Part shown: positions 1-64,000 of the stretch, piece by piece
How the letters are laid out: every line of letters begins with the position of its first letter
Numbering within the stretch: the stretch's first letter is position 1
NCBI RefSeq assembly: GCF_005876955.1
Contig: NZ_SSCL01000004.1
Location: forward strand, 248,001-312,000
From: Sinomonas gamaensis
GTDB taxonomy: Bacteria; Actinomycetota; Actinomycetes; Actinomycetales; Micrococcaceae
Reading direction: 5' to 3'
Length of the DNA: 64,000 nt
Program-made: the position numbers and the translations under genes
Notes under the pieces: model-generated
Told to the model about the DNA's origin: nothing
The model's database searches: none
The model's input: only the letters and a program-made list of their open reading frames with translations

Positions 1-543
1 GAGCAATGAATCTTCACCGCTGCCCCGCAAGAGTCCGTCCGCTACGGTGAGCGCGCGGGCGAATCGTCCGGTGCCGAGGACCTCGACGAGCGCTGTGACG
101 ATCGGGACTGTCGCGTACTCGCCGACAAGAACTGGGCCAACGTCCCGATGTCGATGGCGCCGTACCGGCGGTGGAGGCGCGAGACGCGCTCTGCTGGCCT
201 GATCCGATTCGCCTCGGACCGTGAAGGCGTTCGGTCGAAGCCCGAGCCGCGTGGTGGAATCCACCGCCACATCGATCGAGGGCGGAACCTTCACCACGGG
301 TATTCCATGAAGGAACAAGGCCGTCTCGCCGCAGAAGACGGCTTGGGGGTTCGCGCGGGCGTGCGATGTGACGGCGGCTTGGAAGCGTTCGGTCGAGGTA
401 GCGTCGAGCCACTGGGGCGTGGGGATGTAGAAGCCGCGCCGGAGGCGCACGAGCCGGCCATCGGCGAAACGCGTCCGGGGGTCGAACGAGGGGCCGTCAA
501 CCTTGCGGAGGGAACTGTCAATGAGGTGCGCCAAAAGGTCCAT
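1..543 (-). CDS. AbiEi antitoxin-like / DUF559-type hypothetical protein, 3' end outside window
   Basis: Partial gene: 181 codons stay open from an ATG at 543 to the window edge, so the C-terminus is missing. The start has AGGA 8 nt upstream. The visible part contains LRRGFYIP (about residue 35) and FLHGIPVV (about residue 70), the arrangement seen in many actinobacterial proteins that begin with an AbiEi-type antitoxin-like winged-helix region and often end in a DUF559 nuclease-like domain. That assignment rests on pattern memory. The decisive C-terminal half is not visible, and no partner toxin gene can be seen on the window side. It could equally be an orphan DNA-binding protein. Confidence 0.6.
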   Translation of the reverse strand, partial: MDLLAHLIDSSLRKVDGPSFDPRTRFADGRLVRLRRGFYIPTPQWLDATSTERFQAAVTSHARANPQAVFCGETALFLHGIPVVKVPPSIDVAVDSTTRLGLRPNAFTVRGESDQASRARLAPPPPVRRHRHRDVGPVLVGEYATVPIVTALVEVLGTGRFARALTVADGLLRGSGEDSLL

Positions 544-617
544 GCCGTCGATCCTGACAGTTGACCCGTTTCCGTCGATGACTGCAGAACACCTATGTGG
601 ATACCGCTCCGAACCGC

Positions 618-658
618 TCTCGCGGAGGAGTTCCCGTTACGGGAACTCCTCCGCGAGA
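618..658. repeat. Perfect 20-bp inverted repeat with 1-nt loop (41-nt palindrome)
   Basis: Arms 618-637 and 639-658 are exact reverse complements (core GGAGGAGTTCCCGT / ACGGGAACTCCTCC) around a single T. It lies downstream of acs and upstream of the left-edge gene, both on the minus strand. There is no T-run after the stem, so it is either a GC-rich actinobacterial terminator or a cruciform/repeat element. Confidence 0.8.
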
Positions 659-717
659 AGTGACGAACCTTCGCGGCGCACCGCGACTTTCGTGCGACAG
701 CCGCACTTTCCGCTGAC

Positions 718-2682
718 CTACTTGCGCAGGTCTTGGGCGATCTGCTGCATCACGCCAGGGTCGGCGAGGGTGGTCGCGTCGCCGGGGTCGCGGCCTTCTG
801 CGACGTCCTTGAGGAGGCGCCGCATGATCTTGCCCGAGCGGGTCTTGGGCAGTTCGGGAACGACGAGGACGTGCTTGGGCTTGGCGATCGGTCCGATCTC
901 CTTGCCCACGTGCGCGCGCAGCACCGCGGAGGGGTCCTCGCCCTCGGCGATCTCGACCTCGCCGCGGAGGATGACGAAGGCGACGACGGCCTGGCCGGTC
1001 GTCTCGTCGACGGCACCCACGACGGCGGCCTCGGCGACCCATTCGTGGGAGACGAGGGCCGATTCGATCTCGGTGGTGGAGAGGCGGTGGCCGGAGACGT
1101 TCATGACGTCGTCGACGCGCCCGAGGAGCCAGATGTCGCCGTCGTCGTCCTTCTTTGCCCCGTCCCCGGCGAAGTACATGCCCTCGAACCGTGACCAGTA
1201 GGTGTCCCTGTACCGCTCGGGGTCGCCCCAGATGGTGCGCAGCATGGAGGGCCAGGGCTCGCGGACCACGAGGAAGCCGCCGTGCCCGTTCGGGACCGGC
1301 GCCCCGTTCTCGTCCACCACGTCCACCGCGATCCCGGGCAGCGGCACCTGGGCAGAGCCGGGCTTGGTGGCGGTGACCCCGGGGAGCGGGGCGATCATGA
1401 TGGCCCCGGTCTCGGTCTGCCACCAGGTGTCCACGATCGGGGCCTTGCCGTGGCCGATGACCTCCCGGTACCACATCCAAGCCTCGGGATTAATCGGCTC
1501 CCCGACGGAGCCGAGGACGCGCAGGCTCGAGAGGTCGTACTTGTCCGGGATCTCCCGACCCCACTTCATCATGGTCCGGATCGCGGTCGGGGCCGTGTAG
1601 AGGATGGAGACCTTGTACTTCTGGACGAGCTCCCACCAGCGCCCCTGATGCGGAGTGTCGGGCGTGCCCTCGTACATGACCTGGGTCGCGCCGTTCACCA
1701 GCGGACCGTAGGTGACATACGAGTGGCCGGTAACCCAGCCGATGTCCGCGGTGCACCAGTAGACGTCGGTTTCTGGCTTGAGGTCGAACACGGCCGAGTG
1801 CGTGAACGCCGTCTGGGTCAGGTAGCCGGCGGTGGTGTGGAGGATGCCCTTGGGCTTTCCGGTGGTGCCGGAGGTGTAGAGGATGAACAGCGGGTGCTCG
1901 GAGTCGTGTCCGACGGCGGTGTGCTCGGGGGAGGAGGCCTCCATCAGGTCCGCCCAGTGCACGTCGCGCCCTTCGGTCCAGGCCACGTCCTGCCCGTTGC
2001 GCTTGACGACGACGACGTGCTCCACCGTGTGGCCCGGCGCAGCGAGAGCGTCGTCCACGGCGGGCTTGAGGGAGGAGGGCTTCCCGCGCCGGTACGTCCC
2101 GTCGGCGGTGACGACGAGCTTGGCCTCAGCGTCGTCGATCCGGGAGCGCAGGGCGTCGGCGGAGAACCCGCCGAACACGACCGAGTGGACGGCACCGATG
2201 CGGGCGCACGCGAGCATCGTCACGACAGCCTCGGGGATCATCGGCAGATATACGGCCACGCGGTCGCCCTTGCGGATCCCCAGGGACTCGAACGCGTTGG
2301 CGGCCCGCTTCACCCGCTCGGTCAGGTCTGCGTACGTGATGGTCTCGGTGTCCCCGGGCTCGCCCTCGAAGTAGATCGCCACCCGGTTCCCGTGCCCTGC
2401 CTCCACGTGCCGGTCCAGGGCGTTGTACGCGGCGTTGACCTCCCCGCCCACGAACCATTTCGCGAAGGGCGCATCCGACCAGTCCAACGCCTCGTCGAAA
2501 TCCTTCGACCACGTCAGGATGCTGCGTGCCTGCTCCGCCCAGAACCCGACCCTATCCTCCGCGGCTTTGGCGTAGATGTCCCCGCGCACGTTGGCCGCGG
2601 CCGCGAACTCCGGCGTGGGCGGGAACTTGCGTTCCTCGCGGAGCAGGTTTTCAAAGGCGTCACCGTTGACGGTTTGGGACAT
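718..2682 (-). CDS. acs: Acetyl-CoA synthetase (AMP-forming)
   Basis: Activates acetate to acetyl-CoA via acetyl-AMP in the cytoplasm. The protein is 654 residues, normal for the family. It shows the adenylate-forming P-loop [12 protein letters not shown], the family motif WWQTETG and the C-terminal lysine motif [11 protein letters not shown] (Lys about 618), the residue that is reversibly acetylated in known Acs enzymes. I placed the start at MSQTVNGD because AAAGGA lies just upstream. A longer in-frame start 42 nt upstream ([14 protein letters not shown]) has no clear ribosome site. The gene stands alone. In mycobacteria acs, nth, a Nudix gene and the tad genes are also near each other, so the block looks ancestral. 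Confidence 0.97.
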
Positions 2683-2885
2683 GGGAGTCCTTTCGGCTCG
2701 TTCCATCGCGTGATTCATCACCACACTAAACCTTCGCCCGTAGCAGGGTAGTTGCGTGCGTCACATTGAAGCGGCCGCTCGTCCCGCCCGTCCTGCGGTG
2801 GCTAGTCGAACTGGGCCGCGGGTGCTAGGTGCCGCACAGGCGTTGTGGCTAGGCTGAACCGCAAGGACGACCGAAGGAGCAGCCC

Positions 2886-4385
2886 ATGTCTGATCCCACT
2901 CAGGGTCCCTCGCGCGGTGGCAGCACACTGCCCGGACCCAACCGCGAACCTGAGACTGACGGCCGCAGCGTGGCCGTCGTCGGCCCCTTCACGGCCCGCG
3001 ATCTCGCCGTCTTCGGTGGCGTGCTGGTCACGCTCATCGGCTCGGTGCTCCCGCTCGTCCAGCGGGGAACCCAGCTGAACCTCTGGAACGCCCAGAATCT
3101 CTATTTCATCGGCATCGGCATTCTGCTGCCGCTCATCCTCGCGGGTCTCTTCGCCTGGCGACGGCTCGCGCCGTCGACCTCCATCCGTGTCGGATCGTTG
3201 TCCTTGGATCAGTTCGGGTCGGTCGTGGCGGCCTTCGCCTGCTCCTACTTCTTCGTCTTCGCGGTCACGGCACTGACCCCCGGAGGCTTCGTCGGGTTCG
3301 TCGGAGGCGCGATCCTCGTCGCGGCCACCGTGTTGGGGCGCTTCATTCCGGGCTTCGCGAAGGACTTCGCCGGCCGCGCCGAGGTGCCGGCACACGTCGT
3401 GGCCCGCGACGCCGTCGCCCCCGTCGTCAAGCCCAAGGCGCCGAAGCCCAAGAGGGCGCCCGCAGGCGCGGCGCAGCAACAGGCATCTCCCGGCGCGCCC
3501 GCACCATGGGCAGGCACGGTGATGCACGACGGCGGCCCGGCGCCCGCTGCTTCGACCCCGCCGAGCGCCGGGCGTTTCTCGCCCAGGCAAAGTGCGGCCC
3601 CTGAAACAGTCATGAGCCCTACGGCGGTGGGCCCGACTGCAGGCGCCGGTAGCCCTGCTGGTACTGGCGCTGCTGGTGCTGGGACCACTGGGGCCGCTGG
3701 TGCTGGCGCTGCCAGTGCGGGGGTTGCGGGTGCGGCAGTAGCTGCCGCCGCGGCCGCAGCGTCGGCCGAGAGGGATGCCCAGACCCGTGCGCTCCGGAGC
3801 GCCCCAGCGGGGCAGCAGGGGGACGACGCCGTCGTCCTCGGCGATGCCGATGGCGAGGCGTACGGCGCACCCGGCGCGGAGGAGAGGGCTGCGACCCCTG
3901 CCGCGACCGAGCCGACCAGAGCCGAGCCGGCCCCGGCCGAACCTGGCAGAGCCGAGCCGGCCCCGGCCGAACCTGTTCCAACCGCGACGGTCCAGGCGGC
4001 GTCCGTACCGGCAGCCGAATCGCCGGCTCCAGCGGCGCCGGCACCCGAAGTCCCGGGGGCCGAGCGCGAGACGGAATCCGCCCGCGCGCCGGAACCCGAG
4101 CCCGAGGTTGGGCCAGCCACTCAGGTCGCGCCCGCCGTCGACCCTTATGAGGAGTTCGAGGCCACCCGCAGCTTCGAGGAGCCGGAGCCCGAGTACGAGG
4201 CGTTCTGGTTCGCGGTGAACCAGCAGCGCATGGCGTTCGATCCGGAAAGCGGCCTCCCGGTCTTCGCTCTCGAACCGGGCCAGTGGATCCTCGCCCTGCA
4301 GGACCGCGGCAACGAGTTCCTCGTCCAGAGCCAGGACGGGAGGATCGGCATCCTGCGCGACCTCTCGGGAATCGAGCGCGGCTGA
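2886..4385 (+). CDS. Membrane protein with long Ala/Pro/Glu-rich linker, unknown function
   Basis: Not recognised as a named family. The 499-residue product begins with a short cytoplasmic tail, then about four hydrophobic segments between residues 35 and 160. A basic, Pro/Lys-rich stretch follows ([11 protein letters not shown]), then some 250 residues of Ala/Pro/Gly/Glu low complexity, and a compact C-terminal domain of about 65 residues ([11 protein letters not shown]...[15 protein letters not shown]) that looks folded. An exact 29-bp direct repeat (3917-3945 and 3947-3975) encodes two copies of [18 protein letters not shown] precedes the ATG. The nth reading frame starts inside its last 100 bases, suggesting coupled expression. 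Real gene: high confidence; function: unknown. Confidence 0.85.
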
Positions 4386-5212
4386 GCGCCAACGCCGGGC
4401 CCTCGCGAGGAACTTCGCGGCGCCGGCTCACCCCCGACGAGACGCCCCTCGCCCTCAAGCGGCGGGCGCGGAAGATCAACCGCATCCTCGCCGACTTCTA
4501 TCCCTACGCGCACGCCGAGCTCGACTTCCGCAATCCCTTCGAGCTTCTCGTGGCCACGGTGCTGAGCGCGCAGACCACGGACGTCCGGGTGAACCAGGTG
4601 ACGCCCGTCCTGTTCGCCAGATATCCGGACGCACGGGCGCTGAGCGAGGCGGAGCTCGCCGACATCGAGGAGATCATCAAGCCGACCGGGTTCTTCCGGG
4701 CGAAGGCGCGCAGCGTGCAGGTGCTCTCGCAGCGGATTGTGGACGACTTCGACGGAGTGGTCCCCGGCCGCCTCGAAGACCTGGTGACGCTCCCAGGAGT
4801 TGGGAGAAAGACGGCTAACGTCGTCCTCGCCAATGCGTTCGGCATCCCCGGGATCAGCGTGGACACCCACTTCGGACGGCTCGCCAAGCGTTTCGGCTGG
4901 ACCGCCTCGGAGGACCCGGTCAAGGTCGAGCAGGACGTCATGGAGCTCTTCCCGCCGAGCGACTGGACGATGGTCTCCCACCGCGTCATCTTCCACGGCC
5001 GCCGCGTCTGCCATTCGCGGCGTCCTGCCTGTGGGGCATGCCCCCTTGCGGCGCTCTGTCCGTCCTTCGGGATTGGCGAGACTGATCCGGAGAAGGCCCG
5101 GAAGCTTCTCAAATACGAGATGGCCCCGGGCCAGGAGGCGCTCTACGCCGAGATGGTCGCGAACGTGGATTCGGCAGCTGACATCCGTCGCCGCGTGCAA
5201 GGCAATTCATGA
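4283..5212 (+). CDS. nth: Endonuclease III (DNA glycosylase/AP lyase)
   Basis: Removes oxidised pyrimidines and cleaves AP sites in base-excision repair. It carries the helix-hairpin-helix [18 protein letters not shown] with the catalytic Lys in VGRKTA, the catalytic Asp in [10 protein letters not shown], and the four-cysteine iron-sulfur motif near the C-terminus (C-x6-C-x2-C-x5-[19 protein letters not shown]). Family homology begins around [17 protein letters not shown]. The only ATG/GTG/TTG upstream in frame is the GTG at 4283, inside the previous gene. The true start may instead be a CTG near 4382, giving about 276 residues. It overlaps the Nudix gene by ATGA. Confidence 0.93.
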
Positions 5213-5886
5213 GCGCGAAGGCTCAGCTCGAGGCGCTCGCGCACGGAATCCGGACCGGTGAGATTGACCCGTTCGATCCGCGCTGGCACCCCACGGCCGT
5301 GGGGCCGAAGGGGCGTCAGGCCGCCGTGCTCGTGCTGTTCGGTGTGCTCGATTCTGTTCCGGCAGCCTCGGACAAGCCGCTCGCGCCCGCGGACCTCGAC
5401 GTCCTGCTTCTCGAACGCGCGCAGACGCTGGGGTCCCATCCCGGCCAGGTCGCGTTTCCCGGCGGCGGGCTCGAGCCCCAGGACGCGAGCCTCGTCGACT
5501 GCGCCCTCCGGGAAGCAGCCGAGGAGACGGGGCTGGACCCGTCGGGGGTGGACGTTCTCGCCGAGCTCCCCCCGCTCGGACTCGGCGTGAGCGGATTCCT
5601 GGTGACGCCTGTCCTCGCCTGGTGGAAGTCGCCGTCGCCCGTCGCCGTCGTGGATTTCGCCGAGTCGGCGCAGGTCTTCCGCACGCCGGTCCGTGACCTG
5701 CTGGACCCCGAAAACCGCTTCACAGGGGTCCTGCACCGCCGTGGGGTGACCTTCTCAAGCCCCGCGTTCGTCGTGGGGGGAGTCCTCATCTGGGGCTTCA
5801 CGGCCATGGTCCTCGACGCGTTGCTCGAGGGGCTCGGCTGGTCCGTCCCCTGGGATCGGGACCGCAAGCACTACATCACGCCCTGA
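5209..5886 (+). CDS. Nudix hydrolase, CoA pyrophosphatase type
   Basis: Likely hydrolyses CoA or related nucleotide pyrophosphates. The Nudix box is intact: [25 protein letters not shown], beginning near residue 85, matches GX5EX7REUXEEXGU (shown here as [10 protein letters not shown]), preceded by [10 protein letters not shown], typical of the NudL/CoA pyrophosphatase group. The 225-residue length fits. It starts within the stop of nth (ATGA overlap), so the two are translationally coupled; the same nth-Nudix pair occurs in mycobacteria. Substrate is inferred from the family. Confidence 0.9.
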
Positions 5887-5889
5887 GGG

Positions 5890-7554
5890 CTACTTCGCCT
5901 GATCGTAGGAGTCGACGACGGCGATGCTCACGGGGAATTGCACGGGCGCGTCGCCGAAGAGGAGGCGCTTCGCCGCCGCAGCGGCGTCCCGGACCGCCTC
6001 CGCGCAGGCCTCCGCGACGCTTTCCTCCGCGTGGACCATGACCTCGTCGTGGAGGAAGTAGACGAGCTCTGCCCGGCTGCCCTGCGCAGCGAGACGCCGC
6101 AGGCGCAGGCGAACCTCCGCGATCCAGCATTCGGCCCACTCGGCGGCTGTGCCCTGCACCACGAAGTTGCGGGTGAACCGGCCACGGTCTCGTGCCGCGG
6201 CATCCGCCCGCCGCTGTTCCTCCGCGCTGGTCGACTGCTGGAGCCGCTTCCAGCGCTCCGAGGGCGGAGGCGAGCTGCGACCGAGGTGCGTGGTCACGAT
6301 GAGCCCGCGTTCGCCGTCGCGCTCTGCCTGCTCCACCAACCCGACGGCCCGCGGGTAGAGCCGAGCGAGCTGCGGCATGAGTCGGCCGGACTCACCCGTG
6401 GTCGCGCCGTAGATGGCCCCAAGAAGGGCCACCTTGGCCTTCGCCCGGTCCCCGCCGAAGCCCGCCGCGGCGATGCCCGCGTAGAGGTCTGCGTCGCGCG
6501 CGGCGGCCGCCATCGCGTCGTCGCGCGCGAGGGCCGCGAGGACCCGTGGTTCGAGCTGGGAGGCGTCGGCGACGACGAGCTTGTGCCCTGGGAGGGCGCG
6601 CGCGGCGGCGCGGACCTGCTTGGGAATCTGAAGGGCACCTCCGCCGCGCGAGGCCCAACGCCCCGTCACGACTCCCGCCACCACGTACTCGGGACGGAAC
6701 CGTCCGTCGCGGACCCACGCGTCGAGCCACGCCCAGCCGTTCGCAGCAAGCAGACGAGAGAGCTTCTTGTACTCCAGGAGCGGCGGGATGGCGGGATGCC
6801 GGAATTCCCGGAGCTCCCACGCGCGTGTTGTCTGCGCCTCGATTCCGGCTCGGTGGAGCGCGCGCATGAGTTCTTGGGGCGAGTCTGGATTGAGCTTCGG
6901 TGCTCCCAGGAGAACACGGAGTTCGTTCGCCTTGTGCTCGAGCAGGAGGGGGCGTTCGCCGCTTCGCGGGCGAGGGCCGAGCTGCTCGGTCAGGAGCGCC
7001 TCGTGCGTCTGCGCGTCCCACGGGATCCCGGCCGCCTGCATTTCGGCGGCGACGAGCGCGCCGGCGGAGTCGGCTGCGGCCAGAAGGCGAAGCCGCCCGG
7101 GGTCTGCGGACGCGCGGACCGCTCCCAGTTGGGCGAGGAGCTCCGCCTCGAGCACCTCTGCACCGGGTCCCTGCGCCGGGGCGTCCTCGAAAAGCGAAGC
7201 CTGGCCTTCGGGCGCGGCGAGCGGCGGCAGCGCGCCCGAAGGCTCGGCGGGACGGTCATCCGGGGGAAGGACCGGCGTGTAGTCGGCGCGGACGGAGCCA
7301 CGGAGAATGCCTCCGACCAAGGCGAGATCATGGCAGCGCTCCACCGAGACGCCAGCGGCGAGAAGGGAGGGATACCAGTCCGAGGCGCTGCGCCAGACCC
7401 AGCGCGGCCTGCTGCTGTGCTCGGCATCGCGGACCGACTCCGGCAATCGGGCGAGTTCGACGACGGCTTCCGGCCTGGTCTGTCCGGCCGCGTCGAGCGT
7501 TCTGAGCACGATTCGACCGTCCGGGGCGGGGGCGAGGATGACGTGCACTCCCAC
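5890..7554 (-). CDS. Small family A DNA polymerase ('bifunctional 3'-5' exonuclease/DNA polymerase')
   Basis: A 554-residue PolA-like enzyme found in many actinobacteria beside the full-length PolA. Polymerase motif A is VVADASQLEPRVLAALA, the O-helix motif B is RAKAKVALLGAIYGATTG (Arg, Lys, Tyr-Gly conserved), and motif C is YFLHDEVMVHAEE. The N-terminal quarter aligns in position with a 3'-5' exonuclease domain, but I do not see the DxE and later acidic metal ligands, so exonuclease activity is doubtful. There is no 5' nuclease domain. It converges on the Nudix gene with a 3-nt gap and is divergent from the tad operon. Repair or translesion role is inference. Confidence 0.88.
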   Translation of the reverse strand: MGVHVILAPAPDGRIVLRTLDAAGQTRPEAVVELARLPESVRDAEHSSRPRWVWRSASDWYPSLLAAGVSVERCHDLALVGGILRGSVRADYTPVLPPDDRPAEPSGALPPLAAPEGQASLFEDAPAQGPGAEVLEAELLAQLGAVRASADPGRLRLLAAADSAGALVAAEMQAAGIPWDAQTHEALLTEQLGPRPRSGERPLLLEHKANELRVLLGAPKLNPDSPQELMRALHRAGIEAQTTRAWELREFRHPAIPPLLEYKKLSRLLAANGWAWLDAWVRDGRFRPEYVVAGVVTGRWASRGGGALQIPKQVRAAARALPGHKLVVADASQLEPRVLAALARDDAMAAAARDADLYAGIAAAGFGGDRAKAKVALLGAIYGATTGESGRLMPQLARLYPRAVGLVEQAERDGERGLIVTTHLGRSSPPPSERWKRLQQSTSAEEQRRADAAARDRGRFTRNFVVQGTAAEWAECWIAEVRLRLRRLAAQGSRAELVYFLHDEVMVHAEESVAEACAEAVRDAAAAAKRLLFGDAPVQFPVSIAVVDSYDQAK

Positions 7555-7570
7555 ATTCTGGCGTGGAGTG

Positions 7571-7587
7571 AGGACACAAATTGTCCT
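7571..7587. promoter_or_regulatory. Operator-like palindrome AGGACA-N5-TGTCCT
   Basis: Perfect 6-bp arms around CAAAT in the divergent gap between the small DNA polymerase and the tad operon. This position suits a repressor or activator site for either gene. No regulator is identified. Confidence 0.35.
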
Positions 7588-7669
7588 TCACACAGGAAGT
7601 GCCCGCATGTCGTCCACATGGATCGGGATCGGCGGCAGCTCCCGGTGATGGGTCCGAGAAGGTGGATTC

Positions 7670-8779
7670 ATGGGCATGTCAGAGAACTTGAGGGGGCCGT
7701 CGGGCGGGGGCTGGCTGCCCGACGATGGTGCCGTCTTCTGCATCACGTCGGATCCCGGCCTCCTTGAGGAGTGCGCGCGGGTGGCGGCGGTGGCGGGCGT
7801 CCCGTTCGAATCCGCCTCGAGTTTCAGAGACGCGGGACGAGAGTGGGACAGCGGTAGGCTCCTTCTGCTGGGTGCCGATATCGACGACGTCCCACCCCGC
7901 CGCCGCTCTACCGTCGTCCTCCTGGGACGAAGTGTCGGGCGGGACCTCCTGTGGCGGAGGGCGGGCGTCCTCGGCGTCGAGCATGTTGCGGAACTGCCGG
8001 ATGCCGCGGTGTGGCTCGTGGACTTCCTCGGGCGACGGCGGAGGGATGCGGGAGAGGGGCTGATCCTCGGCGTTCTGGGCGGTTGCGGAGGAGCTGGGGC
8101 GACGACGACCGCAGCGCTGCTCGCGGGTGCGTTCGCCGGCCGTGGCATGTCGACGGCTCTGGTCGACGGGGACCGGCTGGGGTGCGGACTGGAACTCGGC
8201 ATTGCGGAGGAGCCGCTCATGGGCCTGAAGTGGCCTGATCTGGCCTCGGCGAGTGGCAGCATCGACCCGATGGAGCTCGAGTCGTCGCTCCCTCGCGTTC
8301 GGGGAGTGTCGGTGCTCTCCTGGCCGGCGTCGACGGGGCCTGTGCCGCCGGTCGGATCCTCGGTGATCGAAAGGACGCTCGAGGCGGCGCGACAGGCGTT
8401 CGACCTCGTTGTCGTGGACATCGGAAGGGGCAGGGAAGGGCTGGAGGACTTCGCCTGGTCCAGCGAACGACTCCTTCTCGTAGTGCCCGCGCGCCTCGGA
8501 TCCACCCTCGCCGCCTCGCGGATGGTTGCCGACCTGCCCTCGGTCCCCACGTCAGTCCTCGTGAGGGGCGCGCTTGCTGAGGGCGTCGACGCAGAGCACA
8601 TCGCGGAGGCGGTGGGCTGTCCGCTCGGCGCGCACCTTCCCGAGATGCGCGGAGTCGTTGCTGCAGCAGAAGGCGGGCGGCTGTTCCAGCTCGTCTCTCG
8701 ACGTGCCGTCCGTGGCATGGCCCGAAACGTGCTCGGCTGGTCGCTGCAGGGTCGGAACGTCGAACAGGCATCGCGATGA
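7670..8779 (+). CDS. TadZ/CpaE-like ATPase, septum-site-determining (Ssd) family
   Basis: First gene of the tad operon, 369 residues. The N-terminal third resembles a degenerate receiver-like domain as in CpaE/TadZ. The C-terminal part is a MinD/ParA-type ATPase with a deviant Walker A loop, LGGCGGAGATTTAALLA (about residue 135), where the usual signature lysine is replaced by Gly/Ala, and DLVVVDIGRG as the switch II/Walker B region. Proteins of this family localise the pilus secretion machine and affect septation in mycobacteria. ATP hydrolysis is uncertain given the loop. Start chosen at ATG with GAGAAGG 7 nt upstream. Followed by tadA with ATGA overlap. Confidence 0.85.
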   Translation: MGMSENLRGPSGGGWLPDDGAVFCITSDPGLLEECARVAAVAGVPFESASSFRDAGREWDSGRLLLLGADIDDVPPRRRSTVVLLGRSVGRDLLWRRAGVLGVEHVAELPDAAVWLVDFLGRRRRDAGEGLILGVLGGCGGAGATTTAALLAGAFAGRGMSTALVDGDRLGCGLELGIAEEPLMGLKWPDLASASGSIDPMELESSLPRVRGVSVLSWPASTGPVPPVGSSVIERTLEAARQAFDLVVVDIGRGREGLEDFAWSSERLLLVVPARLGSTLAASRMVADLPSVPTSVLVRGALAEGVDAEHIAEAVGCPLGAHLPEMRGVVAAAEGGRLFQLVSRRAVRGMARNVLGWSLQGRNVEQASR

Positions 8780-9957
8780 GAGGCGGACGAGCCGTTGACC
8801 CAGAGCTCCTCCGATCCGTCCGGCAGAAGGTCCTGTCCGCTCCCGGTCCAGTCACGGCCGCCGGGATTGCCGCGGCGGTGAAGGAGAGCGGCCGCGTACT
8901 GGGAACCACCGGGACCTTGGCAGCCATGGAGGTGATCGCAGCGGAGCTGCGTGGGCTCGGCCCCCTGCAACCGCTCGCGCACGATCCCGCCGTCACAGAC
9001 ATCTTTGTGAACGGCCCTCACAGCGTCTGGGTCGATCGAGGACGCGGGCTCGAGCGGGCCGAGATCCACTTTGACTCGGAGGAAGCCGTGAGGTCGCTCG
9101 CTGCTCGGCTGATCGCAGCGGCAGGCAGACGCCTTGATGAGAGTTCTCCCTGCGTGGACGTCCGGGTCGCTGGCGGCTACCGCGTCCATGCGGTCCTCCA
9201 ACCGGTCTCGACGACCGGGACCTTGCTGTCGATCCGGATTCGGCGTGAACGCGTGTTCGGGCTCGATGAGCTTGAGTCGAGCGGGACCGTGCTGCCCGAG
9301 CAGAGGGGCGTGCTCGAGGCTATCGCCGCGAGCGACGCGAGCTACCTGGTGAGCGGAGCGACGGGGACAGGGAAGACGACCCTGCTTAGCACCGTCCTCG
9401 GGCTCTCCCGCCCGGAGGAGCGGATCGTCCTCGTCGAAGACGCCGCCGAACTCAACCCCGACCACCCCCATGTGCTCGGGCTCGAGGCCCGGCACGGAAA
9501 TCTCGAAGGCATGGGCGCCATTGACCTCGCAGAACTCGTGCGCCAGGCGCTCCGCATGCGCCCCGATCGCCTCATCGTGGGGGAATGCCGGGGGGCCGAA
9601 GTCCGGGAGCTCCTCACAGCCTTGAACACGGGGCACAGCGGCGCCGGAACCATCCACGCCAACTCGGCCGGCTCCGTGGCTGCGCGCTTGGCAGCCCTCG
9701 GAGCACTCGCAGGTCTCTCCGCCGAGGCGACGGCCCTCCAGGCAGCGAGCGCCCTCGGCTGTGTGGTGCACCTGGCGAGGATTCCCGCCGGGCGTCGCGT
9801 CGCCAGCATCGCCCACGTCTCCGAGCGCGAAGGACGGCTCGTCATTGAGCCAGCTCTGGAACGAGACCTTCGTACAGACCGTCTGTCGCGCGGGCCCGGA
9901 TGGGATGGGCTCGAGTCGCTGCTTTCGGAGTCGGCATCAGCGAGGTGGGGTCTATGA
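8776..9957 (+). CDS. tadA: TadA/CpaF-family secretion ATPase
   Basis: Hexameric ATPase that powers Flp/tight-adherence pilus assembly at the cytoplasmic membrane. Walker A is SGATGTGKTTLL (about residue 193), Asp box EDAAEL follows, Walker B is RLIVGECRGAEV, and the His box TGHSGAGTIHANS is intact. The 393-residue length is standard for the actinobacterial short form. It overlaps both neighbours by 4 bp (ATGA), so translation of the operon is coupled. Confidence 0.95.
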   Translation: MRGGRAVDPELLRSVRQKVLSAPGPVTAAGIAAAVKESGRVLGTTGTLAAMEVIAAELRGLGPLQPLAHDPAVTDIFVNGPHSVWVDRGRGLERAEIHFDSEEAVRSLAARLIAAAGRRLDESSPCVDVRVAGGYRVHAVLQPVSTTGTLLSIRIRRERVFGLDELESSGTVLPEQRGVLEAIAASDASYLVSGATGTGKTTLLSTVLGLSRPEERIVLVEDAAELNPDHPHVLGLEARHGNLEGMGAIDLAELVRQALRMRPDRLIVGECRGAEVRELLTALNTGHSGAGTIHANSAGSVAARLAALGALAGLSAEATALQAASALGCVVHLARIPAGRRVASIAHVSEREGRLVIEPALERDLRTDRLSRGPGWDGLESLLSESASARWGL

Positions 9958-10679
9958 CCGGCGCGCTGGCGGTATTCGCGCTGCTATGGGCGGCAGCACT
10001 GCTCCTCCTCGTCGGCCGTCCAGCGAGGAGGCTCTGGGGACTGCGCCGTCCCCGAGCCTTCTCGTGGGCCTTGCGCGGTGGACAGGGCGTGAAGGCGAAG
10101 GGCCACCCTGAGGATCTGCACGCGGTTGCCTTCATGGTCGCGCAGCTCTCCGCACTGCTCACCGCAGGGAGGGCGCCGTCAGAGATGTGGCGTCAGGCCG
10201 CGGACCAGGCAGAGACGGAGGGAGCGGAGGCCATCCTTCGCGCGGCAGCTCGGGCTGCTTCCCTCGGACTGCCGGTGGCCCCGGCGATTCGCGCCGCCGC
10301 TGGGCAGACGGATCGCGCTCGCTCGCCCAAAGGAGGGACCTCGGTTTGGGAGGACTTGGCCGGATGTGTCGAGGCCGCGGAGACGACCGGTTGTCCTCTT
10401 GCGATGGTCCTCGACCGACTCTCAGCCCACGTGGAGGACGACGCCGATGCCGCAGCTGCCCGCGCGACGGCGCTCGCGGGCCCGAAGGCCACCGCTCAGA
10501 TCCTCACCATCCTGCCCGCCGTCGGCCTCGTAGTGGGCGCGCTCATCGGCACTGATCCGCTTGGGGTCCTCCTTGAGACGCCCCTCGGCCTCCTCTGCCT
10601 CGTGGCGGGAGCCGCCCTGGCCTTCGCAGGCCGAGTGTGGTCCGCTCGTCTCGTTCTCCGGGCGGGGGAGCTGCGATGA
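9954..10679 (+). CDS. tadB: TadB-like type II secretion F-family membrane protein
   Basis: Platform protein of the pilus machine, 241 residues. Hydrophobic segments occur at residues 3-20, about 175-195 and 200-225, flanking a cytoplasmic helical domain (EDLHAVAFMVAQLSALLTAG, then WEDLAGCVEAAETTGCPLA) typical of T2SSF. I chose the ATG that overlaps the tadA stop rather than an ATG 54 nt upstream, because every junction of this operon uses a 4-bp overlap. Confidence 0.88.
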   Translation: MTGALAVFALLWAAALLLLVGRPARRLWGLRRPRAFSWALRGGQGVKAKGHPEDLHAVAFMVAQLSALLTAGRAPSEMWRQAADQAETEGAEAILRAAARAASLGLPVAPAIRAAAGQTDRARSPKGGTSVWEDLAGCVEAAETTGCPLAMVLDRLSAHVEDDADAAAARATALAGPKATAQILTILPAVGLVVGALIGTDPLGVLLETPLGLLCLVAGAALAFAGRVWSARLVLRAGELR

Positions 10680-11272
10680 GCATGGGATGGGGGAGTGTCC
10701 TCGGGGCGCTGGTTGTCGCGCTCGCCGGCGTCGCTGCTGTGGGTCTGTGGACCGACGGGAGGGGAAGATGGCAGCGCTTCGGTCTCATCAGCCAGTCTCG
10801 TGCTGATCCTCGACGCAGGTCGGCATCGGCGATCACCAGTCAAGCCCGGGGCGCAAGAACAGCTCTGATCCTCGAGCTCATCGCCGCGATCTTGGACTCC
10901 GGGGCGCCCCTGCCGAGGGCCATGACCGTCGCCGCGGATGTCTTCCGTCTCGAAGACACCGCCATTGCGCGCGCGGGGGCGGCGATGGCCCTCGGCGTCC
11001 CTTGGGCAGAGGCATGGCCGCCGGCCACGGACGAAGACCGACTGGCTTGCGCTCTGAGAAGGGGTCTCAGCTTTGCCGCCACCACGGGCGCGCCTTCAGC
11101 TCGACTCATTTCGGCCCATGCGCGGCTGCTGCGGCGCGAGCGGCACCGAGAACTCGAGCGGCGCGCCGCGACTCTCGGCGTCCGACTCGTCATCCCCCTC
11201 GGCGTCTGCTCACTGCCGGCGTTCATCTGTCTCGGCGTGGTGCCGGTGCTTCTGTCGTTGGCTCCCTCTTGA
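10676..11272 (+). CDS. tadC: TadC-like type II secretion F-family membrane protein
   Basis: Second platform protein, 198 residues. An N-terminal membrane segment (GALVVALAGVAAVGLW) is followed by a T2SSF helical domain (LILELIAAILDSGAPLPRAM) and a C-terminal membrane anchor (VCSLPAFICLGVVPVLLSL). It starts inside the tadB stop (ATGA). Shorter than proteobacterial TadC, as is usual in actinobacteria. About 120 nt separate it from the pilin gene, where a separate ribosome site is used. Confidence 0.87.
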   Translation: MSMGWGSVLGALVVALAGVAAVGLWTDGRGRWQRFGLISQSRADPRRRSASAITSQARGARTALILELIAAILDSGAPLPRAMTVAADVFRLEDTAIARAGAAMALGVPWAEAWPPATDEDRLACALRRGLSFAATTGAPSARLISAHARLLRRERHRELERRAATLGVRLVIPLGVCSLPAFICLGVVPVLLSLAPS

Positions 11273-11393
11273 GCCCGACGACTCCTGGACTTCAACGGAC
11301 AGGGAACGAGGGAATCTGCATCCAGAATTCGAGCCGCAGGGGCTCGGGTGGCCGTGACGGATGGTCTGTCACGGTGTGTGTGAGGGGGAAACC

Positions 11394-11750
11394 ATGACAA
11401 TCCGCGAGATGACCAGTCCACCTGAGGTGACCAGCCCAAGGGAGGCGGTGAGCCTTGAGCGCCATCCGAGCGAGCGCGAGGAATCTCCTGGCGGCGCGCA
11501 AGTCGTGCAGCTCTACCCCAATGCCGGATCCTTCCGGGCAGCTGACGGTCGCACAGGTGAAGATCGCACGGGAGAAGATCGTCCTGGAGACATAGGACCG
11601 GCGGGCCAAGATGGCATGGCCACGGCCGAGTACGCGATCGCGACGCTCGGTGCTGTCGCATTCGCTGGCCTTTTGGTGGTCATTCTCCGAAGCGACGAGG
11701 TGAGGGGATTCCTCCTCAATATCATCCGGTCCGCGCTCAGCCTGCCGTGA
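11394..11750 (+). CDS. DUF4244 Flp-like pilin
   Basis: Likely the major pilin subunit. The C-terminal third carries a prepilin-type site G-MATAEYAIATLG: a Gly, then a Glu five residues later beside Tyr, then a 20-residue hydrophobic helix (GAVAFAGLLVVIL). Unusually, about 83 residues of hydrophilic sequence come before the cleavage site, including an imperfect TGEDR repeat. Mature Flp would be about 35 residues. The start is an ATG behind GAGGGGG. No prepilin peptidase gene is present in the window. Confidence 0.82.
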   Translation: MTIREMTSPPEVTSPREAVSLERHPSEREESPGGAQVVQLYPNAGSFRAADGRTGEDRTGEDRPGDIGPAGQDGMATAEYAIATLGAVAFAGLLVVILRSDEVRGFLLNIIRSALSLP

Positions 11751-12184
11751 CTCCCTTCCGTGCGGCAGCCCGTGCTCCGGCGGTTGAAGCCCGTGCTCAG
11801 GCCGTAAATAAAGCCCGTGCTCAGGCCGTAGAAAGGGCGCGGCGCGGGGAACGTGGGGCGGTGACCGCCGAGCTCGCTTTGGGCATCCTCGCCGTGGTCC
11901 CGCTGCTGGGCTTCCTCGTGACGGCCCTCACGGCAGGAATCATGCAGGTTCGGGCAGAGGAGGCCGTTCGGGCTGCCGCCCGGGAGGTCGCACGAGGAGA
12001 AATGTGGGAGGCCGCTTCCGTTACGGTGCGTAGCGTTGCGGGGGACGGGGCGGAGCCGTCCTTCTCGACGGACGGAAGCGTCGTGACCGTCACCGTCCGC
12101 ATCGCGGTTCCCGGCCCCATCGCCTCGGCAGCAGGTATGACCGCTCAGGCCTCAGCCAAGCTGCCCCTTGAGGAGAGCCGATGA
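11747..12184 (+). CDS. TadE-family minor pilin
   Basis: 145 residues, GTG start overlapping the pilin stop (GTGA). After a positively charged N-terminus it has GAVTAELALGILAVVPLLGF, a TadE pseudopilin-like Glu followed by a long hydrophobic helix, then an extracytoplasmic beta-rich domain (SVVTVTVRIAVPGP). The N-terminus contains a heptad-like repeat ARAPAVE/ARAQAVN/ARAQAVE encoded by a short DNA repeat, probably a recent duplication ahead of the processed region. Confidence 0.82.
   Translation: MTPFRAAARAPAVEARAQAVNKARAQAVERARRGERGAVTAELALGILAVVPLLGFLVTALTAGIMQVRAEEAVRAAAREVARGEMWEAASVTVRSVAGDGAEPSFSTDGSVVTVTVRIAVPGPIASAAGMTAQASAKLPLEESR
11767..11835 (+). repeat. Short in-frame tandem repeat in the TadE gene
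   Basis: AGCCCGTGCTCAGGCCGTA occurs at 11788 and 11812 (24-bp period) after a diverged 21-bp copy at 11767. It codes for the charged N-terminal tail only, so copy number could vary without damaging the pilin domain. Confidence 0.75.
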
Positions 12185-12528
12185 ACGAGAGGGAACGAGG
12201 GGCGGGAACAATCCTCGCTCTGGCCTTGGCGCTTGTCGTCGTGCTCTCCAGCGCGGCGGGAGTGCTCGTGGTCGAGGGACTGGTCGCGACGACGAAGGCC
12301 GCGCGGGCGGCCGATCTGGCGGCCCTCATGGCCGCCGACGTGGAACGGGGCCTCCGACCCGGTCAGGCGTGTGCGGCCGCCGAAACCGTGGCTCGCCTCA
12401 ATGAAGCCGCACTGGTCGGCTGCGAGATCGAGAGCCCTGGTGAGCGAGTTCGAGTGAGCACCAGAGTTCCGATGTCCTCGGGCTGGGGGTCGGCCGAGAG
12501 AAGGGCACGCGCGGGCAGGCCACCATGA
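12181..12528 (+). CDS. TadE/TadG-like helicase-adjacent secretion protein (Rv3654c type)
   Basis: 115 residues; the RGAGTILALALALVVVLSSAAGVLVV segment (about residues 6-30) is one membrane helix with the start typical of TadG/TadE-like proteins, followed by an extracytoplasmic domain with two cysteines (GQACAA and LVGCEI) that could form a disulfide. Overlaps the TadE stop by ATGA. In mycobacteria the corresponding last gene of the tad cluster likewise faces the DEAH helicase gene. Confidence 0.78.
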   Translation: MNERERGAGTILALALALVVVLSSAAGVLVVEGLVATTKAARAADLAALMAADVERGLRPGQACAAAETVARLNEAALVGCEIESPGERVRVSTRVPMSSGWGSAERRARAGRPP

Positions 12529-12559
12529 CCTGACGGGCCTGTGACCTTGCAGACCGCGA

Positions 12560-14920
12560 TCACCAGGGCGCGGGGCCAGCCGAAGCCTTCGTCCGGTCGG
12601 CCTCCTTCAGGAGCGCCCCGAGCAGGCGAATCGCGGACGCCTTATCCAAGGGGTTGTTCTTGTTGCCGCATTTCGGGCTCTGGACGCAGGAGGGACATCC
12701 CGCAGGGCACTCGCAGGCCTCTATCGCCGCCTGGGTGGCCGAAAGCCATTCGCGGGCCCGCTCGAACCCGCGCTCGGCGAATCCCGCGCCTCCCGGATGA
12801 CCGTCATAGACGAAGATGGTCGGCTCTTCCGTGTCCGCGTGCAGTGCGGTTGAGACGCCGCCCACGTCCCAGCGGTCGCTCGAGGCCACGAGAGGCAGCA
12901 GGCCGATCGCGGCGTGTTCGGCGGCGTGCAGCGCGCCGGGGAACTGCGCCTCGATGAGGCCGCCGGCGAACAGGCTCCGGGGATCCATAGTGAACCACAC
13001 GGCCTTCGTGAAGAGCTCCCTCGCGCCGAGATCGAGTGGCTCTTCGCCCAGGACTTCATTGGAGATGAGTGCCTTCCGCTGGAACGAGACGACCTGGGTG
13101 ATCACCTTGACCTCGCCGAAGTGGACTCCGACCGGGCCCCAGTCCTCCTGACGGTGCTCGCTGAGGACTTCGATCTGGGTGATATCGCGCGCCGTGGTGT
13201 AGTAGTCGGGGTTCACCCGGCGGACCACCACGCAGTGCTCCGCCTCGTTGAGCTCCTCGACGAGGTAGCTCGCTCCCTGATGCACGTAGATGGCGCCCTC
13301 GTGCGCTTGATAGTGAGTCTGCGGGGAGTCCATGGAACCGAGCAGCTGCCCCGTCTCGGAGTCGATGATCTGCACGGGCCCGCCGCCGTCCGAACGAAGG
13401 CTCACCATGCCTGCCGCGCTCTCGGGGTGAGTCCAGAACCAGCCAGAGGGACGCTTCCGCAGCAGCCCTTGGCGCTCGAGCTGGCCCAAGATGCCTTCGG
13501 TGGCGGGACCGAAGAGTTCAAGGTCGGCCTGCGTGAGGGGGCGTTCAGCGGCCGCTGCGCACAGGTGTGGGCCCAGAACGTACGGGTTGGAGGGATCGAA
13601 GACCGTAGATTCTACAGGGACGTCGAAGATCGCCTCGGGGTGATTGACGAGGTAGGTGTCGAGGGGATCGTCGCTCGCCACAAATGCCGCGAGGGCTTCC
13701 TGGCCCGCGCGTCCGGCGCGGCCGATCTGCTGGAAGAGGGACGCTCGGGTCCCTGGCCAGCCGGCGACGAGCACAGCGTCGAGCCCCGAGACGTCGATGC
13801 CGAGCTCGAGGGCGGAGGTGCTCGCGATGCCCAGAAGCTCACCCGACCGAAGCTTGCGTTCGAGCTCTCGGCGCTCCTCGGGGAGGTACCCCGACCGGTA
13901 GGCCGCGACTCTCGCCGGAAGGCTGGGGTCGACCTCGTCGAGCAGGCGCTGAGTGATCGAGGAGATGGCCTCCGCGCCGCGCCGGGACTTGATGAACGCA
14001 ATGGTCCGGACGCGCGAGGCAACGAGGTTTGCGAGAAGATCAGAGGCTTCGGCTACGGCCGTCCTCCGCTGGGGAGCGCCGTTCTCGCCGCGCGCCTCCG
14101 TCAGTGCGGGCTCCCAGAAGGCGACTTCCGTGGCGCCGTGCGGGGAACCGTCATCCGTGACGGCAGAGACAGGCGCACCGATGAGGCGCGAGACGGACGT
14201 CTCGGGTTCAGCGGTAGTGGCCGAGGCAGCGACGAACACGGGGTCCGAGCCGTAGTACGCGCACACGCGGCGGAGCCGCCGGAGCAGATTCGCCACATGG
14301 GAGCCGAAGACTCCCCGGTAGCTATGCGCCTCGTCGATCACCACGAACTGCAGGCGGCGGAAGAACGAGGACCACCACGTGTGGTTCGGGAGGATCCCGA
14401 AATGGAGCATGTCGGGGTTTGCGAGGATGACGTTCGCATGCTCCCGGATCCACCGTCGCGCACTGGCTTCGGTGTCGCCGTCGTAGGTCTCGGCGCGCAC
14501 GGTCGGAAGCCGCAGGGAGCGGATCGCCGAAAGCTGGTCTGCCGCGAGGGCCTTCGTCGGCGAAAGATAAAGGACGACCGCGCCGTCGTCGTGGATTCGG
14601 CCGGGCTCGGAGAGCACACGCAGCTCCGAGCGGTGGATGGCGTCGAGGGCGGGCAGCTGGTAGGCGAGGGACTTCCCGGAGGCCGTCCCCGTCGCCACGA
14701 CCACGTGCCGTCCCGAGTGAGCGAGAGTCGCTGCTTCAACCTGATGGGTATAAGGCTCACGCACCCCCAACCGCTGATACGCCTCGACGAGGTCTGGATG
14801 CACCCATCCGGGCCATGGAAGGGTGCGCGCGGCGCGAGCAGGGATGAGCCGTACATGCCGCAGCTGCTCGGGATGGATACTGCGTCCGAGGAGCGGGATG
14901 AGGGAATCGTGCTGAGCCAC
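12560..14920 (-). CDS. DEAH-box superfamily 2 helicase with DUF1998 zinc domain (MrfA/YprA-like)
   Basis: 786 residues. Helicase motifs: Q-motif region (YTHQVEAATLA), Walker A VATGTASGKSLAY, motif Ia YLSPTKALAADQ, motif II VVIDEAHSYRG, motif III ASATTAEP, motif VI QQIGRAGRAGQ. The C-terminal DUF1998 region ends in a four-cysteine cluster CECPAGCPSC...KCGN, the metal site of MrfA-type helicases implicated in mitomycin/crosslink repair in Bacillus. DNA-repair function is inferred from that family. It converges on the tad operon with a 31-nt gap, a conserved actinobacterial arrangement. Confidence 0.93.
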   Translation of the reverse strand: MAQHDSLIPLLGRSIHPEQLRHVRLIPARAARTLPWPGWVHPDLVEAYQRLGVREPYTHQVEAATLAHSGRHVVVATGTASGKSLAYQLPALDAIHRSELRVLSEPGRIHDDGAVVLYLSPTKALAADQLSAIRSLRLPTVRAETYDGDTEASARRWIREHANVILANPDMLHFGILPNHTWWSSFFRRLQFVVIDEAHSYRGVFGSHVANLLRRLRRVCAYYGSDPVFVAASATTAEPETSVSRLIGAPVSAVTDDGSPHGATEVAFWEPALTEARGENGAPQRRTAVAEASDLLANLVASRVRTIAFIKSRRGAEAISSITQRLLDEVDPSLPARVAAYRSGYLPEERRELERKLRSGELLGIASTSALELGIDVSGLDAVLVAGWPGTRASLFQQIGRAGRAGQEALAAFVASDDPLDTYLVNHPEAIFDVPVESTVFDPSNPYVLGPHLCAAAAERPLTQADLELFGPATEGILGQLERQGLLRKRPSGWFWTHPESAAGMVSLRSDGGGPVQIIDSETGQLLGSMDSPQTHYQAHEGAIYVHQGASYLVEELNEAEHCVVVRRVNPDYYTTARDITQIEVLSEHRQEDWGPVGVHFGEVKVITQVVSFQRKALISNEVLGEEPLDLGARELFTKAVWFTMDPRSLFAGGLIEAQFPGALHAAEHAAIGLLPLVASSDRWDVGGVSTALHADTEEPTIFVYDGHPGGAGFAERGFERAREWLSATQAAIEACECPAGCPSCVQSPKCGNKNNPLDKASAIRLLGALLKEADRTKASAGPAPW

Positions 14921-14958
14921 TCACAGCATTGTGTCAGGTCGCGGAGGCCGGGCCCGAG

Positions 14959-15651
14959 TCAGTCGTTGAGCGACGGTCCGTCCGGGTTGTTCGGGTTCTT
15001 GAGCATGAGGACGCCCGAGACGTCGCTCCATCCGAGGTGGTGGTAGAGGTGCTGGCCGTCGATCGAGGCGATGAGCAGGCCCTGATCGGCGCCGTGTTCG
15101 CTGACGGCCGCAGTGAGAGCGCGCATGACGAAGGAGCCCAGACCCCGGCGACGGAAGTTCGGCTCGGTCACAATGCGGTCGAACACGGCGAAGCCGTCCG
15201 CGACGGCGACGTGCCCGCTCGCGGCGAGTTCGCCGTCGTCCGTGACCACGGTGACGGTCGCCGATCGCTCCTCGATCTCGGTCTTGAGCTTGAGCTCGTC
15301 GTCGTTCAGCCACGGCTCCTCGACGTCCTTGCCCTCGAAGTCCATGACCATGAGTTCCTGGTCTGCCCCGAGGACCGCGAGCCCCTGCTGTTCGGCCAGG
15401 GTGCGGAAGCGGAGGTGGTCGTCGGTCAAAACGGTCAGGATGCGGTCCCGGCTTCCCAGAGTGAACTCGGCGAGGCGGGCGAACTCCTCGTCCGAGGGGT
15501 CTGCCGCGAAGGTCGCCCAGTCGCCCGTGCGGTCAGCCAGCCGCGCGGCCGGGAAACCTCCGACGCTCTGCGTCGGGTAGTGGCGTGACGAGGCCCAGCC
15601 CTCCACCCACGTGGCCAAAAGATCCTTCAGCTCTGCCTCTGCCATAGGCAT
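14959..15651 (-). CDS. GNAT-family N-acetyltransferase
   Basis: The C-terminal half has the acetyl-CoA binding signature VTEPNFRRRGLGSFVMRALT (R-R-x-G-x-G) and a terminal LYHHLGW element; the N-terminal half (about 110 residues) is a lineage-specific domain. I chose the ATG giving MPMAEAELKDLL (230 residues). An upstream in-frame start would add 17 residues of unlikely composition. No strong ribosome site is visible. Substrate unknown. Confidence 0.8.
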   Translation of the reverse strand: MPMAEAELKDLLATWVEGWASSRHYPTQSVGGFPAARLADRTGDWATFAADPSDEEFARLAEFTLGSRDRILTVLTDDHLRFRTLAEQQGLAVLGADQELMVMDFEGKDVEEPWLNDDELKLKTEIEERSATVTVVTDDGELAASGHVAVADGFAVFDRIVTEPNFRRRGLGSFVMRALTAAVSEHGADQGLLIASIDGQHLYHHLGWSDVSGVLMLKNPNNPDGPSLND

Positions 15652-15729
15652 GACGATACCGGGATGGCAGGGTACTGATAAGCCTCGTGACGCAACTGTC
15701 ACTCGGGGGTTCTCGGTACCCTAGAATGC

Positions 15730-16629
15730 GTGGCTCTGCACCGAATCGTCCTTTTCTACTGCTTCACCCCGTTGGCCGATCCGGAGGCAATCCGGCTCTG
15801 GCAGCGTTCGCTCTGCGAGAGCCTCGGGCTTCGCGGACGGATCATCGTCTCCGAACACGGCATCAACGCGACCGTGGGCGGCGAGCTGAGTGCGGTGAAG
15901 CGCTACCTGCGCGCCACGAAGGAATACCCCGGCTTCCGCGGAATCGACGTGAAGTGGTCCGAGGGCGGTGCAGAGGACTTCCCGCGCCTCAGCGTGAAGG
16001 TGCGGCCCGAACTGGTTTCCTTTGGCGCCCCGGAGGGACTCAAGGTCGATGACGACGGCGTGGTGGGCGGGGGCGAGCGGCTCACGCCCGAGGGGCTCCA
16101 CCAGCTTGTCGACGCCCGCCGTGAGGAAGGGCGGGAGGTCGTCTTCTTCGACGGCCGGAACGCCTTCGAAGCCCAGATCGGCCGGTTCAAAGGCGCGGTC
16201 GTGCCCAACGTCGCAACGACCCGGGACTTCATGCGCGAATTGGACTCCGGCGCCTACGACGAGCTCAAGGACAAGCCGGTCGTGACCTATTGCACGGGCG
16301 GGGTCCGCTGCGAGGTGCTCTCGGCGCTCATGCGGCAGCGGGGATTTGAGGAGGTCTACCAGCTCGAGGGCGGGATCGCGCGCTATGGCGAGGCGTTCGG
16401 CGACGATGGGCTGTGGGAGGGCTCGCTCTACGTCTTCGACCGGCGCATGCACCTCGAGTTCAGCGAGTCGGCCGTGACCGTCGGGACCTGCGCGCGCTGC
16501 TCGGCCCCAACCAGCGACTTCCACAACTGCGCCAACCCCGCGTGCCGCGAGCTCACGCTGTTCTGTGCCGGGTGCGCCGTGGGAACGGAGGAGCTTCGCT
16601 GCCCCCAGGGGTGCGCAGTCAGCGCCTGA
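15730..16629 (+). CDS. trhO: tRNA uridine(34) hydroxylase, rhodanese family
   Basis: Oxygen-dependent 5-hydroxylation of U34 in tRNA. 299 residues: an N-terminal YceA-like domain ([12 protein letters not shown]), a rhodanese domain with the catalytic-loop cysteine in [13 protein letters not shown], and a C-terminal Cys-rich tail (CARC, CANPAC, CAGC, CPQGC) that could bind zinc. The GTG start lies 7 nt after TACCCT, so the message may be leaderless. The 3' end overlaps the convergent lipoprotein gene by 11 nt. Confidence 0.9.
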
Positions 16630-17170
16630 CGATGCGGTAGGCGTACGCCGCGGGATCATCGTCCAGGGCCGCAGCGCGCACCTCGGCGATCGAATTCTCC
16701 GGGACCACGATGCTCCTCACCCAGACGCGCCCGCACGCGTAATCCGAATCGACGACGCCCGAGCCGGAGATCGTCAGAGACAGGTGCGCCGTCGCGGCTC
16801 CCCGGCACGCGTACTCGAGCACGAGCGTTCCCGTCGGCACGAACGCGGTGGCCAGGACCGGCTGGTCGGGCCTCGCGATCCCGTAGCCGAAGCTGAACGA
16901 GAGCCCGTCGGAGTCAGGCAACGCCGCTTCCGCCCAGCTGGTGAGCATCGACGCGCTCCATTCTTCTGGAGGCGGGTCCGAGGCGGCGGCCGACGGCGGC
17001 AGGAACCTCTGGCGTGGCAGGCGGCTGGGCGTCGGGGCGGGGGCGGACGACGGCGAGCGGTCGCCGAGGCGGGGAAGGCCGTCGTCGTACGTGTACTCGC
17101 AGCCTGCCAGCGCCGCAGCCGCCAGCATGACTACCACGCCCGTGGCCATGCGCGGCCACCGGACCCCCAT
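16619..17170 (-). CDS. Secreted lipoprotein, unknown function
   Basis: 183 residues starting at an ATG with GGAGG five nt upstream. A type II signal peptide ([13 protein letters not shown], lipobox LAGC, Cys about 24) is followed by a Ser/Pro/Ala linker and a compact domain with a pair of cysteines (EYACRG and DYACGR) likely to form a disulfide. No family recognised. Its end overlaps trhO tail to tail, and it is divergent from the aldo/keto reductase. Confidence 0.82.
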
Positions 17171-17284
17171 GTGCACCTCCTTGCGCCCCCTGAGCCCGAT
17201 CATCCGCCGCTCGTCGGCCCGAGCGCTACCCCTTTCGTCGCGATAGCGTTGTTTCACAGCAACCAACCGACGAAGGAGACTTCC

Positions 17285-18130
17285 GTGGGCCAGTCCGCAG
17301 TGCGAAACGTGACGCTCAACAACGGTGTGGAGATCCCACAGCTCGGCTTCGGGGTGTTCCAGGTGCCGCCCGCCGAGACCCAGGCCGCGGTGGAGGGAGC
17401 ACTCGAAGCGGGCTACCGGCACATCGACACGGCTGCCGCGTACCAGAACGAGTCCGGCGTGGGCGCCGCCCTCCGTTCCACGGGCCTGCCGCGCGAGGAG
17501 GTCTTCGTCACCACCAAGCTCCGCAACGGCGAGCAGGGCACTCCGCGGGCAGCCTTCGACGCGAGCCGGCGCGCGCTGGGCATCGACGTCATCGACCTCT
17601 ACCTCATCCACTGGCCGGTGCCGTCGCAGGACCTCTACGTCGAAGCTTGGAAGGAGCTCGAGGGCATCTACGAGCGCGGCGAAGCGCGGACGATCGGCGT
17701 CTCCAACTTCCTCCCGGACCATCTGGGCCGGCTGCTTGCCGCGACGGACGTCGTCCCCGCCGTCAACCAGGTCGAGCTCCACCCGACCTTCCAGCAGCGG
17801 GAGACCCTCGAGCGGACGCGGGCGGCCGGGATCGCCGTCGAGGCCTACAGCCCGCTCGGCCAGGGGCGCGATCTCGATGCGGATGCCGTGACCGACGCGG
17901 CCCGCGCCCACGACGCGACCCCCGCCCAGGTCGTCCTCGCCTGGCACCTGGCCCATGGGACGATCGTCATCCCGAAGACCACCAGCGCCGACCGGATGCG
18001 CGAGAACCTTGCTTCCGCTTCCCTCGAGCTCAGCGAGGACGAGGTCGCCGCGATCGACGCCCTCGATTCCGAGGCCCGTATCGGTGCGGACCCCGCGACG
18101 GCGGCGTTCACGCAGATGCCGCAGGCGTGA
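17285..18130 (+). CDS. Aldo/keto reductase
   Basis: NADPH-dependent oxidoreductase, 281 residues. The catalytic tetrad is visible: Asp and Tyr in DTAAAYQNE, Lys in VTTKL, His in LIHWPVP. The NADPH site is PKTTSADRMREN near the C-terminus. GTG start preceded by AAGGAG with suitable spacing. Many homologues are annotated as 2,5-diketo-D-gluconate reductases; the substrate cannot be decided from sequence. Followed after 2 nt by the methyltransferase gene. Confidence 0.93.
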   Translation: MGQSAVRNVTLNNGVEIPQLGFGVFQVPPAETQAAVEGALEAGYRHIDTAAAYQNESGVGAALRSTGLPREEVFVTTKLRNGEQGTPRAAFDASRRALGIDVIDLYLIHWPVPSQDLYVEAWKELEGIYERGEARTIGVSNFLPDHLGRLLAATDVVPAVNQVELHPTFQQRETLERTRAAGIAVEAYSPLGQGRDLDADAVTDAARAHDATPAQVVLAWHLAHGTIVIPKTTSADRMRENLASASLELSEDEVAAIDALDSEARIGADPATAAFTQMPQA

Positions 18131-18132
18131 GG

Positions 18133-19740
18133 ATGCCCCTTCGCGTCGAGGCTCCCGCTGCCGGCGATCTTGGCCTGCTGCGCGCGCTCGCCGAGGACCT
18201 CGAGACCCTCGGCTACACCGTCGAGGGCGTCGCCGAGCTCCTCGGGCCGGCGGCCTACAACGCCCTCTCGCGTGATCAGGTGGTGCCGGCCCTCGTTGCC
18301 ACGGCGCGCGCCCTCGACAGCGACGACGGCCGGGCTCGGGGGCTCGCCGTCGTCGTCCGCTTCTTCCTGCTGGGGCGGGCTGTGCGCCGCGATCAGCTGG
18401 GGGCGGCCTTCCCGAGAATCGGCCTCGGCGGCCTTGAGGCGCTCGGGCTCGCCGAGCTGGGCGGGGCGGACGACGGCGGAGGCGTGCGTGCCGCGGTAGA
18501 CCTCCGGCCGTACGCGTGGGACGACGCCGAGGCCGCGTCGGGGGAGGTTCGGCTGTGGGTTGCCTCGGATCTCGCCGCCCACCAGCGCCCCGGCGTCCTG
18601 CGGAAGGACCATGTGCTGGGGATCGGGCACGCCTCCACGACCCTCGTCCAGTCGACGGCCCGCCGCCAGGTCGAGACCGCACTCGACCTCGGGACCGGCT
18701 GCGGGATCCAGACCTTCCACCTCCTGCGGCACGCGCGCAAAGTCGTGGCCACCGACGTCTCCGAACGGGCGCTTGCGTTCACGCGCTTCAATCTCCTCCT
18801 CAATGCCCACCAGCTCGGCATCGACCCGGACCGGCTCGAGGAGCGGGTGGAGCTCAGGCTCGGCTCGTTGCTCGAACCGGTGGCGGGGGAGAGGTTCGAC
18901 TTGGTGGTGTCCAACCCGCCGTTCGTCATCACGCCTCGCGCGGAGGACGAGCGGGCGGAGGATCAGTTCACCTACCGCGACGGCGGATTGCCGGGGGATC
19001 AGCTCGTTGCGGGACTCGTGCAGGGCCTCGGGGACGTGCTCGCTGAGGGCGGGACCGCGCAGCTGCTCGGGAACTGGGAAGTGCCGGAGGGCGTCGCGTG
19101 GCACGAGCGTGTTCGGTCGTGGATTCCGGAGGGGGTCGGCGCCTGGGTCGTCCAGCGCGAGCTCATCGGCCCCGAGCAGTACGCCGAGACCTGGCTTCAG
19201 GATGCGTCGGAGCAGCGTGACCCGGAGGGATACGAGGGCGCGTACGCGGCGTATCTCGACGACTTTGCATCCCGCGGGGTGGCCGGCATCGGCTTCGGCA
19301 TGATGTGGCTCCGGAGGCCCTCGGCCGGGCAGGCGCGGCTCGACCGGTTCGAGGAGCTCACCCACCCGCTCGAGCAGCCCCTTGGACCCCACTGGCAGGC
19401 CGCCGTCGAACGGGCTGACTGGCTGGCGGAGCTGGGGGCGGACGGCCTAGGACCGGTACATCTGCTGGTCCCCGACGACGTCACGGAGGAACGGCATCAG
19501 CGCCCCGGTGCGGAACACCCCGGGGTCATCCTCCTCCGGCAGGGGGCAGGGTTCCGGCGCACCGCTCTTCTCAGCACCGAGCAGGCGGGGTTCGTCTCAG
19601 CGTGCGACGGCGATCTCTCAGCCCGGCAGATTGCGGGCGCCCTCGCCGCGCTTCTGGGCCGGGACGACGAGGCGTTCACGGGGGATCTGCTGCGTGACGT
19701 GCGGGAATTGCTGGCGGACGGGTTCCTTATGAAGCCTTAG
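18133..19740 (+). CDS. Class I SAM-dependent methyltransferase
   Basis: 535 residues: an N-terminal helical domain (about 1-165), a Rossmann methyltransferase core with motif I ALDLGTGCGIQTFHL (about 178) and the HemK/N6-adenine-type NPPF motif (VVSNPPFVI), and a C-terminal domain of about 150 residues. NPPF suggests methylation of a glutamine or planar amino group on protein or nucleic acid. Start two nt after the previous stop, so probably co-transcribed. Specific target unknown. Confidence 0.88.
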   Translation: MPLRVEAPAAGDLGLLRALAEDLETLGYTVEGVAELLGPAAYNALSRDQVVPALVATARALDSDDGRARGLAVVVRFFLLGRAVRRDQLGAAFPRIGLGGLEALGLAELGGADDGGGVRAAVDLRPYAWDDAEAASGEVRLWVASDLAAHQRPGVLRKDHVLGIGHASTTLVQSTARRQVETALDLGTGCGIQTFHLLRHARKVVATDVSERALAFTRFNLLLNAHQLGIDPDRLEERVELRLGSLLEPVAGERFDLVVSNPPFVITPRAEDERAEDQFTYRDGGLPGDQLVAGLVQGLGDVLAEGGTAQLLGNWEVPEGVAWHERVRSWIPEGVGAWVVQRELIGPEQYAETWLQDASEQRDPEGYEGAYAAYLDDFASRGVAGIGFGMMWLRRPSAGQARLDRFEELTHPLEQPLGPHWQAAVERADWLAELGADGLGPVHLLVPDDVTEERHQRPGAEHPGVILLRQGAGFRRTALLSTEQAGFVSACDGDLSARQIAGALAALLGRDDEAFTGDLLRDVRELLADGFLMKP

Positions 19741-19741
19741 T

Positions 19742-19772
19742 TTGACATCCTTGGAGAGATGTGGCGTAAATA
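19742..19772 (+). promoter_or_regulatory. Candidate sigma-70-type promoter of the ArsR-like regulator
   Basis: TTGACA (19742-19747) and TAAATA (19767-19772) are separated by 19 bp, directly after the methyltransferase stop. The -35 is a perfect consensus, which is rare in this GC-rich window. Confidence 0.6.
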
Positions 19773-19801
19773 ACACCGCCACCCCACGACGTAAGAAGCA
19801 C

Positions 19802-20482
19802 ATGACTGACAAGAAGCGCAGCCCGCGCACCGAGAACCCGGTGCGGATCACGGACCCCAAGGCAATCAGAGCACTAGCCCACGGAGCCCGGCTCGCTGCG
19901 ATCAACGAGCTGTATTCCAGCCAGAAGAGCTGGACCGCGACCGAGCTCGCCGCCTTCACCGGCCTCACCCCCAGCGCCATGAGCTATCACCTTCGCGCGC
20001 TCAAGAAGTGGGGCATCGTGGTGGACGCTCCCAACGACGGAGACGGCCGCGAGCGTCGGTGGAAGGCCGCGGGGACAGACCTGAACCTCGACACGGCCAC
20101 CACGGGCCAGACCCCCGGCCTCGCGATCGTGGACATGGAGCTCGACGCTCTCCGCAAGCGCATCGCGAGCCACGCGAAACACCGGGACGCCGCCCGTCGG
20201 CGGGGCGAACCGGACGAGTCGCCTGTGATGATGGTCTCCGGGAATGTGCTCAGGCTGAGCCTCGAGCAGCGCGCGGAGTTCAAGCGGCGCATGTCGGAGC
20301 TGCTGGACGAATTCGATCGGGCCTCGGAGGAGGCAGAGGAGAGCTCGGACGGCAGGCCCGGCGTCGAGCGGATGTACGTGCTGTGGTCGATGCTTCCCGA
20401 GGTCCGCGAAACGGCGCCTGCTCCCGGCCGGCCCGCGGCGCACAGGGCAGCGGTGAAGGAACCGTCCGGCAGGACTGCCTGA
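19802..20482 (+). CDS. ArsR-like winged-helix transcriptional regulator
   Basis: 226 residues. The winged helix spans about residues 20-95: IRALAHGARLAAINEL, recognition helix LTPSAMSYHLRALKKWG, then a basic wing (GDGRERRWKA). The C-terminal half is helical and charged and may oligomerise. No metal-binding Cys motif, so not a metal sensor of the classical type. ATG chosen at MTDKKRS, since an earlier start would sit inside the promoter. Directly upstream of topA on the same strand. Confidence 0.85.
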   Translation: MTDKKRSPRTENPVRITDPKAIRALAHGARLAAINELYSSQKSWTATELAAFTGLTPSAMSYHLRALKKWGIVVDAPNDGDGRERRWKAAGTDLNLDTATTGQTPGLAIVDMELDALRKRIASHAKHRDAARRRGEPDESPVMMVSGNVLRLSLEQRAEFKRRMSELLDEFDRASEEAEESSDGRPGVERMYVLWSMLPEVRETAPAPGRPAAHRAAVKEPSGRTA

Positions 20483-20585
20483 GGGCGGTTGTCCACAGGC
20501 ACGTGCTCCACTTGCGCGTGCGGCGCCGTCGTATGGTGAACTAGGGACTTGCGCCCAAGCACCTGTTGTTGTCCTGAGGAGAAGC

Positions 20586-23363
20586 GTGGCCACGAAGGCT
20601 AAAACCGGCAAGAAGCTCGTGATCGTGGAGTCGCCGGCCAAGAGCAAGACCATCGCCCAGTATCTGGGCGAGGGTTTCGAGGTCGACGCGTCGATGGGCC
20701 ACATCCGGGACCTGCCCCAGCCTTCGGACCTCCCGGCCGAGCTCAAGAAGAGCTCCGTGGGCAAGTTCGCGGTGGACATCGAGCACGGCTTCGAGCCGTA
20801 CTACGTGGTGTCGCCGGAGAAGAAGAAGAAGGTCGCCGAGCTCAAGGCGAAGCTCAAGGACGCGGACGAGCTTTTCCTCGCCACTGACGGTGACCGCGAA
20901 GGCGAGGCCATCGCATGGCACCTGCTCGAGGTGCTCAAGCCCAAGGTGCCCGTGCATCGCCTCACCTTCCCCGAGATCACGAAGGAAGCCATCCAGCGCG
21001 CGATGGCGGAGCTGCGGGATGTCGACGAGTCCTTGGTCGACGCCCAGGAGACCCGCCGCGTCCTCGACCGCCTCTACGGCTACGAGATCTCGCCGGTCCT
21101 GTGGCGGAAGGTCGCGGGGGGCCTCTCGGCGGGACGCGTCCAGTCCGTCGCCACCCGCCTCGTCGTGGAGCGGGAACGCGAGCGCATGGCCTTCCGGGCC
21201 GCGGACTACTGGGACCTCCTCGCGATTCTTGCACCCCAAGCGGGAGCGGACGACGACGGCGCAGCCCAGCGCTTCCAAGCCCGCCTCACAAGCGTGGACG
21301 GGAAGAAGGTTGCCTCCGGCCGCGACTTCGACGACCGCGGCAGGCTCACCGCGAAGAACGCGGTGCTGCTCGACGAGGCTGCCGCACGCGCTCTGGCCTC
21401 GGGCCTTGCGGATGCCGCGTTCTCGGTGCGCTCGGTCGAGGAGAAGCCGTACACACGCCGGCCCGCGGCACCGTTCACGACGTCGACGCTCCAGCAGGAG
21501 GCGGCGCGGAAGCTGCGCTTCTCGGCGCGGGTGACCATGCAGGTGGCCCAGCGGCTCTACGAGAACGGCTACATCACCTACATGCGTACGGACTCGACCG
21601 CCCTGAGCGATCAGGCCGTGAGCGCAGCACGCCGTCAGGCCTCCGAGCTGTACGGCCCGAACTTCGTGCCGTCGCGCCCGCGCGTCTATGTGTCGAAGGC
21701 CAAGAACGCCCAGGAGGCGCACGAGGCCATCCGCCCGGCAGGTGACTCCTTCCGCACGCCCGCCCAGGTCGCCAACCAGCTGCGCGGGGACGAATTCCGG
21801 CTCTACGAGCTGATCTGGAAGCGCACCGTCGCGTCCCAGATGGAGGACGCGAAGGGGTCCACCGCTACGGTCCGGCTTGGCGCCGTGGCCGCTGCCGGCG
21901 AGGCCGCGGGCCAAGACGCCGAATTCTCGGCCTCGGGCACGGTCATCACGTTCCGCGGCTTCCTCGCTGCCTACGAGGAGGGCCGCGACGAGGTGCGCGA
22001 GGACAGCGAGAACGGCTCGGCCGGGTCTGCGGGCTCGGGCGACGGCGGCCGCCTCCCCGCGCTCACGGCGGGCCAGCCGCTCGACGCACTCGAGCTCACC
22101 CCGAACGGCCACCAGACGTCCCCGCCCCCGCGGTACACCGAAGCCTCGCTGGTCAAGACGCTCGAGGAGCGGGGGATTGGGCGCCCGTCGACCTACGCCG
22201 CCACGATCTCCACGATCATGGACCGTGGCTACGTCCGCACCCGAGGCAACGCGCTCGTGCCGAGCTGGATCGCGTTCTCGGTGGTCCGCCTGCTCGAGGA
22301 CTACTTCCACGACTACGTCGACTACGACTTCACGGCCGAGATGGAGGAGGACCTGGACCGGATCGCGGCTGGCGAGCAGGCCGGCTCCGATTGGCTCAGC
22401 GAGTTCTACTTCGGCGGCGAAGGCAAGCCGGGGCTCACCACCATCGTCAACGGCCTCGGGGAAATCGACGCCCGTGAGGTCAACTCCGTGGAGATCGCCC
22501 CCGGGATCGTGCTCCGCGTGGGCAAGTACGGGCCGTACCTCGAGAAGCCGCTCCCGGACGGGGCCCCCGAGGGAACGGTTCCAGAGCGCGCAAATGTCCC
22601 CGAGGATCTGGCCCCGGATGAGCTCACGGCGGACAAGGCCCGCGAGCTGATGGAGAATTCGGGTCCTGAGGAGCGCATTCTCGGCGACGATCCGCTGACC
22701 GGCCACACCGTCGTCGCCAAGAACGGCCGCTATGGGGCCTACGTCACGGAGGTCATTCCCGAGGCGACCCCGGAGCAGCTCGCGGCGCAGCCGGTCGAGT
22801 ACTACAAGAACGGCAAGCCCAAGCCGCCCAAGAAGCCCGCGAAGGTCAAGCCGCGCACCGCCTCGCTGTTCAAGTCGATGAGCATCGACACAGTCACCCT
22901 CGACGACGCCCTGAAGCTCATGAGCCTTCCCCGTGTCCTCGGCAAAGACGAGGAGGGGAACGTCATCACGGTGCAGAACGGGCGCTTTGGGCCGTACCTC
23001 AAGAAGGGCACGGACTCCCGGTCGATAGGGAGCGAGGAGGAGATCTTCACGATCACCCTCGAGGAGGCTCTCAAGATCTACGCACAGCCGAAGACGCGCG
23101 GAGGCCGGACGGCCGCGCCGCCGCTGGCCGAGTTCGGGGACGACCCAGAATCCGGCAAGCCCATCGTGGTGAAGGAAGGCCGCTTCGGTCCATACATCAC
23201 CGATGGCGTCACCAACATCACGGTGCCGCGTGCCACGCCCCTCGAGGAGCTCACCCGGGAGCGCGCCGTCGAACTCCTTGCGGAGAAGCGCGCGAAGGGA
23301 CCGGTCAAGAAACCGGCGCGCCGCGCTGCGGGGGGAACCCGGGCCAAGGCGGGAGCGAAGTGA
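20586..23363 (+). CDS. topA: DNA topoisomerase I
   Basis: Type IA topoisomerase relaxing negative supercoils, 925 residues, GTG start. Toprim motifs are VESPAKSKTI near the N-terminus and LATDGDREGEAIAWHL; the active-site Tyr is about residue 332 in YITYMRTDST. The C-terminus lacks zinc-finger cysteines and has instead repeated GRFGPYL-type modules (three or four copies) and a Lys/Arg/Ala-rich tail (KKPARRAAGGTRAKAGAK), the actinobacterial pattern linked to processivity. Next gene starts within its stop (GTGA). Confidence 0.98.
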   Translation: MATKAKTGKKLVIVESPAKSKTIAQYLGEGFEVDASMGHIRDLPQPSDLPAELKKSSVGKFAVDIEHGFEPYYVVSPEKKKKVAELKAKLKDADELFLATDGDREGEAIAWHLLEVLKPKVPVHRLTFPEITKEAIQRAMAELRDVDESLVDAQETRRVLDRLYGYEISPVLWRKVAGGLSAGRVQSVATRLVVERERERMAFRAADYWDLLAILAPQAGADDDGAAQRFQARLTSVDGKKVASGRDFDDRGRLTAKNAVLLDEAAARALASGLADAAFSVRSVEEKPYTRRPAAPFTTSTLQQEAARKLRFSARVTMQVAQRLYENGYITYMRTDSTALSDQAVSAARRQASELYGPNFVPSRPRVYVSKAKNAQEAHEAIRPAGDSFRTPAQVANQLRGDEFRLYELIWKRTVASQMEDAKGSTATVRLGAVAAAGEAAGQDAEFSASGTVITFRGFLAAYEEGRDEVREDSENGSAGSAGSGDGGRLPALTAGQPLDALELTPNGHQTSPPPRYTEASLVKTLEERGIGRPSTYAATISTIMDRGYVRTRGNALVPSWIAFSVVRLLEDYFHDYVDYDFTAEMEEDLDRIAAGEQAGSDWLSEFYFGGEGKPGLTTIVNGLGEIDAREVNSVEIAPGIVLRVGKYGPYLEKPLPDGAPEGTVPERANVPEDLAPDELTADKARELMENSGPEERILGDDPLTGHTVVAKNGRYGAYVTEVIPEATPEQLAAQPVEYYKNGKPKPPKKPAKVKPRTASLFKSMSIDTVTLDDALKLMSLPRVLGKDEEGNVITVQNGRFGPYLKKGTDSRSIGSEEEIFTITLEEALKIYAQPKTRGGRTAAPPLAEFGDDPESGKPIVVKEGRFGPYITDGVTNITVPRATPLEELTRERAVELLAEKRAKGPVKKPARRAAGGTRAKAGAK

Positions 23364-23833
23364 GCGCCGACGGGACGCCGGCGGCGCACCTCGATCCGCG
23401 ACCGCTCAACGACCTCGAGGCGGCGCTGGACGCGGCCTCCAAGGGAGCAGCGGACAGCACTGAGCCCGTCCTCGCGTTCCTGAACAGCCTCGTCCACCTC
23501 CTCGTGCCCGAGCCGGTACCGGGCCAGACCGAATACGTGGAGCCCCTCGTGCTCACGAACGCAGAGGGCAAGCCGCTGGTGGCGGCCTTCACGGATGAGA
23601 CGCGGATTCGGCCCGACTTCCTCGAGCACGCCCCGACAGTCGTCACGACCCAAGGCGCAGTCCTCCTGCAGAACCTCGGTCCGGAGCTCGGGATCGTCCT
23701 GAATCCCGGCAGCGCGTTCGGCTTCGAACTCGCAGCCGACCAGGTCGCGGCGATCCTTCGGGACTTCCGGCCCGCCACGCAAGACGAGTTGGACAGCGCG
23801 GCCGAGATTGTCACCGAAGAGGGCGGGGAATAA
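23360..23833 (+). CDS. SseB N-terminal-domain-like protein
   Basis: 157 residues, GTG start overlapping the topA stop. The core (ALDAASKGAADSTEPVLAFLNSLVHLLVP ... GKPLVAAFTDETRI ... ELGIVLNPGSAFGFEL) resembles the SseB N-terminal domain found as a small stand-alone protein in actinobacteria. No catalytic motif. Coupling to topA is a sequence observation; a functional link is not shown. Confidence 0.75.
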   Translation: MSADGTPAAHLDPRPLNDLEAALDAASKGAADSTEPVLAFLNSLVHLLVPEPVPGQTEYVEPLVLTNAEGKPLVAAFTDETRIRPDFLEHAPTVVTTQGAVLLQNLGPELGIVLNPGSAFGFELAADQVAAILRDFRPATQDELDSAAEIVTEEGGE

Positions 23834-23840
23834 TAGGCAC

Positions 23841-24860
23841 ATGCGTCTAGGCGTCCTCGACATCGGTTCGAACACCGTGCACCTCCTCCTGGTGGACGCC
23901 CATCCCGGCGCGCAGCCGATCGCCTTCGCCTCCCACAAGCGGTCGCTCTCCTTGGTGAAGCACCTCGAGGATGACGGCAGCATCAGCGAGAAGGGCCAGC
24001 AGGAGCTCATCGACTTCGTCCACGAGGCGTGGGACTTCGCCGGCCGCCACGACGCCGAGGACCTGCTGGCGTTCTGCACCTCTGCCATCCGCGAGGCCGA
24101 GAACGGGGAGACCGTGATCGAGCGGATCCACCGCGAAACCGGAGTGACTCTCCAAGAGCTCACGGGCCGCGAGGAAGCCGCGATGACGTTCTTCGCCGTA
24201 CGTCGCTGGTACGGCTGGGGCCGGGAGAAGATCCTGTCGCTCGACATCGGCGGAGGATCGTTCGAGATGGCGATGGGGAACGACTCGCTTCCCGATGCGG
24301 CGGAGTCCGTCCCACTCGGTGCGCAGCGGCTCACCCGCGATTGGCTCCCCGAGGATCCGCCCAGCGCCAAGAGCGTCAAGGAGCTTCGCCGTTACATCCG
24401 CTCGACCCTCAAGCCCGTGGTGCGAACGTTCCAAGACCTCGGCAGGCCCACGCTGGTGACGGGGACGTCGAAGACCTTCCGTTCGCTCGCCCGGATCGCC
24501 GGTGCAGCGCCCAGCGGCGCCGGACCGTACGTCCGGCGCGTGCTGAAGGGCACGGATCTGGGGGTCTGGACGCAGAGGATTTCGGCGATGTCCTCCGAGG
24601 ACAGAGCGCATCTCCCGGGCGTCTCCGAGACCCGCGCCCTCCAACTTCTGGCCGGCGCGCTCGTGGCGGAGGCGGCCATGGAGCTGTTCGAGGTCGAGGA
24701 GCTTGAAATCTGCCCGTGGGCCCTCCGGGAAGGACTTATCTTGCGTCGCCTCGACCAGCTCGTCTTCGATGGACCTCTCGCCCCGCCCGACCATATCCGG
24801 CCGATTGAGAGTGAGCGGCGTCGCAGCGCGATGCAGCACCCAGCTTGGAGTGCGCGATGA
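23841..24860 (+). CDS. Ppx/GppA-family exopolyphosphatase
   Basis: 339 residues of the actin-like ATPase fold: phosphate 1 motif LGVLDIGSNTVHLLL, phosphate 2 motif SLDIGGGSFEMAMG, GREEAAMTF catalytic-Glu region, and TGTSKTFRSLAR. Predicted to hydrolyse polyphosphate or (p)ppGpp-type phosphates; this short actinobacterial form lacks an HD domain. ATG at MRLGVLDIG. Overlaps the TIM-barrel gene by ATGA; the pair followed by proC is also conserved in mycobacteria. Confidence 0.93.
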   Translation: MRLGVLDIGSNTVHLLLVDAHPGAQPIAFASHKRSLSLVKHLEDDGSISEKGQQELIDFVHEAWDFAGRHDAEDLLAFCTSAIREAENGETVIERIHRETGVTLQELTGREEAAMTFFAVRRWYGWGREKILSLDIGGGSFEMAMGNDSLPDAAESVPLGAQRLTRDWLPEDPPSAKSVKELRRYIRSTLKPVVRTFQDLGRPTLVTGTSKTFRSLARIAGAAPSGAGPYVRRVLKGTDLGVWTQRISAMSSEDRAHLPGVSETRALQLLAGALVAEAAMELFEVEELEICPWALREGLILRRLDQLVFDGPLAPPDHIRPIESERRRSAMQHPAWSAR

Positions 24861-25717
24861 GCGAGGCTACCCTGCCCGAGTGGCGCCAGGCGCACGGCAT
24901 GCCAGAGGTTCCGGTGGCCCTCTCGAGCGCATCCGTGTACCCCCTGAGCGTCCATGATGCATTCGCGTGCGCGGCGGACCTCGGTTTCGATGGTGTCGAG
25001 GTCATGGTCACGAACAACTCGACCAGCCAGGAATCAGACGCGCTGGTGCATCTGGCCGAACGCTACGATCAGCCCATCGTGTCCATCCACGCCCCGACCC
25101 TGCTCCTCACGCAGCAGGTCTGGGGCGGGGCGTGGAGCAAGATTCGCCGCTCGTGCCAGATGGCGCGCGAGGTCGGATGCGACACCGTGGTGGTGCATCC
25201 GCCCTTTCGGTGGCAGACCGGCTACGCCGACGGCTTCTCCATCGGCGTCCGCGACCTCGCGGAGGAGTACGAGGTGCACATCGCGGTGGAGAACATGTAC
25301 CCGTGGCGGGTCCGCGGACGCGACGCTAGGGCGTACCTCCCGCACTGGGATCCGGTGGGGCAAGGCTACCGGGACGTCACCTGGGACTTCTCGCACGCCG
25401 CCACCGCACGGGAGGACAGCCTCGAGGCACTCAAAGCGCTCGGCCAGTCGGTGCGCCACATCCACCTCACGGACGGATCGGGCGCGTCCTTCCGGGACGA
25501 GCATCTTCTGCCCGGGCAGGGAACGCAGCGGGTAGGCGAGTGCCTCCAGTACCTTGCCGATTCGGCGTTCGAGGGCGTGGTGGTGGCCGAGATCAGCACA
25601 CGGAAGGCTCGCGGGGTTGGGGAGCGCGAGCAGATGCTTGCCAAGACCCTCGAGTTCGCGCGGCACCATCTCGGACAGCTGGCGGGCAGGAGCGGGGCGC
25701 AGCAGAGCGCCCGCTAG
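24857..25717 (+). CDS. Sugar phosphate isomerase/epimerase-like TIM-barrel protein
   Basis: 286 residues of the AP-endonuclease-2/xylose-isomerase-like fold. Metal-site features: Glu in FDGVEVMV, His in VSIHAP, VVVHPPFRW, Glu in HIAVENMYPW, His in TWDFSHA, HIHLTDGSG, and Glu in VVVAEIST. Substrate unknown. Coupled to the Ppx gene by ATGA. Confidence 0.87.
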   Translation: MSEATLPEWRQAHGMPEVPVALSSASVYPLSVHDAFACAADLGFDGVEVMVTNNSTSQESDALVHLAERYDQPIVSIHAPTLLLTQQVWGGAWSKIRRSCQMAREVGCDTVVVHPPFRWQTGYADGFSIGVRDLAEEYEVHIAVENMYPWRVRGRDARAYLPHWDPVGQGYRDVTWDFSHAATAREDSLEALKALGQSVRHIHLTDGSGASFRDEHLLPGQGTQRVGECLQYLADSAFEGVVVAEISTRKARGVGEREQMLAKTLEFARHHLGQLAGRSGAQQSAR

Positions 25718-25727
25718 GAAAGCGAAA

Positions 25728-25777
25728 CGCCGGCCCGGCAGGAGATCTTGGGGGGGTAATCACCTGCCGGGCCGGCG
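25728..25777 (+). terminator. Strong 15-bp hairpin after the TIM-barrel gene
   Basis: Exact 15-bp arms (25728-25742 CGCCGGCCCGGCAGG; 25763-25777) with a 20-nt loop, starting 11 nt after the stop codon. No T-run; a GC-rich terminator of the kind common in actinobacteria is the simplest reading. Confidence 0.6.
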
Positions 25778-25781
25778 CTCT

Positions 25782-26017
25782 GGTCCGTCCGGCGAACCGT
25801 TCGGACCCATCACTCGCACCTAATGAGTGGGTCCACTATGGCAACAGCGCCTGAGAGCACCCCAGACGGAAGCTGGATAGAAGCTGGAAGCTGGAGAGAA
25901 GCTGGAAGCTGGGGAAAGAGTAAGGCGCTGGCAGTGCGGGGAAGGTGGGGGACCATGATCCGCAACTGCCAGCGCCGTGCGACCGCTTGGGGAAGCGGCC
26001 GCTCCATCACTCGCACC
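25782..26017. repeat. Structured intergenic segment with flanking 14-bp direct repeats
   Basis: Between the TIM-barrel gene and proC there are 406 bases without a convincing gene. The exact 14-mer CCATCACTCGCACC occurs at 25807 and 26004. Between them lie a run of GAAGCTG heptamers (25869-25911; an 18-bp unit twice) and a perfect 12-bp stem (GGCGCTGGCAGT 25924-25935 with 25965-25976), extended by four more pairs past a bulged A. A small hairpin GGTCCG/CGGACC precedes the left repeat. A 66-codon open frame (25823-26023) spans it, but its product is Gly/Ser/Trp low complexity and I do not call it. Confidence 0.55.
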
Positions 26018-26123
26018 CTGTGAGGTAGTAACCACAGTAGGGACCGATGTTGTGAGTAGGCCTCGGCGTACGTGTGAAGAAGCTGGGAATGCGCGCAGAG
26101 GCGGCGGCTGGCAGGATGGGCGC

Positions 26124-26954
26124 ATGACCTACAAGATCGCCTTCCTCGGCTGCGGTTCCATGAACGAGGCCATCATGGCTGGCCTGCTGGCGGCGGGCGT
26201 TCCCAAGACGGAAGTCACGGCGACAGTGCGCCGCCGTGACCGCGCCGCTGAGCTTGCGAAGCGCTATGGGGTCACGGTCATGGCCACGGGCGAGGAGGAG
26301 GATGCCAACCAGCAGGCGGTGCGCGGGGCATCTCTGGTGATCCTCGGGGTGAAGCCAGTGGGCGTAGCGGATCTCGCGCGCGACATCGCTCCGGTGCTGC
26401 CGCCGTCGGCCGTCGTTGTGAGCGTCGCCGCAGCGGTTTCCATCGCGCAGCTCGAGCGTGCCCTCCCGGAGGGCCAACCGGTCATCCGGACGATGCCCAA
26501 CACGCCTGCGCGCCTTGGGCGTGGGGTCGTCTCGATCTCCGGCGGAACGCACGCGACGCGGGAGCACGTCGAGAAGGTCAAGCAGCTCTTCGACAGCCTG
26601 GGGCTCGTGGTCGAGGTCCCCGAGGACCAGGTGGACGCGGTGAGCGCGGTGAGCGGGTCAGGCCCCGCCTATGCGTTCTATCTCGCCGAGGCAATGGCCG
26701 ACGCCGGAACTCGGCTTGGCCTTGATCCCGAGCTTTCGCTCCGCCTGGCCCGGGAGACGGTGGTGGGCGCGGGGTACATGCTCGCCGAGCCCGGCGCGGA
26801 TCCCGTCGCCCTCCGGCGCGCGGTCACGAGCCCGAATGGCACGACCGAGCGGGCGATTGCGACCTTCGACGAACGAGGTCTTCCGAACATCATCGCGGAC
26901 GGAGCGCGGGCAGCGGCCGAGCGCTCGAAGGACATCACGCGCGAGCTCGGCTGA
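26124..26954 (+). CDS. proC: Pyrroline-5-carboxylate reductase
   Basis: Last step of proline synthesis. 276 residues: N-terminal NADPH fold (IAFLGCGSMNEAIMAG), RTMPNTPA, and the conserved C-terminal signature DAVSAVSGSGPAYAF with LREAVTSPNGTT-like LRRAVTSPNGTT. ATG chosen at MTYKIAFLG with AGGATG upstream; upstream in-frame codons are intergenic. It ends 15 nt before the convergent HD/LuxR gene. Confidence 0.96.
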   Translation: MTYKIAFLGCGSMNEAIMAGLLAAGVPKTEVTATVRRRDRAAELAKRYGVTVMATGEEEDANQQAVRGASLVILGVKPVGVADLARDIAPVLPPSAVVVSVAAAVSIAQLERALPEGQPVIRTMPNTPARLGRGVVSISGGTHATREHVEKVKQLFDSLGLVVEVPEDQVDAVSAVSGSGPAYAFYLAEAMADAGTRLGLDPELSLRLARETVVGAGYMLAEPGADPVALRRAVTSPNGTTERAIATFDERGLPNIIADGARAAAERSKDITRELG

Positions 26955-26969
26955 GTCGGGTGCCTTGAT

Positions 26970-28502
26970 CTAGAGGAGATCGTGCTCGACGGCGAACAGG
27001 GTGGCGGCCGCCCGGGAGGAGACGCCGAGCTTCCCGTAGATGTGCCGCACATGGTGGTCCACCGTGCGGGCGGAGATGACCAGCGCGGCCGCGACCTCCT
27101 TCTTCGACGCCCCACGGCAGATGAGCCGCAGCACGTCGACCTCACGGTCGGTCAGGCCTGCCGGCCACGCCGCCCGGACGCGGTGGGCCCGAAGGCCGGC
27201 CGCGGCGAGGACCGCGTCGACCGCCTCGGGATCGAGACGTCGGGGGGCGAGGCTGGCCAGCGCGTCGGCCGCGGACGCCGGCTCAGGCGCCACGCCCGCC
27301 GCTGGCTCGAGGAGGAGCTCGCGGAAGGCCACGGCGGCCGCCAGGACGCGGGATTCCCAGGGAAGGTCTGCAGCAGACGCGCCTCGGTAGTAGCCTGAGC
27401 CGTCCAAGCGCTCATGGTGCGCTCCGGCGTGGCGGGCGAGGGGCGCCGTCGTCGGCACTCTCGCCAGGATGCGCTCGCTGTAGTAGGGGTGGAGCCTGAG
27501 CCGTTCGTCGTCGGCCGGCGACGCAGCGGCTCCCGCGGGGCGGCTGGGGATCGCCACCCGGCCGAGGTCCTGCACCAGCCCGGTGCGCCGCAGCAGGTCC
27601 GCGTGCGCGGGGCTGGCAGCGGCAGCGAGCTCGGCGACGTCCCGCGAGAAGCCCGCGCGGTCGGGTTCCTTGAGGTCCGCGAAGTCGGCGAACACCGCGA
27701 GCACCTCGTCGAGGCGTTGGGCGGGGACGACGGCGGCCGGCTGGGGCTCGCGGTCAAGGGCAACATCCCAGGGCGCTTCCGTGCGCGCCGCCGACAGAAG
27801 CTGGTCGAAGTGACGGCGTGCGGCGGCGGCCAGAGCCGGATCGTAGGCTCGCCCCGCCCGTTCTCTCAGCGCCGATCGAGCGGCGTCCGGGCCGCCCAGC
27901 CGGGTGATCACCTCGACGTCACGGGCCACGGTGACGACGCGCGCCGCGAGAGGAATGGCCTCTCCCGCGAGGCCGTTCGGGAAGCCCCGACCGCCCCACT
28001 GTTCGAACGCAGAGGCGAGCGCGGCGCGGGTTCCGGCGGGGAGCCCGAGCCGCAGCGCAAGCATCTCGGCCGCCTCGCAGTGCGCCCTAACGCCCTCCCG
28101 CATACGCTGCGCCCCCGAGGCAAGGAAGCCCGCCGTGAGGGACGCTCGGCGCGGGAGACTCATCCCGCTTCCGAGGGACGGCAGGACGCCCCGCAGGAAC
28201 TCGACCGGCGCCGCCCCCAGGACAGGCGCGATCGCCGCCCGGAGCGCGATGTCGTTGCCCGCGATCGCGGCAGCCTCGTGGGCGTCCGCCGTGCAGCCCA
28301 GAAAGCGCAGGAGCGCCGTGTAGTAGATCTCCGGGAGGACGTCCTTCCCCACGCCGGCTGCCTCCGCCAATTCGAGCGAGACGAGGCACGTTCGCAGGCC
28401 CTGTTCGAGAGGCTGGCCCATGCCCAGATCCGTGGCCAGGGAGATGGCAGCGATGAACTGGGCGAGGCGCAGAGGCGGCGTCACGGATCGATCTGGGATC
28501 AA
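26970..28502 (-). CDS. HD-GYP-like domain protein with LuxR-type DNA-binding C-terminus
   Basis: 510 residues. The N-terminal two-thirds is the actinobacterial HD-GYP-like regulator domain (LGMGQPLEQGLRTCLVSLELA; HHERLDGSGYYRG). The C-terminal 65 residues are a LuxR helix-turn-helix (LTDREVDVLRLICRGASKKEVA, recognition region ISARTVDHHVRHIYGKLGVSSR). The metal-binding HD of the first motif reads LVQDLGRVAIP, so His is replaced by Gln, and the usual Lys by Arg; phosphodiesterase activity is doubtful. I place the start at a TTG that overlaps the upstream stop (TTGA) behind GAGGA; a GTG at 28484 is the alternative. Confidence 0.85.
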   Translation of the reverse strand: MIPDRSVTPPLRLAQFIAAISLATDLGMGQPLEQGLRTCLVSLELAEAAGVGKDVLPEIYYTALLRFLGCTADAHEAAAIAGNDIALRAAIAPVLGAAPVEFLRGVLPSLGSGMSLPRRASLTAGFLASGAQRMREGVRAHCEAAEMLALRLGLPAGTRAALASAFEQWGGRGFPNGLAGEAIPLAARVVTVARDVEVITRLGGPDAARSALRERAGRAYDPALAAAARRHFDQLLSAARTEAPWDVALDREPQPAAVVPAQRLDEVLAVFADFADLKEPDRAGFSRDVAELAAAASPAHADLLRRTGLVQDLGRVAIPSRPAGAAASPADDERLRLHPYYSERILARVPTTAPLARHAGAHHERLDGSGYYRGASAADLPWESRVLAAAVAFRELLLEPAAGVAPEPASAADALASLAPRRLDPEAVDAVLAAAGLRAHRVRAAWPAGLTDREVDVLRLICRGASKKEVAAALVISARTVDHHVRHIYGKLGVSSRAAATLFAVEHDLL

Positions 28503-28966
28503 GGAGCGAGTCCTCGATCCCGCCGTTCCGCCTTTCCGTGGATGAGTGAGGCTGTTCGTCCGAGCGTCCAGCCGTACACGAGGTGGGCGACGTAGACACT
28601 GGCGGCTCTGCCAGGGCGGTCCTTGTGTGCGGGCGGGAGGATGCCGAATGCCGGCAGCCAGCCTTCGTAGCCTGCGAGCCAGACCATCGCGCCGAAGACG
28701 GTGCCTGTCCCGGCGTCTTGGTACTTGGAGGGAGTCATGCACGAGTACAGGGCGCCACCGCCCACGCCGTAGGCCACATGGGAGGCAAGAGCGAGGACTT
28801 CCCTCCCTCCAGCTGGCAGGCCCGGGAAAAGGGTGCGGACGATCTTCTCAGGTGGCTGGCGGTGTAGGAGACCCGAAGCTCCTGCCGCTCCCAAGACCGC
28901 CGTCATCGCTGCCGTGGCCACAGCGCCCGCCGCAGCCCCGCGGATCGCTCTCTTCACCAGTGCCAT
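28499..28966 (-). CDS. DUF1440-like small membrane protein
   Basis: 155 residues with three to four hydrophobic segments (GAAAGAVATAAMTAVLGAAG near the N-terminus, VLALASHVAYGVGGGALYS, TGTVFGAMVWLAGYEGW, VYVAHLVYGWTLG). The pattern resembles YagU/DUF1440 inner-membrane proteins. It is the upstream partner of the HD/LuxR gene with a 4-bp overlap, so the two are co-expressed; a sensory role is only a guess. Confidence 0.7.
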   Translation of the reverse strand: MALVKRAIRGAAAGAVATAAMTAVLGAAGASGLLHRQPPEKIVRTLFPGLPAGGREVLALASHVAYGVGGGALYSCMTPSKYQDAGTGTVFGAMVWLAGYEGWLPAFGILPPAHKDRPGRAASVYVAHLVYGWTLGRTASLIHGKAERRDRGLAP

Positions 28967-29055
28967 GGTTCAATCGTTGCACTGCGGTCCGCGGATCCGG
29001 AGAATAGCGCGATTGCGCGATGCGCAACCCGGCCCTCGAATCGCATGCTGGCGTC

Positions 29056-29895
29056 ATGAGCATGTACAGCACCCAGCGTCAGCACCGCGTCATCCTCCTT
29101 CCGGGCAGCGTGCTCCCGGCCGCACCCGCCTACGGCGCCCTCATCGCGGCCCTCGGCGAGGGCGTCGAGGCAGTGGCCAAGGACCTCGAGGTCTACGCCG
29201 GGCCGACGCCGCCCCCCGACTACAGCCTCGATACGGAAGTCGCGGGGGTCCTCAGGACTGCCGAAGAGCTCGGTTGGGCGACGTTCCATCTTGTGGGCTA
29301 TTCGGGTGGAGGGGCCTCGGCCCTCGCCTTTGCCGCGAAGCACGGGGAACGGCTTGAGAGTCTCGCGCTGCTCGAGCCCGCGTGGGCCGGAACCTGGGGG
29401 TGGAGCGAGGCACACCGCCTGCTGTGGGAGCGGTACCGCGGGTTGGACGGCCTTCCTCCGGAGGAGTTCATGGCGCGGTTCGTGGAGCTCGGCGTTCGCC
29501 CCGGTGTTACCGCGGGTCTCCCGGTGCGAGGAGGCGAGCAGCCACCGTGGATGGCGTTGCGCCCCGCGGGCATCCGGGCCTTCATCCGTACCTTCCAGAC
29601 GTACGAGCTGGACCGGGACGCGCTCGCCCGCTTCTCCAAGCCGGTCTACTTCGCGCTCGGAGCCCTCTCGAACCCCGACGATTACGGCGAGATCGCCGAG
29701 CGGCTGTCGGGGGTCTTCCCGGACTTTCGGCTCGAGGTGTTCGCGGGCCGCCACCACTTCGACCCGCCGCACAGGATCGAGCCGGAGCGGGTTGCCGCCT
29801 CGCTTCGGAGCCTGTGGGCTCGCGCGGAGGCGACGGCGCAACGTGGGGGGAGGAGCTACGGCCGCGCGGCGAAGCGCTCGAGCAGGTCGACGTGA
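29056..29895 (+). CDS. Alpha/beta-fold hydrolase
   Basis: 279 residues. Nucleophile elbow GYSGGGA (Ser about 85), oxyanion region LLPGS near the N-terminus, catalytic acid near ALSNPDDYGEI, and His in GRHHFDPPH. Small serine hydrolase or esterase of unknown substrate. Start is uncertain: this ATG or one 36 nt upstream; neither has a strong ribosome site. Its last 40 nt overlap trkA tail to tail. Confidence 0.82.
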   Translation: MSMYSTQRQHRVILLPGSVLPAAPAYGALIAALGEGVEAVAKDLEVYAGPTPPPDYSLDTEVAGVLRTAEELGWATFHLVGYSGGGASALAFAAKHGERLESLALLEPAWAGTWGWSEAHRLLWERYRGLDGLPPEEFMARFVELGVRPGVTAGLPVRGGEQPPWMALRPAGIRAFIRTFQTYELDRDALARFSKPVYFALGALSNPDDYGEIAERLSGVFPDFRLEVFAGRHHFDPPHRIEPERVAASLRSLWARAEATAQRGGRSYGRAAKRSSRST

Positions 29896-30539
29896 CCTGA
29901 CACGATGAGCATGTCGCGCCCGCTGACCTTCGTGTGCGGCTGGGCGTAGGTGAAGTCCTCGCCGGGGCTCTTGACGCCCACGATCGTCACGCCGTACTTG
30001 GCCCTCACCTGCGACTCCGCGAGCGTGAAGCCCTGGGTCTCCTTCGGCGGGTACATCTTCACGATCGCGAAGTCGTCGTCGAACTCGATGAAGTCGAGCA
30101 TGCGCCCACTTACGAGGTGCGCGGTGCGGACGCCGGCGTCGGCCTCGGGGTAGATCACGTGGTTCGCGCCGATGCGCGAGAGGATCTTGCCGTGCGCGGG
30201 CGTGATCGCCTTGGCCCAGAGATGCTCGATCCCGAGGTCCACGAGGTTGGCGGTGATGAGCACCGAGGACTCGATCGAGGTGCCCACGCCGACCACGGCT
30301 GACTGGAACTCCTGCGCGCCGAGTTGGCGGAGAACCTCAAGGTTGGTCGCGTCCGCCTGGACGGCGTGTGTGAGGACGGGCGCCCAGGTCTCGACGAGGT
30401 CGTGGTCGCGCTCGATCGCGAGGACCTCCCGGCCCTGCTTGACGAGCTGCTGGGCGGTGGCCGAGCCGAAGCGGCCGAGCCCGATCACGAGGACTGGCGC
30501 GTTCGGGTTGGGCCGGCCCGGGGGGTTCTTGTCAGCCAA
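29856..30539 (-). CDS. trkA: Potassium uptake regulatory subunit TrkA/KtrA
   Basis: Cytoplasmic RCK subunit gating the Trk/Ktr channel, 227 residues. RCK_N Rossmann: VLVIGLGRFGSATAQQL with the Glu-Arg-Asp that ends beta-2 (AIERDHD), indicating NAD(H)/ATP-type ligand binding; RCK_C domain from about residue 140 (FDDDFAIVKMYPP ... TIVGVKSPGEDF). TTG start, overlapping the trkH stop by 8 nt, so coupled to it. Confidence 0.93.
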   Translation of the reverse strand: MADKNPPGRPNPNAPVLVIGLGRFGSATAQQLVKQGREVLAIERDHDLVETWAPVLTHAVQADATNLEVLRQLGAQEFQSAVVGVGTSIESSVLITANLVDLGIEHLWAKAITPAHGKILSRIGANHVIYPEADAGVRTAHLVSGRMLDFIEFDDDFAIVKMYPPKETQGFTLAESQVRAKYGVTIVGVKSPGEDFTYAQPHTKVSGRDMLIVSGHVDLLERFAARP

Positions 30540-31944
30540 TGATCGGCCTCTCTTCCGGATAGTGGTACAGCGCGCGCCGCTGGCGCAGGGCGAGGGCGGT
30601 GGCCATCGTGATGGTGCCCACGCGCCCGAAGAACATGAGGGCCGTGAGGACGTAGACGCCGGCGGGCGGCAGCTCCGACGTCAGCCCGGTGCTGAGGCCG
30701 ACCGTGGCGAAGGCCGAGATCGAGTCGAACAGCACGCGGTCCAGAGTCTCGCCCGAGATCGCCAGGAGGACCGAGCACGCCACCATGAGCAGCGTCGCGG
30801 CCATGACGATGACGCTGATGGCGAGGCGCATGATCTCCTGCGGGATGGTCCGGCCGAACGCACGGACATCGCGGTCGCCCCGTGCCTCGGCGACGATCGC
30901 GAGGAACATGACGGCGACGGTGGTGACTTTGATGCCGCCGGCCGTCGAGGCCGACCCGCCGCCGGCGAACATGAGCGCGTCTGAGAGCAGGAGAGTCGAG
31001 GGCGTGAGGTGGTTCATGTCCACGAGGTTGAACCCCAGCGAGCGCGTCATCACCGACGCGAACACGGCCTGGACGACCTTCTCGCCCGGGGGCATGCCGC
31101 CGATGGTCCGTGCATTGTTCCATTCCATGGCGCCCCAGAGGAGGGCACCGAGGGCCAGGAGGATGAAGGAGACGACGATCGTGAGCTTGGCATGCAGCGT
31201 CCAGAGGCGCACGCGTGCCTTGTAGCGCAGGATCACGAGGAGCACGGGGAAGCCGAGGCTGCCGATGAAGCCGCCCACCATGAGCGGCACCAGGATCCAC
31301 AGATCGTATTGGTACGGCACGAGCCCGTCGCTGTGGGGCGTGAAGCCGGCGTTGTTGAACGAGGAGATCGCATAGAAGACCGCGTGCCACACGGCGGACC
31401 CGAAGCTCTCACCTTGGGCGATGAAGGCTGGCGCGAGGAACAGCGCGAGCACGCCTTCCACCACCACGGACGTGGCGACGACGATGCGCAGCAGCCCGCC
31501 GACCTCGCCCAGGCGCCCGGCGTTGTTCATGGCCTCTCGGGCGATGAGCTTTCCTCGCACTCCCAGCCCGCGGCTCATGGCAAGCGAAAGCACGGATGCG
31601 AGGGTGAGGATGCCCAAGCCGCCTACTTGGATGGCGAGCAGGATGACGACGTGCCCGAACGTGGACCAGTGGGCGGCCGTCGAAACGACGGTCAGCCCCG
31701 TCACGCAGACCGCGGATGTTGCTGTGAAGAGCGACTGATGCAGCGGTGTGGCGTTTCCGTCGGCGGAGGCAATCGGGAGCGACAGCAGGAGCGTGAAGAT
31801 GACGATCACGCCGAAGAACGACAGGAGCGCGAGGCGAGCGGGGGAGGAGGCGGCGAGCCGGTCGACGACGTCGCGCAGCCCGGTCAGGGGGCCGAGGCTC
31901 TCGCGCGGCGGAGTCGGCCGCCAGGACGACTGGGTCTGTGCCAC
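30532..31944 (-). CDS. trkH: Potassium uptake channel subunit TrkH/KtrB
   Basis: 470-residue membrane protein with four pseudo-repeated pore units. Filter segments are TSAVCVTGLTV, SSFNNAGFTP, TRSLGFNLVD and SAFATVGLSTG; the intramembrane gate region is rich in Gly/Ala/Ser (GGGSASTAGGIKVTT). GTG start. Forms a KtrAB-type potassium uptake system with the downstream trkA. Divergent from acuC. Confidence 0.94.
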   Translation of the reverse strand: MAQTQSSWRPTPPRESLGPLTGLRDVVDRLAASSPARLALLSFFGVIVIFTLLLSLPIASADGNATPLHQSLFTATSAVCVTGLTVVSTAAHWSTFGHVVILLAIQVGGLGILTLASVLSLAMSRGLGVRGKLIAREAMNNAGRLGEVGGLLRIVVATSVVVEGVLALFLAPAFIAQGESFGSAVWHAVFYAISSFNNAGFTPHSDGLVPYQYDLWILVPLMVGGFIGSLGFPVLLVILRYKARVRLWTLHAKLTIVVSFILLALGALLWGAMEWNNARTIGGMPPGEKVVQAVFASVMTRSLGFNLVDMNHLTPSTLLLSDALMFAGGGSASTAGGIKVTTVAVMFLAIVAEARGDRDVRAFGRTIPQEIMRLAISVIVMAATLLMVACSVLLAISGETLDRVLFDSISAFATVGLSTGLTSELPPAGVYVLTALMFFGRVGTITMATALALRQRRALYHYPEERPIIG

Positions 31945-31986
31945 GGGGACCAGTAAACCATGGGCCGTTCCGGTAGCCTGAACCTT

Positions 31987-33243
31987 ATGTCCGATGCCGC
32001 ACCGACGCAGCCCTCAGGCGCGGCCTCGGGCGGGATCCGGCGCAGGGAGTACCCCACCCGCATCGCGTGGGGCGAGTCCCTCCTCGCCTACGATTTCGGC
32101 CCTCACCACCCCATGCATCCAAGTCGGCTCGACCTCACCGCCCGCCTCTGCGAAGAACTCGGCCTCTTCGCGCTCCCGGGGGTCGCCGTCGTCGAGCCTC
32201 ATGTGGCGAGCGACGACGAACTCGCCGCCGTCCACACCCGCGACTACATCGCTGCCGTCCGCAGCGTGAGCGAGGACCCGTCGTCGCCCCTCCCGGAACG
32301 CGGACTGGGCACCGACGACGATCCGGTGTTCGCCGGGATGCACGAGGCGAGCGCGCGCATCGCGGGTGGCTCGCTCGAGGCCGCCGACGCCATTCTCGAC
32401 GGCCGGGCCCAGCATGCCGTGAACTTCGCGGGCGGCATGCATCACGCCGCCGCCGACCACGCGAGCGGCTTCTGCATCTACAACGATGCGGCGCTCGCCA
32501 TCCAACGGCTGCTCGACGGAGGCTTCGCCCGGATCGCCTATATCGACGTGGATGTCCACCACGGCGACGGCACGCAGGCCGCGTTCTGGAACGACCCCCG
32601 CGTCCTCACCATCTCGCTCCACGAGAGCGGCCTCACCCTCTTCCCGGGGACGGGATTCCCGCACGAGATCGGTGGGCCCGACGCCCTCGGATCGGCCGTC
32701 AACGTGGCCCTCCCCGCGCGCACCGGCGACGCGGGCTGGCTCCGCGCGTTCCACGCCGTCGTCCCGCCGCTCGTCCAGGCGTTCCGCCCGGACGCGATCG
32801 TGAGCCAGCACGGCTGCGACTCCCACTCGCTTGACCCGCTCGCGGATCTGCGGACCAGCGTGGATGCGCAGCGAGAGGTCGCGCTCGGTGTCTCGGGGCT
32901 CGCCGCGCGCTTCTGTTCCGACCGCTGGCTGGCCACGGGGGGCGGCGGCTACAGCGTGCTCCACGTCGTGCCCCGGGTGTGGACGCATCTCGTGGGCATC
33001 GCCAGCGGGCATCCCATCCCGCTCGGCACCGAGATTCCGGCCGCCTGGCAGGACTTCGCTGCCCAGAAATACCCGAAGCTCGTCGAGGGCCAGACGATCC
33101 CGCACCGGATGGGCGAGGAGGCAGACACCTGGTGGCGCTCGTGGGACATCGGCTTCAACCCGAACGACCCCGTGGACCGCGCCATCATGGCCACGCGCAA
33201 GGAGGTCTTCCCGGTGCATGGCCTGGACCCGTGGTTCGACTGA
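31987..33243 (+). CDS. acuC: Acetoin utilization protein AcuC, class I histone deacetylase-like
   Basis: Zinc-dependent deacetylase; AcuC in Bacillus deacetylates acetyl-CoA synthetase, and acs is 30 kb away here. 418 residues with the HDAC motifs FGPHHPMHPSRL, FAGGMHHAAADHASGFC (tandem His), YIDVDVHHGDGTQ (Asp and His metal/active ligands) and VSQHGCDSHSLDPL. ATG lies 7 nt after TAGCCT, a leaderless-type arrangement. The ArsR-like gene follows 31 nt later. Confidence 0.93.
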   Translation: MSDAAPTQPSGAASGGIRRREYPTRIAWGESLLAYDFGPHHPMHPSRLDLTARLCEELGLFALPGVAVVEPHVASDDELAAVHTRDYIAAVRSVSEDPSSPLPERGLGTDDDPVFAGMHEASARIAGGSLEAADAILDGRAQHAVNFAGGMHHAAADHASGFCIYNDAALAIQRLLDGGFARIAYIDVDVHHGDGTQAAFWNDPRVLTISLHESGLTLFPGTGFPHEIGGPDALGSAVNVALPARTGDAGWLRAFHAVVPPLVQAFRPDAIVSQHGCDSHSLDPLADLRTSVDAQREVALGVSGLAARFCSDRWLATGGGGYSVLHVVPRVWTHLVGIASGHPIPLGTEIPAAWQDFAAQKYPKLVEGQTIPHRMGEEADTWWRSWDIGFNPNDPVDRAIMATRKEVFPVHGLDPWFD

Positions 33244-33274
33244 ATCCGGGGTTTCACCTCGATAGGCTGGAGGC

Positions 33275-33835
33275 ATGGTGACAGACATCTTTGCCGTCAT
33301 CGCTGACCACACTCGCAGGGACATCCTCCGCGAGCTGCGCGGCGGCGACAAGGCGGTGGGCGAGCTCGTCGAGGCGCTCGACGCGAGCCAGCCCACGGTG
33401 TCCAAACACCTCAAGGTCCTCCGCGATGCCGGCCTGGTCACCACGCGCGCGCAGGGACAGAAGCGCTACTACGCCCTCCGCCTCGAGCCGCTTGCCGAGG
33501 TCGGCGGGTGGCTCAGCTCGCTGCGGGCCGTTCCGGCCCCCGCCGAGCAGACGACGACGGCGACCGAGCCCGCCGCTGTGCCCTCCGCCGTCGTGCCTTC
33601 GCTGGCGGAGCCCCTCGAGGCCGCGCCGCTGGCGCCCAGCCTGCCGATCGTTCCCGCGTCGGAACCCTATGCGCCGTCGCCGGCCGGGGTGGCTGCCGCG
33701 GCGGGCACCCGGCCTCAGCAGATTCAGCGGACGGTCGAACGGACGGTCGAGCGGGCGGCGAAGGGGGCCGCCGAGATCATCGCGAACCTGCCGAAGTTCG
33801 GCCGCCGCAAGGAGCCCGGGCGACAGCAGGGCTGA
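33275..33835 (+). CDS. ArsR-family winged-helix regulator with C-terminal extension
   Basis: 186 residues. The first 80 form an ArsR-type wHTH (IADHTRRDILRELRGGDKAVGELVEALDASQPTVSKHLKVLRDAGLV). The rest is Ala/Pro-rich linker and a helical basic tail with a QRTVERTVERAAKGAAEII repeat. GGAGG just before the ATG. No metal-binding cysteines. Targets unknown. Confidence 0.85.
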   Translation: MVTDIFAVIADHTRRDILRELRGGDKAVGELVEALDASQPTVSKHLKVLRDAGLVTTRAQGQKRYYALRLEPLAEVGGWLSSLRAVPAPAEQTTTATEPAAVPSAVVPSLAEPLEAAPLAPSLPIVPASEPYAPSPAGVAAAAGTRPQQIQRTVERTVERAAKGAAEIIANLPKFGRRKEPGRQQG

Positions 33836-33911
33836 CGAAACCGTCCGCGGCCCCATCCGGTTTGAGCGAGGCTCCCACAGCAGCCGGGGGACCGGACATA
33901 TCGTCGGATCC

Positions 33912-34049
33912 ATGAGCAGCACGGAGCAGCTGGAAGTCCTCGAAGGGCAGACCTCGATCGAGGACCTGCTCGGCGAGCCCGTGCTGGGCGCGCCCGAGGA
34001 ACGCCTCCCGCTGCAGCGCTGCCTGCCGGGGCTGGAGGGACTCGGGTGA
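33912..34049 (+). CDS. Small acidic protein of 45 residues
   Basis: Begins MSSTEQLEVLEGQTSIEDL and ends LPLQRCLPGLEGLG, with good hydrophilic coding character and codon use like its neighbours. The ATG sits 7 nt after TATCGT, the same leaderless spacing seen at acuC. No family recognised. It could be a small regulatory or partner protein. Tail-to-tail with the next membrane protein gene. Confidence 0.5.
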   Translation: MSSTEQLEVLEGQTSIEDLLGEPVLGAPEERLPLQRCLPGLEGLG

Positions 34050-34060
34050 AGCGTTCCTCG

Positions 34061-34495
34061 CTACCTGGCGGAATTGCCGAGCTCCACGAGCAGTTCCCAG
34101 GAGTTCCTCGCGGCGCCGGCCAGGAGGGAAAGCTCGACGGCGATCAGCCATGAGGCTCCTCGCAGGTCTCCGACAAGGAAGTCGACGGCGATGGCCAGCG
34201 CGGCGGTCTGGAGGAAGAGCCCGAGCCCGAAGCGCAGGACCTGCGCGCGCCGGGAGAGATGGCTGCGCTCGCGGCGGAACGAGCGGACGAACCGGGGCGC
34301 GCCCTGGACGATGAGGACCAGGGACGTCGCGGCCATTTCGATGCCGAGCTGGCGGGCCAGCTCCTTGGTGTCCTCGTGCTCGACGATCCGGCGGACGTTG
34401 ATCGAGACCGAGACGAACAGCAATCCGAGGAGCGTGGCCGCGCCGCCTCCGAGCGTCCCGAGGAAGGGATGGAGCGGGTCAAGGTCACCGGTCAT
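34061..34495 (-). CDS. Small membrane protein, unknown function
   Basis: 144 residues. Hydrophobic segments: GGGAATLLGLLFVSVSI, MAATSLVLIVQG, FGLGLFLQTAALAIAVDFLV and ASWLIAVELSLLAGAA, separated by a basic Arg-rich loop (RFVRSFRRERSHLSRRAQ). Start ATG behind GGTGG. Recognisable as a recurrent actinobacterial membrane protein type without a known role. Confidence 0.72.
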   Translation of the reverse strand: MTGDLDPLHPFLGTLGGGAATLLGLLFVSVSINVRRIVEHEDTKELARQLGIEMAATSLVLIVQGAPRFVRSFRRERSHLSRRAQVLRFGLGLFLQTAALAIAVDFLVGDLRGASWLIAVELSLLAGAARNSWELLVELGNSAR

Positions 34496-34526
34496 CGGGA
34501 GCCACCTGAATTCTGGGTAAGAACCC

Positions 34527-35594
34527 CTACTCCGCCCGGCCGTGCTCCCGCCGCAGCTCGCGCGCGTGGCGGATGTCCTCGTCCTCCTGCTGCTGCTTCT
34601 TCTCGATCTTGCGGGTGTCCTTCGGCGGGAGCTGGATCGTCTCCTCGGCGCGGATGCCGGCCTGAAGTTCACGGCCGCGCTCGACCTCGGCGTCGAATTC
34701 GGCGCCGAACAGCAAGGACATGTTCAGGATCCACAGCCACAGGAGAAGGATGATGACGCCGCCCAACGCGCCGTACGTCTTGTTGTAGTGGCCGAAGTTC
34801 CCCACGTAGAAGCCGAAGGCCAGCGTCGCGAGGGCGAATACCACGAGCGCGATGAGGGATCCCGTGCTCATCCAGCGGAACTTGGGCTGCCGCACATTGG
34901 GCGTGAAGTAGTACAGGATCGCGATGAGGATGATGGCGAGGACGACGGCCACCGGCCACTTTGCGATGTCCCACACTGCAACAGCGGGGCCGCCGAGCCC
35001 GATGGCTCCTCCCACGGCCTCTGCCACCGGGCCGCTCAGCACGAGCATTCCGGCGACGACGGCGGCGATGATCACGGCAACTACGGTGACACCCAGCATC
35101 GTCCCGCGGACCTTGACGAAGCCGCGGCCCTCGTCCACCTCGTAGATCCGGTTCATCGCGCGACCAAAGGCCCCCACGTAGCCTGAGGCAGACCAGAGCG
35201 CGCCTGCGATGCCGCCGATCAGCGCGAGTCCCGCAGCTGGGTTGTGCACGAGGTCCTCGATCGGCTGGCGGATCGTGTCCGCCGTTGAGCCCGGAGCCAC
35301 GCTCTGGATGAGGTTCATCATCCCCTCGGTAGTCCTTTCGGCCTGCCCGAAGAGCCCGAGGAGCGAAACGAGGGCGAGCAGGGCCGGGAACATGGAGAGG
35401 ACCGCGTAGTAGGTGAGGCTGGCCGCCAAGTCTGGGCACTGGTCGTCCGTGAACTCGCGGAATGTCTTCTTCGCGACGTATTTCCAGGAAGGCTTCGTGA
35501 CTTCCCGCAGACGGTCGGGCTTGCGGGGATCGTCGGGCTCGGGGGCGGCCGCAGCTTTGCGCGTGGTGGTGCTGCCGGAGTTCACATCGCTCAC
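34527..35594 (-). CDS. YihY/BrkB-family membrane protein
   Basis: 355 residues: an N-terminal soluble tail, signature DQCPDLAASLTYYAVLSMFPALLAL, six or so hydrophobic segments, and WLWILNMSLLFGAEFDAEVER near the end of the domain, followed by a long charged tail (KKQQQEDEDIRHARELRREHG). The family was once misannotated as ribonuclease BN and is now regarded as a membrane protein of uncertain, possibly transport, function. Confidence 0.9.
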   Translation of the reverse strand: MSDVNSGSTTTRKAAAAPEPDDPRKPDRLREVTKPSWKYVAKKTFREFTDDQCPDLAASLTYYAVLSMFPALLALVSLLGLFGQAERTTEGMMNLIQSVAPGSTADTIRQPIEDLVHNPAAGLALIGGIAGALWSASGYVGAFGRAMNRIYEVDEGRGFVKVRGTMLGVTVVAVIIAAVVAGMLVLSGPVAEAVGGAIGLGGPAVAVWDIAKWPVAVVLAIILIAILYYFTPNVRQPKFRWMSTGSLIALVVFALATLAFGFYVGNFGHYNKTYGALGGVIILLLWLWILNMSLLFGAEFDAEVERGRELQAGIRAEETIQLPPKDTRKIEKKQQQEDEDIRHARELRREHGRAE

Positions 35595-35684
35595 AGGGTT
35601 TGCTCCTCGTCGGGACCAGAGTCAGATGGACGACTCATGCCCTCCGCGCGCACCAGTGAAACCAAGCGCATCACCCGCTCGGCG

Positions 35685-36737
35685 TCACCCTGCCTGTCGG
35701 CCGACCGTCGACGCCCGCACAATGAGCTCCGGCTTGAAGACCACATTCCGCGGCTCGAGCGCGGGATCCTCCGCCTCCTCGCGGAGGATCGTGACCGCCG
35801 TCTTCCCAATGAGCTCGCGCGGCTGGCGCACCGAGGAGAGAGGGACGACGGCGGCGCTTGCGAAATCGATGTCGTCGTACCCCACGATGGCCATGTCGTC
35901 CGGGACGCTGAGGTGGCCCTCGCCCATGAGCACCTGCAGGGCGCCGATAGCGACAAGGTCGTTGGCAGCCACGAGGGCCTCAGGACGGTCGGCCGCGTGC
36001 CGCGCCAGAAGTGCGCGCGCGGCGCGGCGGCCGTCGTCGAAGGTGAGGCCGATGGTCTCGATCGCCTCGACGGTCGCTCCGTCGAACGCCTCCGCAGCGT
36101 TCCGGACCCCGGCGAGGCGGTCCTGGATCTGGGCCAGGCCGGCGGGGCCGCCCACGAAGGCGAGCCGGCGTCTGCCGAGCTCGAGCAGATGGCGGGCAGC
36201 GAGCCTGCCTCCCTCGACGTCGTCGACCGCCACCGAGCTCAGGCTGCGGGTCCCGGAAATCCGATCCACGAGGACCGCGGGAGTCCCGGCTGAGCGGAGC
36301 CGCTCGAGGCGCTCCCCGAGATCTCCGATGGGGGAGATGAGGAGACCGAGGACACGCTGGGTCTCGAAGTAGTCCACGTGCGCGGCCTCACGCTCAGGGG
36401 ATTCGTCACTGTTCGCCATGACCACCGAAAGGCCGCCGCGGGCCGCCTCGTCCTCGGCGCCGCGCGCGACGTCGGTGAAGAACGGGTTCCGGGCGTCGAG
36501 CACCACGAGCCCGATCGTGGTCGATCGCCCCGCGCGCAGCTGCCGCGCCGCGTCGTTGCGGACGAATCCCAGCTCCCTGATCGCGGCATTGACCTTCTCG
36601 ACCGTCCCGGCGCGGACGATGTCCGGACGGTTGAGCACGTTCGACACTGTGCCGACGGAGACGCCCGCGAGTTCCGCAACGTCGCGGATGCTCGCGGTCC
36701 CAGGTCCGGGCGCAGAGGAGTGGGGGGCGCGGTTCAT
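35685..36737 (-). CDS. LacI-family transcriptional regulator (probably of the adjacent oxidoreductase/rhamnose genes)
   Basis: 350 residues. N-terminal LacI helix-turn-helix TASIRDVAELAGVSVGTVSNVLNRPDIV with the minor-groove hinge, followed by a periplasmic-binding-like sugar domain (GLVVLDARNPFFTDVARGAEDEA). Lies 40 nt downstream of the Gfo/Idh-PmoA gene on the same strand. Two LacI-type palindromes in the divergent gap upstream are candidate targets; which one it binds cannot be told from sequence. Confidence 0.92.
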   Translation of the reverse strand: MNRAPHSSAPGPGTASIRDVAELAGVSVGTVSNVLNRPDIVRAGTVEKVNAAIRELGFVRNDAARQLRAGRSTTIGLVVLDARNPFFTDVARGAEDEAARGGLSVVMANSDESPEREAAHVDYFETQRVLGLLISPIGDLGERLERLRSAGTPAVLVDRISGTRSLSSVAVDDVEGGRLAARHLLELGRRRLAFVGGPAGLAQIQDRLAGVRNAAEAFDGATVEAIETIGLTFDDGRRAARALLARHAADRPEALVAANDLVAIGALQVLMGEGHLSVPDDMAIVGYDDIDFASAAVVPLSSVRQPRELIGKTAVTILREEAEDPALEPRNVVFKPELIVRASTVGRQAG

Positions 36738-36777
36738 GGAGGGAGACTATCGCGTGAGAGCCGGGCCCGCTCTGCCA

Positions 36778-38802
36778 TTAGGCGGCGCCACCCGCTGCAA
36801 CGAGTGAGGCCGCGCGGGCGGCGTCCACCGGGCCGTCCACGAACCACACGCGGAAGGATCGCGTGAGTGTCTCGCCGTCGGCGAGTTCTACCGCCTGCTC
36901 CCACGCGAGTGCGGAACCGATCCCCGGGTACCCGGCGAGGCGGACGAACCACGGGTCGCCCGGCGCCTCGGGCGCGGAGGCGACGACGATTCCCGCCTCG
37001 GCCCCGCCGATCTTGGCGCTCCACGCCAGCCACGGCGCTGGGCGGCCGTGCACGGCCGCCTCGCCCTCGGCGTCCGGCGTGAAGACCGCCGCGTCCTCGC
37101 ACGGCGCAAGCCGCAGGAAGAACCCTCCGTAGCCCCCGCCCGTGTTCCCGTTCGATCCCGGTCCGCCGAGGCTCACAGCCTGTACCGCGGTCAGGCGGCT
37201 TGCGACGTCGAGGCGCCACGCGCCGTCGCCCGCTCTTGTGGCAGTGGAGGTGCGGTCCTCGCGGAGCAGGATTCCGCCGTCGTGCGCTTCCCAGCTCAGC
37301 GCAAGCCGGAGCGAACCCCGCGCGGTCTCGGCGTCGTCGAGCGCGATCCGCCCGTGGTCCTCGCGCCAGACGTAGCGGCCCACCTGCCGGGTGTAGGTGC
37401 GGCCGCCCCAGAGGTTGGTCCCGGAGACGTCCTGCAGGGCGAAGCCCAGGCCGAGGTGCCACGGGTGGTCGAGGGGAAGGTGATCCGTGAGGGTTACCCC
37501 GCCAAGGGTGTGGACCGGGTGGAGGTACGGGCGCGGGGAGAGCGTGGGGGCGAGGCTCTGCCCGTCGCGCAGCTCGGCCACGGCCTGCCCGTCGGGGAGC
37601 GTGAGGGTCGCAGCGGGCTCCTCTCGAGCGGCCCACGGGAGACCGAGTTCGGCGAAGGTCGCCTGACCCTTGACCGCCCGCGCCAGCGCCTCCTCGATCC
37701 CCCGGACGATGGGCCGCGCGGCTTGGCCCTTGCCGGTCCACTCGACGTAGTCGTCCCCGATCTGCCGCGGCTCGGGCCCTTCGCGGACCGCCTCGAGGAC
37801 GCGCATGAACGCGCCTGCGTCCTCGAGGGAGCTCAGAAGCGGGGCGCCCGTGGCCAGATGGTCGAGGAGGTTCTCGGTGAGATCCGTGCGGCCGAAGCGC
37901 TCCTCGCGCTCGCCGTGGTCAGTCCGGACGACGAGCCGGTCTTCGGTGTAGTAGAAGTCCGCCTCGCCCTCCGTTCCGTAGATGGTCACCCAGGGCTCGG
38001 CGGACTCCGCGGCGCAGAGCGTGAGGGCGCACATGATGGTGAGGCCGGGTGCGGTGCGGAGGCGGACAACGGACGTGTCGTCGGCTTCGATGTGGTGCGC
38101 GTGGTAGAGGTCGGTTTCGATGCTCGCCACGTCTTCCTCCCGGCGCGCGCCCGCGATCCGCAGGGCCGTCGCCACGGCGTGGGCCAGCGGGTTCGTCACG
38201 ACGCCGTCGACCACCTCGACGCCGTTGAGGCTCCGCCTGCCCGCCCACGGCGAACGGGCGTAGTAGGCGAGATCGCGGGTCCACGTCCCGAACGCGCCGA
38301 TCGACTGGACCCGTCCGATCTCGCCCGACGCCATGAGGGCCTCGATCGCCGGAAGGGCGTGCGAACCGAGGCTCTGGAAGCCGACCTGCACCGCTCGCTT
38401 GCTGCGCTGCGCGTGCCCGAGGAGCTCCCGATAGGCCGCGAGCGACGGCACCGGCGGCTTCTCGAGGTAGAGGTGGGCTCCGGCGTCGAGCGCTGCCGCG
38501 CCGAGGGGGCCGTGCGTCTGGAGCGGCGTGGCGATGATTGCGACGTCCGGAGTCGGGCGGGCGGCGAGGAGGTCGCCGAGCGAGGCGAACGACGGCGTCC
38601 CCTCCGGAACGCTTCCGACCTCCGGCGGCTGGGGGTCGGCCACGGCGTCGAGGACGACGGCGCCCTGCCGCGTGAGGCGCTCGAGGTTCCGCAGGTGGAC
38701 CAGGCCGAAGCCGTGCGCCCCGACGAGGGCGATGCGGGCGGGCGTTCCAGTGGCTGTTTCCGTGGCGTTCGTCCGGGCGGTGGGGGAGGCGGGCGTGCTC
38801 AT
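36778..38802 (-). CDS. Gfo/Idh/MocA oxidoreductase fused to a PmoA-like (DUF6807) domain
   Basis: 674 residues. Residues about 20-360 are a Gfo/Idh/MocA NAD(P)-dependent sugar oxidoreductase (IALVGAHGFGLVHL, YLEKPPVPS with the EKP motif). Residues about 400-670 are a PmoA/DUF6807-type beta-sandwich (HPVHTLGGVTLTDHLPLDHPWHLGLGFAL ... NLWGGRTYTR), usually a separate protein. ATG behind AAAGGAG. The fusion suggests sequential action or substrate channelling on a sugar derivative; the substrate is unknown. Probably under the palindrome TGGAAAGCGCTTTCCA, 39 nt upstream. Confidence 0.88.
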   Translation of the reverse strand: MSTPASPTARTNATETATGTPARIALVGAHGFGLVHLRNLERLTRQGAVVLDAVADPQPPEVGSVPEGTPSFASLGDLLAARPTPDVAIIATPLQTHGPLGAAALDAGAHLYLEKPPVPSLAAYRELLGHAQRSKRAVQVGFQSLGSHALPAIEALMASGEIGRVQSIGAFGTWTRDLAYYARSPWAGRRSLNGVEVVDGVVTNPLAHAVATALRIAGARREEDVASIETDLYHAHHIEADDTSVVRLRTAPGLTIMCALTLCAAESAEPWVTIYGTEGEADFYYTEDRLVVRTDHGEREERFGRTDLTENLLDHLATGAPLLSSLEDAGAFMRVLEAVREGPEPRQIGDDYVEWTGKGQAARPIVRGIEEALARAVKGQATFAELGLPWAAREEPAATLTLPDGQAVAELRDGQSLAPTLSPRPYLHPVHTLGGVTLTDHLPLDHPWHLGLGFALQDVSGTNLWGGRTYTRQVGRYVWREDHGRIALDDAETARGSLRLALSWEAHDGGILLREDRTSTATRAGDGAWRLDVASRLTAVQAVSLGGPGSNGNTGGGYGGFFLRLAPCEDAAVFTPDAEGEAAVHGRPAPWLAWSAKIGGAEAGIVVASAPEAPGDPWFVRLAGYPGIGSALAWEQAVELADGETLTRSFRVWFVDGPVDAARAASLVAAGGAA

Positions 38803-38840
38803 GGGGCTCCTTTGCGCCGTGAATGGGGTGTCGGCGCGGT

Positions 38841-38856
38841 TGGAAAGCGCTTTCCA
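38841..38856. promoter_or_regulatory. LacI-type operator TGGAAAGCGCTTTCCA
   Basis: Perfect 16-bp palindrome with the central CG typical of LacI-family sites, 39 nt upstream of the Gfo/Idh-PmoA start codon. A related site with one diverged half lies before the acetylxylan-esterase-like gene (51325-51337). Confidence 0.75.
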
Positions 38857-38927
38857 GAAGTCTCGCACGGTCGCGGGGGTTCGTCCAGAGAAGGCCACCT
38901 CGTCAGCAGGCGCCCTTCCCTCGCATT

Positions 38928-38987
38928 GAGCGCCCTTCCCCGCTCATCCGCGCGGGGCCCGGCGCGGATGAGCGGGGAAGGGCGCTC
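38928..38987. repeat. Perfect 26-bp inverted repeat with 8-nt loop
   Basis: Arms 38928-38953 and 38962-38987 are exact reverse complements, containing GCGCCCTTCCCCGCTCAT. The stem sits in the 324-base divergent gap between the oxidoreductase and the rhamnose operon. A second partial copy of GCGCCCTTCCC precedes it at 38910. In this divergent position it is not a 3' terminator of either flanking gene. Confidence 0.85.
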
Positions 38988-39025
38988 CTTTCCGGAAGGC
39001 ATCTCGGGTGGATGCGAATGTGCTC

Positions 39026-39055
39026 TTGACCCTTCTCGATTGCTGGCCTTACTCT
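39026..39055 (+). promoter_or_regulatory. Candidate promoter of the rhamnose operon
   Basis: TTGACC (39026-39031) and TACTCT (39050-39055) are 18 bp apart, which puts the start of transcription just before the palindrome at 39073. Binding there would block elongation or promoter clearance. Confidence 0.55.
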
Positions 39056-39072
39056 GATGAAGACAGCCTTTT

Positions 39073-39084
39073 TGAATCGATTCA
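39073..39084. promoter_or_regulatory. LacI-type operator TGAATCGATTCA
   Basis: Perfect 12-bp palindrome in AT-rich context (TTTGAATCGATTCATAAA), 42 nt upstream of rhaM and just downstream of the candidate promoter. Different from the TGGAAAGCGCTTTCCA site on the other side of the gap, implying either two regulators or two specificities. Confidence 0.7.
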
Positions 39085-39126
39085 TAAAACGACGACAGAG
39101 TCGCCGTCGACCCCGTCAGGAGCACC

Positions 39127-39525
39127 ATGAGCGAGACCGCAGCGCGGCGGAGGATCTGCTTCCAGCAGCGGATCCACCCCGACCGGGTCGAGGAGTACAA
39201 GCGTCGGCACGCTTCCGTGTGGCCCGAGATGCTCGAGGCACTCAAGGCCACAGGCTGGAACAACTACTCGCTCTTCCTCAGCCCCGAAGGACTGCTGATC
39301 GGCTACGTCGAGACGGACAGCCTCGACGCCGCCGCAGCCCGGATGGCCGCGTACGAGGTGAACGCGAGATGGCAGGCCGAGATGGCCGACCTGTTCGACG
39401 GCCTCGACGCCCCACCCGACGAATCCTTCGTTCCGCTCGAGGAGATCTTCAACCTCGAGGACCAGCTGGCCGAAGCCCGTTCCGGGCACGCCATGCCCCA
39501 GATTTCACAGACAGGAGAGCACTGA
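39127..39525 (+). CDS. rhaM: L-rhamnose mutarotase
   Basis: Interconverts alpha- and beta-L-rhamnose. 132 residues, compared with about 104 in E. coli; the extra length is a C-terminal tail. Conserved core RICFQQRIHPDRVEEYKRRHASVWPEML (active-site His in RHASVWPEM) and NYSLFLSPEGLLIGYVE. AGGAG before the ATG. First gene of the rhamnose operon; its stop overlaps the rhaI start (TGATG). Confidence 0.93.
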   Translation: MSETAARRRICFQQRIHPDRVEEYKRRHASVWPEMLEALKATGWNNYSLFLSPEGLLIGYVETDSLDAAAARMAAYEVNARWQAEMADLFDGLDAPPDESFVPLEEIFNLEDQLAEARSGHAMPQISQTGEH

Positions 39526-40688
39526 TGAGCACCGTTCAGATCCCGGAGGCCCTCGACCGCCTCGCGATTGAGGTCCCGTCGTGGGCCTATGGCAACTCGG
39601 GCACGCGCTTCAAGGTGTTCGGCACCCCGGGCACGCCGCGGACCGTGCAGGAGAAGCTGCAGGATGCCGCGAAGGTCAACGAGCTGACCGGCCTCGCCCC
39701 GAGCGTGGCGCTGCACATCCCGTGGGACAAGGTCGAGGACTACGCGGCCCTGCGCGAGTACGCCGAGGGCCTGGGCGTGAAGCTTGGCACGATCAACTCG
39801 AACACGTTCCAGGACGACATCTACAAGTTCGGCTCGCTCACCCATTCCGACGAGACCGTGCGCCGCACGGCGATCGAGCACCATCTCGAGTGCATCGACA
39901 TCATGGACGCTACGGGTTCGCGTGATCTGAAGATCTGGCTCGCGGACGGCACGAACTATCCGGGCCAGGACGACATCCGCGCCCGTCAGGACCGTCTGGC
40001 CGAGTCCCTCGCCGAGATCTACGCGCGCCTCGGTGACGACCAGCGTCTGGTGCTCGAGTACAAGTTCTTCGAGCCGGCCTTCTACCACACCGACGTTCCG
40101 GACTGGGGCACGTCCTACGCCCAGACCCTGGCCCTCGGCGAGAAGGCGTTCGTGTGCCTCGACACGGGACACCACGCGCCCGGTACGAACATCGAGTTCA
40201 TCGTGGCCCAGCTCCTGCGCCTCGGGAAGCTCGGCTCGTTCGACTTCAACTCGCGCTTCTACGCCGACGACGACCTCATCGTGGGCGCGGCGGATCCCTT
40301 CCAGCTGTTCCGCATCATGGTCGAGGTGGTCCGCGGCGGAGGCCTCGAGCTCAACTCCGGCGTGGCGCTCATGCTCGACCAGTGCCACAACCTCGAGGAG
40401 AAGATCCCGGGTCAGATCCGCTCGGTGCTCAACGTCCAGGAGATGGCCCTGCGTGCCCTGCTCCTCGACCGCGAGGCGCTCGGCGAGGCCCAGCGCAACC
40501 ACGACGTCCTAGCCGCGAACGCGATCTTCATGGACGCGTTCTATACCGATGTGCGTCCCGCCCTGGCCGCGTGGCGCGAGGAGCGCGGGCTGCCCGCAGA
40601 CCCGATGGCCGCCTACGCCGCCTCGGGCTACCAGAAGCTCATCAACGAGACTCGCGTCGGCGGCACCCAAGCCGGCTGGGGCGCCTAG
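39525..40688 (+). CDS. rhaI: L-rhamnose isomerase, Pseudomonas stutzeri type
   Basis: L-rhamnose to L-rhamnulose. 387 residues of the TIM-barrel, xylose-isomerase-like form. Motifs: ALHIPWDKVEDY, IKIWLADGTNYPGQDD-like LKIWLADGTNYPGQDD, VLEYKFFEPAFYHTD, CLDTGHHAPGTNIEFI, FNSRFYADDDL, and LMLDQCHNLEEKIPGQI, which provide the two metal sites. Start chosen at the ATG overlapping rhaM. Confidence 0.95.
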   Translation: MSTVQIPEALDRLAIEVPSWAYGNSGTRFKVFGTPGTPRTVQEKLQDAAKVNELTGLAPSVALHIPWDKVEDYAALREYAEGLGVKLGTINSNTFQDDIYKFGSLTHSDETVRRTAIEHHLECIDIMDATGSRDLKIWLADGTNYPGQDDIRARQDRLAESLAEIYARLGDDQRLVLEYKFFEPAFYHTDVPDWGTSYAQTLALGEKAFVCLDTGHHAPGTNIEFIVAQLLRLGKLGSFDFNSRFYADDDLIVGAADPFQLFRIMVEVVRGGGLELNSGVALMLDQCHNLEEKIPGQIRSVLNVQEMALRALLLDREALGEAQRNHDVLAANAIFMDAFYTDVRPALAAWREERGLPADPMAAYAASGYQKLINETRVGGTQAGWGA

Positions 40689-40745
40689 GCAGCACCCGCC
40701 GTCGTCCGCAGTCCCGCTGCCCGAAGACTCAAGCAAGAGGAAACA

Positions 40746-42779
40746 ATGAACCAGACTGTCGCGGATCTGATCGCCCGCTCGAACCGGCTGGGCGCCGACA
40801 AGCGCAACACGAACTACGCCGGAGGCAACACCTCCGCCAAGGGAACCGAGACCGACCCGGTCACAGGAGAGCCGGTCGAGCTCCTGTGGGTCAAGGGCTC
40901 CGGTGGAGACCTCGGGACCCTGACCGAAAAGAACCTCGCGATCCTGCGCCTGGACCGGCTGCGCGCGCTCAAGGGCGTGTACCCGGGGGTGGAGCGCGAG
41001 GACGAGATGGTCGCGGCGTTCGACTACTGCCTGCATGGCAAGGGCGGTGCGGCGCCGTCGATCGACACCGCGATGCACGCCCTCGTCGACGCCGCGCATG
41101 TGGACCACCTCCACCCGGATTCCGGGATCGCGATCGCGACGGCGGCCGACGGCGAGGCGCTCACCGAGAAGATCTTCGGCGGCCGGGTCGTGTGGGTTCC
41201 GTGGCGCCGCCCGGGCTTTCAGCTGGGCCTGGACATCGCCGCGATCAAGGAACAGCACCCCGAGGCGATCGGCACGATCCTCGGCGGCCACGGCATCACC
41301 GCGTGGGGAGCGTCGAGCGAGGAGGCCGAAGCCAACTCGCTGTGGATCATCGCCGAGGCGGAGAAGTACATCGCCGAGAACGGCCGCCCCGAGCCGTTCG
41401 GCCCGGCCCTTGAGGGCTACGGCGCGCTGCCGGAGCATGAGCGCCGCGCCAAGGCTGCTGCGCTCGCCCCGGTGATCCGCGGCCTCGCCTCGATGGACCG
41501 CCCGCAGGTGGGTCACTTTACCGATGACGAGCGCGTCCTCGACTTCCTCGCCGCCGCCGAGCACCCGCGCCTGGCCGCGCTCGGCACCTCGTGCCCGGAC
41601 CACTTCCTGCGCACGAAGGTCAAGCCGCTCGTGCTCGACCTCCCAGCCGACGCCGGGATCGAGGAGAGCATCGCCCGGCTCAAGGAGCTCCACGAGGCGT
41701 ACCGCGAGGACTACGCGGCGTACTACGAGCGCCATGCCGTCCCCGACTCGCCGGCCATGCGCGGCGCAGACCCCGCAATCGTGCTGATCCCGGGCGTCGG
41801 CATGTTCTCGTACGGCAAGGACAAGCAGACCGCACGGGTGGCCGGGGAGTTCTACCTCAACGCGATCAACGTCATGCGAGGCGCCGAGGCGATTTCGACC
41901 TACGCCCCGATCGAGGAGAGCGAGAAGTTCCGCATCGAGTACTGGGCGCTTGAGGAGGCCAAGCTCGCCCGCATGCCCAGGCCCAAGTCGCACGCGACCC
42001 GTATCGCGCTCGTGACCGGAGCGGCATCGGGCATCGGCAAGGCCATCGCGACCCGCCTCGCCGCCGAGGGCGCGTGCGTCGTCATCGCGGACCTCGACCT
42101 CGAGAAGGCCCAGGCCGCGGCCGCGGAGCTGGGGAGTGCCGACGTCGCCATCGGGGTGCACGCGGATGTCACCGACGCAGGCCAGGTCGCCGCGGCGATC
42201 GACGCCGCGGTCCTGGCCTTCGGCGGGATCGACCTCGTGGTCAACAACGCGGGCCTGTCCATCTCCAAGCCGCTGCTCGAGACGAGTGAGAAGGACTGGG
42301 ACCTCCAGCACGACGTCATGGCCAAGGGCTCGTTCCTGGTCTCCCAAGCCGCGGCGAAGGCGATGATCGCCCAGGGCATGGGCGGGGACATCGTCTACAT
42401 CTCCTCGAAGAACTCCGTCTTCGCCGGCCCGAACAACATCGCGTACTCCGCCGTGAAGGCGGACCAGGCCCACCAGGTGCGCCTCCTCGCGGCCGAACTG
42501 GGCGAGTACGGCATCCGGGTCAACGGCATCAACCCGGACGGCGTCGTGCGCGGGTCCGGGATCTTCGCCGGTGGCTGGGGCGCCAAGCGGGCCGCGGTCT
42601 ACGGCGTCCCGGAGGAGGAGCTGGGCAAGTACTACGCCCAGCGCACGCTGCTCAAGCGCGAAGTCCTGCCGGAGCACGTCGCGAACGCCGCCGCGGTCCT
42701 CACGAGCAACGAGCTCGACCACACCACCGGGCTGCACATCCCGGTCGACGCCGGCGTCGCCGCCGCCTTCCTCCGGTGA
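40746..42779 (+). CDS. Bifunctional L-rhamnulose-1-phosphate aldolase / lactaldehyde dehydrogenase (RhaEW type)
   Basis: 677 residues in two parts. Residues about 1-400 form a class II aldolase/adducin-type domain with metal-binding His in HVDHLHPDSG and ILGGHGITAWG. Residues about 418-677 form a short-chain dehydrogenase: LVTGAASGIGKAIA, NNAG, active Ser/Tyr/Lys with YSAVKADQAHQVR. The fusion cleaves rhamnulose-1-phosphate to DHAP and L-lactaldehyde and then oxidises the aldehyde. Function by family knowledge. AGGAAACA precedes the ATG. Confidence 0.93.
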   Translation: MNQTVADLIARSNRLGADKRNTNYAGGNTSAKGTETDPVTGEPVELLWVKGSGGDLGTLTEKNLAILRLDRLRALKGVYPGVEREDEMVAAFDYCLHGKGGAAPSIDTAMHALVDAAHVDHLHPDSGIAIATAADGEALTEKIFGGRVVWVPWRRPGFQLGLDIAAIKEQHPEAIGTILGGHGITAWGASSEEAEANSLWIIAEAEKYIAENGRPEPFGPALEGYGALPEHERRAKAAALAPVIRGLASMDRPQVGHFTDDERVLDFLAAAEHPRLAALGTSCPDHFLRTKVKPLVLDLPADAGIEESIARLKELHEAYREDYAAYYERHAVPDSPAMRGADPAIVLIPGVGMFSYGKDKQTARVAGEFYLNAINVMRGAEAISTYAPIEESEKFRIEYWALEEAKLARMPRPKSHATRIALVTGAASGIGKAIATRLAAEGACVVIADLDLEKAQAAAAELGSADVAIGVHADVTDAGQVAAAIDAAVLAFGGIDLVVNNAGLSISKPLLETSEKDWDLQHDVMAKGSFLVSQAAAKAMIAQGMGGDIVYISSKNSVFAGPNNIAYSAVKADQAHQVRLLAAELGEYGIRVNGINPDGVVRGSGIFAGGWGAKRAAVYGVPEEELGKYYAQRTLLKREVLPEHVANAAAVLTSNELDHTTGLHIPVDAGVAAAFLR

Positions 42780-44272
42780 GCATGGTGGGTTCGACTCGAG
42801 CTTTCGCAGCGGTCGACGTCGGCGCCTCCTCGGGGCGGGTCATCCTCGCCGTGGTTGCACCCGGCGCCGAGGGCGCCGCAAAAGGGCACGACGGCGCGCC
42901 CCGGGTCGCGCTCGACATCGTCCACCGCTTCCCGAACGGCGTGCTCGACGACGGCGTGAACAGCGACGGCGCGCGCGTCCTGCGCTGGGACGTGTGCGGG
43001 ATCTTCGCTGAGGTCCAGAAGGGGCTCGCGAAGGTTGCCGAGATCGCCGGGTCGCGGGGGCTGCGGGTCGAGAGCATCGGGATCGATACGTGGGCCGTGG
43101 ACTACGGGCTCGTAGACGGGGCGGGGCGGCTCAAGCTGCCCGTGCACGCCTACCGCGACCCCCGCACAGAGGCCACCGTGCCGGTGGTGCACCAGAGGGT
43201 CTCGCCCGAGAGACTCTACGACGTGACGGGACTGCAGTTCCTCCCGTTCACCACGCTGTACCAGCTTGCGGCCGAGCCCACGCTCGACGGCCTGCAGGCG
43301 CTCCTCATCCCGGACCTGCTCGCCTTCTGGCTGACCGGCGCACGGCGAACCGAGGAGACGAACGCGTCCACGACCGGGCTGCTCGACGCGCAGACGGGTG
43401 CCTGGTCGGCAGAACTGTTCGAGGCACTTGGACTCCCGGAGAGCCTGTTCCCCGAACTCATCGCCCCGGGGGAGGCCTATGGGACGCTTCTGCCTTCGGT
43501 CGCGCAGCGAACGGGGTTGCCGGCGGATACGCCGGTCGTCGCAGTCGGCTCGCACGACACGGCCTCGGCGGTCGCCGCCGTGCCCGCGGCGCCGGGGGAG
43601 GACGTCGCCTACATCTCATCGGGGACGTGGTCGCTCGTCGGCGTCGAGCTCGACAAGCCGGTCCTCAGCGAGGCGAGCCGTACAGCGAACTTCACGAACG
43701 AGCGCGGCGTGGACGGGACCATCCGATACTTGCGGAACGTCGGCGGGCTGTGGCTGCTGAGCGAATGCCAGCGGCATTGGGCCGAGGAGGGCCGCGAGCT
43801 GCCGCTCGAGCAGCTCCTGGCGGAAGCCGCCGCGCTCCCGGTTGGCGGCCCGCAGGTTGACGCTGACTCGGACGAGTTCATCGCTCCCGGGAACCTGCCA
43901 GCGCGACTCGCTTCCGCCGTCGAACGCGGCGGGGGCACACTCTCAGGCGAGCCGGCCGCCGTCGTCCGCTGCATCCTCGACAGCCTCGCCGCAGCCTACA
44001 CGCGGACCCTTGCGCAGGCGCAGGCGCTCTCGGGGCGCCGCCCGCGGGCCATCAACGTGGTCGGCGGGGGCTCGCAGAACGAGCTCTTGTGCCAGCTCAC
44101 CGCCGCGGCAACCGGCCTGCCGATCATTGCCGGACCGGTCGAAGCGACCGCGCTCGGGAATGTCCTGGTCCAAGCCCGCGCGGCCGGGGCTCTGACGGGG
44201 GGCCTGGACGCTCTGCGCGCCGCAGTTCGGGCGAGCACCAGGCTGCGCGAGTACGCGGCGGTCACCGCCTAG
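42776..44272 (+). CDS. rhaB: Rhamnulokinase
   Basis: FGGY-family sugar kinase phosphorylating L-rhamnulose. 498 residues from a GTG that overlaps the aldolase stop (GTGA); an ATG six nt later is equally possible. Motifs: AAVDVGASSGRVI (phosphate 1), IGIDTWAVDYGL with the catalytic Asp region, GSHDTASAVAAVP, SSGTWSLVGVE, and the C-terminal VVGGGSQNELLCQLTA adenosine motif. Together with rhaM, rhaI and the fused aldolase/dehydrogenase it completes conversion of rhamnose to DHAP and lactate. No rhamnose transporter lies in the window. Confidence 0.94.
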   Translation: MSMVGSTRAFAAVDVGASSGRVILAVVAPGAEGAAKGHDGAPRVALDIVHRFPNGVLDDGVNSDGARVLRWDVCGIFAEVQKGLAKVAEIAGSRGLRVESIGIDTWAVDYGLVDGAGRLKLPVHAYRDPRTEATVPVVHQRVSPERLYDVTGLQFLPFTTLYQLAAEPTLDGLQALLIPDLLAFWLTGARRTEETNASTTGLLDAQTGAWSAELFEALGLPESLFPELIAPGEAYGTLLPSVAQRTGLPADTPVVAVGSHDTASAVAAVPAAPGEDVAYISSGTWSLVGVELDKPVLSEASRTANFTNERGVDGTIRYLRNVGGLWLLSECQRHWAEEGRELPLEQLLAEAAALPVGGPQVDADSDEFIAPGNLPARLASAVERGGGTLSGEPAAVVRCILDSLAAAYTRTLAQAQALSGRRPRAINVVGGGSQNELLCQLTAAATGLPIIAGPVEATALGNVLVQARAAGALTGGLDALRAAVRASTRLREYAAVTA

Positions 44273-44281
44273 CCTGCGCCG

Positions 44282-45649
44282 TCACTTCCGCACGGTGTCA
44301 CCTTCGAGGGGCAGGCCCGCCGCAGCGGCGCGCTCGAAGGAATCGTCGATATGCACCACGCCATACCCGGCTCGGTCGAGCAGGCTAGCCGCAACACCCG
44401 CCCGGTAGCCCGAGCCGCAGTGCACCCAAAGCCTCCCCGCCGGAACCTCGTCAAGGCGGGAGAGCAACTCGTGAATCGGGATGTTGACGGCCCCCTCGAT
44501 CCTCGCCGCCTTGTGCTCCTCGGCTCGGCGCACGTCGAGGATCACGTCCTCCGGCGTGCGTTGCGCGGCCACGTCCTGCCAGCGGACCCGCGGATAGGAA
44601 GACAAGGGGGCGCCCGGCGCCAACCGTGCAGGATCCTCGCCAAGGGCCGCGTCCGGGGAGTCGATCCCGATGCGCGATAGGTCGCGAATCGCGTTCTCGA
44701 CGTCGTCCCGCGAGCCGACGAGCGTGAGCTGGCGGTCGTAGGGGAAGAGCCAGCCAACGTACGTCGTGAACCGTTCGCCGTCCCCGTACTCGAAGCTCGC
44801 GCTGCCCTTGAGATGTTCCGCGGAATAAGCCACCCGATTGCGCAGGTCCACGACCCACTCACCGGCTGCGAGGCGTGCGCTCAGCTCGGCGGGGTCCAGC
44901 GGTTCCGGCACTGCCAGATCTGGTTCCCCGGGCCCCGCCGCGTTCAGAGGCGCCATATGGGCGTAGTAGCTCGGGTAGGCGGACAGGTTGGCGATGAGTT
45001 CGGCGACAAAGTGCGCTTCGTCGTCGTCGGTGAAGACGTGATTCGTTCTGAACTGTTCGCCGAGGGTTGATCCGGCCGCGCCGCTGGCCGGCCCGACCGA
45101 GCAGAACGAGCCGAACCCGTGGGTGGGGTAGAGCGCGGCCGTATCGCCAGCCTCACGGGCGAGGCGGCGGGCGGACGAGTACTGATCGTGGGCGAGCCCG
45201 ATCGTGTCACCCGGGCCCAGCAGGTCCGTTCGCCCCACCGAGCCATACAGCACGCTGCCGCCGGAGAACACGGCCTGCCGGCCGTGATGTTCGACGACGA
45301 ACGAGAGGTGGTTGTGCGTGTGCCCCGGGGTGGCAATCGCCTTCACGGAGAGCTCGCCGACCGCGAAGGTCCCGCCGTCGGAGATGCGCCTCCGCTCGAA
45401 CGAGACGGTCTCCGCGGCGTTGACCACGTACGTGGCCCCGTGCTTCCGGGCGAGGATGTAGCCGCCAGTGACGTAGTCGTTGTGGAGGTGCGTCTCCGCC
45501 ACGTGCGTTACGGTGACTCCGGCCTTCGCGACGGCCGCCTCCAAGCGGTCGATGTCGCGTTGGGCGTCGATGACGAGCGCTGCGTGACCGTCGTGCACGA
45601 TGTAGCTCCGGTCGCCCAGCTGGGGTGTGTCGATCACGATGACGTCCAT
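44282..45649 (-). CDS. Persulfide dioxygenase-like MBL-fold protein fused to rhodanese domains
   Basis: 455 residues. N-terminal metallo-beta-lactamase fold with iron ligands in ETHLHNDYVTGG, ATPGHTHNHLSFVV and the GSVGRTDLLG region, like ETHE1 persulfide dioxygenases. Then two rhodanese domains: the first (about 245-330) lacks a cysteine, the second carries the active-site loop VHCGSGYRAGVAA. Predicted to oxidise or transfer persulfide sulfur. ATG behind GAGGGATTGAC. Converges on rhaB with a 9-nt gap. Confidence 0.9.
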   Translation of the reverse strand: MDVIVIDTPQLGDRSYIVHDGHAALVIDAQRDIDRLEAAVAKAGVTVTHVAETHLHNDYVTGGYILARKHGATYVVNAAETVSFERRRISDGGTFAVGELSVKAIATPGHTHNHLSFVVEHHGRQAVFSGGSVLYGSVGRTDLLGPGDTIGLAHDQYSSARRLAREAGDTAALYPTHGFGSFCSVGPASGAAGSTLGEQFRTNHVFTDDDEAHFVAELIANLSAYPSYYAHMAPLNAAGPGEPDLAVPEPLDPAELSARLAAGEWVVDLRNRVAYSAEHLKGSASFEYGDGERFTTYVGWLFPYDRQLTLVGSRDDVENAIRDLSRIGIDSPDAALGEDPARLAPGAPLSSYPRVRWQDVAAQRTPEDVILDVRRAEEHKAARIEGAVNIPIHELLSRLDEVPAGRLWVHCGSGYRAGVAASLLDRAGYGVVHIDDSFERAAAAGLPLEGDTVRK

Positions 45650-45896
45650 GTCAATCCCTCCGAGGCGAGCGTACGCCCGTGGGGTATCAGACGCGATGGG
45701 GACGGTTCCGCACGAGGGCGACAGCAGAGGGTCACGAAGTCGACGAAGGCCAGACCACGATTGTGCCCGGACCTGGCCTCTAAGAACCGCGTAGCGATCA
45801 GGAGGCCTTTTACGCCCCCGCAACACGCGCGCCCTCGCCACGAAACGGTGCTCTCCCACACTGGAGCGCAGGATCGGGGGAGGAGCGGAGGCATAC

Positions 45897-48575
45897 ATGG
45901 CAACACCCCTCAATCGCACAGTGGCGGACTCGGCGCTCTTGGGCCGATCCCTCCCGCTGGGGCTCTTGCGTCCCTACCTGCAGGTAGAAGACGATGGCGA
46001 CGGACTCGGACCCCATCTCATGGCCGAGCTCAAGCTCATCGCGCGGGAGCCGTCGCTCCTCGTTGCGTGCAACTACGGCGGCACGCTCACCTCCGTGGAC
46101 GGCCAAACCACGGAGACGCTCCCGCTGGGCAGCGCCGCCGTCGCCCTCCGCGCGCTCGCAGCGCTCCCCAACACGCATGCAGCGGTCATCTCAGGGCGTT
46201 CCCTCCGCGATCTCGCGGCGATGTCGCGCCTCCCGGCAGAGATCCACCTCGTCGGCTCCCACGGCCACGAGTTCGACATGGCGTTCGCGTACAGCACGTC
46301 GCACGCCACGGAGAGCGTGCTCCAGCTCGCGGGGAACGACCTCGTCGAGCGCCTCACGGCACGGCTCGGCGAGCCGCAGTCCGAACGCCTCGTCGCGGAC
46401 CGCGGGCTCGCCTTCGAGCGCAAGCCCTCCGCTTTCGCCGTCCACCGACGCGACGCCGACCCTGACGCCGCAGAAGCGGCGACCGCCGTCGCCCGCGAAA
46501 TCGCCGCCGCCTACGGCCTGTTCTTCGTGGAGGACGGCACCGTCGTCGACCTCTCGGTGCTGCCGCCTGCGAAGGGCGCCGCTCTGGACCGACTCCGGTC
46601 GCAGCTCGGGGTGAGCGCCGCGCTCTACGCCGGGGACGCTTCGAGCGACGAGGACGCGCTCGCCACCCTGCGGGGCCCCGACCTCGGGCTGCACATCGGG
46701 CCGCGCTCGACGACGGCGAAGCACCGGCTGCGCGATCCGGAGGCTTTCGCTCGGGTGCTGGCGGTCCTCTTCGAGCTGCGGCGCGCCTGGCTCTTCGGCG
46801 AGGAGGCCGTGGCCCTCGAGCGGCACTCCATGCTCGGGGATGGGAGCTCGACGGCGCTCGTCACCCCGGACGGCAAGATCTGCTGGATGACCCACCCGCT
46901 CCCCGACTCGGGTTCTCTGTTCGCGCACGTCCTCGGCGGCGAACCGGCCGGCCACTTCTCCGTGAGTCCCGTCGCTGGGACGCGGCTCCTGGGCCAGCGG
47001 TACCTCGACAACACGATGATCGTCGAGACCCGTTGGGCGGACATGGACGTGCTCGACTACCTCGAGCCATCGCCCGAGGGCATCACCCAGCTCGTGCGCG
47101 TGCTCACGGGGAAGGGCGTGGCCCGCATCGTGTTCGCCCCGCGCCCTGATTACGCCGGCGCACCCTGCGCGATCGAGGAGCGGGGCGAGTCGCTCCACGT
47201 TGTCGGGACATCGGAGCCGATCGCGCTGCACGCTCCGGGGGTTCGCTTCGTCGTCGCGAGCGACGGGCGTCACGCCACTGCGACCGGGCAGGTGGATCTC
47301 TCGCGGGGCCCTGTTGTCCTGACGCTGCGATGCGGGGATCCGGAGCCGTTCGAGCCGGATCCTTCAGGCGAACCGCAGCGGCGGGCGGCCGTTGCGGAGG
47401 GCGCGCGGGGCTGGGTGCGGCGCCTCGACATCCCGGCGGTCAAGCCGTCCTTGGTCGTCCGGTCGGCGCTCACGCTGCGGCATCTGGTCCACGAGCCCAC
47501 CGGCGCGGTCCTCGCGGCGCCCACGACGTCCCTTCCCGAGGGCATCGGCGGGACGCGGAATTGGGATTACCGGTACTGCTGGCTGCGGGACGCGTCCCTG
47601 AGCGTCCTTGCGCTCGTGGAGCTCGGCTCCACGGACGAGGCGAACGGTTTCCTCGCATGGCTCGGCCGCATCCTCACGACCGCTTCGGGCCCCGAATGGC
47701 TCCACCCGCTCTACTCGGTCACGGGGGCGCCGCTCTCCACCGAGGCCTCGATCGAGCATCTTCCGGGCTACGCGGGCTCGCGGCCCGTGCGGATCGGCAA
47801 CGCCGCGGACCATCAGGTGCAGCTCGATGTGTTCGGTCCGGTCGCGCAGCTCATCGACGCCCTCTCGGAGCGCACGGGGCACCTGCCCGATGAGCACTGG
47901 GAACTGCTGCGGCAGATGGCCTTCGCCGTGGCGGCCCGGTGGCACGAGCCCGACCACGGCATCTGGGAAGCCAGGCGCGCGCCGCGCCACCACGTCTACT
48001 CGAAGACGATGTGCTGGGTCACGCTCGACCGGGCCCTCCGCGCCGCCCGCCGCCACGGACGCGAGGCCGACGACGGCTGGGAGCCGCTCGCCGCCGTCGT
48101 CCGCTCCGAGGTGCTCGCCCAAGGCTGGCACGACGAGGCCCAGGCGTTCACGGTCGCCTACGGCAGCCCCGATTTGGACGCCGCCGTGCTCCACGTCGGG
48201 CTGTCTGGGCTCGTCGACCCGCTCGACCCGCGCTTCCTCGCGACCGTCGCCGCGGTCGAGCGGGAGCTGCGGGTGGGGCCCACCGTCTTCAGGTACATGT
48301 ACGACGACGGCCTGCCGGGCTTGGAGGGCGGGTTCCACCTGTGCACGGCGTGGCTCATCGAGGCCTACCTCGCGGTGGGGCGGCGTGACGATGCCGAGGA
48401 TCTGTTTGCACGACTCGTCGCGCTCATGGGCCCCACGGGACTGCTGCCCGAGGAGTACGATCCCTCGACCGAGACGCATCTCGGGAATCACCCGCAGGCG
48501 TACTCGCATCTGGGCTTCATCCGGTGCGCCCGGCTTCTGGACGAGAAGCGCCGTCCTGAATCGACTGCTCCATAA
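45897..48575 (+). CDS. GH15 glycosidase (trehalase/glucoamylase type) with N-terminal inactive-looking trehalose-phosphatase domain
   Basis: 892 residues. About 30-305 is a HAD/OtsB-like domain: VISGRSLRDLA, VGSHGHEFD, Lys in FERKPSAF, and GDASSDEDAL. The nucleophile motif, normally DYDGT, reads ACNYGGTLT: Asn59 and Gly61 replace both catalytic aspartates. About 320-885 is a GH15 (alpha/alpha)6 domain with RNWDYRYCWLRDA, YDDGLPGLEGGFHLCTAWLIE and LLPEEYDPSTETHLGNHPQAYSHL. GGAG precedes the ATG. The hydrolase part looks active; the front domain is probably a sugar-phosphate sensor or structural module. The stop codon lies inside a hairpin. Confidence 0.9.
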   Translation: MATPLNRTVADSALLGRSLPLGLLRPYLQVEDDGDGLGPHLMAELKLIAREPSLLVACNYGGTLTSVDGQTTETLPLGSAAVALRALAALPNTHAAVISGRSLRDLAAMSRLPAEIHLVGSHGHEFDMAFAYSTSHATESVLQLAGNDLVERLTARLGEPQSERLVADRGLAFERKPSAFAVHRRDADPDAAEAATAVAREIAAAYGLFFVEDGTVVDLSVLPPAKGAALDRLRSQLGVSAALYAGDASSDEDALATLRGPDLGLHIGPRSTTAKHRLRDPEAFARVLAVLFELRRAWLFGEEAVALERHSMLGDGSSTALVTPDGKICWMTHPLPDSGSLFAHVLGGEPAGHFSVSPVAGTRLLGQRYLDNTMIVETRWADMDVLDYLEPSPEGITQLVRVLTGKGVARIVFAPRPDYAGAPCAIEERGESLHVVGTSEPIALHAPGVRFVVASDGRHATATGQVDLSRGPVVLTLRCGDPEPFEPDPSGEPQRRAAVAEGARGWVRRLDIPAVKPSLVVRSALTLRHLVHEPTGAVLAAPTTSLPEGIGGTRNWDYRYCWLRDASLSVLALVELGSTDEANGFLAWLGRILTTASGPEWLHPLYSVTGAPLSTEASIEHLPGYAGSRPVRIGNAADHQVQLDVFGPVAQLIDALSERTGHLPDEHWELLRQMAFAVAARWHEPDHGIWEARRAPRHHVYSKTMCWVTLDRALRAARRHGREADDGWEPLAAVVRSEVLAQGWHDEAQAFTVAYGSPDLDAAVLHVGLSGLVDPLDPRFLATVAAVERELRVGPTVFRYMYDDGLPGLEGGFHLCTAWLIEAYLAVGRRDDAEDLFARLVALMGPTGLLPEEYDPSTETHLGNHPQAYSHLGFIRCARLLDEKRRPESTAP

Positions 48576-48613
48576 CTGTCGTTTTCACCGCTCATAACGA
48601 CAGTTATGGAGCA
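48566..48613 (+). terminator. 18-bp perfect hairpin overlapping the GH15 stop codon
   Basis: TGCTCCATAACTGTCGTT (48566-48583) pairs exactly with 48596-48613 across a 12-nt loop. A further TCGA/TCGA pairing past one mismatch gives about 22 bp. The stop codon TAA (48573-48575) is in the 5' arm. Less GC-rich than its surroundings. No T-run follows. Confidence 0.65.
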
Positions 48614-48700
48614 ATCGATGGGGAGCGGAGGGGAGGGGCGGGCAGGCGCTTTCCCGTATATCTTTGGCAGAGGCGTGACGGTGAAGTACGGTTGACCAGA

Positions 48701-48708
48701 AACCGGTT
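48701..48708. promoter_or_regulatory. Short LacI-like palindrome AACCGGTT
   Basis: In the context AGAAACCGGTTACT, 37 nt before the start codon of the Gfo/Idh gene. Central CG and position resemble a LacI-family operator, but the palindrome is only 8 bp. Confidence 0.35.
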
Positions 48709-48744
48709 ACTCAGTCTCCGCAGCCTACGAGGAGTCCTGGACCA

Positions 48745-50091
48745 ATGGCCCCCAAGAAGTACGCCCTCGCCGGAACCGGCTCGCGGGCGGAAATGTACGT
48801 CGATGCCCTGCTCGGCCCGCACGCAGACCTCGGCTCCCTCGTCGCATTCGTGGATACCAACGAGCACCGGATGTCGTACCACGACGCGCGCATCGCCGCC
48901 CGTCGTCCCGACGCTCAGCCGACGCGCCACTACAGCCCCGAGCGCCTTGGCGAGATGTTCGACGTCGAGCGCCCGGACGCGCTCATCGTCACAACGCCGG
49001 ACTACACCCACGCCCACTATGTGACCGCGGCCTTGGACCGCGGCGTCGACGTGATCTGCGAGAAGCCCATGACGACGTCAGTCCAGGGCATCGCGGACAT
49101 CGTCCGTTCGGCGCGGCGTGTCAAGGAGCAGTCGGGTGCCAACCTCGTCGTCACCTTCAACTACCGCTATTCGCCGCGCAACTCGGTCCTCAAGGACATC
49201 ATCCAGTCGGGCAAGATCGGCAAGGTCACATCGGTGCACTTCGAGTGGTGCCTCGACACGGTCCACGGTGCCGACTACTTCCGCCGCTGGCACCGCAACA
49301 AGGCCAACTCCGGCGGCCTCCTGGTCCACAAGTCGACGCACCACTTCGACCTCGTCAACTGGTGGCTCGGCGACGTCCCCGAAACCGTCTACGCCCAGGG
49401 CGGCCTCCGCTTCTACGGCGCCCAGAACGCCGCCGAGCGCGGCCTCGGCGAGCGCCCCGAGCTGAGCCGCGACAACCCGAACCGCAACGACCCCTTCAAT
49501 CTGGACCTTGAGGCCGACCCGAAGCTGCGCGGCCTCTACCTCGAGGCCGAGGCGGACGACGGCTACCTCCGCGACCGCGACGTCTTCACCGAGGGCATCG
49601 ACATCGAGGACAACCTGAGCCTCGTGGTCGGCTACCGCGGCGGCGCCTCGATGGCGTACACGCTGGTGGCGCACTCCCCGTGGGAGGGGTACCGCGTCGC
49701 GTTCAACGGCACCGAGGGCCGCGTGGAGATCGAGGTCGTCGAGCGCGGCTCGGTGTCCCCGGACAAGCACACGCTCGACCCGTCCGTCGCCGAGGACTCC
49801 GAGCGCCCGGACGAGAACGTGCGGCCCGAGGGCCAGCGGATCATCCTCCAGCGCCTGTGGGAGCCGGCCCACGAGGTCCCGATCCCCGAAGGCACGGGCG
49901 GGCATGGCGGCGGCGACGCGATGCTGCTCTCTGACGTCTTCCGCGGGCCGGCTAGCGATCCGCTAAGTCGGCAGGCCGGCTACATCGACGGGATCCGGAG
50001 CGTCCTCGTCGGCGTCGGCGCGAACGAGTCCCTGCGCACGGGCCAGGCAGTCCGGCTCGCCGACTTCGGCGTCCCGCTCGACGATGCCTGA
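48745..50091 (+). CDS. Gfo/Idh/MocA-family oxidoreductase
   Basis: 448 residues. N-terminal NAD(P) fold (ALAGTGSRAEMYVDAL), EKPMTTSVQG, VVTFNYRYSPRN, and HKSTHHFDLVNWWLGD with the catalytic-type His/Asp. Sugar-derivative dehydrogenase; substrate unknown. AGGAG before the ATG. Converges on the LacI gene, which may control it or the esterase. Confidence 0.9.
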   Translation: MAPKKYALAGTGSRAEMYVDALLGPHADLGSLVAFVDTNEHRMSYHDARIAARRPDAQPTRHYSPERLGEMFDVERPDALIVTTPDYTHAHYVTAALDRGVDVICEKPMTTSVQGIADIVRSARRVKEQSGANLVVTFNYRYSPRNSVLKDIIQSGKIGKVTSVHFEWCLDTVHGADYFRRWHRNKANSGGLLVHKSTHHFDLVNWWLGDVPETVYAQGGLRFYGAQNAAERGLGERPELSRDNPNRNDPFNLDLEADPKLRGLYLEAEADDGYLRDRDVFTEGIDIEDNLSLVVGYRGGASMAYTLVAHSPWEGYRVAFNGTEGRVEIEVVERGSVSPDKHTLDPSVAEDSERPDENVRPEGQRIILQRLWEPAHEVPIPEGTGGHGGGDAMLLSDVFRGPASDPLSRQAGYIDGIRSVLVGVGANESLRTGQAVRLADFGVPLDDA

Positions 50092-50278
50092 GGATTGCCG
50101 TCCCGGAGCTGTCTGAGCATCTCCGAAGTCCCCAACTTCTTCGCCAACTTCACCAGTTTTCACGGCCTTGAGAGAACGACGACGGCGGAGGTCGCCCGAG
50201 ATTTCAAGGCTGGCCTTCGCCGTTCTCGCTGAATGATGGGGAGTCCGGCGGAGAATCTGGTGAGATCGGCGAGCGCCT

Positions 50279-51286
50279 TCAGCGTGCCGGCCCGATGCTC
50301 GCCCGAACCTCGAGGCGCGGCGTGACGGTGAGGTCGTGCTCGGGCTCCCGTGCGTTGAGCAGGTCCCACAGCCGCGCCCAGGCCTGCTCCCCGAGCTGCG
50401 TCTGGGGGACCGAGGCGGTCGTCAGCGCGGGGGAGGAGAAGCGCGAGAACGGGATGCCGTCGAATCCCGTCACGGAGAGCCGCTCGGGAACGGCGACGCC
50501 GGCTTCGTGGAGCGCGCCGAGGAGTCCCAGCGCCACGAGGTCGTTGTAGCACACCGCGGCGGTCGCGCCCGAGGCGAGGACGTCGTCGCGGACTCGGTAG
50601 CCGTCCTCGAACATCGCACCGCAGGGGATCCTTGAGACCTCGGGCCCGTCCGCGCCCAGCTGCTCGAGCGCCGCGAGGCGCGCCCGATTGCCGTAGGAGC
50701 TCTCAGGCCCCGTGAGGTACGCGATCCGCTCGTGGCCGAGCCGCTGCAGCTCGCCGACGATCCGCCGCACGCCCGCCCCGTAGTCCACGGCGAGGCTCGG
50801 GACGCCGTCCACGGGACTCTCGCGGTTGACGAGCACCACCGGCGCAAGCTCGGGCAGAAGGCTGCCGAGGGCGCTCGGATCCATGCGCGGCGAGACGAGG
50901 ACCAGCGCGTCGCAGCGGCGCCGGGCCTCCCGGGCCAGGATCACCTCTTCGTCGGGGTTCTCGATCGAGTCGGCCACCAGCACCCGGTAGCCCTCCTTGG
51001 CCGCTGCGCGCGTGAGGCCCCGGAGGGTCTCCTGGAACATGGGATTGGCGAGGTCAGGCACCACGATCGCGACCGTCTGCGTGCGCCCGATCGCGAGGCT
51101 CCGCGCCACGGTGCTCGGCATGTAGTTGAGCTTTGCCGCGGCGTCCCTCACGCGTTGGCCGATCTCCGGGTCTACCGTGGCGAGGCCGTTCATCACGCGC
51201 GAGACCGTGGCGCGCGAGACGCCCGCCTCCTCGGCGACGTGCGCGATCGTGACCCGCTGGGCGGGTCTCGTGCTCATCCGGGCCAT
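50279..51286 (-). CDS. LacI-family transcriptional regulator
   Basis: 335 residues. Helix-turn-helix VTIAHVAEEAGVSRATVSRVMNGLATV, hinge YMPSTVARSLA, and a ligand domain (VAIVVPDLANPMFQETLRG). Divergent from the acetylxylan-esterase-like gene, with a palindrome-like site between them. Probably controls that esterase, itself and perhaps the neighbouring Gfo/Idh gene. Ligand likely a plant-polymer sugar, by context only. Confidence 0.93.
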   Translation of the reverse strand: MARMSTRPAQRVTIAHVAEEAGVSRATVSRVMNGLATVDPEIGQRVRDAAAKLNYMPSTVARSLAIGRTQTVAIVVPDLANPMFQETLRGLTRAAAKEGYRVLVADSIENPDEEVILAREARRRCDALVLVSPRMDPSALGSLLPELAPVVLVNRESPVDGVPSLAVDYGAGVRRIVGELQRLGHERIAYLTGPESSYGNRARLAALEQLGADGPEVSRIPCGAMFEDGYRVRDDVLASGATAAVCYNDLVALGLLGALHEAGVAVPERLSVTGFDGIPFSRFSSPALTTASVPQTQLGEQAWARLWDLLNAREPEHDLTVTPRLEVRASIGPAR

Positions 51287-51324
51287 GAGGACCTCCTCGT
51301 CAAAGTCACCGGGATGACGGGTCA

Positions 51325-51337
51325 GAAATCGCTTTCC
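51325..51337. promoter_or_regulatory. LacI-type operator GAAATCGCTTTCC
   Basis: Imperfect palindrome related to GGAAAGCGCTTTCC, overlapping the -35/-10 region (TAGACT at 51342-51347) of the esterase gene and upstream of the divergent LacI gene. Confidence 0.55.
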
Positions 51338-51355
51338 CGACTAGACTTCCATGCT

Positions 51356-52381
51356 ATGCCAGCCATCGACCTCCCACTCGCCGAACTGCGTGCGTACCGC
51401 GGAAGCAGCCCACTGCCGGCCGACCTCGACGCCTTCTGGTCGGAAACCATCGACGAGGCCCGCAGCCATCCTCTCAGCCCGCGCTTCGATCGGGTGGAGA
51501 CTCACCTGCCCCTCATCGAGACCTATGACGTCACCTTTGCCGGCTACGGCGGCGACCCGATCAAGGCCTGGCTCCACCTGCCCGCGGCCCAGCCCAGCGC
51601 GGCGGCGGGTGGGCAACTCGAGGCGCTTCCCGCCGTCGTGCATTACCTCGGCTACTCCGGCGGACGCGGCCTCCCGCATCAGAACACGATCTGGGCCCAG
51701 GCGGGGTACGCGATGCTCGTTATGGACTCGCGCGGCCAGGGGTATGGCGGGCAGCTCGGCGAGACGCCGGATCCGCACCCGAGCGCCGGGGGAGTGAGCT
51801 TCCCGGGGCTCATGACTCGGGGCATCCTCGACCGGCGCACCTATTACTTCCGCCGCCTGTTCACTGACGCGCTCCGCGCGATCGAGGCTGTGCAGGCGCA
51901 TCCGAGGGTGGACGCCTCGCGCGTCGTGGTCCAGGGCGTCTCGCAGGGCGGCGCGCTCTCCGTCGCCGCTGCGGGGCTCGCCGCGGGAAGGGTCGACGGC
52001 GTCATCGCCTGCCTGCCCGACGTCAACTTCCTCGCGGACTACTCCCGAGCCCTCGACGTCGCCACGACCGGCCCGTACCCCGAGCTCGAGAACTACCTCA
52101 AGCGGCACCGCGGCGAAGTCGAGGCCGCCTTCGCCACACTGCCGTATTTCGACGTCGTCAACCTCGCCCGCGCCGCGCGCGTCCCGGCGTACTTCTCGGT
52201 GGCCCTCCGCGACACCACGTGCCCGCCGTCGACCGTGTACGCCACGTACAACAACTACGGCGAGTCCTCCCCGGTGCCCGTCGAGAAGTCCATCGAGGAG
52301 TACCCGTTCAACAACCACGAGGGCGGGGGAGAGCACCACGTGGCGCGGCAGCTCGCGTGGATGCGGAAGCTCCTGCCCTGA
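51356..52381 (+). CDS. Acetylxylan esterase / cephalosporin-C deacetylase (carbohydrate esterase family 7)
   Basis: 341 residues. Nucleophile motif GVSQGGALS (Ser about 188), RGQGYGG before it, catalytic Asp near VALRDTTCPPSTVY and His in NNHEGGGEHH. Intracellular deacetylase of short xylo-oligosaccharides in known members. Start chosen at MPAIDLPL; an in-frame ATG 42 nt upstream would overlap the operator. ATG lies 8 nt after TAGACT, compatible with a leaderless message. Confidence 0.92.
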   Translation: MPAIDLPLAELRAYRGSSPLPADLDAFWSETIDEARSHPLSPRFDRVETHLPLIETYDVTFAGYGGDPIKAWLHLPAAQPSAAAGGQLEALPAVVHYLGYSGGRGLPHQNTIWAQAGYAMLVMDSRGQGYGGQLGETPDPHPSAGGVSFPGLMTRGILDRRTYYFRRLFTDALRAIEAVQAHPRVDASRVVVQGVSQGGALSVAAAGLAAGRVDGVIACLPDVNFLADYSRALDVATTGPYPELENYLKRHRGEVEAAFATLPYFDVVNLARAARVPAYFSVALRDTTCPPSTVYATYNNYGESSPVPVEKSIEEYPFNNHEGGGEHHVARQLAWMRKLLP

Positions 52382-52382
52382 A

Positions 52383-52416
52383 TGGTGCTTCTCGCCTGTG
52401 TGGTGCTTCTCGCCTG
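52383..52416 (+). repeat. Direct repeat TGGTGCTTCTCGCCTG, two copies
   Basis: Exact 16-bp copies at 52383 and 52401, directly after the esterase stop codon. Function unknown. Confidence 0.7.
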
Positions 52417-52420
52417 AATG

Positions 52421-52443
52421 TTGCGCCGTCACCTCCGCAGGGT
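52421..52443 (+). repeat. Dispersed 23-bp element, copy 1
   Basis: TTGCGCCGTCA, four bases, then CCGCAGGGT (window spacing). It matches the minus-strand sequence at 63978-64000 in 22 of 23 positions and the plus strand at 63833-63855 in 20 of 23. It ends at the -35 element of the DAHP synthase leader. Confidence 0.65.
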
Positions 52444-52472
52444 TGGCGCGACGGCTGCGGATCCCGTAAGGT
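52443..52472 (+). promoter_or_regulatory. Promoter of the aromatic leader / DAHP synthase transcript
   Basis: TTGGCG (52443-52448), 18-bp spacer, TAAGGT (52467-52472). The leader-peptide ATG is 7 nt after the last T of the -10, so transcription probably begins at the start codon. Confidence 0.65.
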
Positions 52473-52478
52473 GCTCGC

Positions 52479-52532
52479 ATGATCAAGCGTTGGTATGCGT
52501 ATTTTGCGTTGGCTCTGGAGGGCCAAGCGTAG
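52479..52532 (+). CDS. Aromatic leader peptide MIKRWYAYFALALEGQA
   Basis: A 17-codon open frame immediately upstream of DAHP synthase, too short for routine gene calling. Residues 5-9 are Trp-Tyr-Ala-Tyr-Phe: the feedback products of the pathway. Apparently leaderless. Ribosome stalling at these codons would control which downstream RNA stem forms. Ribosome-mediated attenuation of an aromatic gene by a similar leader peptide (AroR) has been described in Corynebacterium glutamicum; this is my recollection and the sequences were not compared. Confidence 0.8.
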   Translation: MIKRWYAYFALALEGQA

Positions 52533-52625
52533 ATACGCGCATACCAACCTTCAGAGCCGACAGGGCAGGGACTCGGTCCCTGCCCTTCGCCATTCCAGGC
52601 AGGCTCTGAACGCGGGGTCTGTCGG
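52489..52625 (+). promoter_or_regulatory. Attenuator with mutually exclusive RNA stems before DAHP synthase
   Basis: Stem A: 52489-52502, which contains the Trp-Tyr-Ala-Tyr codons, pairs with 52533-52548 (14 bp, 2-nt bulge). Stem B: 52511-52521 pairs with 52548-52558 (11 bp, one G-U); its left arm lies in the loop of A, so A and B exclude each other. Stem C: 52550-52558 TTCAGAGCC with 52602-52610 GGCTCTGAA, excluded by B. A GC-rich 11-bp hairpin (52562-52572 with 52576-52586, loop TCG) is the probable terminator. CCGACAG (52557-52563) can also pair with CTGTCGG (52619-52625) near the ribosome site. Confidence 0.7.
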
Positions 52626-52641
52626 AGAGAGACAGGAACCG

Positions 52642-53757
<1,116 letters not shown>

Positions 53758-53850
53758 CCTCGGAAAATGCCACTTTCACAAGAGTCCCTCCAGCAACTAC
53801 AGTAAAAGCAATGCGCAAGTGAGGGCACAACGGCGAGCGAGGAACTGAAG

Positions 53851-54063
53851 ATGGCTGGATCTGGGGAGTTCGCAAACACTCGCTTCCTCACGGTCGCCGA
53901 AGTTGCGGCGGTCATGCGGGTCTCCAAGATGACGGTGTACCGGCTCGTGCATTCGGGCGAGATGCCCGCCGTGCGCTTCGGGCGTTCGTATCGCGTGCCC
54001 GAGGCTGCGGTCGAGGAGTATGTTCGCCGCGCTGCCGTCGAGGGGCACTCCGAAACAGCGTGA
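53851..54063 (+). CDS. bldC: BldC-family MerR-like DNA-binding protein
   Basis: 70 residues: a single winged-helix domain, FLTVAEVAAVMRVSKMTVYRLVHSGEMPAVRFGRSYRVPEAAVEEYV, the short MerR-like form that controls development in Streptomyces. GAGGAAC before the ATG, and a candidate promoter TTTCAC-18-TACAGT (53774-53803). The bldC-bS22 neighbourhood is conserved in actinobacteria. Confidence 0.93.
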   Translation: MAGSGEFANTRFLTVAEVAAVMRVSKMTVYRLVHSGEMPAVRFGRSYRVPEAAVEEYVRRAAVEGHSETA

Positions 54064-54110
54064 CGTCCCGCGTGCTGTATTCTGTTCAGGAACGTTTTAC
54101 GTCACGTCAC

Positions 54111-54171
54111 CAGCAGTTGGTTGCAGCGGCCTCTGGGCGCCCCGGCCAGCGGCCCGGGACTCCAACTACTG
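54111..54171 (+). promoter_or_regulatory. 5' leader hairpin of the bS22 gene
   Basis: CAGCAGTTGG (54111-54120) pairs with CCAACTACTG (54162-54171), nine of ten pairs, around a GC-rich inner stem. It ends directly before the AAGGAT ribosome site, so it could modulate translation. A possible -10 TATTCT lies at 54078. Confidence 0.45.
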
Positions 54172-54183
54172 TAAGGATCTTCT

Positions 54184-54282
54184 GTGGGATCAGTTATCAA
54201 GAAGCGCCGCAAGCGCATGGCCAAGAAGAAGCACCGTAAGCTGCTTCGCAAGACTCGTCACCAGCGCCGCAACAAGAAGTAA
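54184..54282 (+). CDS. 30S ribosomal protein bS22 (AURKAIP1/COX24 domain)
   Basis: 32 residues from a GTG: GSVIKKRRKRMAKKKHRK followed by LLRKTRHQRRNKK. Two-thirds of the residues are Lys or Arg, and the sequence is nearly invariant in actinobacteria, where it is a component of the small ribosomal subunit. AAGGAT lies 5 nt upstream of the start. Too short for default gene finding but unmistakable. Confidence 0.95.
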   Translation: MGSVIKKRRKRMAKKKHRKLLRKTRHQRRNKK

Positions 54283-54310
54283 GCGCGACGCCTCAGAAGA
54301 GGCAGGTGAA

Positions 54311-54346
54311 GTGAGGCCCGTCCCCGATCGTTGGGGCGGGCCTCAC
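54311..54346 (+). terminator. Terminator hairpin downstream of bS22
   Basis: GTGAGGCCCG-T-CCCC pairs with GGGGCGGGCCTCAC (54333-54346): 14 pairs with one bulged T and a 7-nt loop. No T-run; the tandem array follows 2 nt later. Confidence 0.75.
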
Positions 54347-54347
54347 T

Positions 54348-54533
54348 GCCGTTTCGGGTACACCAACCGCCGCCTTCAGCCGTTTCGGGTACGGCTACTG
54401 ACGCCCTCAGCCGTTTCGGGTGCACCAACTGCGGCCCTCAGCCGTTTCGGGTGCACCGACTGATGCCCTCAGCCGTTTCGGGTGCACCGACTGAGGCCCT
54501 CAGCCGTTTCGGGTACGGCTACTGTGCACGATC
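54348..54533 (+). repeat. Six-unit tandem array with exact 31-bp period
   Basis: Units begin at 54348, 54379, 54410, 54441, 54472 and 54503. Each starts GCCGTTTCGGGT and, except the last, ends C(C/T)TCA; the middle varies among GCACCGACTG, GCACCAACTG, ACACCAACCG and ACGGCTACTG. Lies in a 404-base gap between convergent genes that holds no recognisable gene. Confidence 0.9.
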
Positions 54534-54558
54534 CCCTAAGACATGCCCTGACCCAGGC

Positions 54559-54678
54559 GAGTTGGTGCACCCGAGACGGATTTGGGGGTGAGTTGGCGTA
54601 CCCGGTACGGATTTGGGGCCAGGTGAGTTGGCGTACCCGAGACGGATTTGGGGGGTGAGTTGGCGTACCCGAGACGGG
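54559..54678 (-). repeat. Inverted partner array of four related units
   Basis: GAGTTGG starts at 54559, 54590, 54625 and 54657 (spacing 31, 35, 32). Read on the minus strand each is CCGTCTCGGGTACGCCAACTC (one base over the motif shown here as CGTCTCGGGTACGCCAACTC), closely related to the left array, so the two arrays can pair as a long imperfect hairpin. The last unit ends 9 nt before the 3' end of the HAD gene. Confidence 0.85.
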
Positions 54679-54686
54679 GATGGGGG

Positions 54687-55496
54687 TTAGCGGCGGAAGC
54701 GCGTGTAGCTGCGCCAAAGGCCGTAGATCGCTCCGCCGACGGTGGCGAGCTTGAGGCCGAGCGTCGCGGCGCGTCGACCGGCCCGGAAGTCGTAGATGGG
54801 CCAGTTGTGCGCGTTCGCGTGCCGACGCAGCCGGACGTCAGGGTTGATCGCCACGGGATGGCCCACGAGGCTCAGCAGCGGGATGTCGTTGTGCGAGTCC
54901 GAGTAGGCCCAACACCTCTTGAGGTCCAGGCCCTCGCGCTCGGCGAGGTCCGCCGCCGCCTCGGCCTTGGCCTTGCCGTGCAGGATCTCGCCCACAAGCC
55001 GGCCGGTGTATGCGCCGTTCTCAATCTCGCCCACGGTCCCCAGGGCTCCTGTGAGCCCCAGCCGCTCGGCGATCACGGAGGCGATCTCGATCGGCGTCGC
55101 CGTCACGAGCCACACGCGTCGACCCACTCGCAGATGCTGCTCGGCAAGTGCCTTCGCGCCGGGCCAGATCCGGGACTCGATCATCTCGTCGTAGACCTCG
55201 TAGCCCACGGTCGCGACGTCCTCGGCGCGGATGCCGGCCGCGAGGGCAAGGGCCGACGCCTGAATCGAATGAACGTCCTCAAGCTTCTCGCCGCGGAGGA
55301 GGAAGGTGAACTGCTTCCACGCGAAGCCCGCGGCGTCGCGCAGGGTGAAGGCCTTCCGCTCGTACATCTTGCGGCCCACGTGGAAGATGCTGGCGCCGCG
55401 CATGAGGGTGTTGTCCACGTCGAAGAACGCCGCTTCGGCGGGCCGGGCCTGCGGGGCTGGGCGCGCCGGGGCAGACGCGAACTTCTCGGCAGGCAT
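54687..55496 (-). CDS. HAD-IB family phosphatase (SerB/CicA-like)
   Basis: 269 residues. HAD motif I FFDVDNTLMRG, motif II VTATP, motif III Lys in HGKAKAEAA, motif IV YSDSHNDIPLL. The C-terminus (LKLATVGGAIYGLW) is hydrophobic and may be membrane-associated. Related to phosphoserine phosphatases; a lysophospholipid or phosphoserine substrate is possible. A SerB1-like gene occupies the same neighbourhood in mycobacteria. Confidence 0.88.
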   Translation of the reverse strand: MPAEKFASAPARPAPQARPAEAAFFDVDNTLMRGASIFHVGRKMYERKAFTLRDAAGFAWKQFTFLLRGEKLEDVHSIQASALALAAGIRAEDVATVGYEVYDEMIESRIWPGAKALAEQHLRVGRRVWLVTATPIEIASVIAERLGLTGALGTVGEIENGAYTGRLVGEILHGKAKAEAAADLAEREGLDLKRCWAYSDSHNDIPLLSLVGHPVAINPDVRLRRHANAHNWPIYDFRAGRRAATLGLKLATVGGAIYGLWRSYTRFRR

Positions 55497-55570
55497 GGTC
55501 CGAGTCTAATCACTCGGTGCAGATCGTTCCGCGCCGGTCCTGGTGGGCCACCGCCCCGCGCTACCGTGGA

Positions 55571-55828
55571 ATGGTGCATGCCCCCGAGATCGTTCTGCTG
55601 ACCCGCCGCGACTGCCATCTCTGCGAAGCGGCCCGCGAAACCGTGGGCCGTGTTGCCGAATCGCTTGGCCTGGAGTGGGCTGAGCAGCTGATTGACGACG
55701 ACGCTGATCTCGCCGAGCGCTTCGCCGAGGAAGTGCCCGTCGTACTGGTCGATGGCGTCCAGCGGGACTTCTGGAAGATCGACGAGGCTCGTCTGCGGCG
55801 GACGGTCGAGGCAGCGGCACGCGGCTGA
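55571..55828 (+). CDS. Glutaredoxin-like protein
   Basis: 85 residues of thioredoxin fold with redox motif RRDCHLCEAA (C-x-x-C) and cis-Pro in EEVPVVLVDG. Small redox carrier. Start ATG or the GTG 3 nt later, which lies 6 nt after TACCGT and may be leaderless. Followed by rex. Confidence 0.85.
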   Translation: MVHAPEIVLLTRRDCHLCEAARETVGRVAESLGLEWAEQLIDDDADLAERFAEEVPVVLVDGVQRDFWKIDEARLRRTVEAAARG

Positions 55829-55927
55829 GCGGCGCGAGGCCGTTTTGGCGGGCGGGCAGGCCAGTTCTAGAGTGAATCGGACCCGGACACGCGGGCGAAC
55901 AACGGCAGATGCGGGAGGAACGCGGCG

Positions 55928-56650
55928 ATGACGTCTCACGCGAAGATGCCCGACGCCGAGCCCGCCGCCAAGCGCCTGCCGAGTGCCGTCGTCGCCCGCC
56001 TGACGATCTACCTCCGAGCGCTCAACGGCTTTGTGGCCGAGGGAGTGGAGAGGGTCTCGTCCGATGAATTGGCGGAGGCGTCCGGCGTGAGTTCCGCCAC
56101 GCTCCGCAAGGACCTTTCTCAGCTGGGCTCCTACGGGACACGGGGCGTTGGCTACGAAGTGGAGAACCTGCTCCAGCACCTTTCGGCCGCGTTGGGCCTC
56201 ACCCGCGACTGGCGGGTCGCGATTGTCGGGGCGGGCAACCTCGGCCGCGCCCTGGCCCGCTACGGCGGTTTCGAGACGCGGGGGTTCGAGGTGGTCGCGC
56301 TGCTGGACACGGACCCTCAGGTGATCGGGAACGAGGTCGGCTGGCTGCGCGTCACGGACGCCGCCAACCTCGAGGCGATCTTCCGGCGCACGAAGGCGAA
56401 CATGGCCGTCCTGGCACTGCCCGGCTCGGTGGCTCAGGAGGCGTGCGACCGGGTGGTCGCGGCAGGAGTGCGCAGCATCCTGAGCTTCGCGCCGACCATT
56501 CTCCAGGTGCCGCGCGGGGTCACCCTCCGGAAGGTGGACATGGCGACTGAGCTGCAGATCCTCGCCTACCACGCCCAGCGCGGCGAGGCGGGCGGCCATT
56601 CCGGTGAGGACGAGCACGGCGAACCCGCGGAGGGCACGACGGCGGACTAG
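55928..56650 (+). CDS. rex: Redox-sensing transcriptional repressor Rex
   Basis: 240 residues. N-terminal winged helix (LPSAVVARLTIYLRAL, VSSATLRKDLSQLGSYGTRGVGYEV) and C-terminal NAD(H)-sensing Rossmann domain (VAIVGAGNLGRALARYGGF). Represses respiratory genes at low NADH/NAD+ ratio. GGGAGGA before the ATG. I saw no TTGTGAA-type Rex site in the immediate upstream sequence. Confidence 0.95.
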   Translation: MTSHAKMPDAEPAAKRLPSAVVARLTIYLRALNGFVAEGVERVSSDELAEASGVSSATLRKDLSQLGSYGTRGVGYEVENLLQHLSAALGLTRDWRVAIVGAGNLGRALARYGGFETRGFEVVALLDTDPQVIGNEVGWLRVTDAANLEAIFRRTKANMAVLALPGSVAQEACDRVVAAGVRSILSFAPTILQVPRGVTLRKVDMATELQILAYHAQRGEAGGHSGEDEHGEPAEGTTAD

Positions 56651-56662
56651 CCTCCGCGGGGA

Positions 56663-57250
56663 TCAGCGAACATAGCCGCCCCGCGCGGCTTTCGCCAGCG
56701 AGAAGTACGCGTTCGACGGCGGAAGCCACTCCAGCACGGTGGCCACGATGTACGCCGTGGTCGTCGCGGCGCTCACGATGTAGACCGGGAACGACCGGGC
56801 GAGCTCGCCCACCATCTGGGTGCCGAGACCGAGGATGAGCACGGCGCCGAGGAGGACGCTGAGAAGGCTCAAGGCGGCGAACACCGTCTGCAGGATGCGC
56901 ACCCAGTTGCGGCCGGCGCGGATGCCCAACGCCATGAGGACCCCGACGGCAGCGGCCAGGAGTGCGCCGACCCAGAACGAGGGGACGGCGATGTTCATGA
57001 TCTGGTCGAGCAGCCCGGGCGGAATCGGCCGCCTGGACTGGACGGTGTACTCCGCCATGACCGCGGTGAATGTGTCCGTGAACACCTGGATCTGGTACGG
57101 CACGAGGATCAGCGGGAGCACGGCCGAGGCGACGAGGCACCAGAATGCAGCAGTGACAGTCCGGGGCCTCTGGAACCCCGTCTGGGGCATGCCGGGGAAC
57201 GTCCCGGTCGGCACTTGGCTCGGCCACGGGCCAGAGTAGTTTTCAGTCAT
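56663..57250 (-). CDS. Four-helix membrane protein, paralogue-like to its upstream neighbour
   Basis: 195 residues: Pro/Gly-rich N-terminus (GPWPSQVPTGTFPGMPQTG), then hydrophobic segments TAAFWCLVASAVLPLILVPY, FWVGALLAAAVGVLMALGI, VFAALSLLSVLLGAVLILGL and VYIVSAATTTAYIVATVL. Layout matches the QYG-rich protein immediately upstream, suggesting an old duplication. No known function. Confidence 0.8.
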   Translation of the reverse strand: MTENYSGPWPSQVPTGTFPGMPQTGFQRPRTVTAAFWCLVASAVLPLILVPYQIQVFTDTFTAVMAEYTVQSRRPIPPGLLDQIMNIAVPSFWVGALLAAAVGVLMALGIRAGRNWVRILQTVFAALSLLSVLLGAVLILGLGTQMVGELARSFPVYIVSAATTTAYIVATVLEWLPPSNAYFSLAKAARGGYVR

Positions 57251-57274
57251 GTGCGTTTCCCCCTTCTGAAGCTG

Positions 57275-58117
57275 CTACTGCCCGTACGGGTTCCCGAACG
57301 ACCGCGGAGGCCCGGCATACGGATTGGCGAAAGTGTTGTGGGCGTTGAGGTAGGCCGTGACGCCGGGTCGGAACAGCAGCACGATCGACGCGACTGCGAG
57401 GCCGATGGTGATCAGGGCGAACAGCCCGGACACCACGAAGCTGAAGATCGTCAGGGCCAAGAAGACAGTGCCAAGGGTGCGGGCCCATCGGCGTCCGCGC
57501 TGCAGGAAGATCGCGCTGACCACCAGGATCGCGGCATTGATGATGGCGCCGACGAAGGCCGCCCACAGGACGGTCACCAGGACGTTGCGGAACTCCTCGA
57601 AGCTGATCTGCGTGGGCTGTCCGGCAGTCTGCTCGTTGTAGATGGTGCGGAACGCCGAGAGATTGTTCATGTTGACCGCGAGCCCGAAGATCCCCATGAG
57701 CACCTCGACGATCGCCGTGGCGATGATCAGCCAGAACGCCACCGTGACGGCCTTGCGCTGAGCCTCTTGCGGGGGCGCCCAATACCCTGCGGGCTGGCCG
57801 TATTGCTGTGCTGGCTGACCATACTGCTGCTGGCCATACTGCGGAGGCTGGCCATACTGCGGAGGCTGGCCATACTGCGGCTGCTGCCCGTACTGCCCGT
57901 ACTGCGGTGCCTGTCCGTAGTGGGGCTGCTGCCCGTACTGGGGCTGCTGCCCGTACTGCGGAGGCTGGCCATGCTGCGGCTGCTGTCCCGGGGCGTACTC
58001 CCCGTAGCGCGGTGCCGGCCTCGGCTGCTTGGGCTCCGGCGGTCCGGGCGGTTGGGCGGAGCCAGAACGTTCCTCGTCGTCGCGCGGCTGATCGGGCTGT
58101 GGTGATGAGGTGCTCAT
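57275..58117 (-). CDS. Membrane protein with Gln/Tyr/Gly-rich repeat tail
   Basis: 280 residues. About residues 35-115 are nearly pure PQYGQQ/PPQYG-type repeats, an intrinsically disordered, prion-like composition. Then four hydrophobic segments (VAFWLIIATAIVEVLMGIFGL, LVTVLWAAFVGAIINAAIL, TVFLALTIFSFVVSGLFALI, LAVASIVLLF). Start at MSTSSPQPDQ. No enzymatic motif. With its neighbour it forms a two-gene minus-strand unit. Confidence 0.85.
   Translation of the reverse strand: MSTSSPQPDQPRDDEERSGSAQPPGPPEPKQPRPAPRYGEYAPGQQPQHGQPPQYGQQPQYGQQPHYGQAPQYGQYGQQPQYGQPPQYGQPPQYGQQQYGQPAQQYGQPAGYWAPPQEAQRKAVTVAFWLIIATAIVEVLMGIFGLAVNMNNLSAFRTIYNEQTAGQPTQISFEEFRNVLVTVLWAAFVGAIINAAILVVSAIFLQRGRRWARTLGTVFLALTIFSFVVSGLFALITIGLAVASIVLLFRPGVTAYLNAHNTFANPYAGPPRSFGNPYGQ
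57800..58000 (-). repeat. Low-complexity coding repeat CAGTACGG/GGCCATACTGC
   Basis: Repeated GGCTGGCCATACTGCGGA and CTGCTGCCCGTACTG units encode the QYG tail. Codon variation between units shows the amino-acid pattern is maintained rather than being a fresh DNA duplication. Confidence 0.8.
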
Positions 58118-58197
58118 GGCTCGTCCTCCAGTCGGCCTGTGGACGGCCAGCATCCGTCCCCGCACTGCTCACATTACCGGGAGGTACCGACATTCGA

Positions 58198-58243
58198 GAG
58201 GAAAAAACAACAGCGCCGATCCGGGATTTCCGGATCGGCGCTG
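58198..58243 (-). terminator. Rho-independent terminator of the yceI gene
   Basis: Perfect 14-bp stem (CAGCGCCGATCCGG 58211-58224 with 58230-58243), 5-nt loop, followed on the minus strand by TTGTTTTTTCC. The only hairpin in the window with a classical U-run. Confidence 0.92.
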
Positions 58244-58278
58244 CGAGAGCACTGCGAAGGTGCTGCCAGGTCGAGAGA

Positions 58279-58827
58279 TCAGGCCTGGGGAGCGGTGAAC
58301 GCGAGGTCGAGCGAGATGACCACCTTGTCGCTCACGAGGACGCCGCCGGTCTCGAGGACCGCGTTCCAGGTGAGTCCGAATTCCTTGCGGGAGATGGTGG
58401 TCTCGCCGGAGATGCCGGCACGGGTCACGCCGAACGGATCGACAGCCACGCCGTTGAACTCGGTCTCGATGGTGATCTGCTGGGTGACGCCCTTGATCGT
58501 GAGGTTGCCCGTTACGTCGTAGGACTCGCCGTTGTGCTCGATCGCGGTGGAGACGAAGGTCATCTCCGGGTACTCCTCGACGTCGAAGAAGTCCGCGCCC
58601 TTGACGTGGCCGTCGCGGTTCGCGTCGCCGGAGTCGAACGAGGCGGTCTTCACGGCGGCTTCGACCTTGGTCTCGGCGAGGCTGTGGCCCACGTTCACGG
58701 TCGCGGCGGCTTCGGTGAAGCGTCCGCGGACCTTGCTGATGCCAGCGTGGCGGACGGTGAAGGCGATGTCGCTGTGGGCGATGTCGAGGGTCCAGATGCC
58801 GGGGGTGATGCCGGAGGGAACGGTCAT
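58279..58827 (-). CDS. YceI-family lipocalin-like protein
   Basis: 182 residues: GIWTLDIAHSDIAFTVRHAGISKVRGRF, a beta-barrel with repeated TxE/TxK strands and NRDGHVKGADFFDVEEYPEMTF. Binds polyprenoid-type lipids in characterised members. No signal peptide, so a cytoplasmic form. AAGGAG before the ATG. A small CATGCA-AA-TGCATG palindrome lies about 55 nt upstream. Confidence 0.92.
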   Translation of the reverse strand: MTVPSGITPGIWTLDIAHSDIAFTVRHAGISKVRGRFTEAAATVNVGHSLAETKVEAAVKTASFDSGDANRDGHVKGADFFDVEEYPEMTFVSTAIEHNGESYDVTGNLTIKGVTQQITIETEFNGVAVDPFGVTRAGISGETTISRKEFGLTWNAVLETGGVLVSDKVVISLDLAFTAPQA

Positions 58828-59042
58828 GGTGATCTCCTTGGGGGTAATCGTTGATGCGTCAACCAATGCCTCCATGCTATCCATGCAAATGCATGTTCCG
58901 CTACCCCCTGTGTCTGACTTCACAGGGAACTCTCGGGAATGACCTGTAGTTCTACTGCTCGTAGAATGAAAGGAATCCGGGGACGTTCCGCTGCTGCCCG
59001 ACGATTTCCCCGCAGCCTCTCCCATTTGAGAAACTGGATGTC

Positions 59043-59711
59043 ATGCCCTCTTCCACCGTCCATCTGCTGCGCCACGGCGAGGTCCACAATCCGGCCGGTG
59101 TGCTGTACGGCCGGCTCCCGGAGTTCCACCTCTCCGAGCGGGGCCGCAAGATGGCGGAGTGCGTCGCCGAATACTTCTCACAGAAGGCGGACGACGGCGC
59201 CCGGTTCGTCTATCTCGCGGCCTCACCTCTGACGCGGGCACAGGAGACAGCGGCCCCGACCGCGGCCGCCCTCGGCCTCGAGGTCGAGACCGAGCCGCGC
59301 ATCATCGAGGCCGAGAACGTCTTCGAGGGTCTGCGCGTGAGCCGGGCCGAGCTCGCGAAGCCGCGCCACTGGCGTTACCTGGTCAACCCGTTCGTCCCGT
59401 CATGGGGCGAGCCTTATCAAGCGCAGGCGACCCGAGTCCTGGCTGCCGTGGCCGATGCGGCGAGGACCGCCGTCGACCGCGGCGGGGACGGGGCCCAGGC
59501 AATTCTGGTGGGCCACCAGCTCCCCATCTGGGTGACCCGGCTCAAGGTCCAGAATCGCGCCCTGTGGCACGACCCGCGGATGCGCGAATGCACTCTCGCC
59601 TCCGTCACGAGCCTCACCGTCGACGCCGCGAGCGGCACGGTCGTCTCGCTCCGCTACGCCGAGCCCGCCGCCGCCCTCCTGCCGGGCGCGGCGACAACCC
59701 CGGGGGCGTGA
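59043..59711 (+). CDS. Histidine phosphatase (phosphoglycerate-mutase-like)
   Basis: 222 residues. Phosphohistidine motif LLRHGEVHNPAG, second motif SPLTRAQETA, and IVGHQLPIW-type ILVGHQLPIWV near the C-terminus. First gene of the cytochrome c biogenesis operon, a position also seen in mycobacteria. Substrate unknown. Confidence 0.92.
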   Translation: MPSSTVHLLRHGEVHNPAGVLYGRLPEFHLSERGRKMAECVAEYFSQKADDGARFVYLAASPLTRAQETAAPTAAALGLEVETEPRIIEAENVFEGLRVSRAELAKPRHWRYLVNPFVPSWGEPYQAQATRVLAAVADAARTAVDRGGDGAQAILVGHQLPIWVTRLKVQNRALWHDPRMRECTLASVTSLTVDAASGTVVSLRYAEPAAALLPGAATTPGA

Positions 59712-60326
59712 ATGGCCAGCTCTGACCCCACCCGTCGTCGCTTCCTCTCGCTCGCCGCGGGCCTCCCTGCGGCAGCCGTGGCCGCCGCGGTCTTAGCCGG
59801 CTGCGCCTCCAACGATCCCCTCGCCGCCCAGGCCCGTGCGGGGGACAACAAGAACTACGTCGCCGGCGATGGCTCGGTCACCGAGTACGCGAAGGACCAG
59901 CGCAAGCCCCCGGTCGCGTTCACCGGCACCTTGTACGACGGCACGAAGGTCGACTCGGCGAGCTTCGCGGGGCACGTGACGGTCCTGAACTTCTGGTTCG
60001 CTGCCTGCGCTCCATGTCGGGTCGAGGCCCCGAGCCTCAAGGCCCTGCACGACGAGTTCGCCTCCCAGGGCGTGGGCTTCTATGGCGTGAACCTCAGGGA
60101 CGAACAGGGCACGGCGCAGGCGTTCGAGCAGAACTTCGGCATCACGTACCCGAGCTTCAATGACCAGGATGGCAAAGTCCTGCTCGCCGTGTCCGGGATG
60201 GTGCCGCCCGGCGCCGTCCCCACGACCCTCGTCCTGGACAAACAGGGGCGGGTCTCCGCACGCATCCTCGGGGAGCTCGACAAGGGCACCCTCAAGGCGC
60301 TCATCCAATCCGCGGCGGCCGAGTAG
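59712..60326 (+). CDS. TlpA/ResA-like thioredoxin lipoprotein
   Basis: 204 residues. N-terminus has twin Arg (DPTRRRFLSLAAG) and lipobox VLAGC (Cys about 31), so a Tat- or Sec-exported lipoprotein. Thioredoxin domain with active site FAACAPCRVE and cis-Pro MVPPGAVPTT. Reduces apocytochrome c haem-site cysteines outside the membrane, taking electrons from CcdA. Starts one base after the previous stop. Confidence 0.93.
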   Translation: MASSDPTRRRFLSLAAGLPAAAVAAAVLAGCASNDPLAAQARAGDNKNYVAGDGSVTEYAKDQRKPPVAFTGTLYDGTKVDSASFAGHVTVLNFWFAACAPCRVEAPSLKALHDEFASQGVGFYGVNLRDEQGTAQAFEQNFGITYPSFNDQDGKVLLAVSGMVPPGAVPTTLVLDKQGRVSARILGELDKGTLKALIQSAAAE

Positions 60327-60327
60327 C

Positions 60328-61080
60328 GTGGGCGGGAACAGCTTCAGCGATGCCGTTCTGAACGGCTCCCTCCTCCTGGCGGTGCCCGTGGCGCTCCTTG
60401 CGGGCGTCGTCTCCTTCGTCTCGCCGTGCGTCCTTCCGCTCGTCCCTGGATACCTCGGCTATGTCACAGGCCTGACGGGCGTGGACCTCGAGAAGCAGAA
60501 GCGCGGCCGCATGGTGGCGGGAATCGGGCTGTTCGTGCTCGGCTTCACGGTCGTGTTCGTGGCGACCGGGGCGGTGTTCGGCCAGCTCGGCTCGTGGCTC
60601 GCCACGTCGCAGGTGTGGCTGACGCGCGTGCTGGGGATCGTCGTCGTCCTCATGGGCATCGTGTTCATGGGCGGCCTGGGGATCTTCCAGCGCGAGGCGC
60701 GCGTCCACGCGAAGCCGCCCGCCGGCCTCTGGGGTGCGCCTCTGCTCGGGGTGACGTTCGGCCTCGGCTGGGTTCCGTGCATCGGCCCGACCCTCGCCTC
60801 GGTCCAGCTGCTGGCCTTCACGGACGGCCCGAGCGCGTACAAGGGCGCGTTCTTGACCTTTGTCTACTGCCTCGGGCTGGGCGTGCCGTTCCTCCTGATC
60901 GCTCTTGCGTTCCGACGTGGCATGGGCGCGCTCAAATTCTTCAAGAAGCACCGCAGGGCTCTGCAGGCCTTCGGCGGGGGCATGCTGATCCTCATCGGCG
61001 TGCTCATCGTCTCGGGCGTCTGGAGCCATTGGATTTCGCAGCTGCAGCTGTGGATCGGAACCGTGAGGCCGCCCATCTGA
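60328..61080 (+). CDS. ccdA: Cytochrome c biogenesis protein CcdA
   Basis: 250-residue membrane protein with six segments. The redox-active cysteines are in VSFVSPCVLPLVPGYLGY (first helix) and GLGWVPCIGPTLASV (fourth). Passes electrons from cytoplasmic thioredoxin to the TlpA-like protein. GTG start 1 nt after the upstream stop. Stop overlaps the resB ATG (TGATG). Confidence 0.96.
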   Translation: MGGNSFSDAVLNGSLLLAVPVALLAGVVSFVSPCVLPLVPGYLGYVTGLTGVDLEKQKRGRMVAGIGLFVLGFTVVFVATGAVFGQLGSWLATSQVWLTRVLGIVVVLMGIVFMGGLGIFQREARVHAKPPAGLWGAPLLGVTFGLGWVPCIGPTLASVQLLAFTDGPSAYKGAFLTFVYCLGLGVPFLLIALAFRRGMGALKFFKKHRRALQAFGGGMLILIGVLIVSGVWSHWISQLQLWIGTVRPPI

Positions 61081-62753
61081 TGAGCCTGAAGACCCAGAAC
61101 TCGAAGACGCCCAAGAAGCCCAAGAAGCAGCGGACGCGGAACGACGTCGCCCTCCCCGTCCTCGGCTTCCTCGGCATGCTGCGCTGGGCCTGGACGCAGC
61201 TGACGAGCATGAAGACCGCGCTCTTCCTGCTCCTCCTGCTCGCCGTCGCAGCCGTGCCCGGCTCGCTGTTCAAACAGCGCCCGGTCGACCCGGCCGCCGT
61301 CACTCAATACCTCAAGGACCATCCGGACTACGGGCCGATCCTCGACAAGCTCCAGATGTTCGACGTCTATTCGTCCGTCTGGTTCTCGGCGATCTACCTC
61401 CTGCTGTTCATCTCCCTGATCGGCTGCGTCATACCGCGGGCCATCGCGCACTGGAAGGCCTGGCGCTCGAAGCCGCCCCGCACGCCGGCGCGTCTCTCGC
61501 GGCTGCCGGTCTACGGCACGCTCGTGGTCCCTGCTGAGGAGGGGCTCGGCGCCGAGGAGGCGTCGAAGCAGGCCGCCGGCGTCCTCAAGAAGCGCGGCTA
61601 CCGCGTTGACTTGCGTCCGGGAGGCGAGAAGGCCGCGCTCGCCTCGATCGGGGCCGAGCGAGGCTACCTGCGCGAGCTCGGAAATCTGTGCTTCCACAGC
61701 GGGCTGGTGGGCGTGCTCGTCTCGGTCGCGATCGGAGGGCTCTTCGGCTACAGCGGCCAGCGCACCCTTGTGGAGGGGGAGACATTCGTCAACACCCTCG
61801 TGGGCTACGACCAGTTCAACCCGGGCACCGACTTCCAGTCGTCCTGGCTCCAGCCGTACTCGATCCAGCTCGACAAGTTCGACGTCCGCTACGACCGGGA
61901 GTCGCCCGGTCACTTCGGCCAGCCGCTCGACTTCACGGCGTCGCTCACCACGAAGGACTCCCCGGGGTCGGAGGCGAAGCAGCAGACGCTCAAAGTCAAC
62001 GACCCGGTCAACGTCGGTGGGACGAGTGTCTACCTCGTGGGCAACGGCTACGCGCCCGTCGTCACGGTCCGCGGAGGCGACGGCAAGATCGCGTTCCAAG
62101 GTCCGATCCCCTCGCTCCCCACGGACTCGGTCTACACCTCGACTCTGGTCATCAAGGCCCCCGACGCGAAGCCGGCCCAGCTCGGCTTCGTCGGATTCTT
62201 CCTCCCGGCGTCGGTCAAGGATTCCAGCGGAGTGGCCTACAGTGCCGACCCGGACCCTCTCAACCCCGAGCTCAACCTCAACTCCTACGTGGGGGACCTC
62301 GGCCTCGACAAGGGCGCGCCGCAGAACGTCTTCGCACTGGACGTCTCCAAGCTCACCCAGGTCAATGGCCGGGACAAGCCCGCGGGCGGCATCGTGCTCG
62401 ACGCCGGGCAGACCTACACCCTGCCGAACGGTCAAGGCTCCATCAGCTTCGACGGGCTCAAGCGGTATGTGGCGCTGGACATCCACCACAACCCCGGTCA
62501 GGTGTGGGCACTTGGCTTCGGGGTGTTCTCGCTGGCCGGCCTCATCGCCTCGCTCTTCGTCCCGCGCCGGCGCCTCTGGCTGCGGTTCGGCGACCACGAG
62601 GACGGCCGCACCATGATCGAATACGGGCTCCTGGCCCGCGGCGAGGACCACGGTCTCGCTGCGGAGGGCAGGGCCATCCATTCCGCCCTTTCGAAGGTCT
62701 GGGGGCTCGAGGCGGAGAATAGGACACAGTCAACCTCAGGGAAGGGCTCGTGA
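61080..62753 (+). CDS. resB: Cytochrome c biogenesis protein ResB
   Basis: 557 residues. Membrane helices at TALFLLLLLAVAAVPGSLF, WFSAIYLLLFISLIGCVIP, NLCFHSGLVGVLVSVAIGGLFGYSG (contains the conserved His) and, after a large extracytoplasmic domain, WALGFGVFSLAGLIASLFV. With CcsB it forms the system II haem lyase. Lys-rich N-terminus (KTPKKPKKQR). Confidence 0.94.
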   Translation: MSLKTQNSKTPKKPKKQRTRNDVALPVLGFLGMLRWAWTQLTSMKTALFLLLLLAVAAVPGSLFKQRPVDPAAVTQYLKDHPDYGPILDKLQMFDVYSSVWFSAIYLLLFISLIGCVIPRAIAHWKAWRSKPPRTPARLSRLPVYGTLVVPAEEGLGAEEASKQAAGVLKKRGYRVDLRPGGEKAALASIGAERGYLRELGNLCFHSGLVGVLVSVAIGGLFGYSGQRTLVEGETFVNTLVGYDQFNPGTDFQSSWLQPYSIQLDKFDVRYDRESPGHFGQPLDFTASLTTKDSPGSEAKQQTLKVNDPVNVGGTSVYLVGNGYAPVVTVRGGDGKIAFQGPIPSLPTDSVYTSTLVIKAPDAKPAQLGFVGFFLPASVKDSSGVAYSADPDPLNPELNLNSYVGDLGLDKGAPQNVFALDVSKLTQVNGRDKPAGGIVLDAGQTYTLPNGQGSISFDGLKRYVALDIHHNPGQVWALGFGVFSLAGLIASLFVPRRRLWLRFGDHEDGRTMIEYGLLARGEDHGLAAEGRAIHSALSKVWGLEAENRTQSTSGKGS

Positions 62754-63802
62754 TGCTCCCCATCAACCAGACGCTCGGCGAGTACAGCGAGCTCTTCATG
62801 CTGCTCGCCGCCGGAACGTACGTCGTCGCGTTCCTCGCCTTCGCATGGGACATGGCGACGAGCGGCAAGACCGCCCAGCGCGACGCCTCCCTCCTGGCGG
62901 AGAAGCAGAAAGTCCCTGCGATGGCAGGTGCGGACGACGGCGGCAGCCGGGTTCCGCCGTCGTCCTCCTCGCACTCCGCGACCTCGCGCGCTGCAAGGGT
63001 CTCCGAGGTGGCCGACTCCAGCCTCGCCTACACCACGCGCCGGGCCGCCGCCCGCGTGGGCGTGGCGCTCAGCATCCTGGGCCTCCTGATCCACGCCGCG
63101 GGCGTGGTCACGCGAGGCGTCGCAGCGGGCCGCGTGCCCTGGGGCAACATGTACGAGTTCTGCACGACCGGTGCGTTCCTCGTGGTAGCCGTCTTCCTCA
63201 TCACCCTCATCAAGCGCGATCTGCGCTTCCTCGGCACGTTCGTGCTGGGCCTCGCGGTCGTCATGATGGTGGCCGCCGCGGTAGCCTTCTGGACCCCGGT
63301 CGGGCACCTCGTGCCCGCGCTGCAGAGCTACTGGCTGGTGATCCACGTGTCGATCGCCGTGCTCTCCTCGGCCCTCTTCACGCTCACGTTCTCGATGGGC
63401 GTCCTCCAGCTCATCCAGTCGCGGCGCGAGGCGAAGATCGCGGCAGGCGGCGAGGACCGCGGGGGCTTCCTGCGGCTCGTCCCCAGCGCGCTGACGCTCG
63501 AGACGCTCAGCTACCGGATCAACACGATCGCGTTCGTCGGCTGGACCCTTACCGTCATGTTCGGCTCGATCTGGGCCGAGAAGGCGTGGGGCCGCTTCTG
63601 GGGCTGGGACCCGAAGGAAGTGTGGAGCTTCGTGATCTGGGTCGTGTACGCGGCGTACCTCCACGCCCGCGCGACGCGCGGCTGGACAGGTACGCGCGCG
63701 GCGTGGCTGTCCATCGTGGGGTACGCGTGCGTGATCGTCAACTTCACGGTTGTGAACGTCTACTTCTCGGGCCTGCACTCGTACGCGGGGCTCCCGACCT
63801 AG
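62750..63802 (+). CDS. ccsB: Cytochrome c biogenesis protein CcsB (CcsA/ResC type)
   Basis: 350 residues, many membrane helices, with the haem-handling WWD motif WGRFWGWDPKEVWSFVIW and conserved His in PSYWLVIHVSIAVL-like SYWLVIHVSIA and YAAYLHARAT. A Ser/Ala-rich linker separates the first helix from the core. GTG start overlaps the resB stop; an ATG 3 nt later is an alternative. Last gene of the operon. Confidence 0.95.
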   Translation: MMLPINQTLGEYSELFMLLAAGTYVVAFLAFAWDMATSGKTAQRDASLLAEKQKVPAMAGADDGGSRVPPSSSSHSATSRAARVSEVADSSLAYTTRRAAARVGVALSILGLLIHAAGVVTRGVAAGRVPWGNMYEFCTTGAFLVVAVFLITLIKRDLRFLGTFVLGLAVVMMVAAAVAFWTPVGHLVPALQSYWLVIHVSIAVLSSALFTLTFSMGVLQLIQSRREAKIAAGGEDRGGFLRLVPSALTLETLSYRINTIAFVGWTLTVMFGSIWAEKAWGRFWGWDPKEVWSFVIWVVYAAYLHARATRGWTGTRAAWLSIVGYACVIVNFTVVNVYFSGLHSYAGLPT

Positions 63803-63832
63803 GGGCCCGGCCTTTGGCATAGGGGCCACCGG

Positions 63833-64000
63833 TTGCGCCGTCAGCTTTGCAGGGTGTGCCGCCGTCGTCCCCAGCTTTGAGGACGACGACGGCGGGACTC
63901 GCCGGCGCGTTCGGGAGACTCGCCGTGGGTTGAAGCCTGAAGCTGGGGACGAAGGCAGGAGGGCCCGGGCACCCACGACCCTGCGGACGTGACGGCGCAA
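63833..64000. repeat. Large imperfect inverted repeat ending at the window edge (dispersed element copies 2 and 3)
   Basis: TTGCGCCGTCA + GCAGGGT at 63833-63855 faces its reverse complement at 63978-64000. Inside, GTCCCCAGCTT (63867-63877) faces AAGCTGGGGAC (63940-63950), and a competing hairpin pairs 63858-63870 with 63881-63893 (12 of 13). No gene lies in the 198 bases after ccsB. It may serve as terminator, or be a mobile palindromic element. Confidence 0.6.

Follow-up and report, generated by a model that had tools for sequence, protein, structure and literature searches.

The window, the whole stretch of 64,000 nucleotides of DNA from the soil bacterium Sinomonas gamaensis that was analyzed, contains the gene aroF for a 3-deoxy-7-phosphoheptulonate (DAHP) synthase, preceded by a short open reading frame with clustered aromatic codons and by a putative promoter (Table 1). 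The aroF product belongs to class I (PF00793, E 4.4e-81; TIGR00034 aroFGH, 466.6 bits against a cut-off of 173.2). A second DAHP synthase gene in the same genome is of class II (PF01474, E 8.0e-203; locus L149, G000:C12:434434-435726). DAHP synthase is the entry to the shikimate pathway; isozymes and repressors are the usual explanation for how it is adjusted to three end products. Elsewhere in the window, a small excisionase-type HTH gene (53851-54063; TIGR01764) is followed downstream by an array (54317-54686) of a unit of about 31 nt (GCCGTTTCGGGTGCACC-type, 54348 onward), with related units in the opposite orientation at 54553-54686.

Table 1. Features of the aroF leader region in window coordinates. 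Swap test values are the permutations, out of 20000, that equalled the observed pairing; SD, Shine-Dalgarno.
Feature	Position	Strand	Basis or remark
-35 element, TTGGCG	52443-52448	+	sequence; TTGN box 16-19 nt upstream of the -10 element in 80 of 89 homologous upstream regions
-10 element, TAAGGT	52467-52472	+	18-nt spacer from -35; 6 nt before the leader ATG
Leader ORF MIKRWYAYFALALEGQA, 17 codons, predicted leaderless	52479-52532	+	ATG at 52479, TAG at 52530-52532
Region 1, 5′ arm of 1:1′	52489-52502	+	base-by-base check; swap test 173/20000
Candidate sensor codons TGG TAT GCG TAT TTT (W5 Y6 A7 Y8 F9)	52491-52505	+	near-invariant in 82 unique sequences
Region 2, 5′ arm of 2:3; 11 pairs, extendable to 14	52508-52521	+	base check; swap test 4/20000
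Region 1′, 3′ arm of 1:1′	52533-52548	+	base-by-base check
Region 3, partner of region 2 or (52550-52558) of region 4	52548-52561	+	base check; swap tests
Hairpin T, 11 pairs, loop TCG, inside the 3:4 loop	52562-52586	+	base check; swap test 0/20000
Small hairpin H2, GCC/GGC here, longer in some relatives	52589-52600	+	MFE; swap test 145/20000
Region 4	52598-52610	+	GGCTCTGAA (52602-52610) with region 3; GGCAGGCTCTG (52598-52608) with region 5
Region 5, CGGGGTCTGTC	52613-52623	+	partner of region 4, or TCTGTC (52618-52623) with 52631-52636
GACAGGA, aroF SD region, partner of region 5	52631-52637	+	sequence, fold
aroF, class I DAHP synthase, 371 aa	52642-53757	+	PF00793, TIGR00034

The sequence-only reading had placed a leaderless aromatic leader ahead of a DAHP synthase gene, under a promoter TTGGCG-18-TAAGGT. 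The frame and the promoter are both present, and among 89 homologous upstream regions the frame recurs in all and the TAnnnT spacing in 88. The two boxes and their spacing are also kept in relatives, whereas the sigma-70 consensus score did not bear the call out: no sigma-70-consensus promoter was found in 52380-52700 at the scanner thresholds, so that the promoter assignment comes from conservation and not from a consensus score. The gap between TAnnnT and the leader start codon is 6, 7, or 8 nt in 49, 36, and 3 of the regions, respectively, the chance per position being 1.9% for gaps of 5-8. The sole miss is locus L038, where a second ATG stands one codon further upstream and is itself preceded, at six bases, by TACTCT. 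Because the middle of the -10 box varies while TA and T are kept, we read the box as a promoter element and not as an SD sequence; an SD-like tetramer precedes the leader ATG in only 7 of the 89 regions. Leaderless initiation at the leader ATG, with a predicted 5′ end, is well supported by this promoter geometry. No Rfam family matched in the window at its gathering score, and four sub-threshold matches fall within 52440-52660.

The 89 upstream regions were drawn from all 15 genomes examined of the same genus, from the 59 genomes with a match among 149 in a family sample, and from the first 22 named loci (L040-L061), with the aroF starts of some loci set by hand. They comprise 82 unique sequences from the leader to the aroF start and 7 duplicates, some of them the same species in two collections; the leader regions of two same-genus genomes are identical to the Sinomonas humi and S. 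susongensis records.

Helices and candidate sensor codons of the leader

In the leader RNA, GTTGGTATGC (52489-52498) pairs with 52539-52548 at 10 of 10 positions, and helix 1:1′ continues across a 2-nt bulge with GTAT (52499-52502) on ATAC (52533-52536). The Trp-Tyr-Ala-Tyr codons had been taken as the 5′ arm of a 14-bp stem; the 14 pairs hold, whereas the arm begins at 52489, carries the 2-nt bulge, and encloses those codons (52491-52502). Helix 2:3 joins 52511-52521 to 52548-52558 (11/11 pairs) and can be extended to 14/14 as 52508-52521 with 52548-52561. Helix 3:4 joins 52550-52558 to 52602-52610 (9/9 pairs). The proposed mutual exclusion of these three stems, with pairings of 14, 11/11, and 9/9, is supported. 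Hairpin T, which is the GC-rich 11-bp hairpin of the earlier description, pairs 52562-52572 with 52576-52586 (11/11) and shares no bases with 2:3 in the base-by-base check. The tail of T, TCGCCATTCC, is a broken U-run, and no terminator-like site was found in 52380-52700 at the scanner thresholds; on both counts an intrinsic terminator at T was rejected for this species. The statement that no U-run follows the stem is therefore correct here, although relatives in one genus have U4-U6. T may possibly be a degenerate terminator or a pause hairpin. The earlier description mentions a further pairing near the ribosome site and does not resolve helices 4:5 and 5:SD, which were found here. Their registers were taken from folds of the leader RNA, while 1:1′, 2:3, 3:4, and T were checked base by base. 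Folding of the 163-nt leader yields -89.5 kcal/mol, and shuffled sequences average -57.2 (sd 4.3; z -7.5); 0 of 200 shuffles equalled the leader.

The codon cluster is nearly invariant. When the 82 unique family sequences are aligned on TGG, which is uncounted as the anchor, the following codons are TAT in 80, GCG in 81, TAT in 81, and TTT in 80. Across the window's 27 long ORFs whose GC3 is 0.8 or more, 13 of 372 Phe codons (3.5%) are TTT and 32 of 301 Tyr codons are TAT. Since TAT and TTT are kept though rare in the window, the nucleotide is held and not only the amino acid. The 45 class-level leaders described below have 58 TAT against 3 TAC and 44 TTT against 6 TTC. TAT lies in helix 1:1′ here, but TTT lies outside it, which makes slow reading of U-ending codons a candidate reason for the bias. 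The cluster suggests that the leader may sense all three of Trp, Tyr, and Phe.

The family consensus of the peptide is M..RWYAYF..ALEG-like. Exceptions include CWQAYF (L007 and L041), YANF (L122), and WFTY in Brachybacterium (L059), so that the first Tyr codon is lost naturally in L007 and L041 and the second in L122. At L017, a one-base insertion alters the peptide after FSL and keeps the RNA of region 2 and a nearby stop; unless it is a sequencing error, this variant favours the view that the RNA rather than the peptide matters.

Distribution and covariation in relatives

Retention of the short frame in homologous upstream regions had been set beforehand as a test. The aromatic frame passes this test in the family, being present in 89 of 89 family and near-kin regions, with 89 forward and 0 reverse hits when the -10 box is required; at class level 30 of 75 regions have no leader by the definition given below. 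The core pattern TGGTATGCGTATTTTNCG occurs once each in 45 of the 149 family genomes, always within about 300 nt of aroF, and its backward reading is absent from all 149. One record named Sporosarcina beigongshangi (L052) has an Arthrobacter-like aroF and leader, and may be misnamed or contaminated. The aroF match is in two pieces at G102:C1:2819431-2820506 (L148) and G151:C21:9886-10918 (L136), where the leader is still present; the split suggests a frameshift or an assembly error.

Class I aroF was found in 78 of 394 genomes of a class-level sample. With a leader defined as at least three aromatic residues in six codons plus TAnnnT 4-9 nt upstream, the 75 upstream regions outside the other sets gave 45 leaders forward and 0 in reverse. 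These counts exclude the automated location of 2:3 and T, which gave implausible hairpins in many rows. The motif drifts to YWRFIEAPGGA, also seen at named Mycobacterium and Mycolicibacterium loci, to RRYPYFAQAPGGA, without Trp, in one family, and to QRVYFWF in another. Across families the leader ATG is often replaced by GTG, and the promoter spacing and the in-frame aromatic codons are kept. Among the other named actinobacterial loci, in which a species may be represented more than once, a leader is found forward in 21 of 28 and in reverse in 1, against 1 of 29 forward and 2 in reverse among non-actinobacterial loci and 4 of 270 in a downstream-flank control. These locus counts cover the 58 distant loci except L064, which has a leader as well.

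A run of 4-6 U follows T in genus g20 (L128, L131, L132, L134, and L135), which sets these leaders apart from those of the Sinomonas genus. The Corynebacterium amycolatum locus (L073) has the leader MRMWRFYFSKAPEAVTI with a U-run hairpin, and a Rubrobacter MAG has the leader MKINFHERFYYRF and a hairpin followed by TTTTTCTTTT; inspection of these two leaders by eye revealed no regions 4 and 5. FHERFYYRF and FYERFYYR stand before aroF, beside a U-run hairpin, at L085 (Rubrobacter MAG) and L081 (unclassified actinobacterial MAG), respectively. With similar devices in many actinobacteria, the leader probably represents a long-established means of sensing a shortage of aromatic amino acids.

Covariation was examined by a swap test, in which arms of one genus were compared with cross-genus arms in 20000 permutations. 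The test took 65 of the 82 unique sequences, from 15 genera, and left out 17 named-contig sequences without a genus label; the region 5 window of genus g22 was placed by motif. The observed pairing was equalled in 0 permutations for T, 4:5, and 5:SD and in 4 for 2:3, 31 for 3:4 (14 with disjoint windows), 145 for H2, and 173 for 1:1′. With disjoint windows 4:5 remained at 0, and without the Sinomonas genus 4:5 and 5:SD remained at 0 and 0. Nine genera with at least 3 sequences gave 0 for 4:5, 2 for 5:SD, and 45 for 3:4. The control pairs gave 16700 (3:SD), 19348 (2:SD), 2728 and 6758 (4:SD), and a borderline 1005 (2:5). The genus permutation ignores the relatedness of genera, an effect that these controls address but do not remove. 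Pairing of region 4 with the SD as a general rule is not supported by its two values.

A 68-row alignment (A1) was also used; the other 14 of the 82 sequences (g17, g20, g22, and g30) mostly have long insertions. Changes on both sides affected 3 pairs of T and 6 pairs of 4:5. For 4:5 no measure was reached in 500 shuffles, and for T the number of such pairs was reached in 35 of 500, cells and score in 0. The earlier expectation of compensatory changes in the stems of relatives is supported by the cross-genus swaps, whereas in the 68 rows 2:3 had one both-sided cell, no excess over shuffles, and 3:4 had no both-sided change and no covariation. Both helices are nearly invariant in this alignment, so that their support comes from genera farther away; inspection by eye shows the GTTGG/CCAAC pairing of 2:3 replaced by GTCGG/CCGAC in g17, g20, g22, and g30. 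Arm swaps across genera support helices 2:3, 3:4, T, 4:5, and 5:SD.

Model of the proposed attenuator and its alternatives

Two hallmarks of an attenuator are found at this locus. A cluster of Trp, Tyr, and Phe codons lies in a short ORF, predicted to be translated, upstream of aroF in every one of the 89 regions, and in the Sinomonas sequence and folds, mutually exclusive helices lie where a stalled ribosome would free one and a finished ribosome another. The trp-type hallmark of a U-run terminator overlapping an antiterminator is absent, as T has no terminator-like site and does not overlap 2:3. The missing U-run terminator lowers membership in the trp-type class, not the trp-like working. 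Quite probably, whatever its output, the leader acts on aroF as a ribosome-mediated attenuator and gauges aromatic aminoacyl-tRNA; in its input stage we have good confidence. The frame, the promoter spacing, the complementarity, and the covarying helices are shown by the sequences; the stalling, its direction, and, most conditionally of all, the output are inferred.

We propose the following course. The mRNA would start at or beside the leader ATG, where, judging from conservation, a ribosome would initiate without an SD sequence. If Trp, Tyr, or Phe tRNA were short, the ribosome would stall on W5-Y6-A7-Y8-F9 and cover region 1, leaving region 2 free. Formation of helix 2:3 would then leave region 4 to form 4:5, with the ribosome-binding site of aroF unpaired (ON). 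If charged tRNA were plentiful, the ribosome would reach the stop codon and cover region 2; without a ribosome, 1:1′ would form. In either case 3:4 would form around T, and region 5 would fall onto the ribosome-binding site (OFF).

Folds of the Sinomonas leader RNA without coding bases follow this course. RNA beginning at region 2, which stands for a ribosome stalled on W-Y, folds into 2:3, T, and 4:5 with the SD unpaired, and RNA beginning after region 2, which stands for a ribosome at the stop codon, folds into 3:4 around T and H2 with 5:SD paired. The modelled folds are a coherent switch with a physiologically sensible sign, a reading confined to this leader without coding bases. Across all 82 sequences, a family fold test had the SD more open in the ON state in 4 and in the OFF state in 15, and opening of the SD cost more in the OFF state in 35 and in the ON state in 40. 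SD openness was greater ON in 18, greater OFF in 20, and the same in 44 without coding bases; with 18 coding bases the numbers were 1, 15, and 66. We therefore rejected these three family-wide calculations, which give no net support, as a thermodynamic proof of SD release. Within the Sinomonas genus (14 sequences) the sign is as expected (0.63 vs 0.34) and is lost with 18 coding bases (0.41 vs 0.51). The sign is opposite in the Arthrobacter-like genus g9 (7 sequences; 0.12 ON, 0.44 OFF) and in the 17 named sequences without a genus label (0.10 ON, 0.40 OFF). In the fold of L018 (g9), region 4 (GGGTTCTG) pairs with the complementary ribosome-binding site of aroF (CAGGACCC), so that the SD model would have the opposite sign in that leader.

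Granted the attenuator, we give this relay to the SD region nearly an even chance of being the output. The same input might instead end in termination or pausing at T, for which we keep a substantial minority expectation. With the ribosome stalled, helix 2:3 would form against the base of T and hinder it, and otherwise T would act, perhaps with NusG or Rho. In 77 of the 82 sequences T does start 3 nt after CAGAGCC, i.e. right after the extended 2:3; U-runs follow T in g20, C. amycolatum, and the Rubrobacter MAG, and AroR of C. glutamicum is described, in the excerpted part of the source, as raising transcription (PMC11802643). In Sinomonas, however, the broken tail and the empty terminator scan speak against this output, and a classical antiterminator is missing because 2:3 and T share no bases. 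Helices 4:5 and 5:SD, moreover, covary downstream of T, where a decision at T alone would not need them. That both outputs, or some other one, are used is unlikely.

Other readings were also considered. An arrest peptide sensed in the exit tunnel would fit the near invariance of RWYAYF at the amino acid level in the family, but the synonymous sites are as invariant, rare codons are used, and the motif becomes YWRF, YPYF, or WRFYF in other families with the aromatic run kept. The L017 insertion, which changes the peptide and keeps the RNA of region 2, points the same way, and only some 5-9 residues would have been made at the sensor codons; we consider this reading very improbable. Even less credence can be given to a riboswitch or a protein-bound RNA with an incidental frame. 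The leader RNA does fold strongly without a ribosome, but promoter spacing and in-frame aromatic codons persist across families in which ATG is often swapped for GTG, and no Rfam family matches at the gathering score. If a conserved promoter and a small peptide stood there without attenuation, the RNA complementarity would come from high G+C, and the negative family-wide folding tests of the output would agree with that. Against it, cognate arms beat cross-genus arms where control segment pairs mostly do not, and the leader fold has the z of -7.5 given above, which leaves this reading improbable.

Returning to the attenuator, response of one and the same leader to Trp, Tyr, and Phe would, if true, be an unusual solution for DAHP synthase. 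We also consider, as a doubtful extension, that an ancient class-wide leaderless sensor may pool the charging of Trp, Tyr, and Phe tRNA via slow U-ending codons and pass the signal along 2:3, 3:4, 4:5, and 5:SD to the aroF start, having evolved from a terminator-type attenuator whose U-run decayed in G+C-rich lineages. Given the spread in actinobacteria and the natural variants in the sensor codons and the tail of T, direct tests could tell which amino acids are sensed and whether the output is transcriptional or translational. The aroF leader is also a point for strain engineering; one step in building a C. glutamicum production strain exchanged aroR together with the native promoter of aroF (PMC7356990).

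Comparison with known systems

The E. coli trp and pheA systems have an SD-led leader, an overlapping antiterminator and U-run terminator, and one amino acid that is sensed. Mycobacterial cysteine attenuators with leaderless short ORFs, reportedly described by Canestrari in 2020, resemble the Sinomonas leader in the leaderless short ORF and differ in their cysteine codons and operon. With E. coli trp and pheA, as excerpted, the likeness lies in sensor codons within a leader and in mutually exclusive RNA segments (PMC11802643). Translation from nucleotide 1 had been presented as a departure from classic attenuators. It is one relative to E. coli trp, but leaderless leaders are known in Streptomyces lividans, for which the excerpted text lists eight leaderless leader peptides (two Leu, two Trp, Ala, Ilv, Met, and Thr), several of them without a typical U-run terminator (PMC8079986). 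None of these eight belongs to aroF or to mixed aromatics (PMC8079986). The Acholeplasma uORFC-13-1 motif is a predicted uORF with a Phe codon beside a terminator stem at aroF; compared by its excerpted description, it differs in phylum and in having a ribosome-binding site (PMC8632094). A 2005 survey of actinobacterial leaders, in the part consulted, reports structures at Trp, Cys, Leu/Ilv, and ileS genes; for other pathways it saw none.

A search for the string RWYAYF gave no literature match, and no earlier description of the aroF leader element was found in the literature searched, which mostly did not extend to subscription papers, so that novelty is unproven. As far as searched, the new points are how the leader is distributed, its mixed W-Y-Y-F sensor that uses U-ending codons, and the helices reaching the aroF ribosome-binding site. 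The AroR leader and aroF attenuator of Corynebacterium glutamicum were reportedly described by Neshat et al. in 2014. AroR, compared here by description only and from excerpts, has a Phe-Tyr-Phe leader, and aroF transcription rises on limitation of Phe, not of Tyr (PMC11802643). It likewise is a short aromatic leader upstream of aroF in an actinobacterium, with ribosome stalling proposed (PMC11802643, PMC4046766). The Sinomonas leader differs from this Phe-responsive system in its Trp-Tyr-Ala-Tyr-Phe run (PMC11802643), in its broken U-tail, and in regions 4 and 5, which extend the pairing to the aroF ribosome-binding site. The kinship proposed from the sequence is thus upheld in kind, with an aromatic leader lying immediately before the class I aroF of an actinobacterium, and the best reading is that the Sinomonas leader is related in kind to C. 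glutamicum AroR, with a longer relay.
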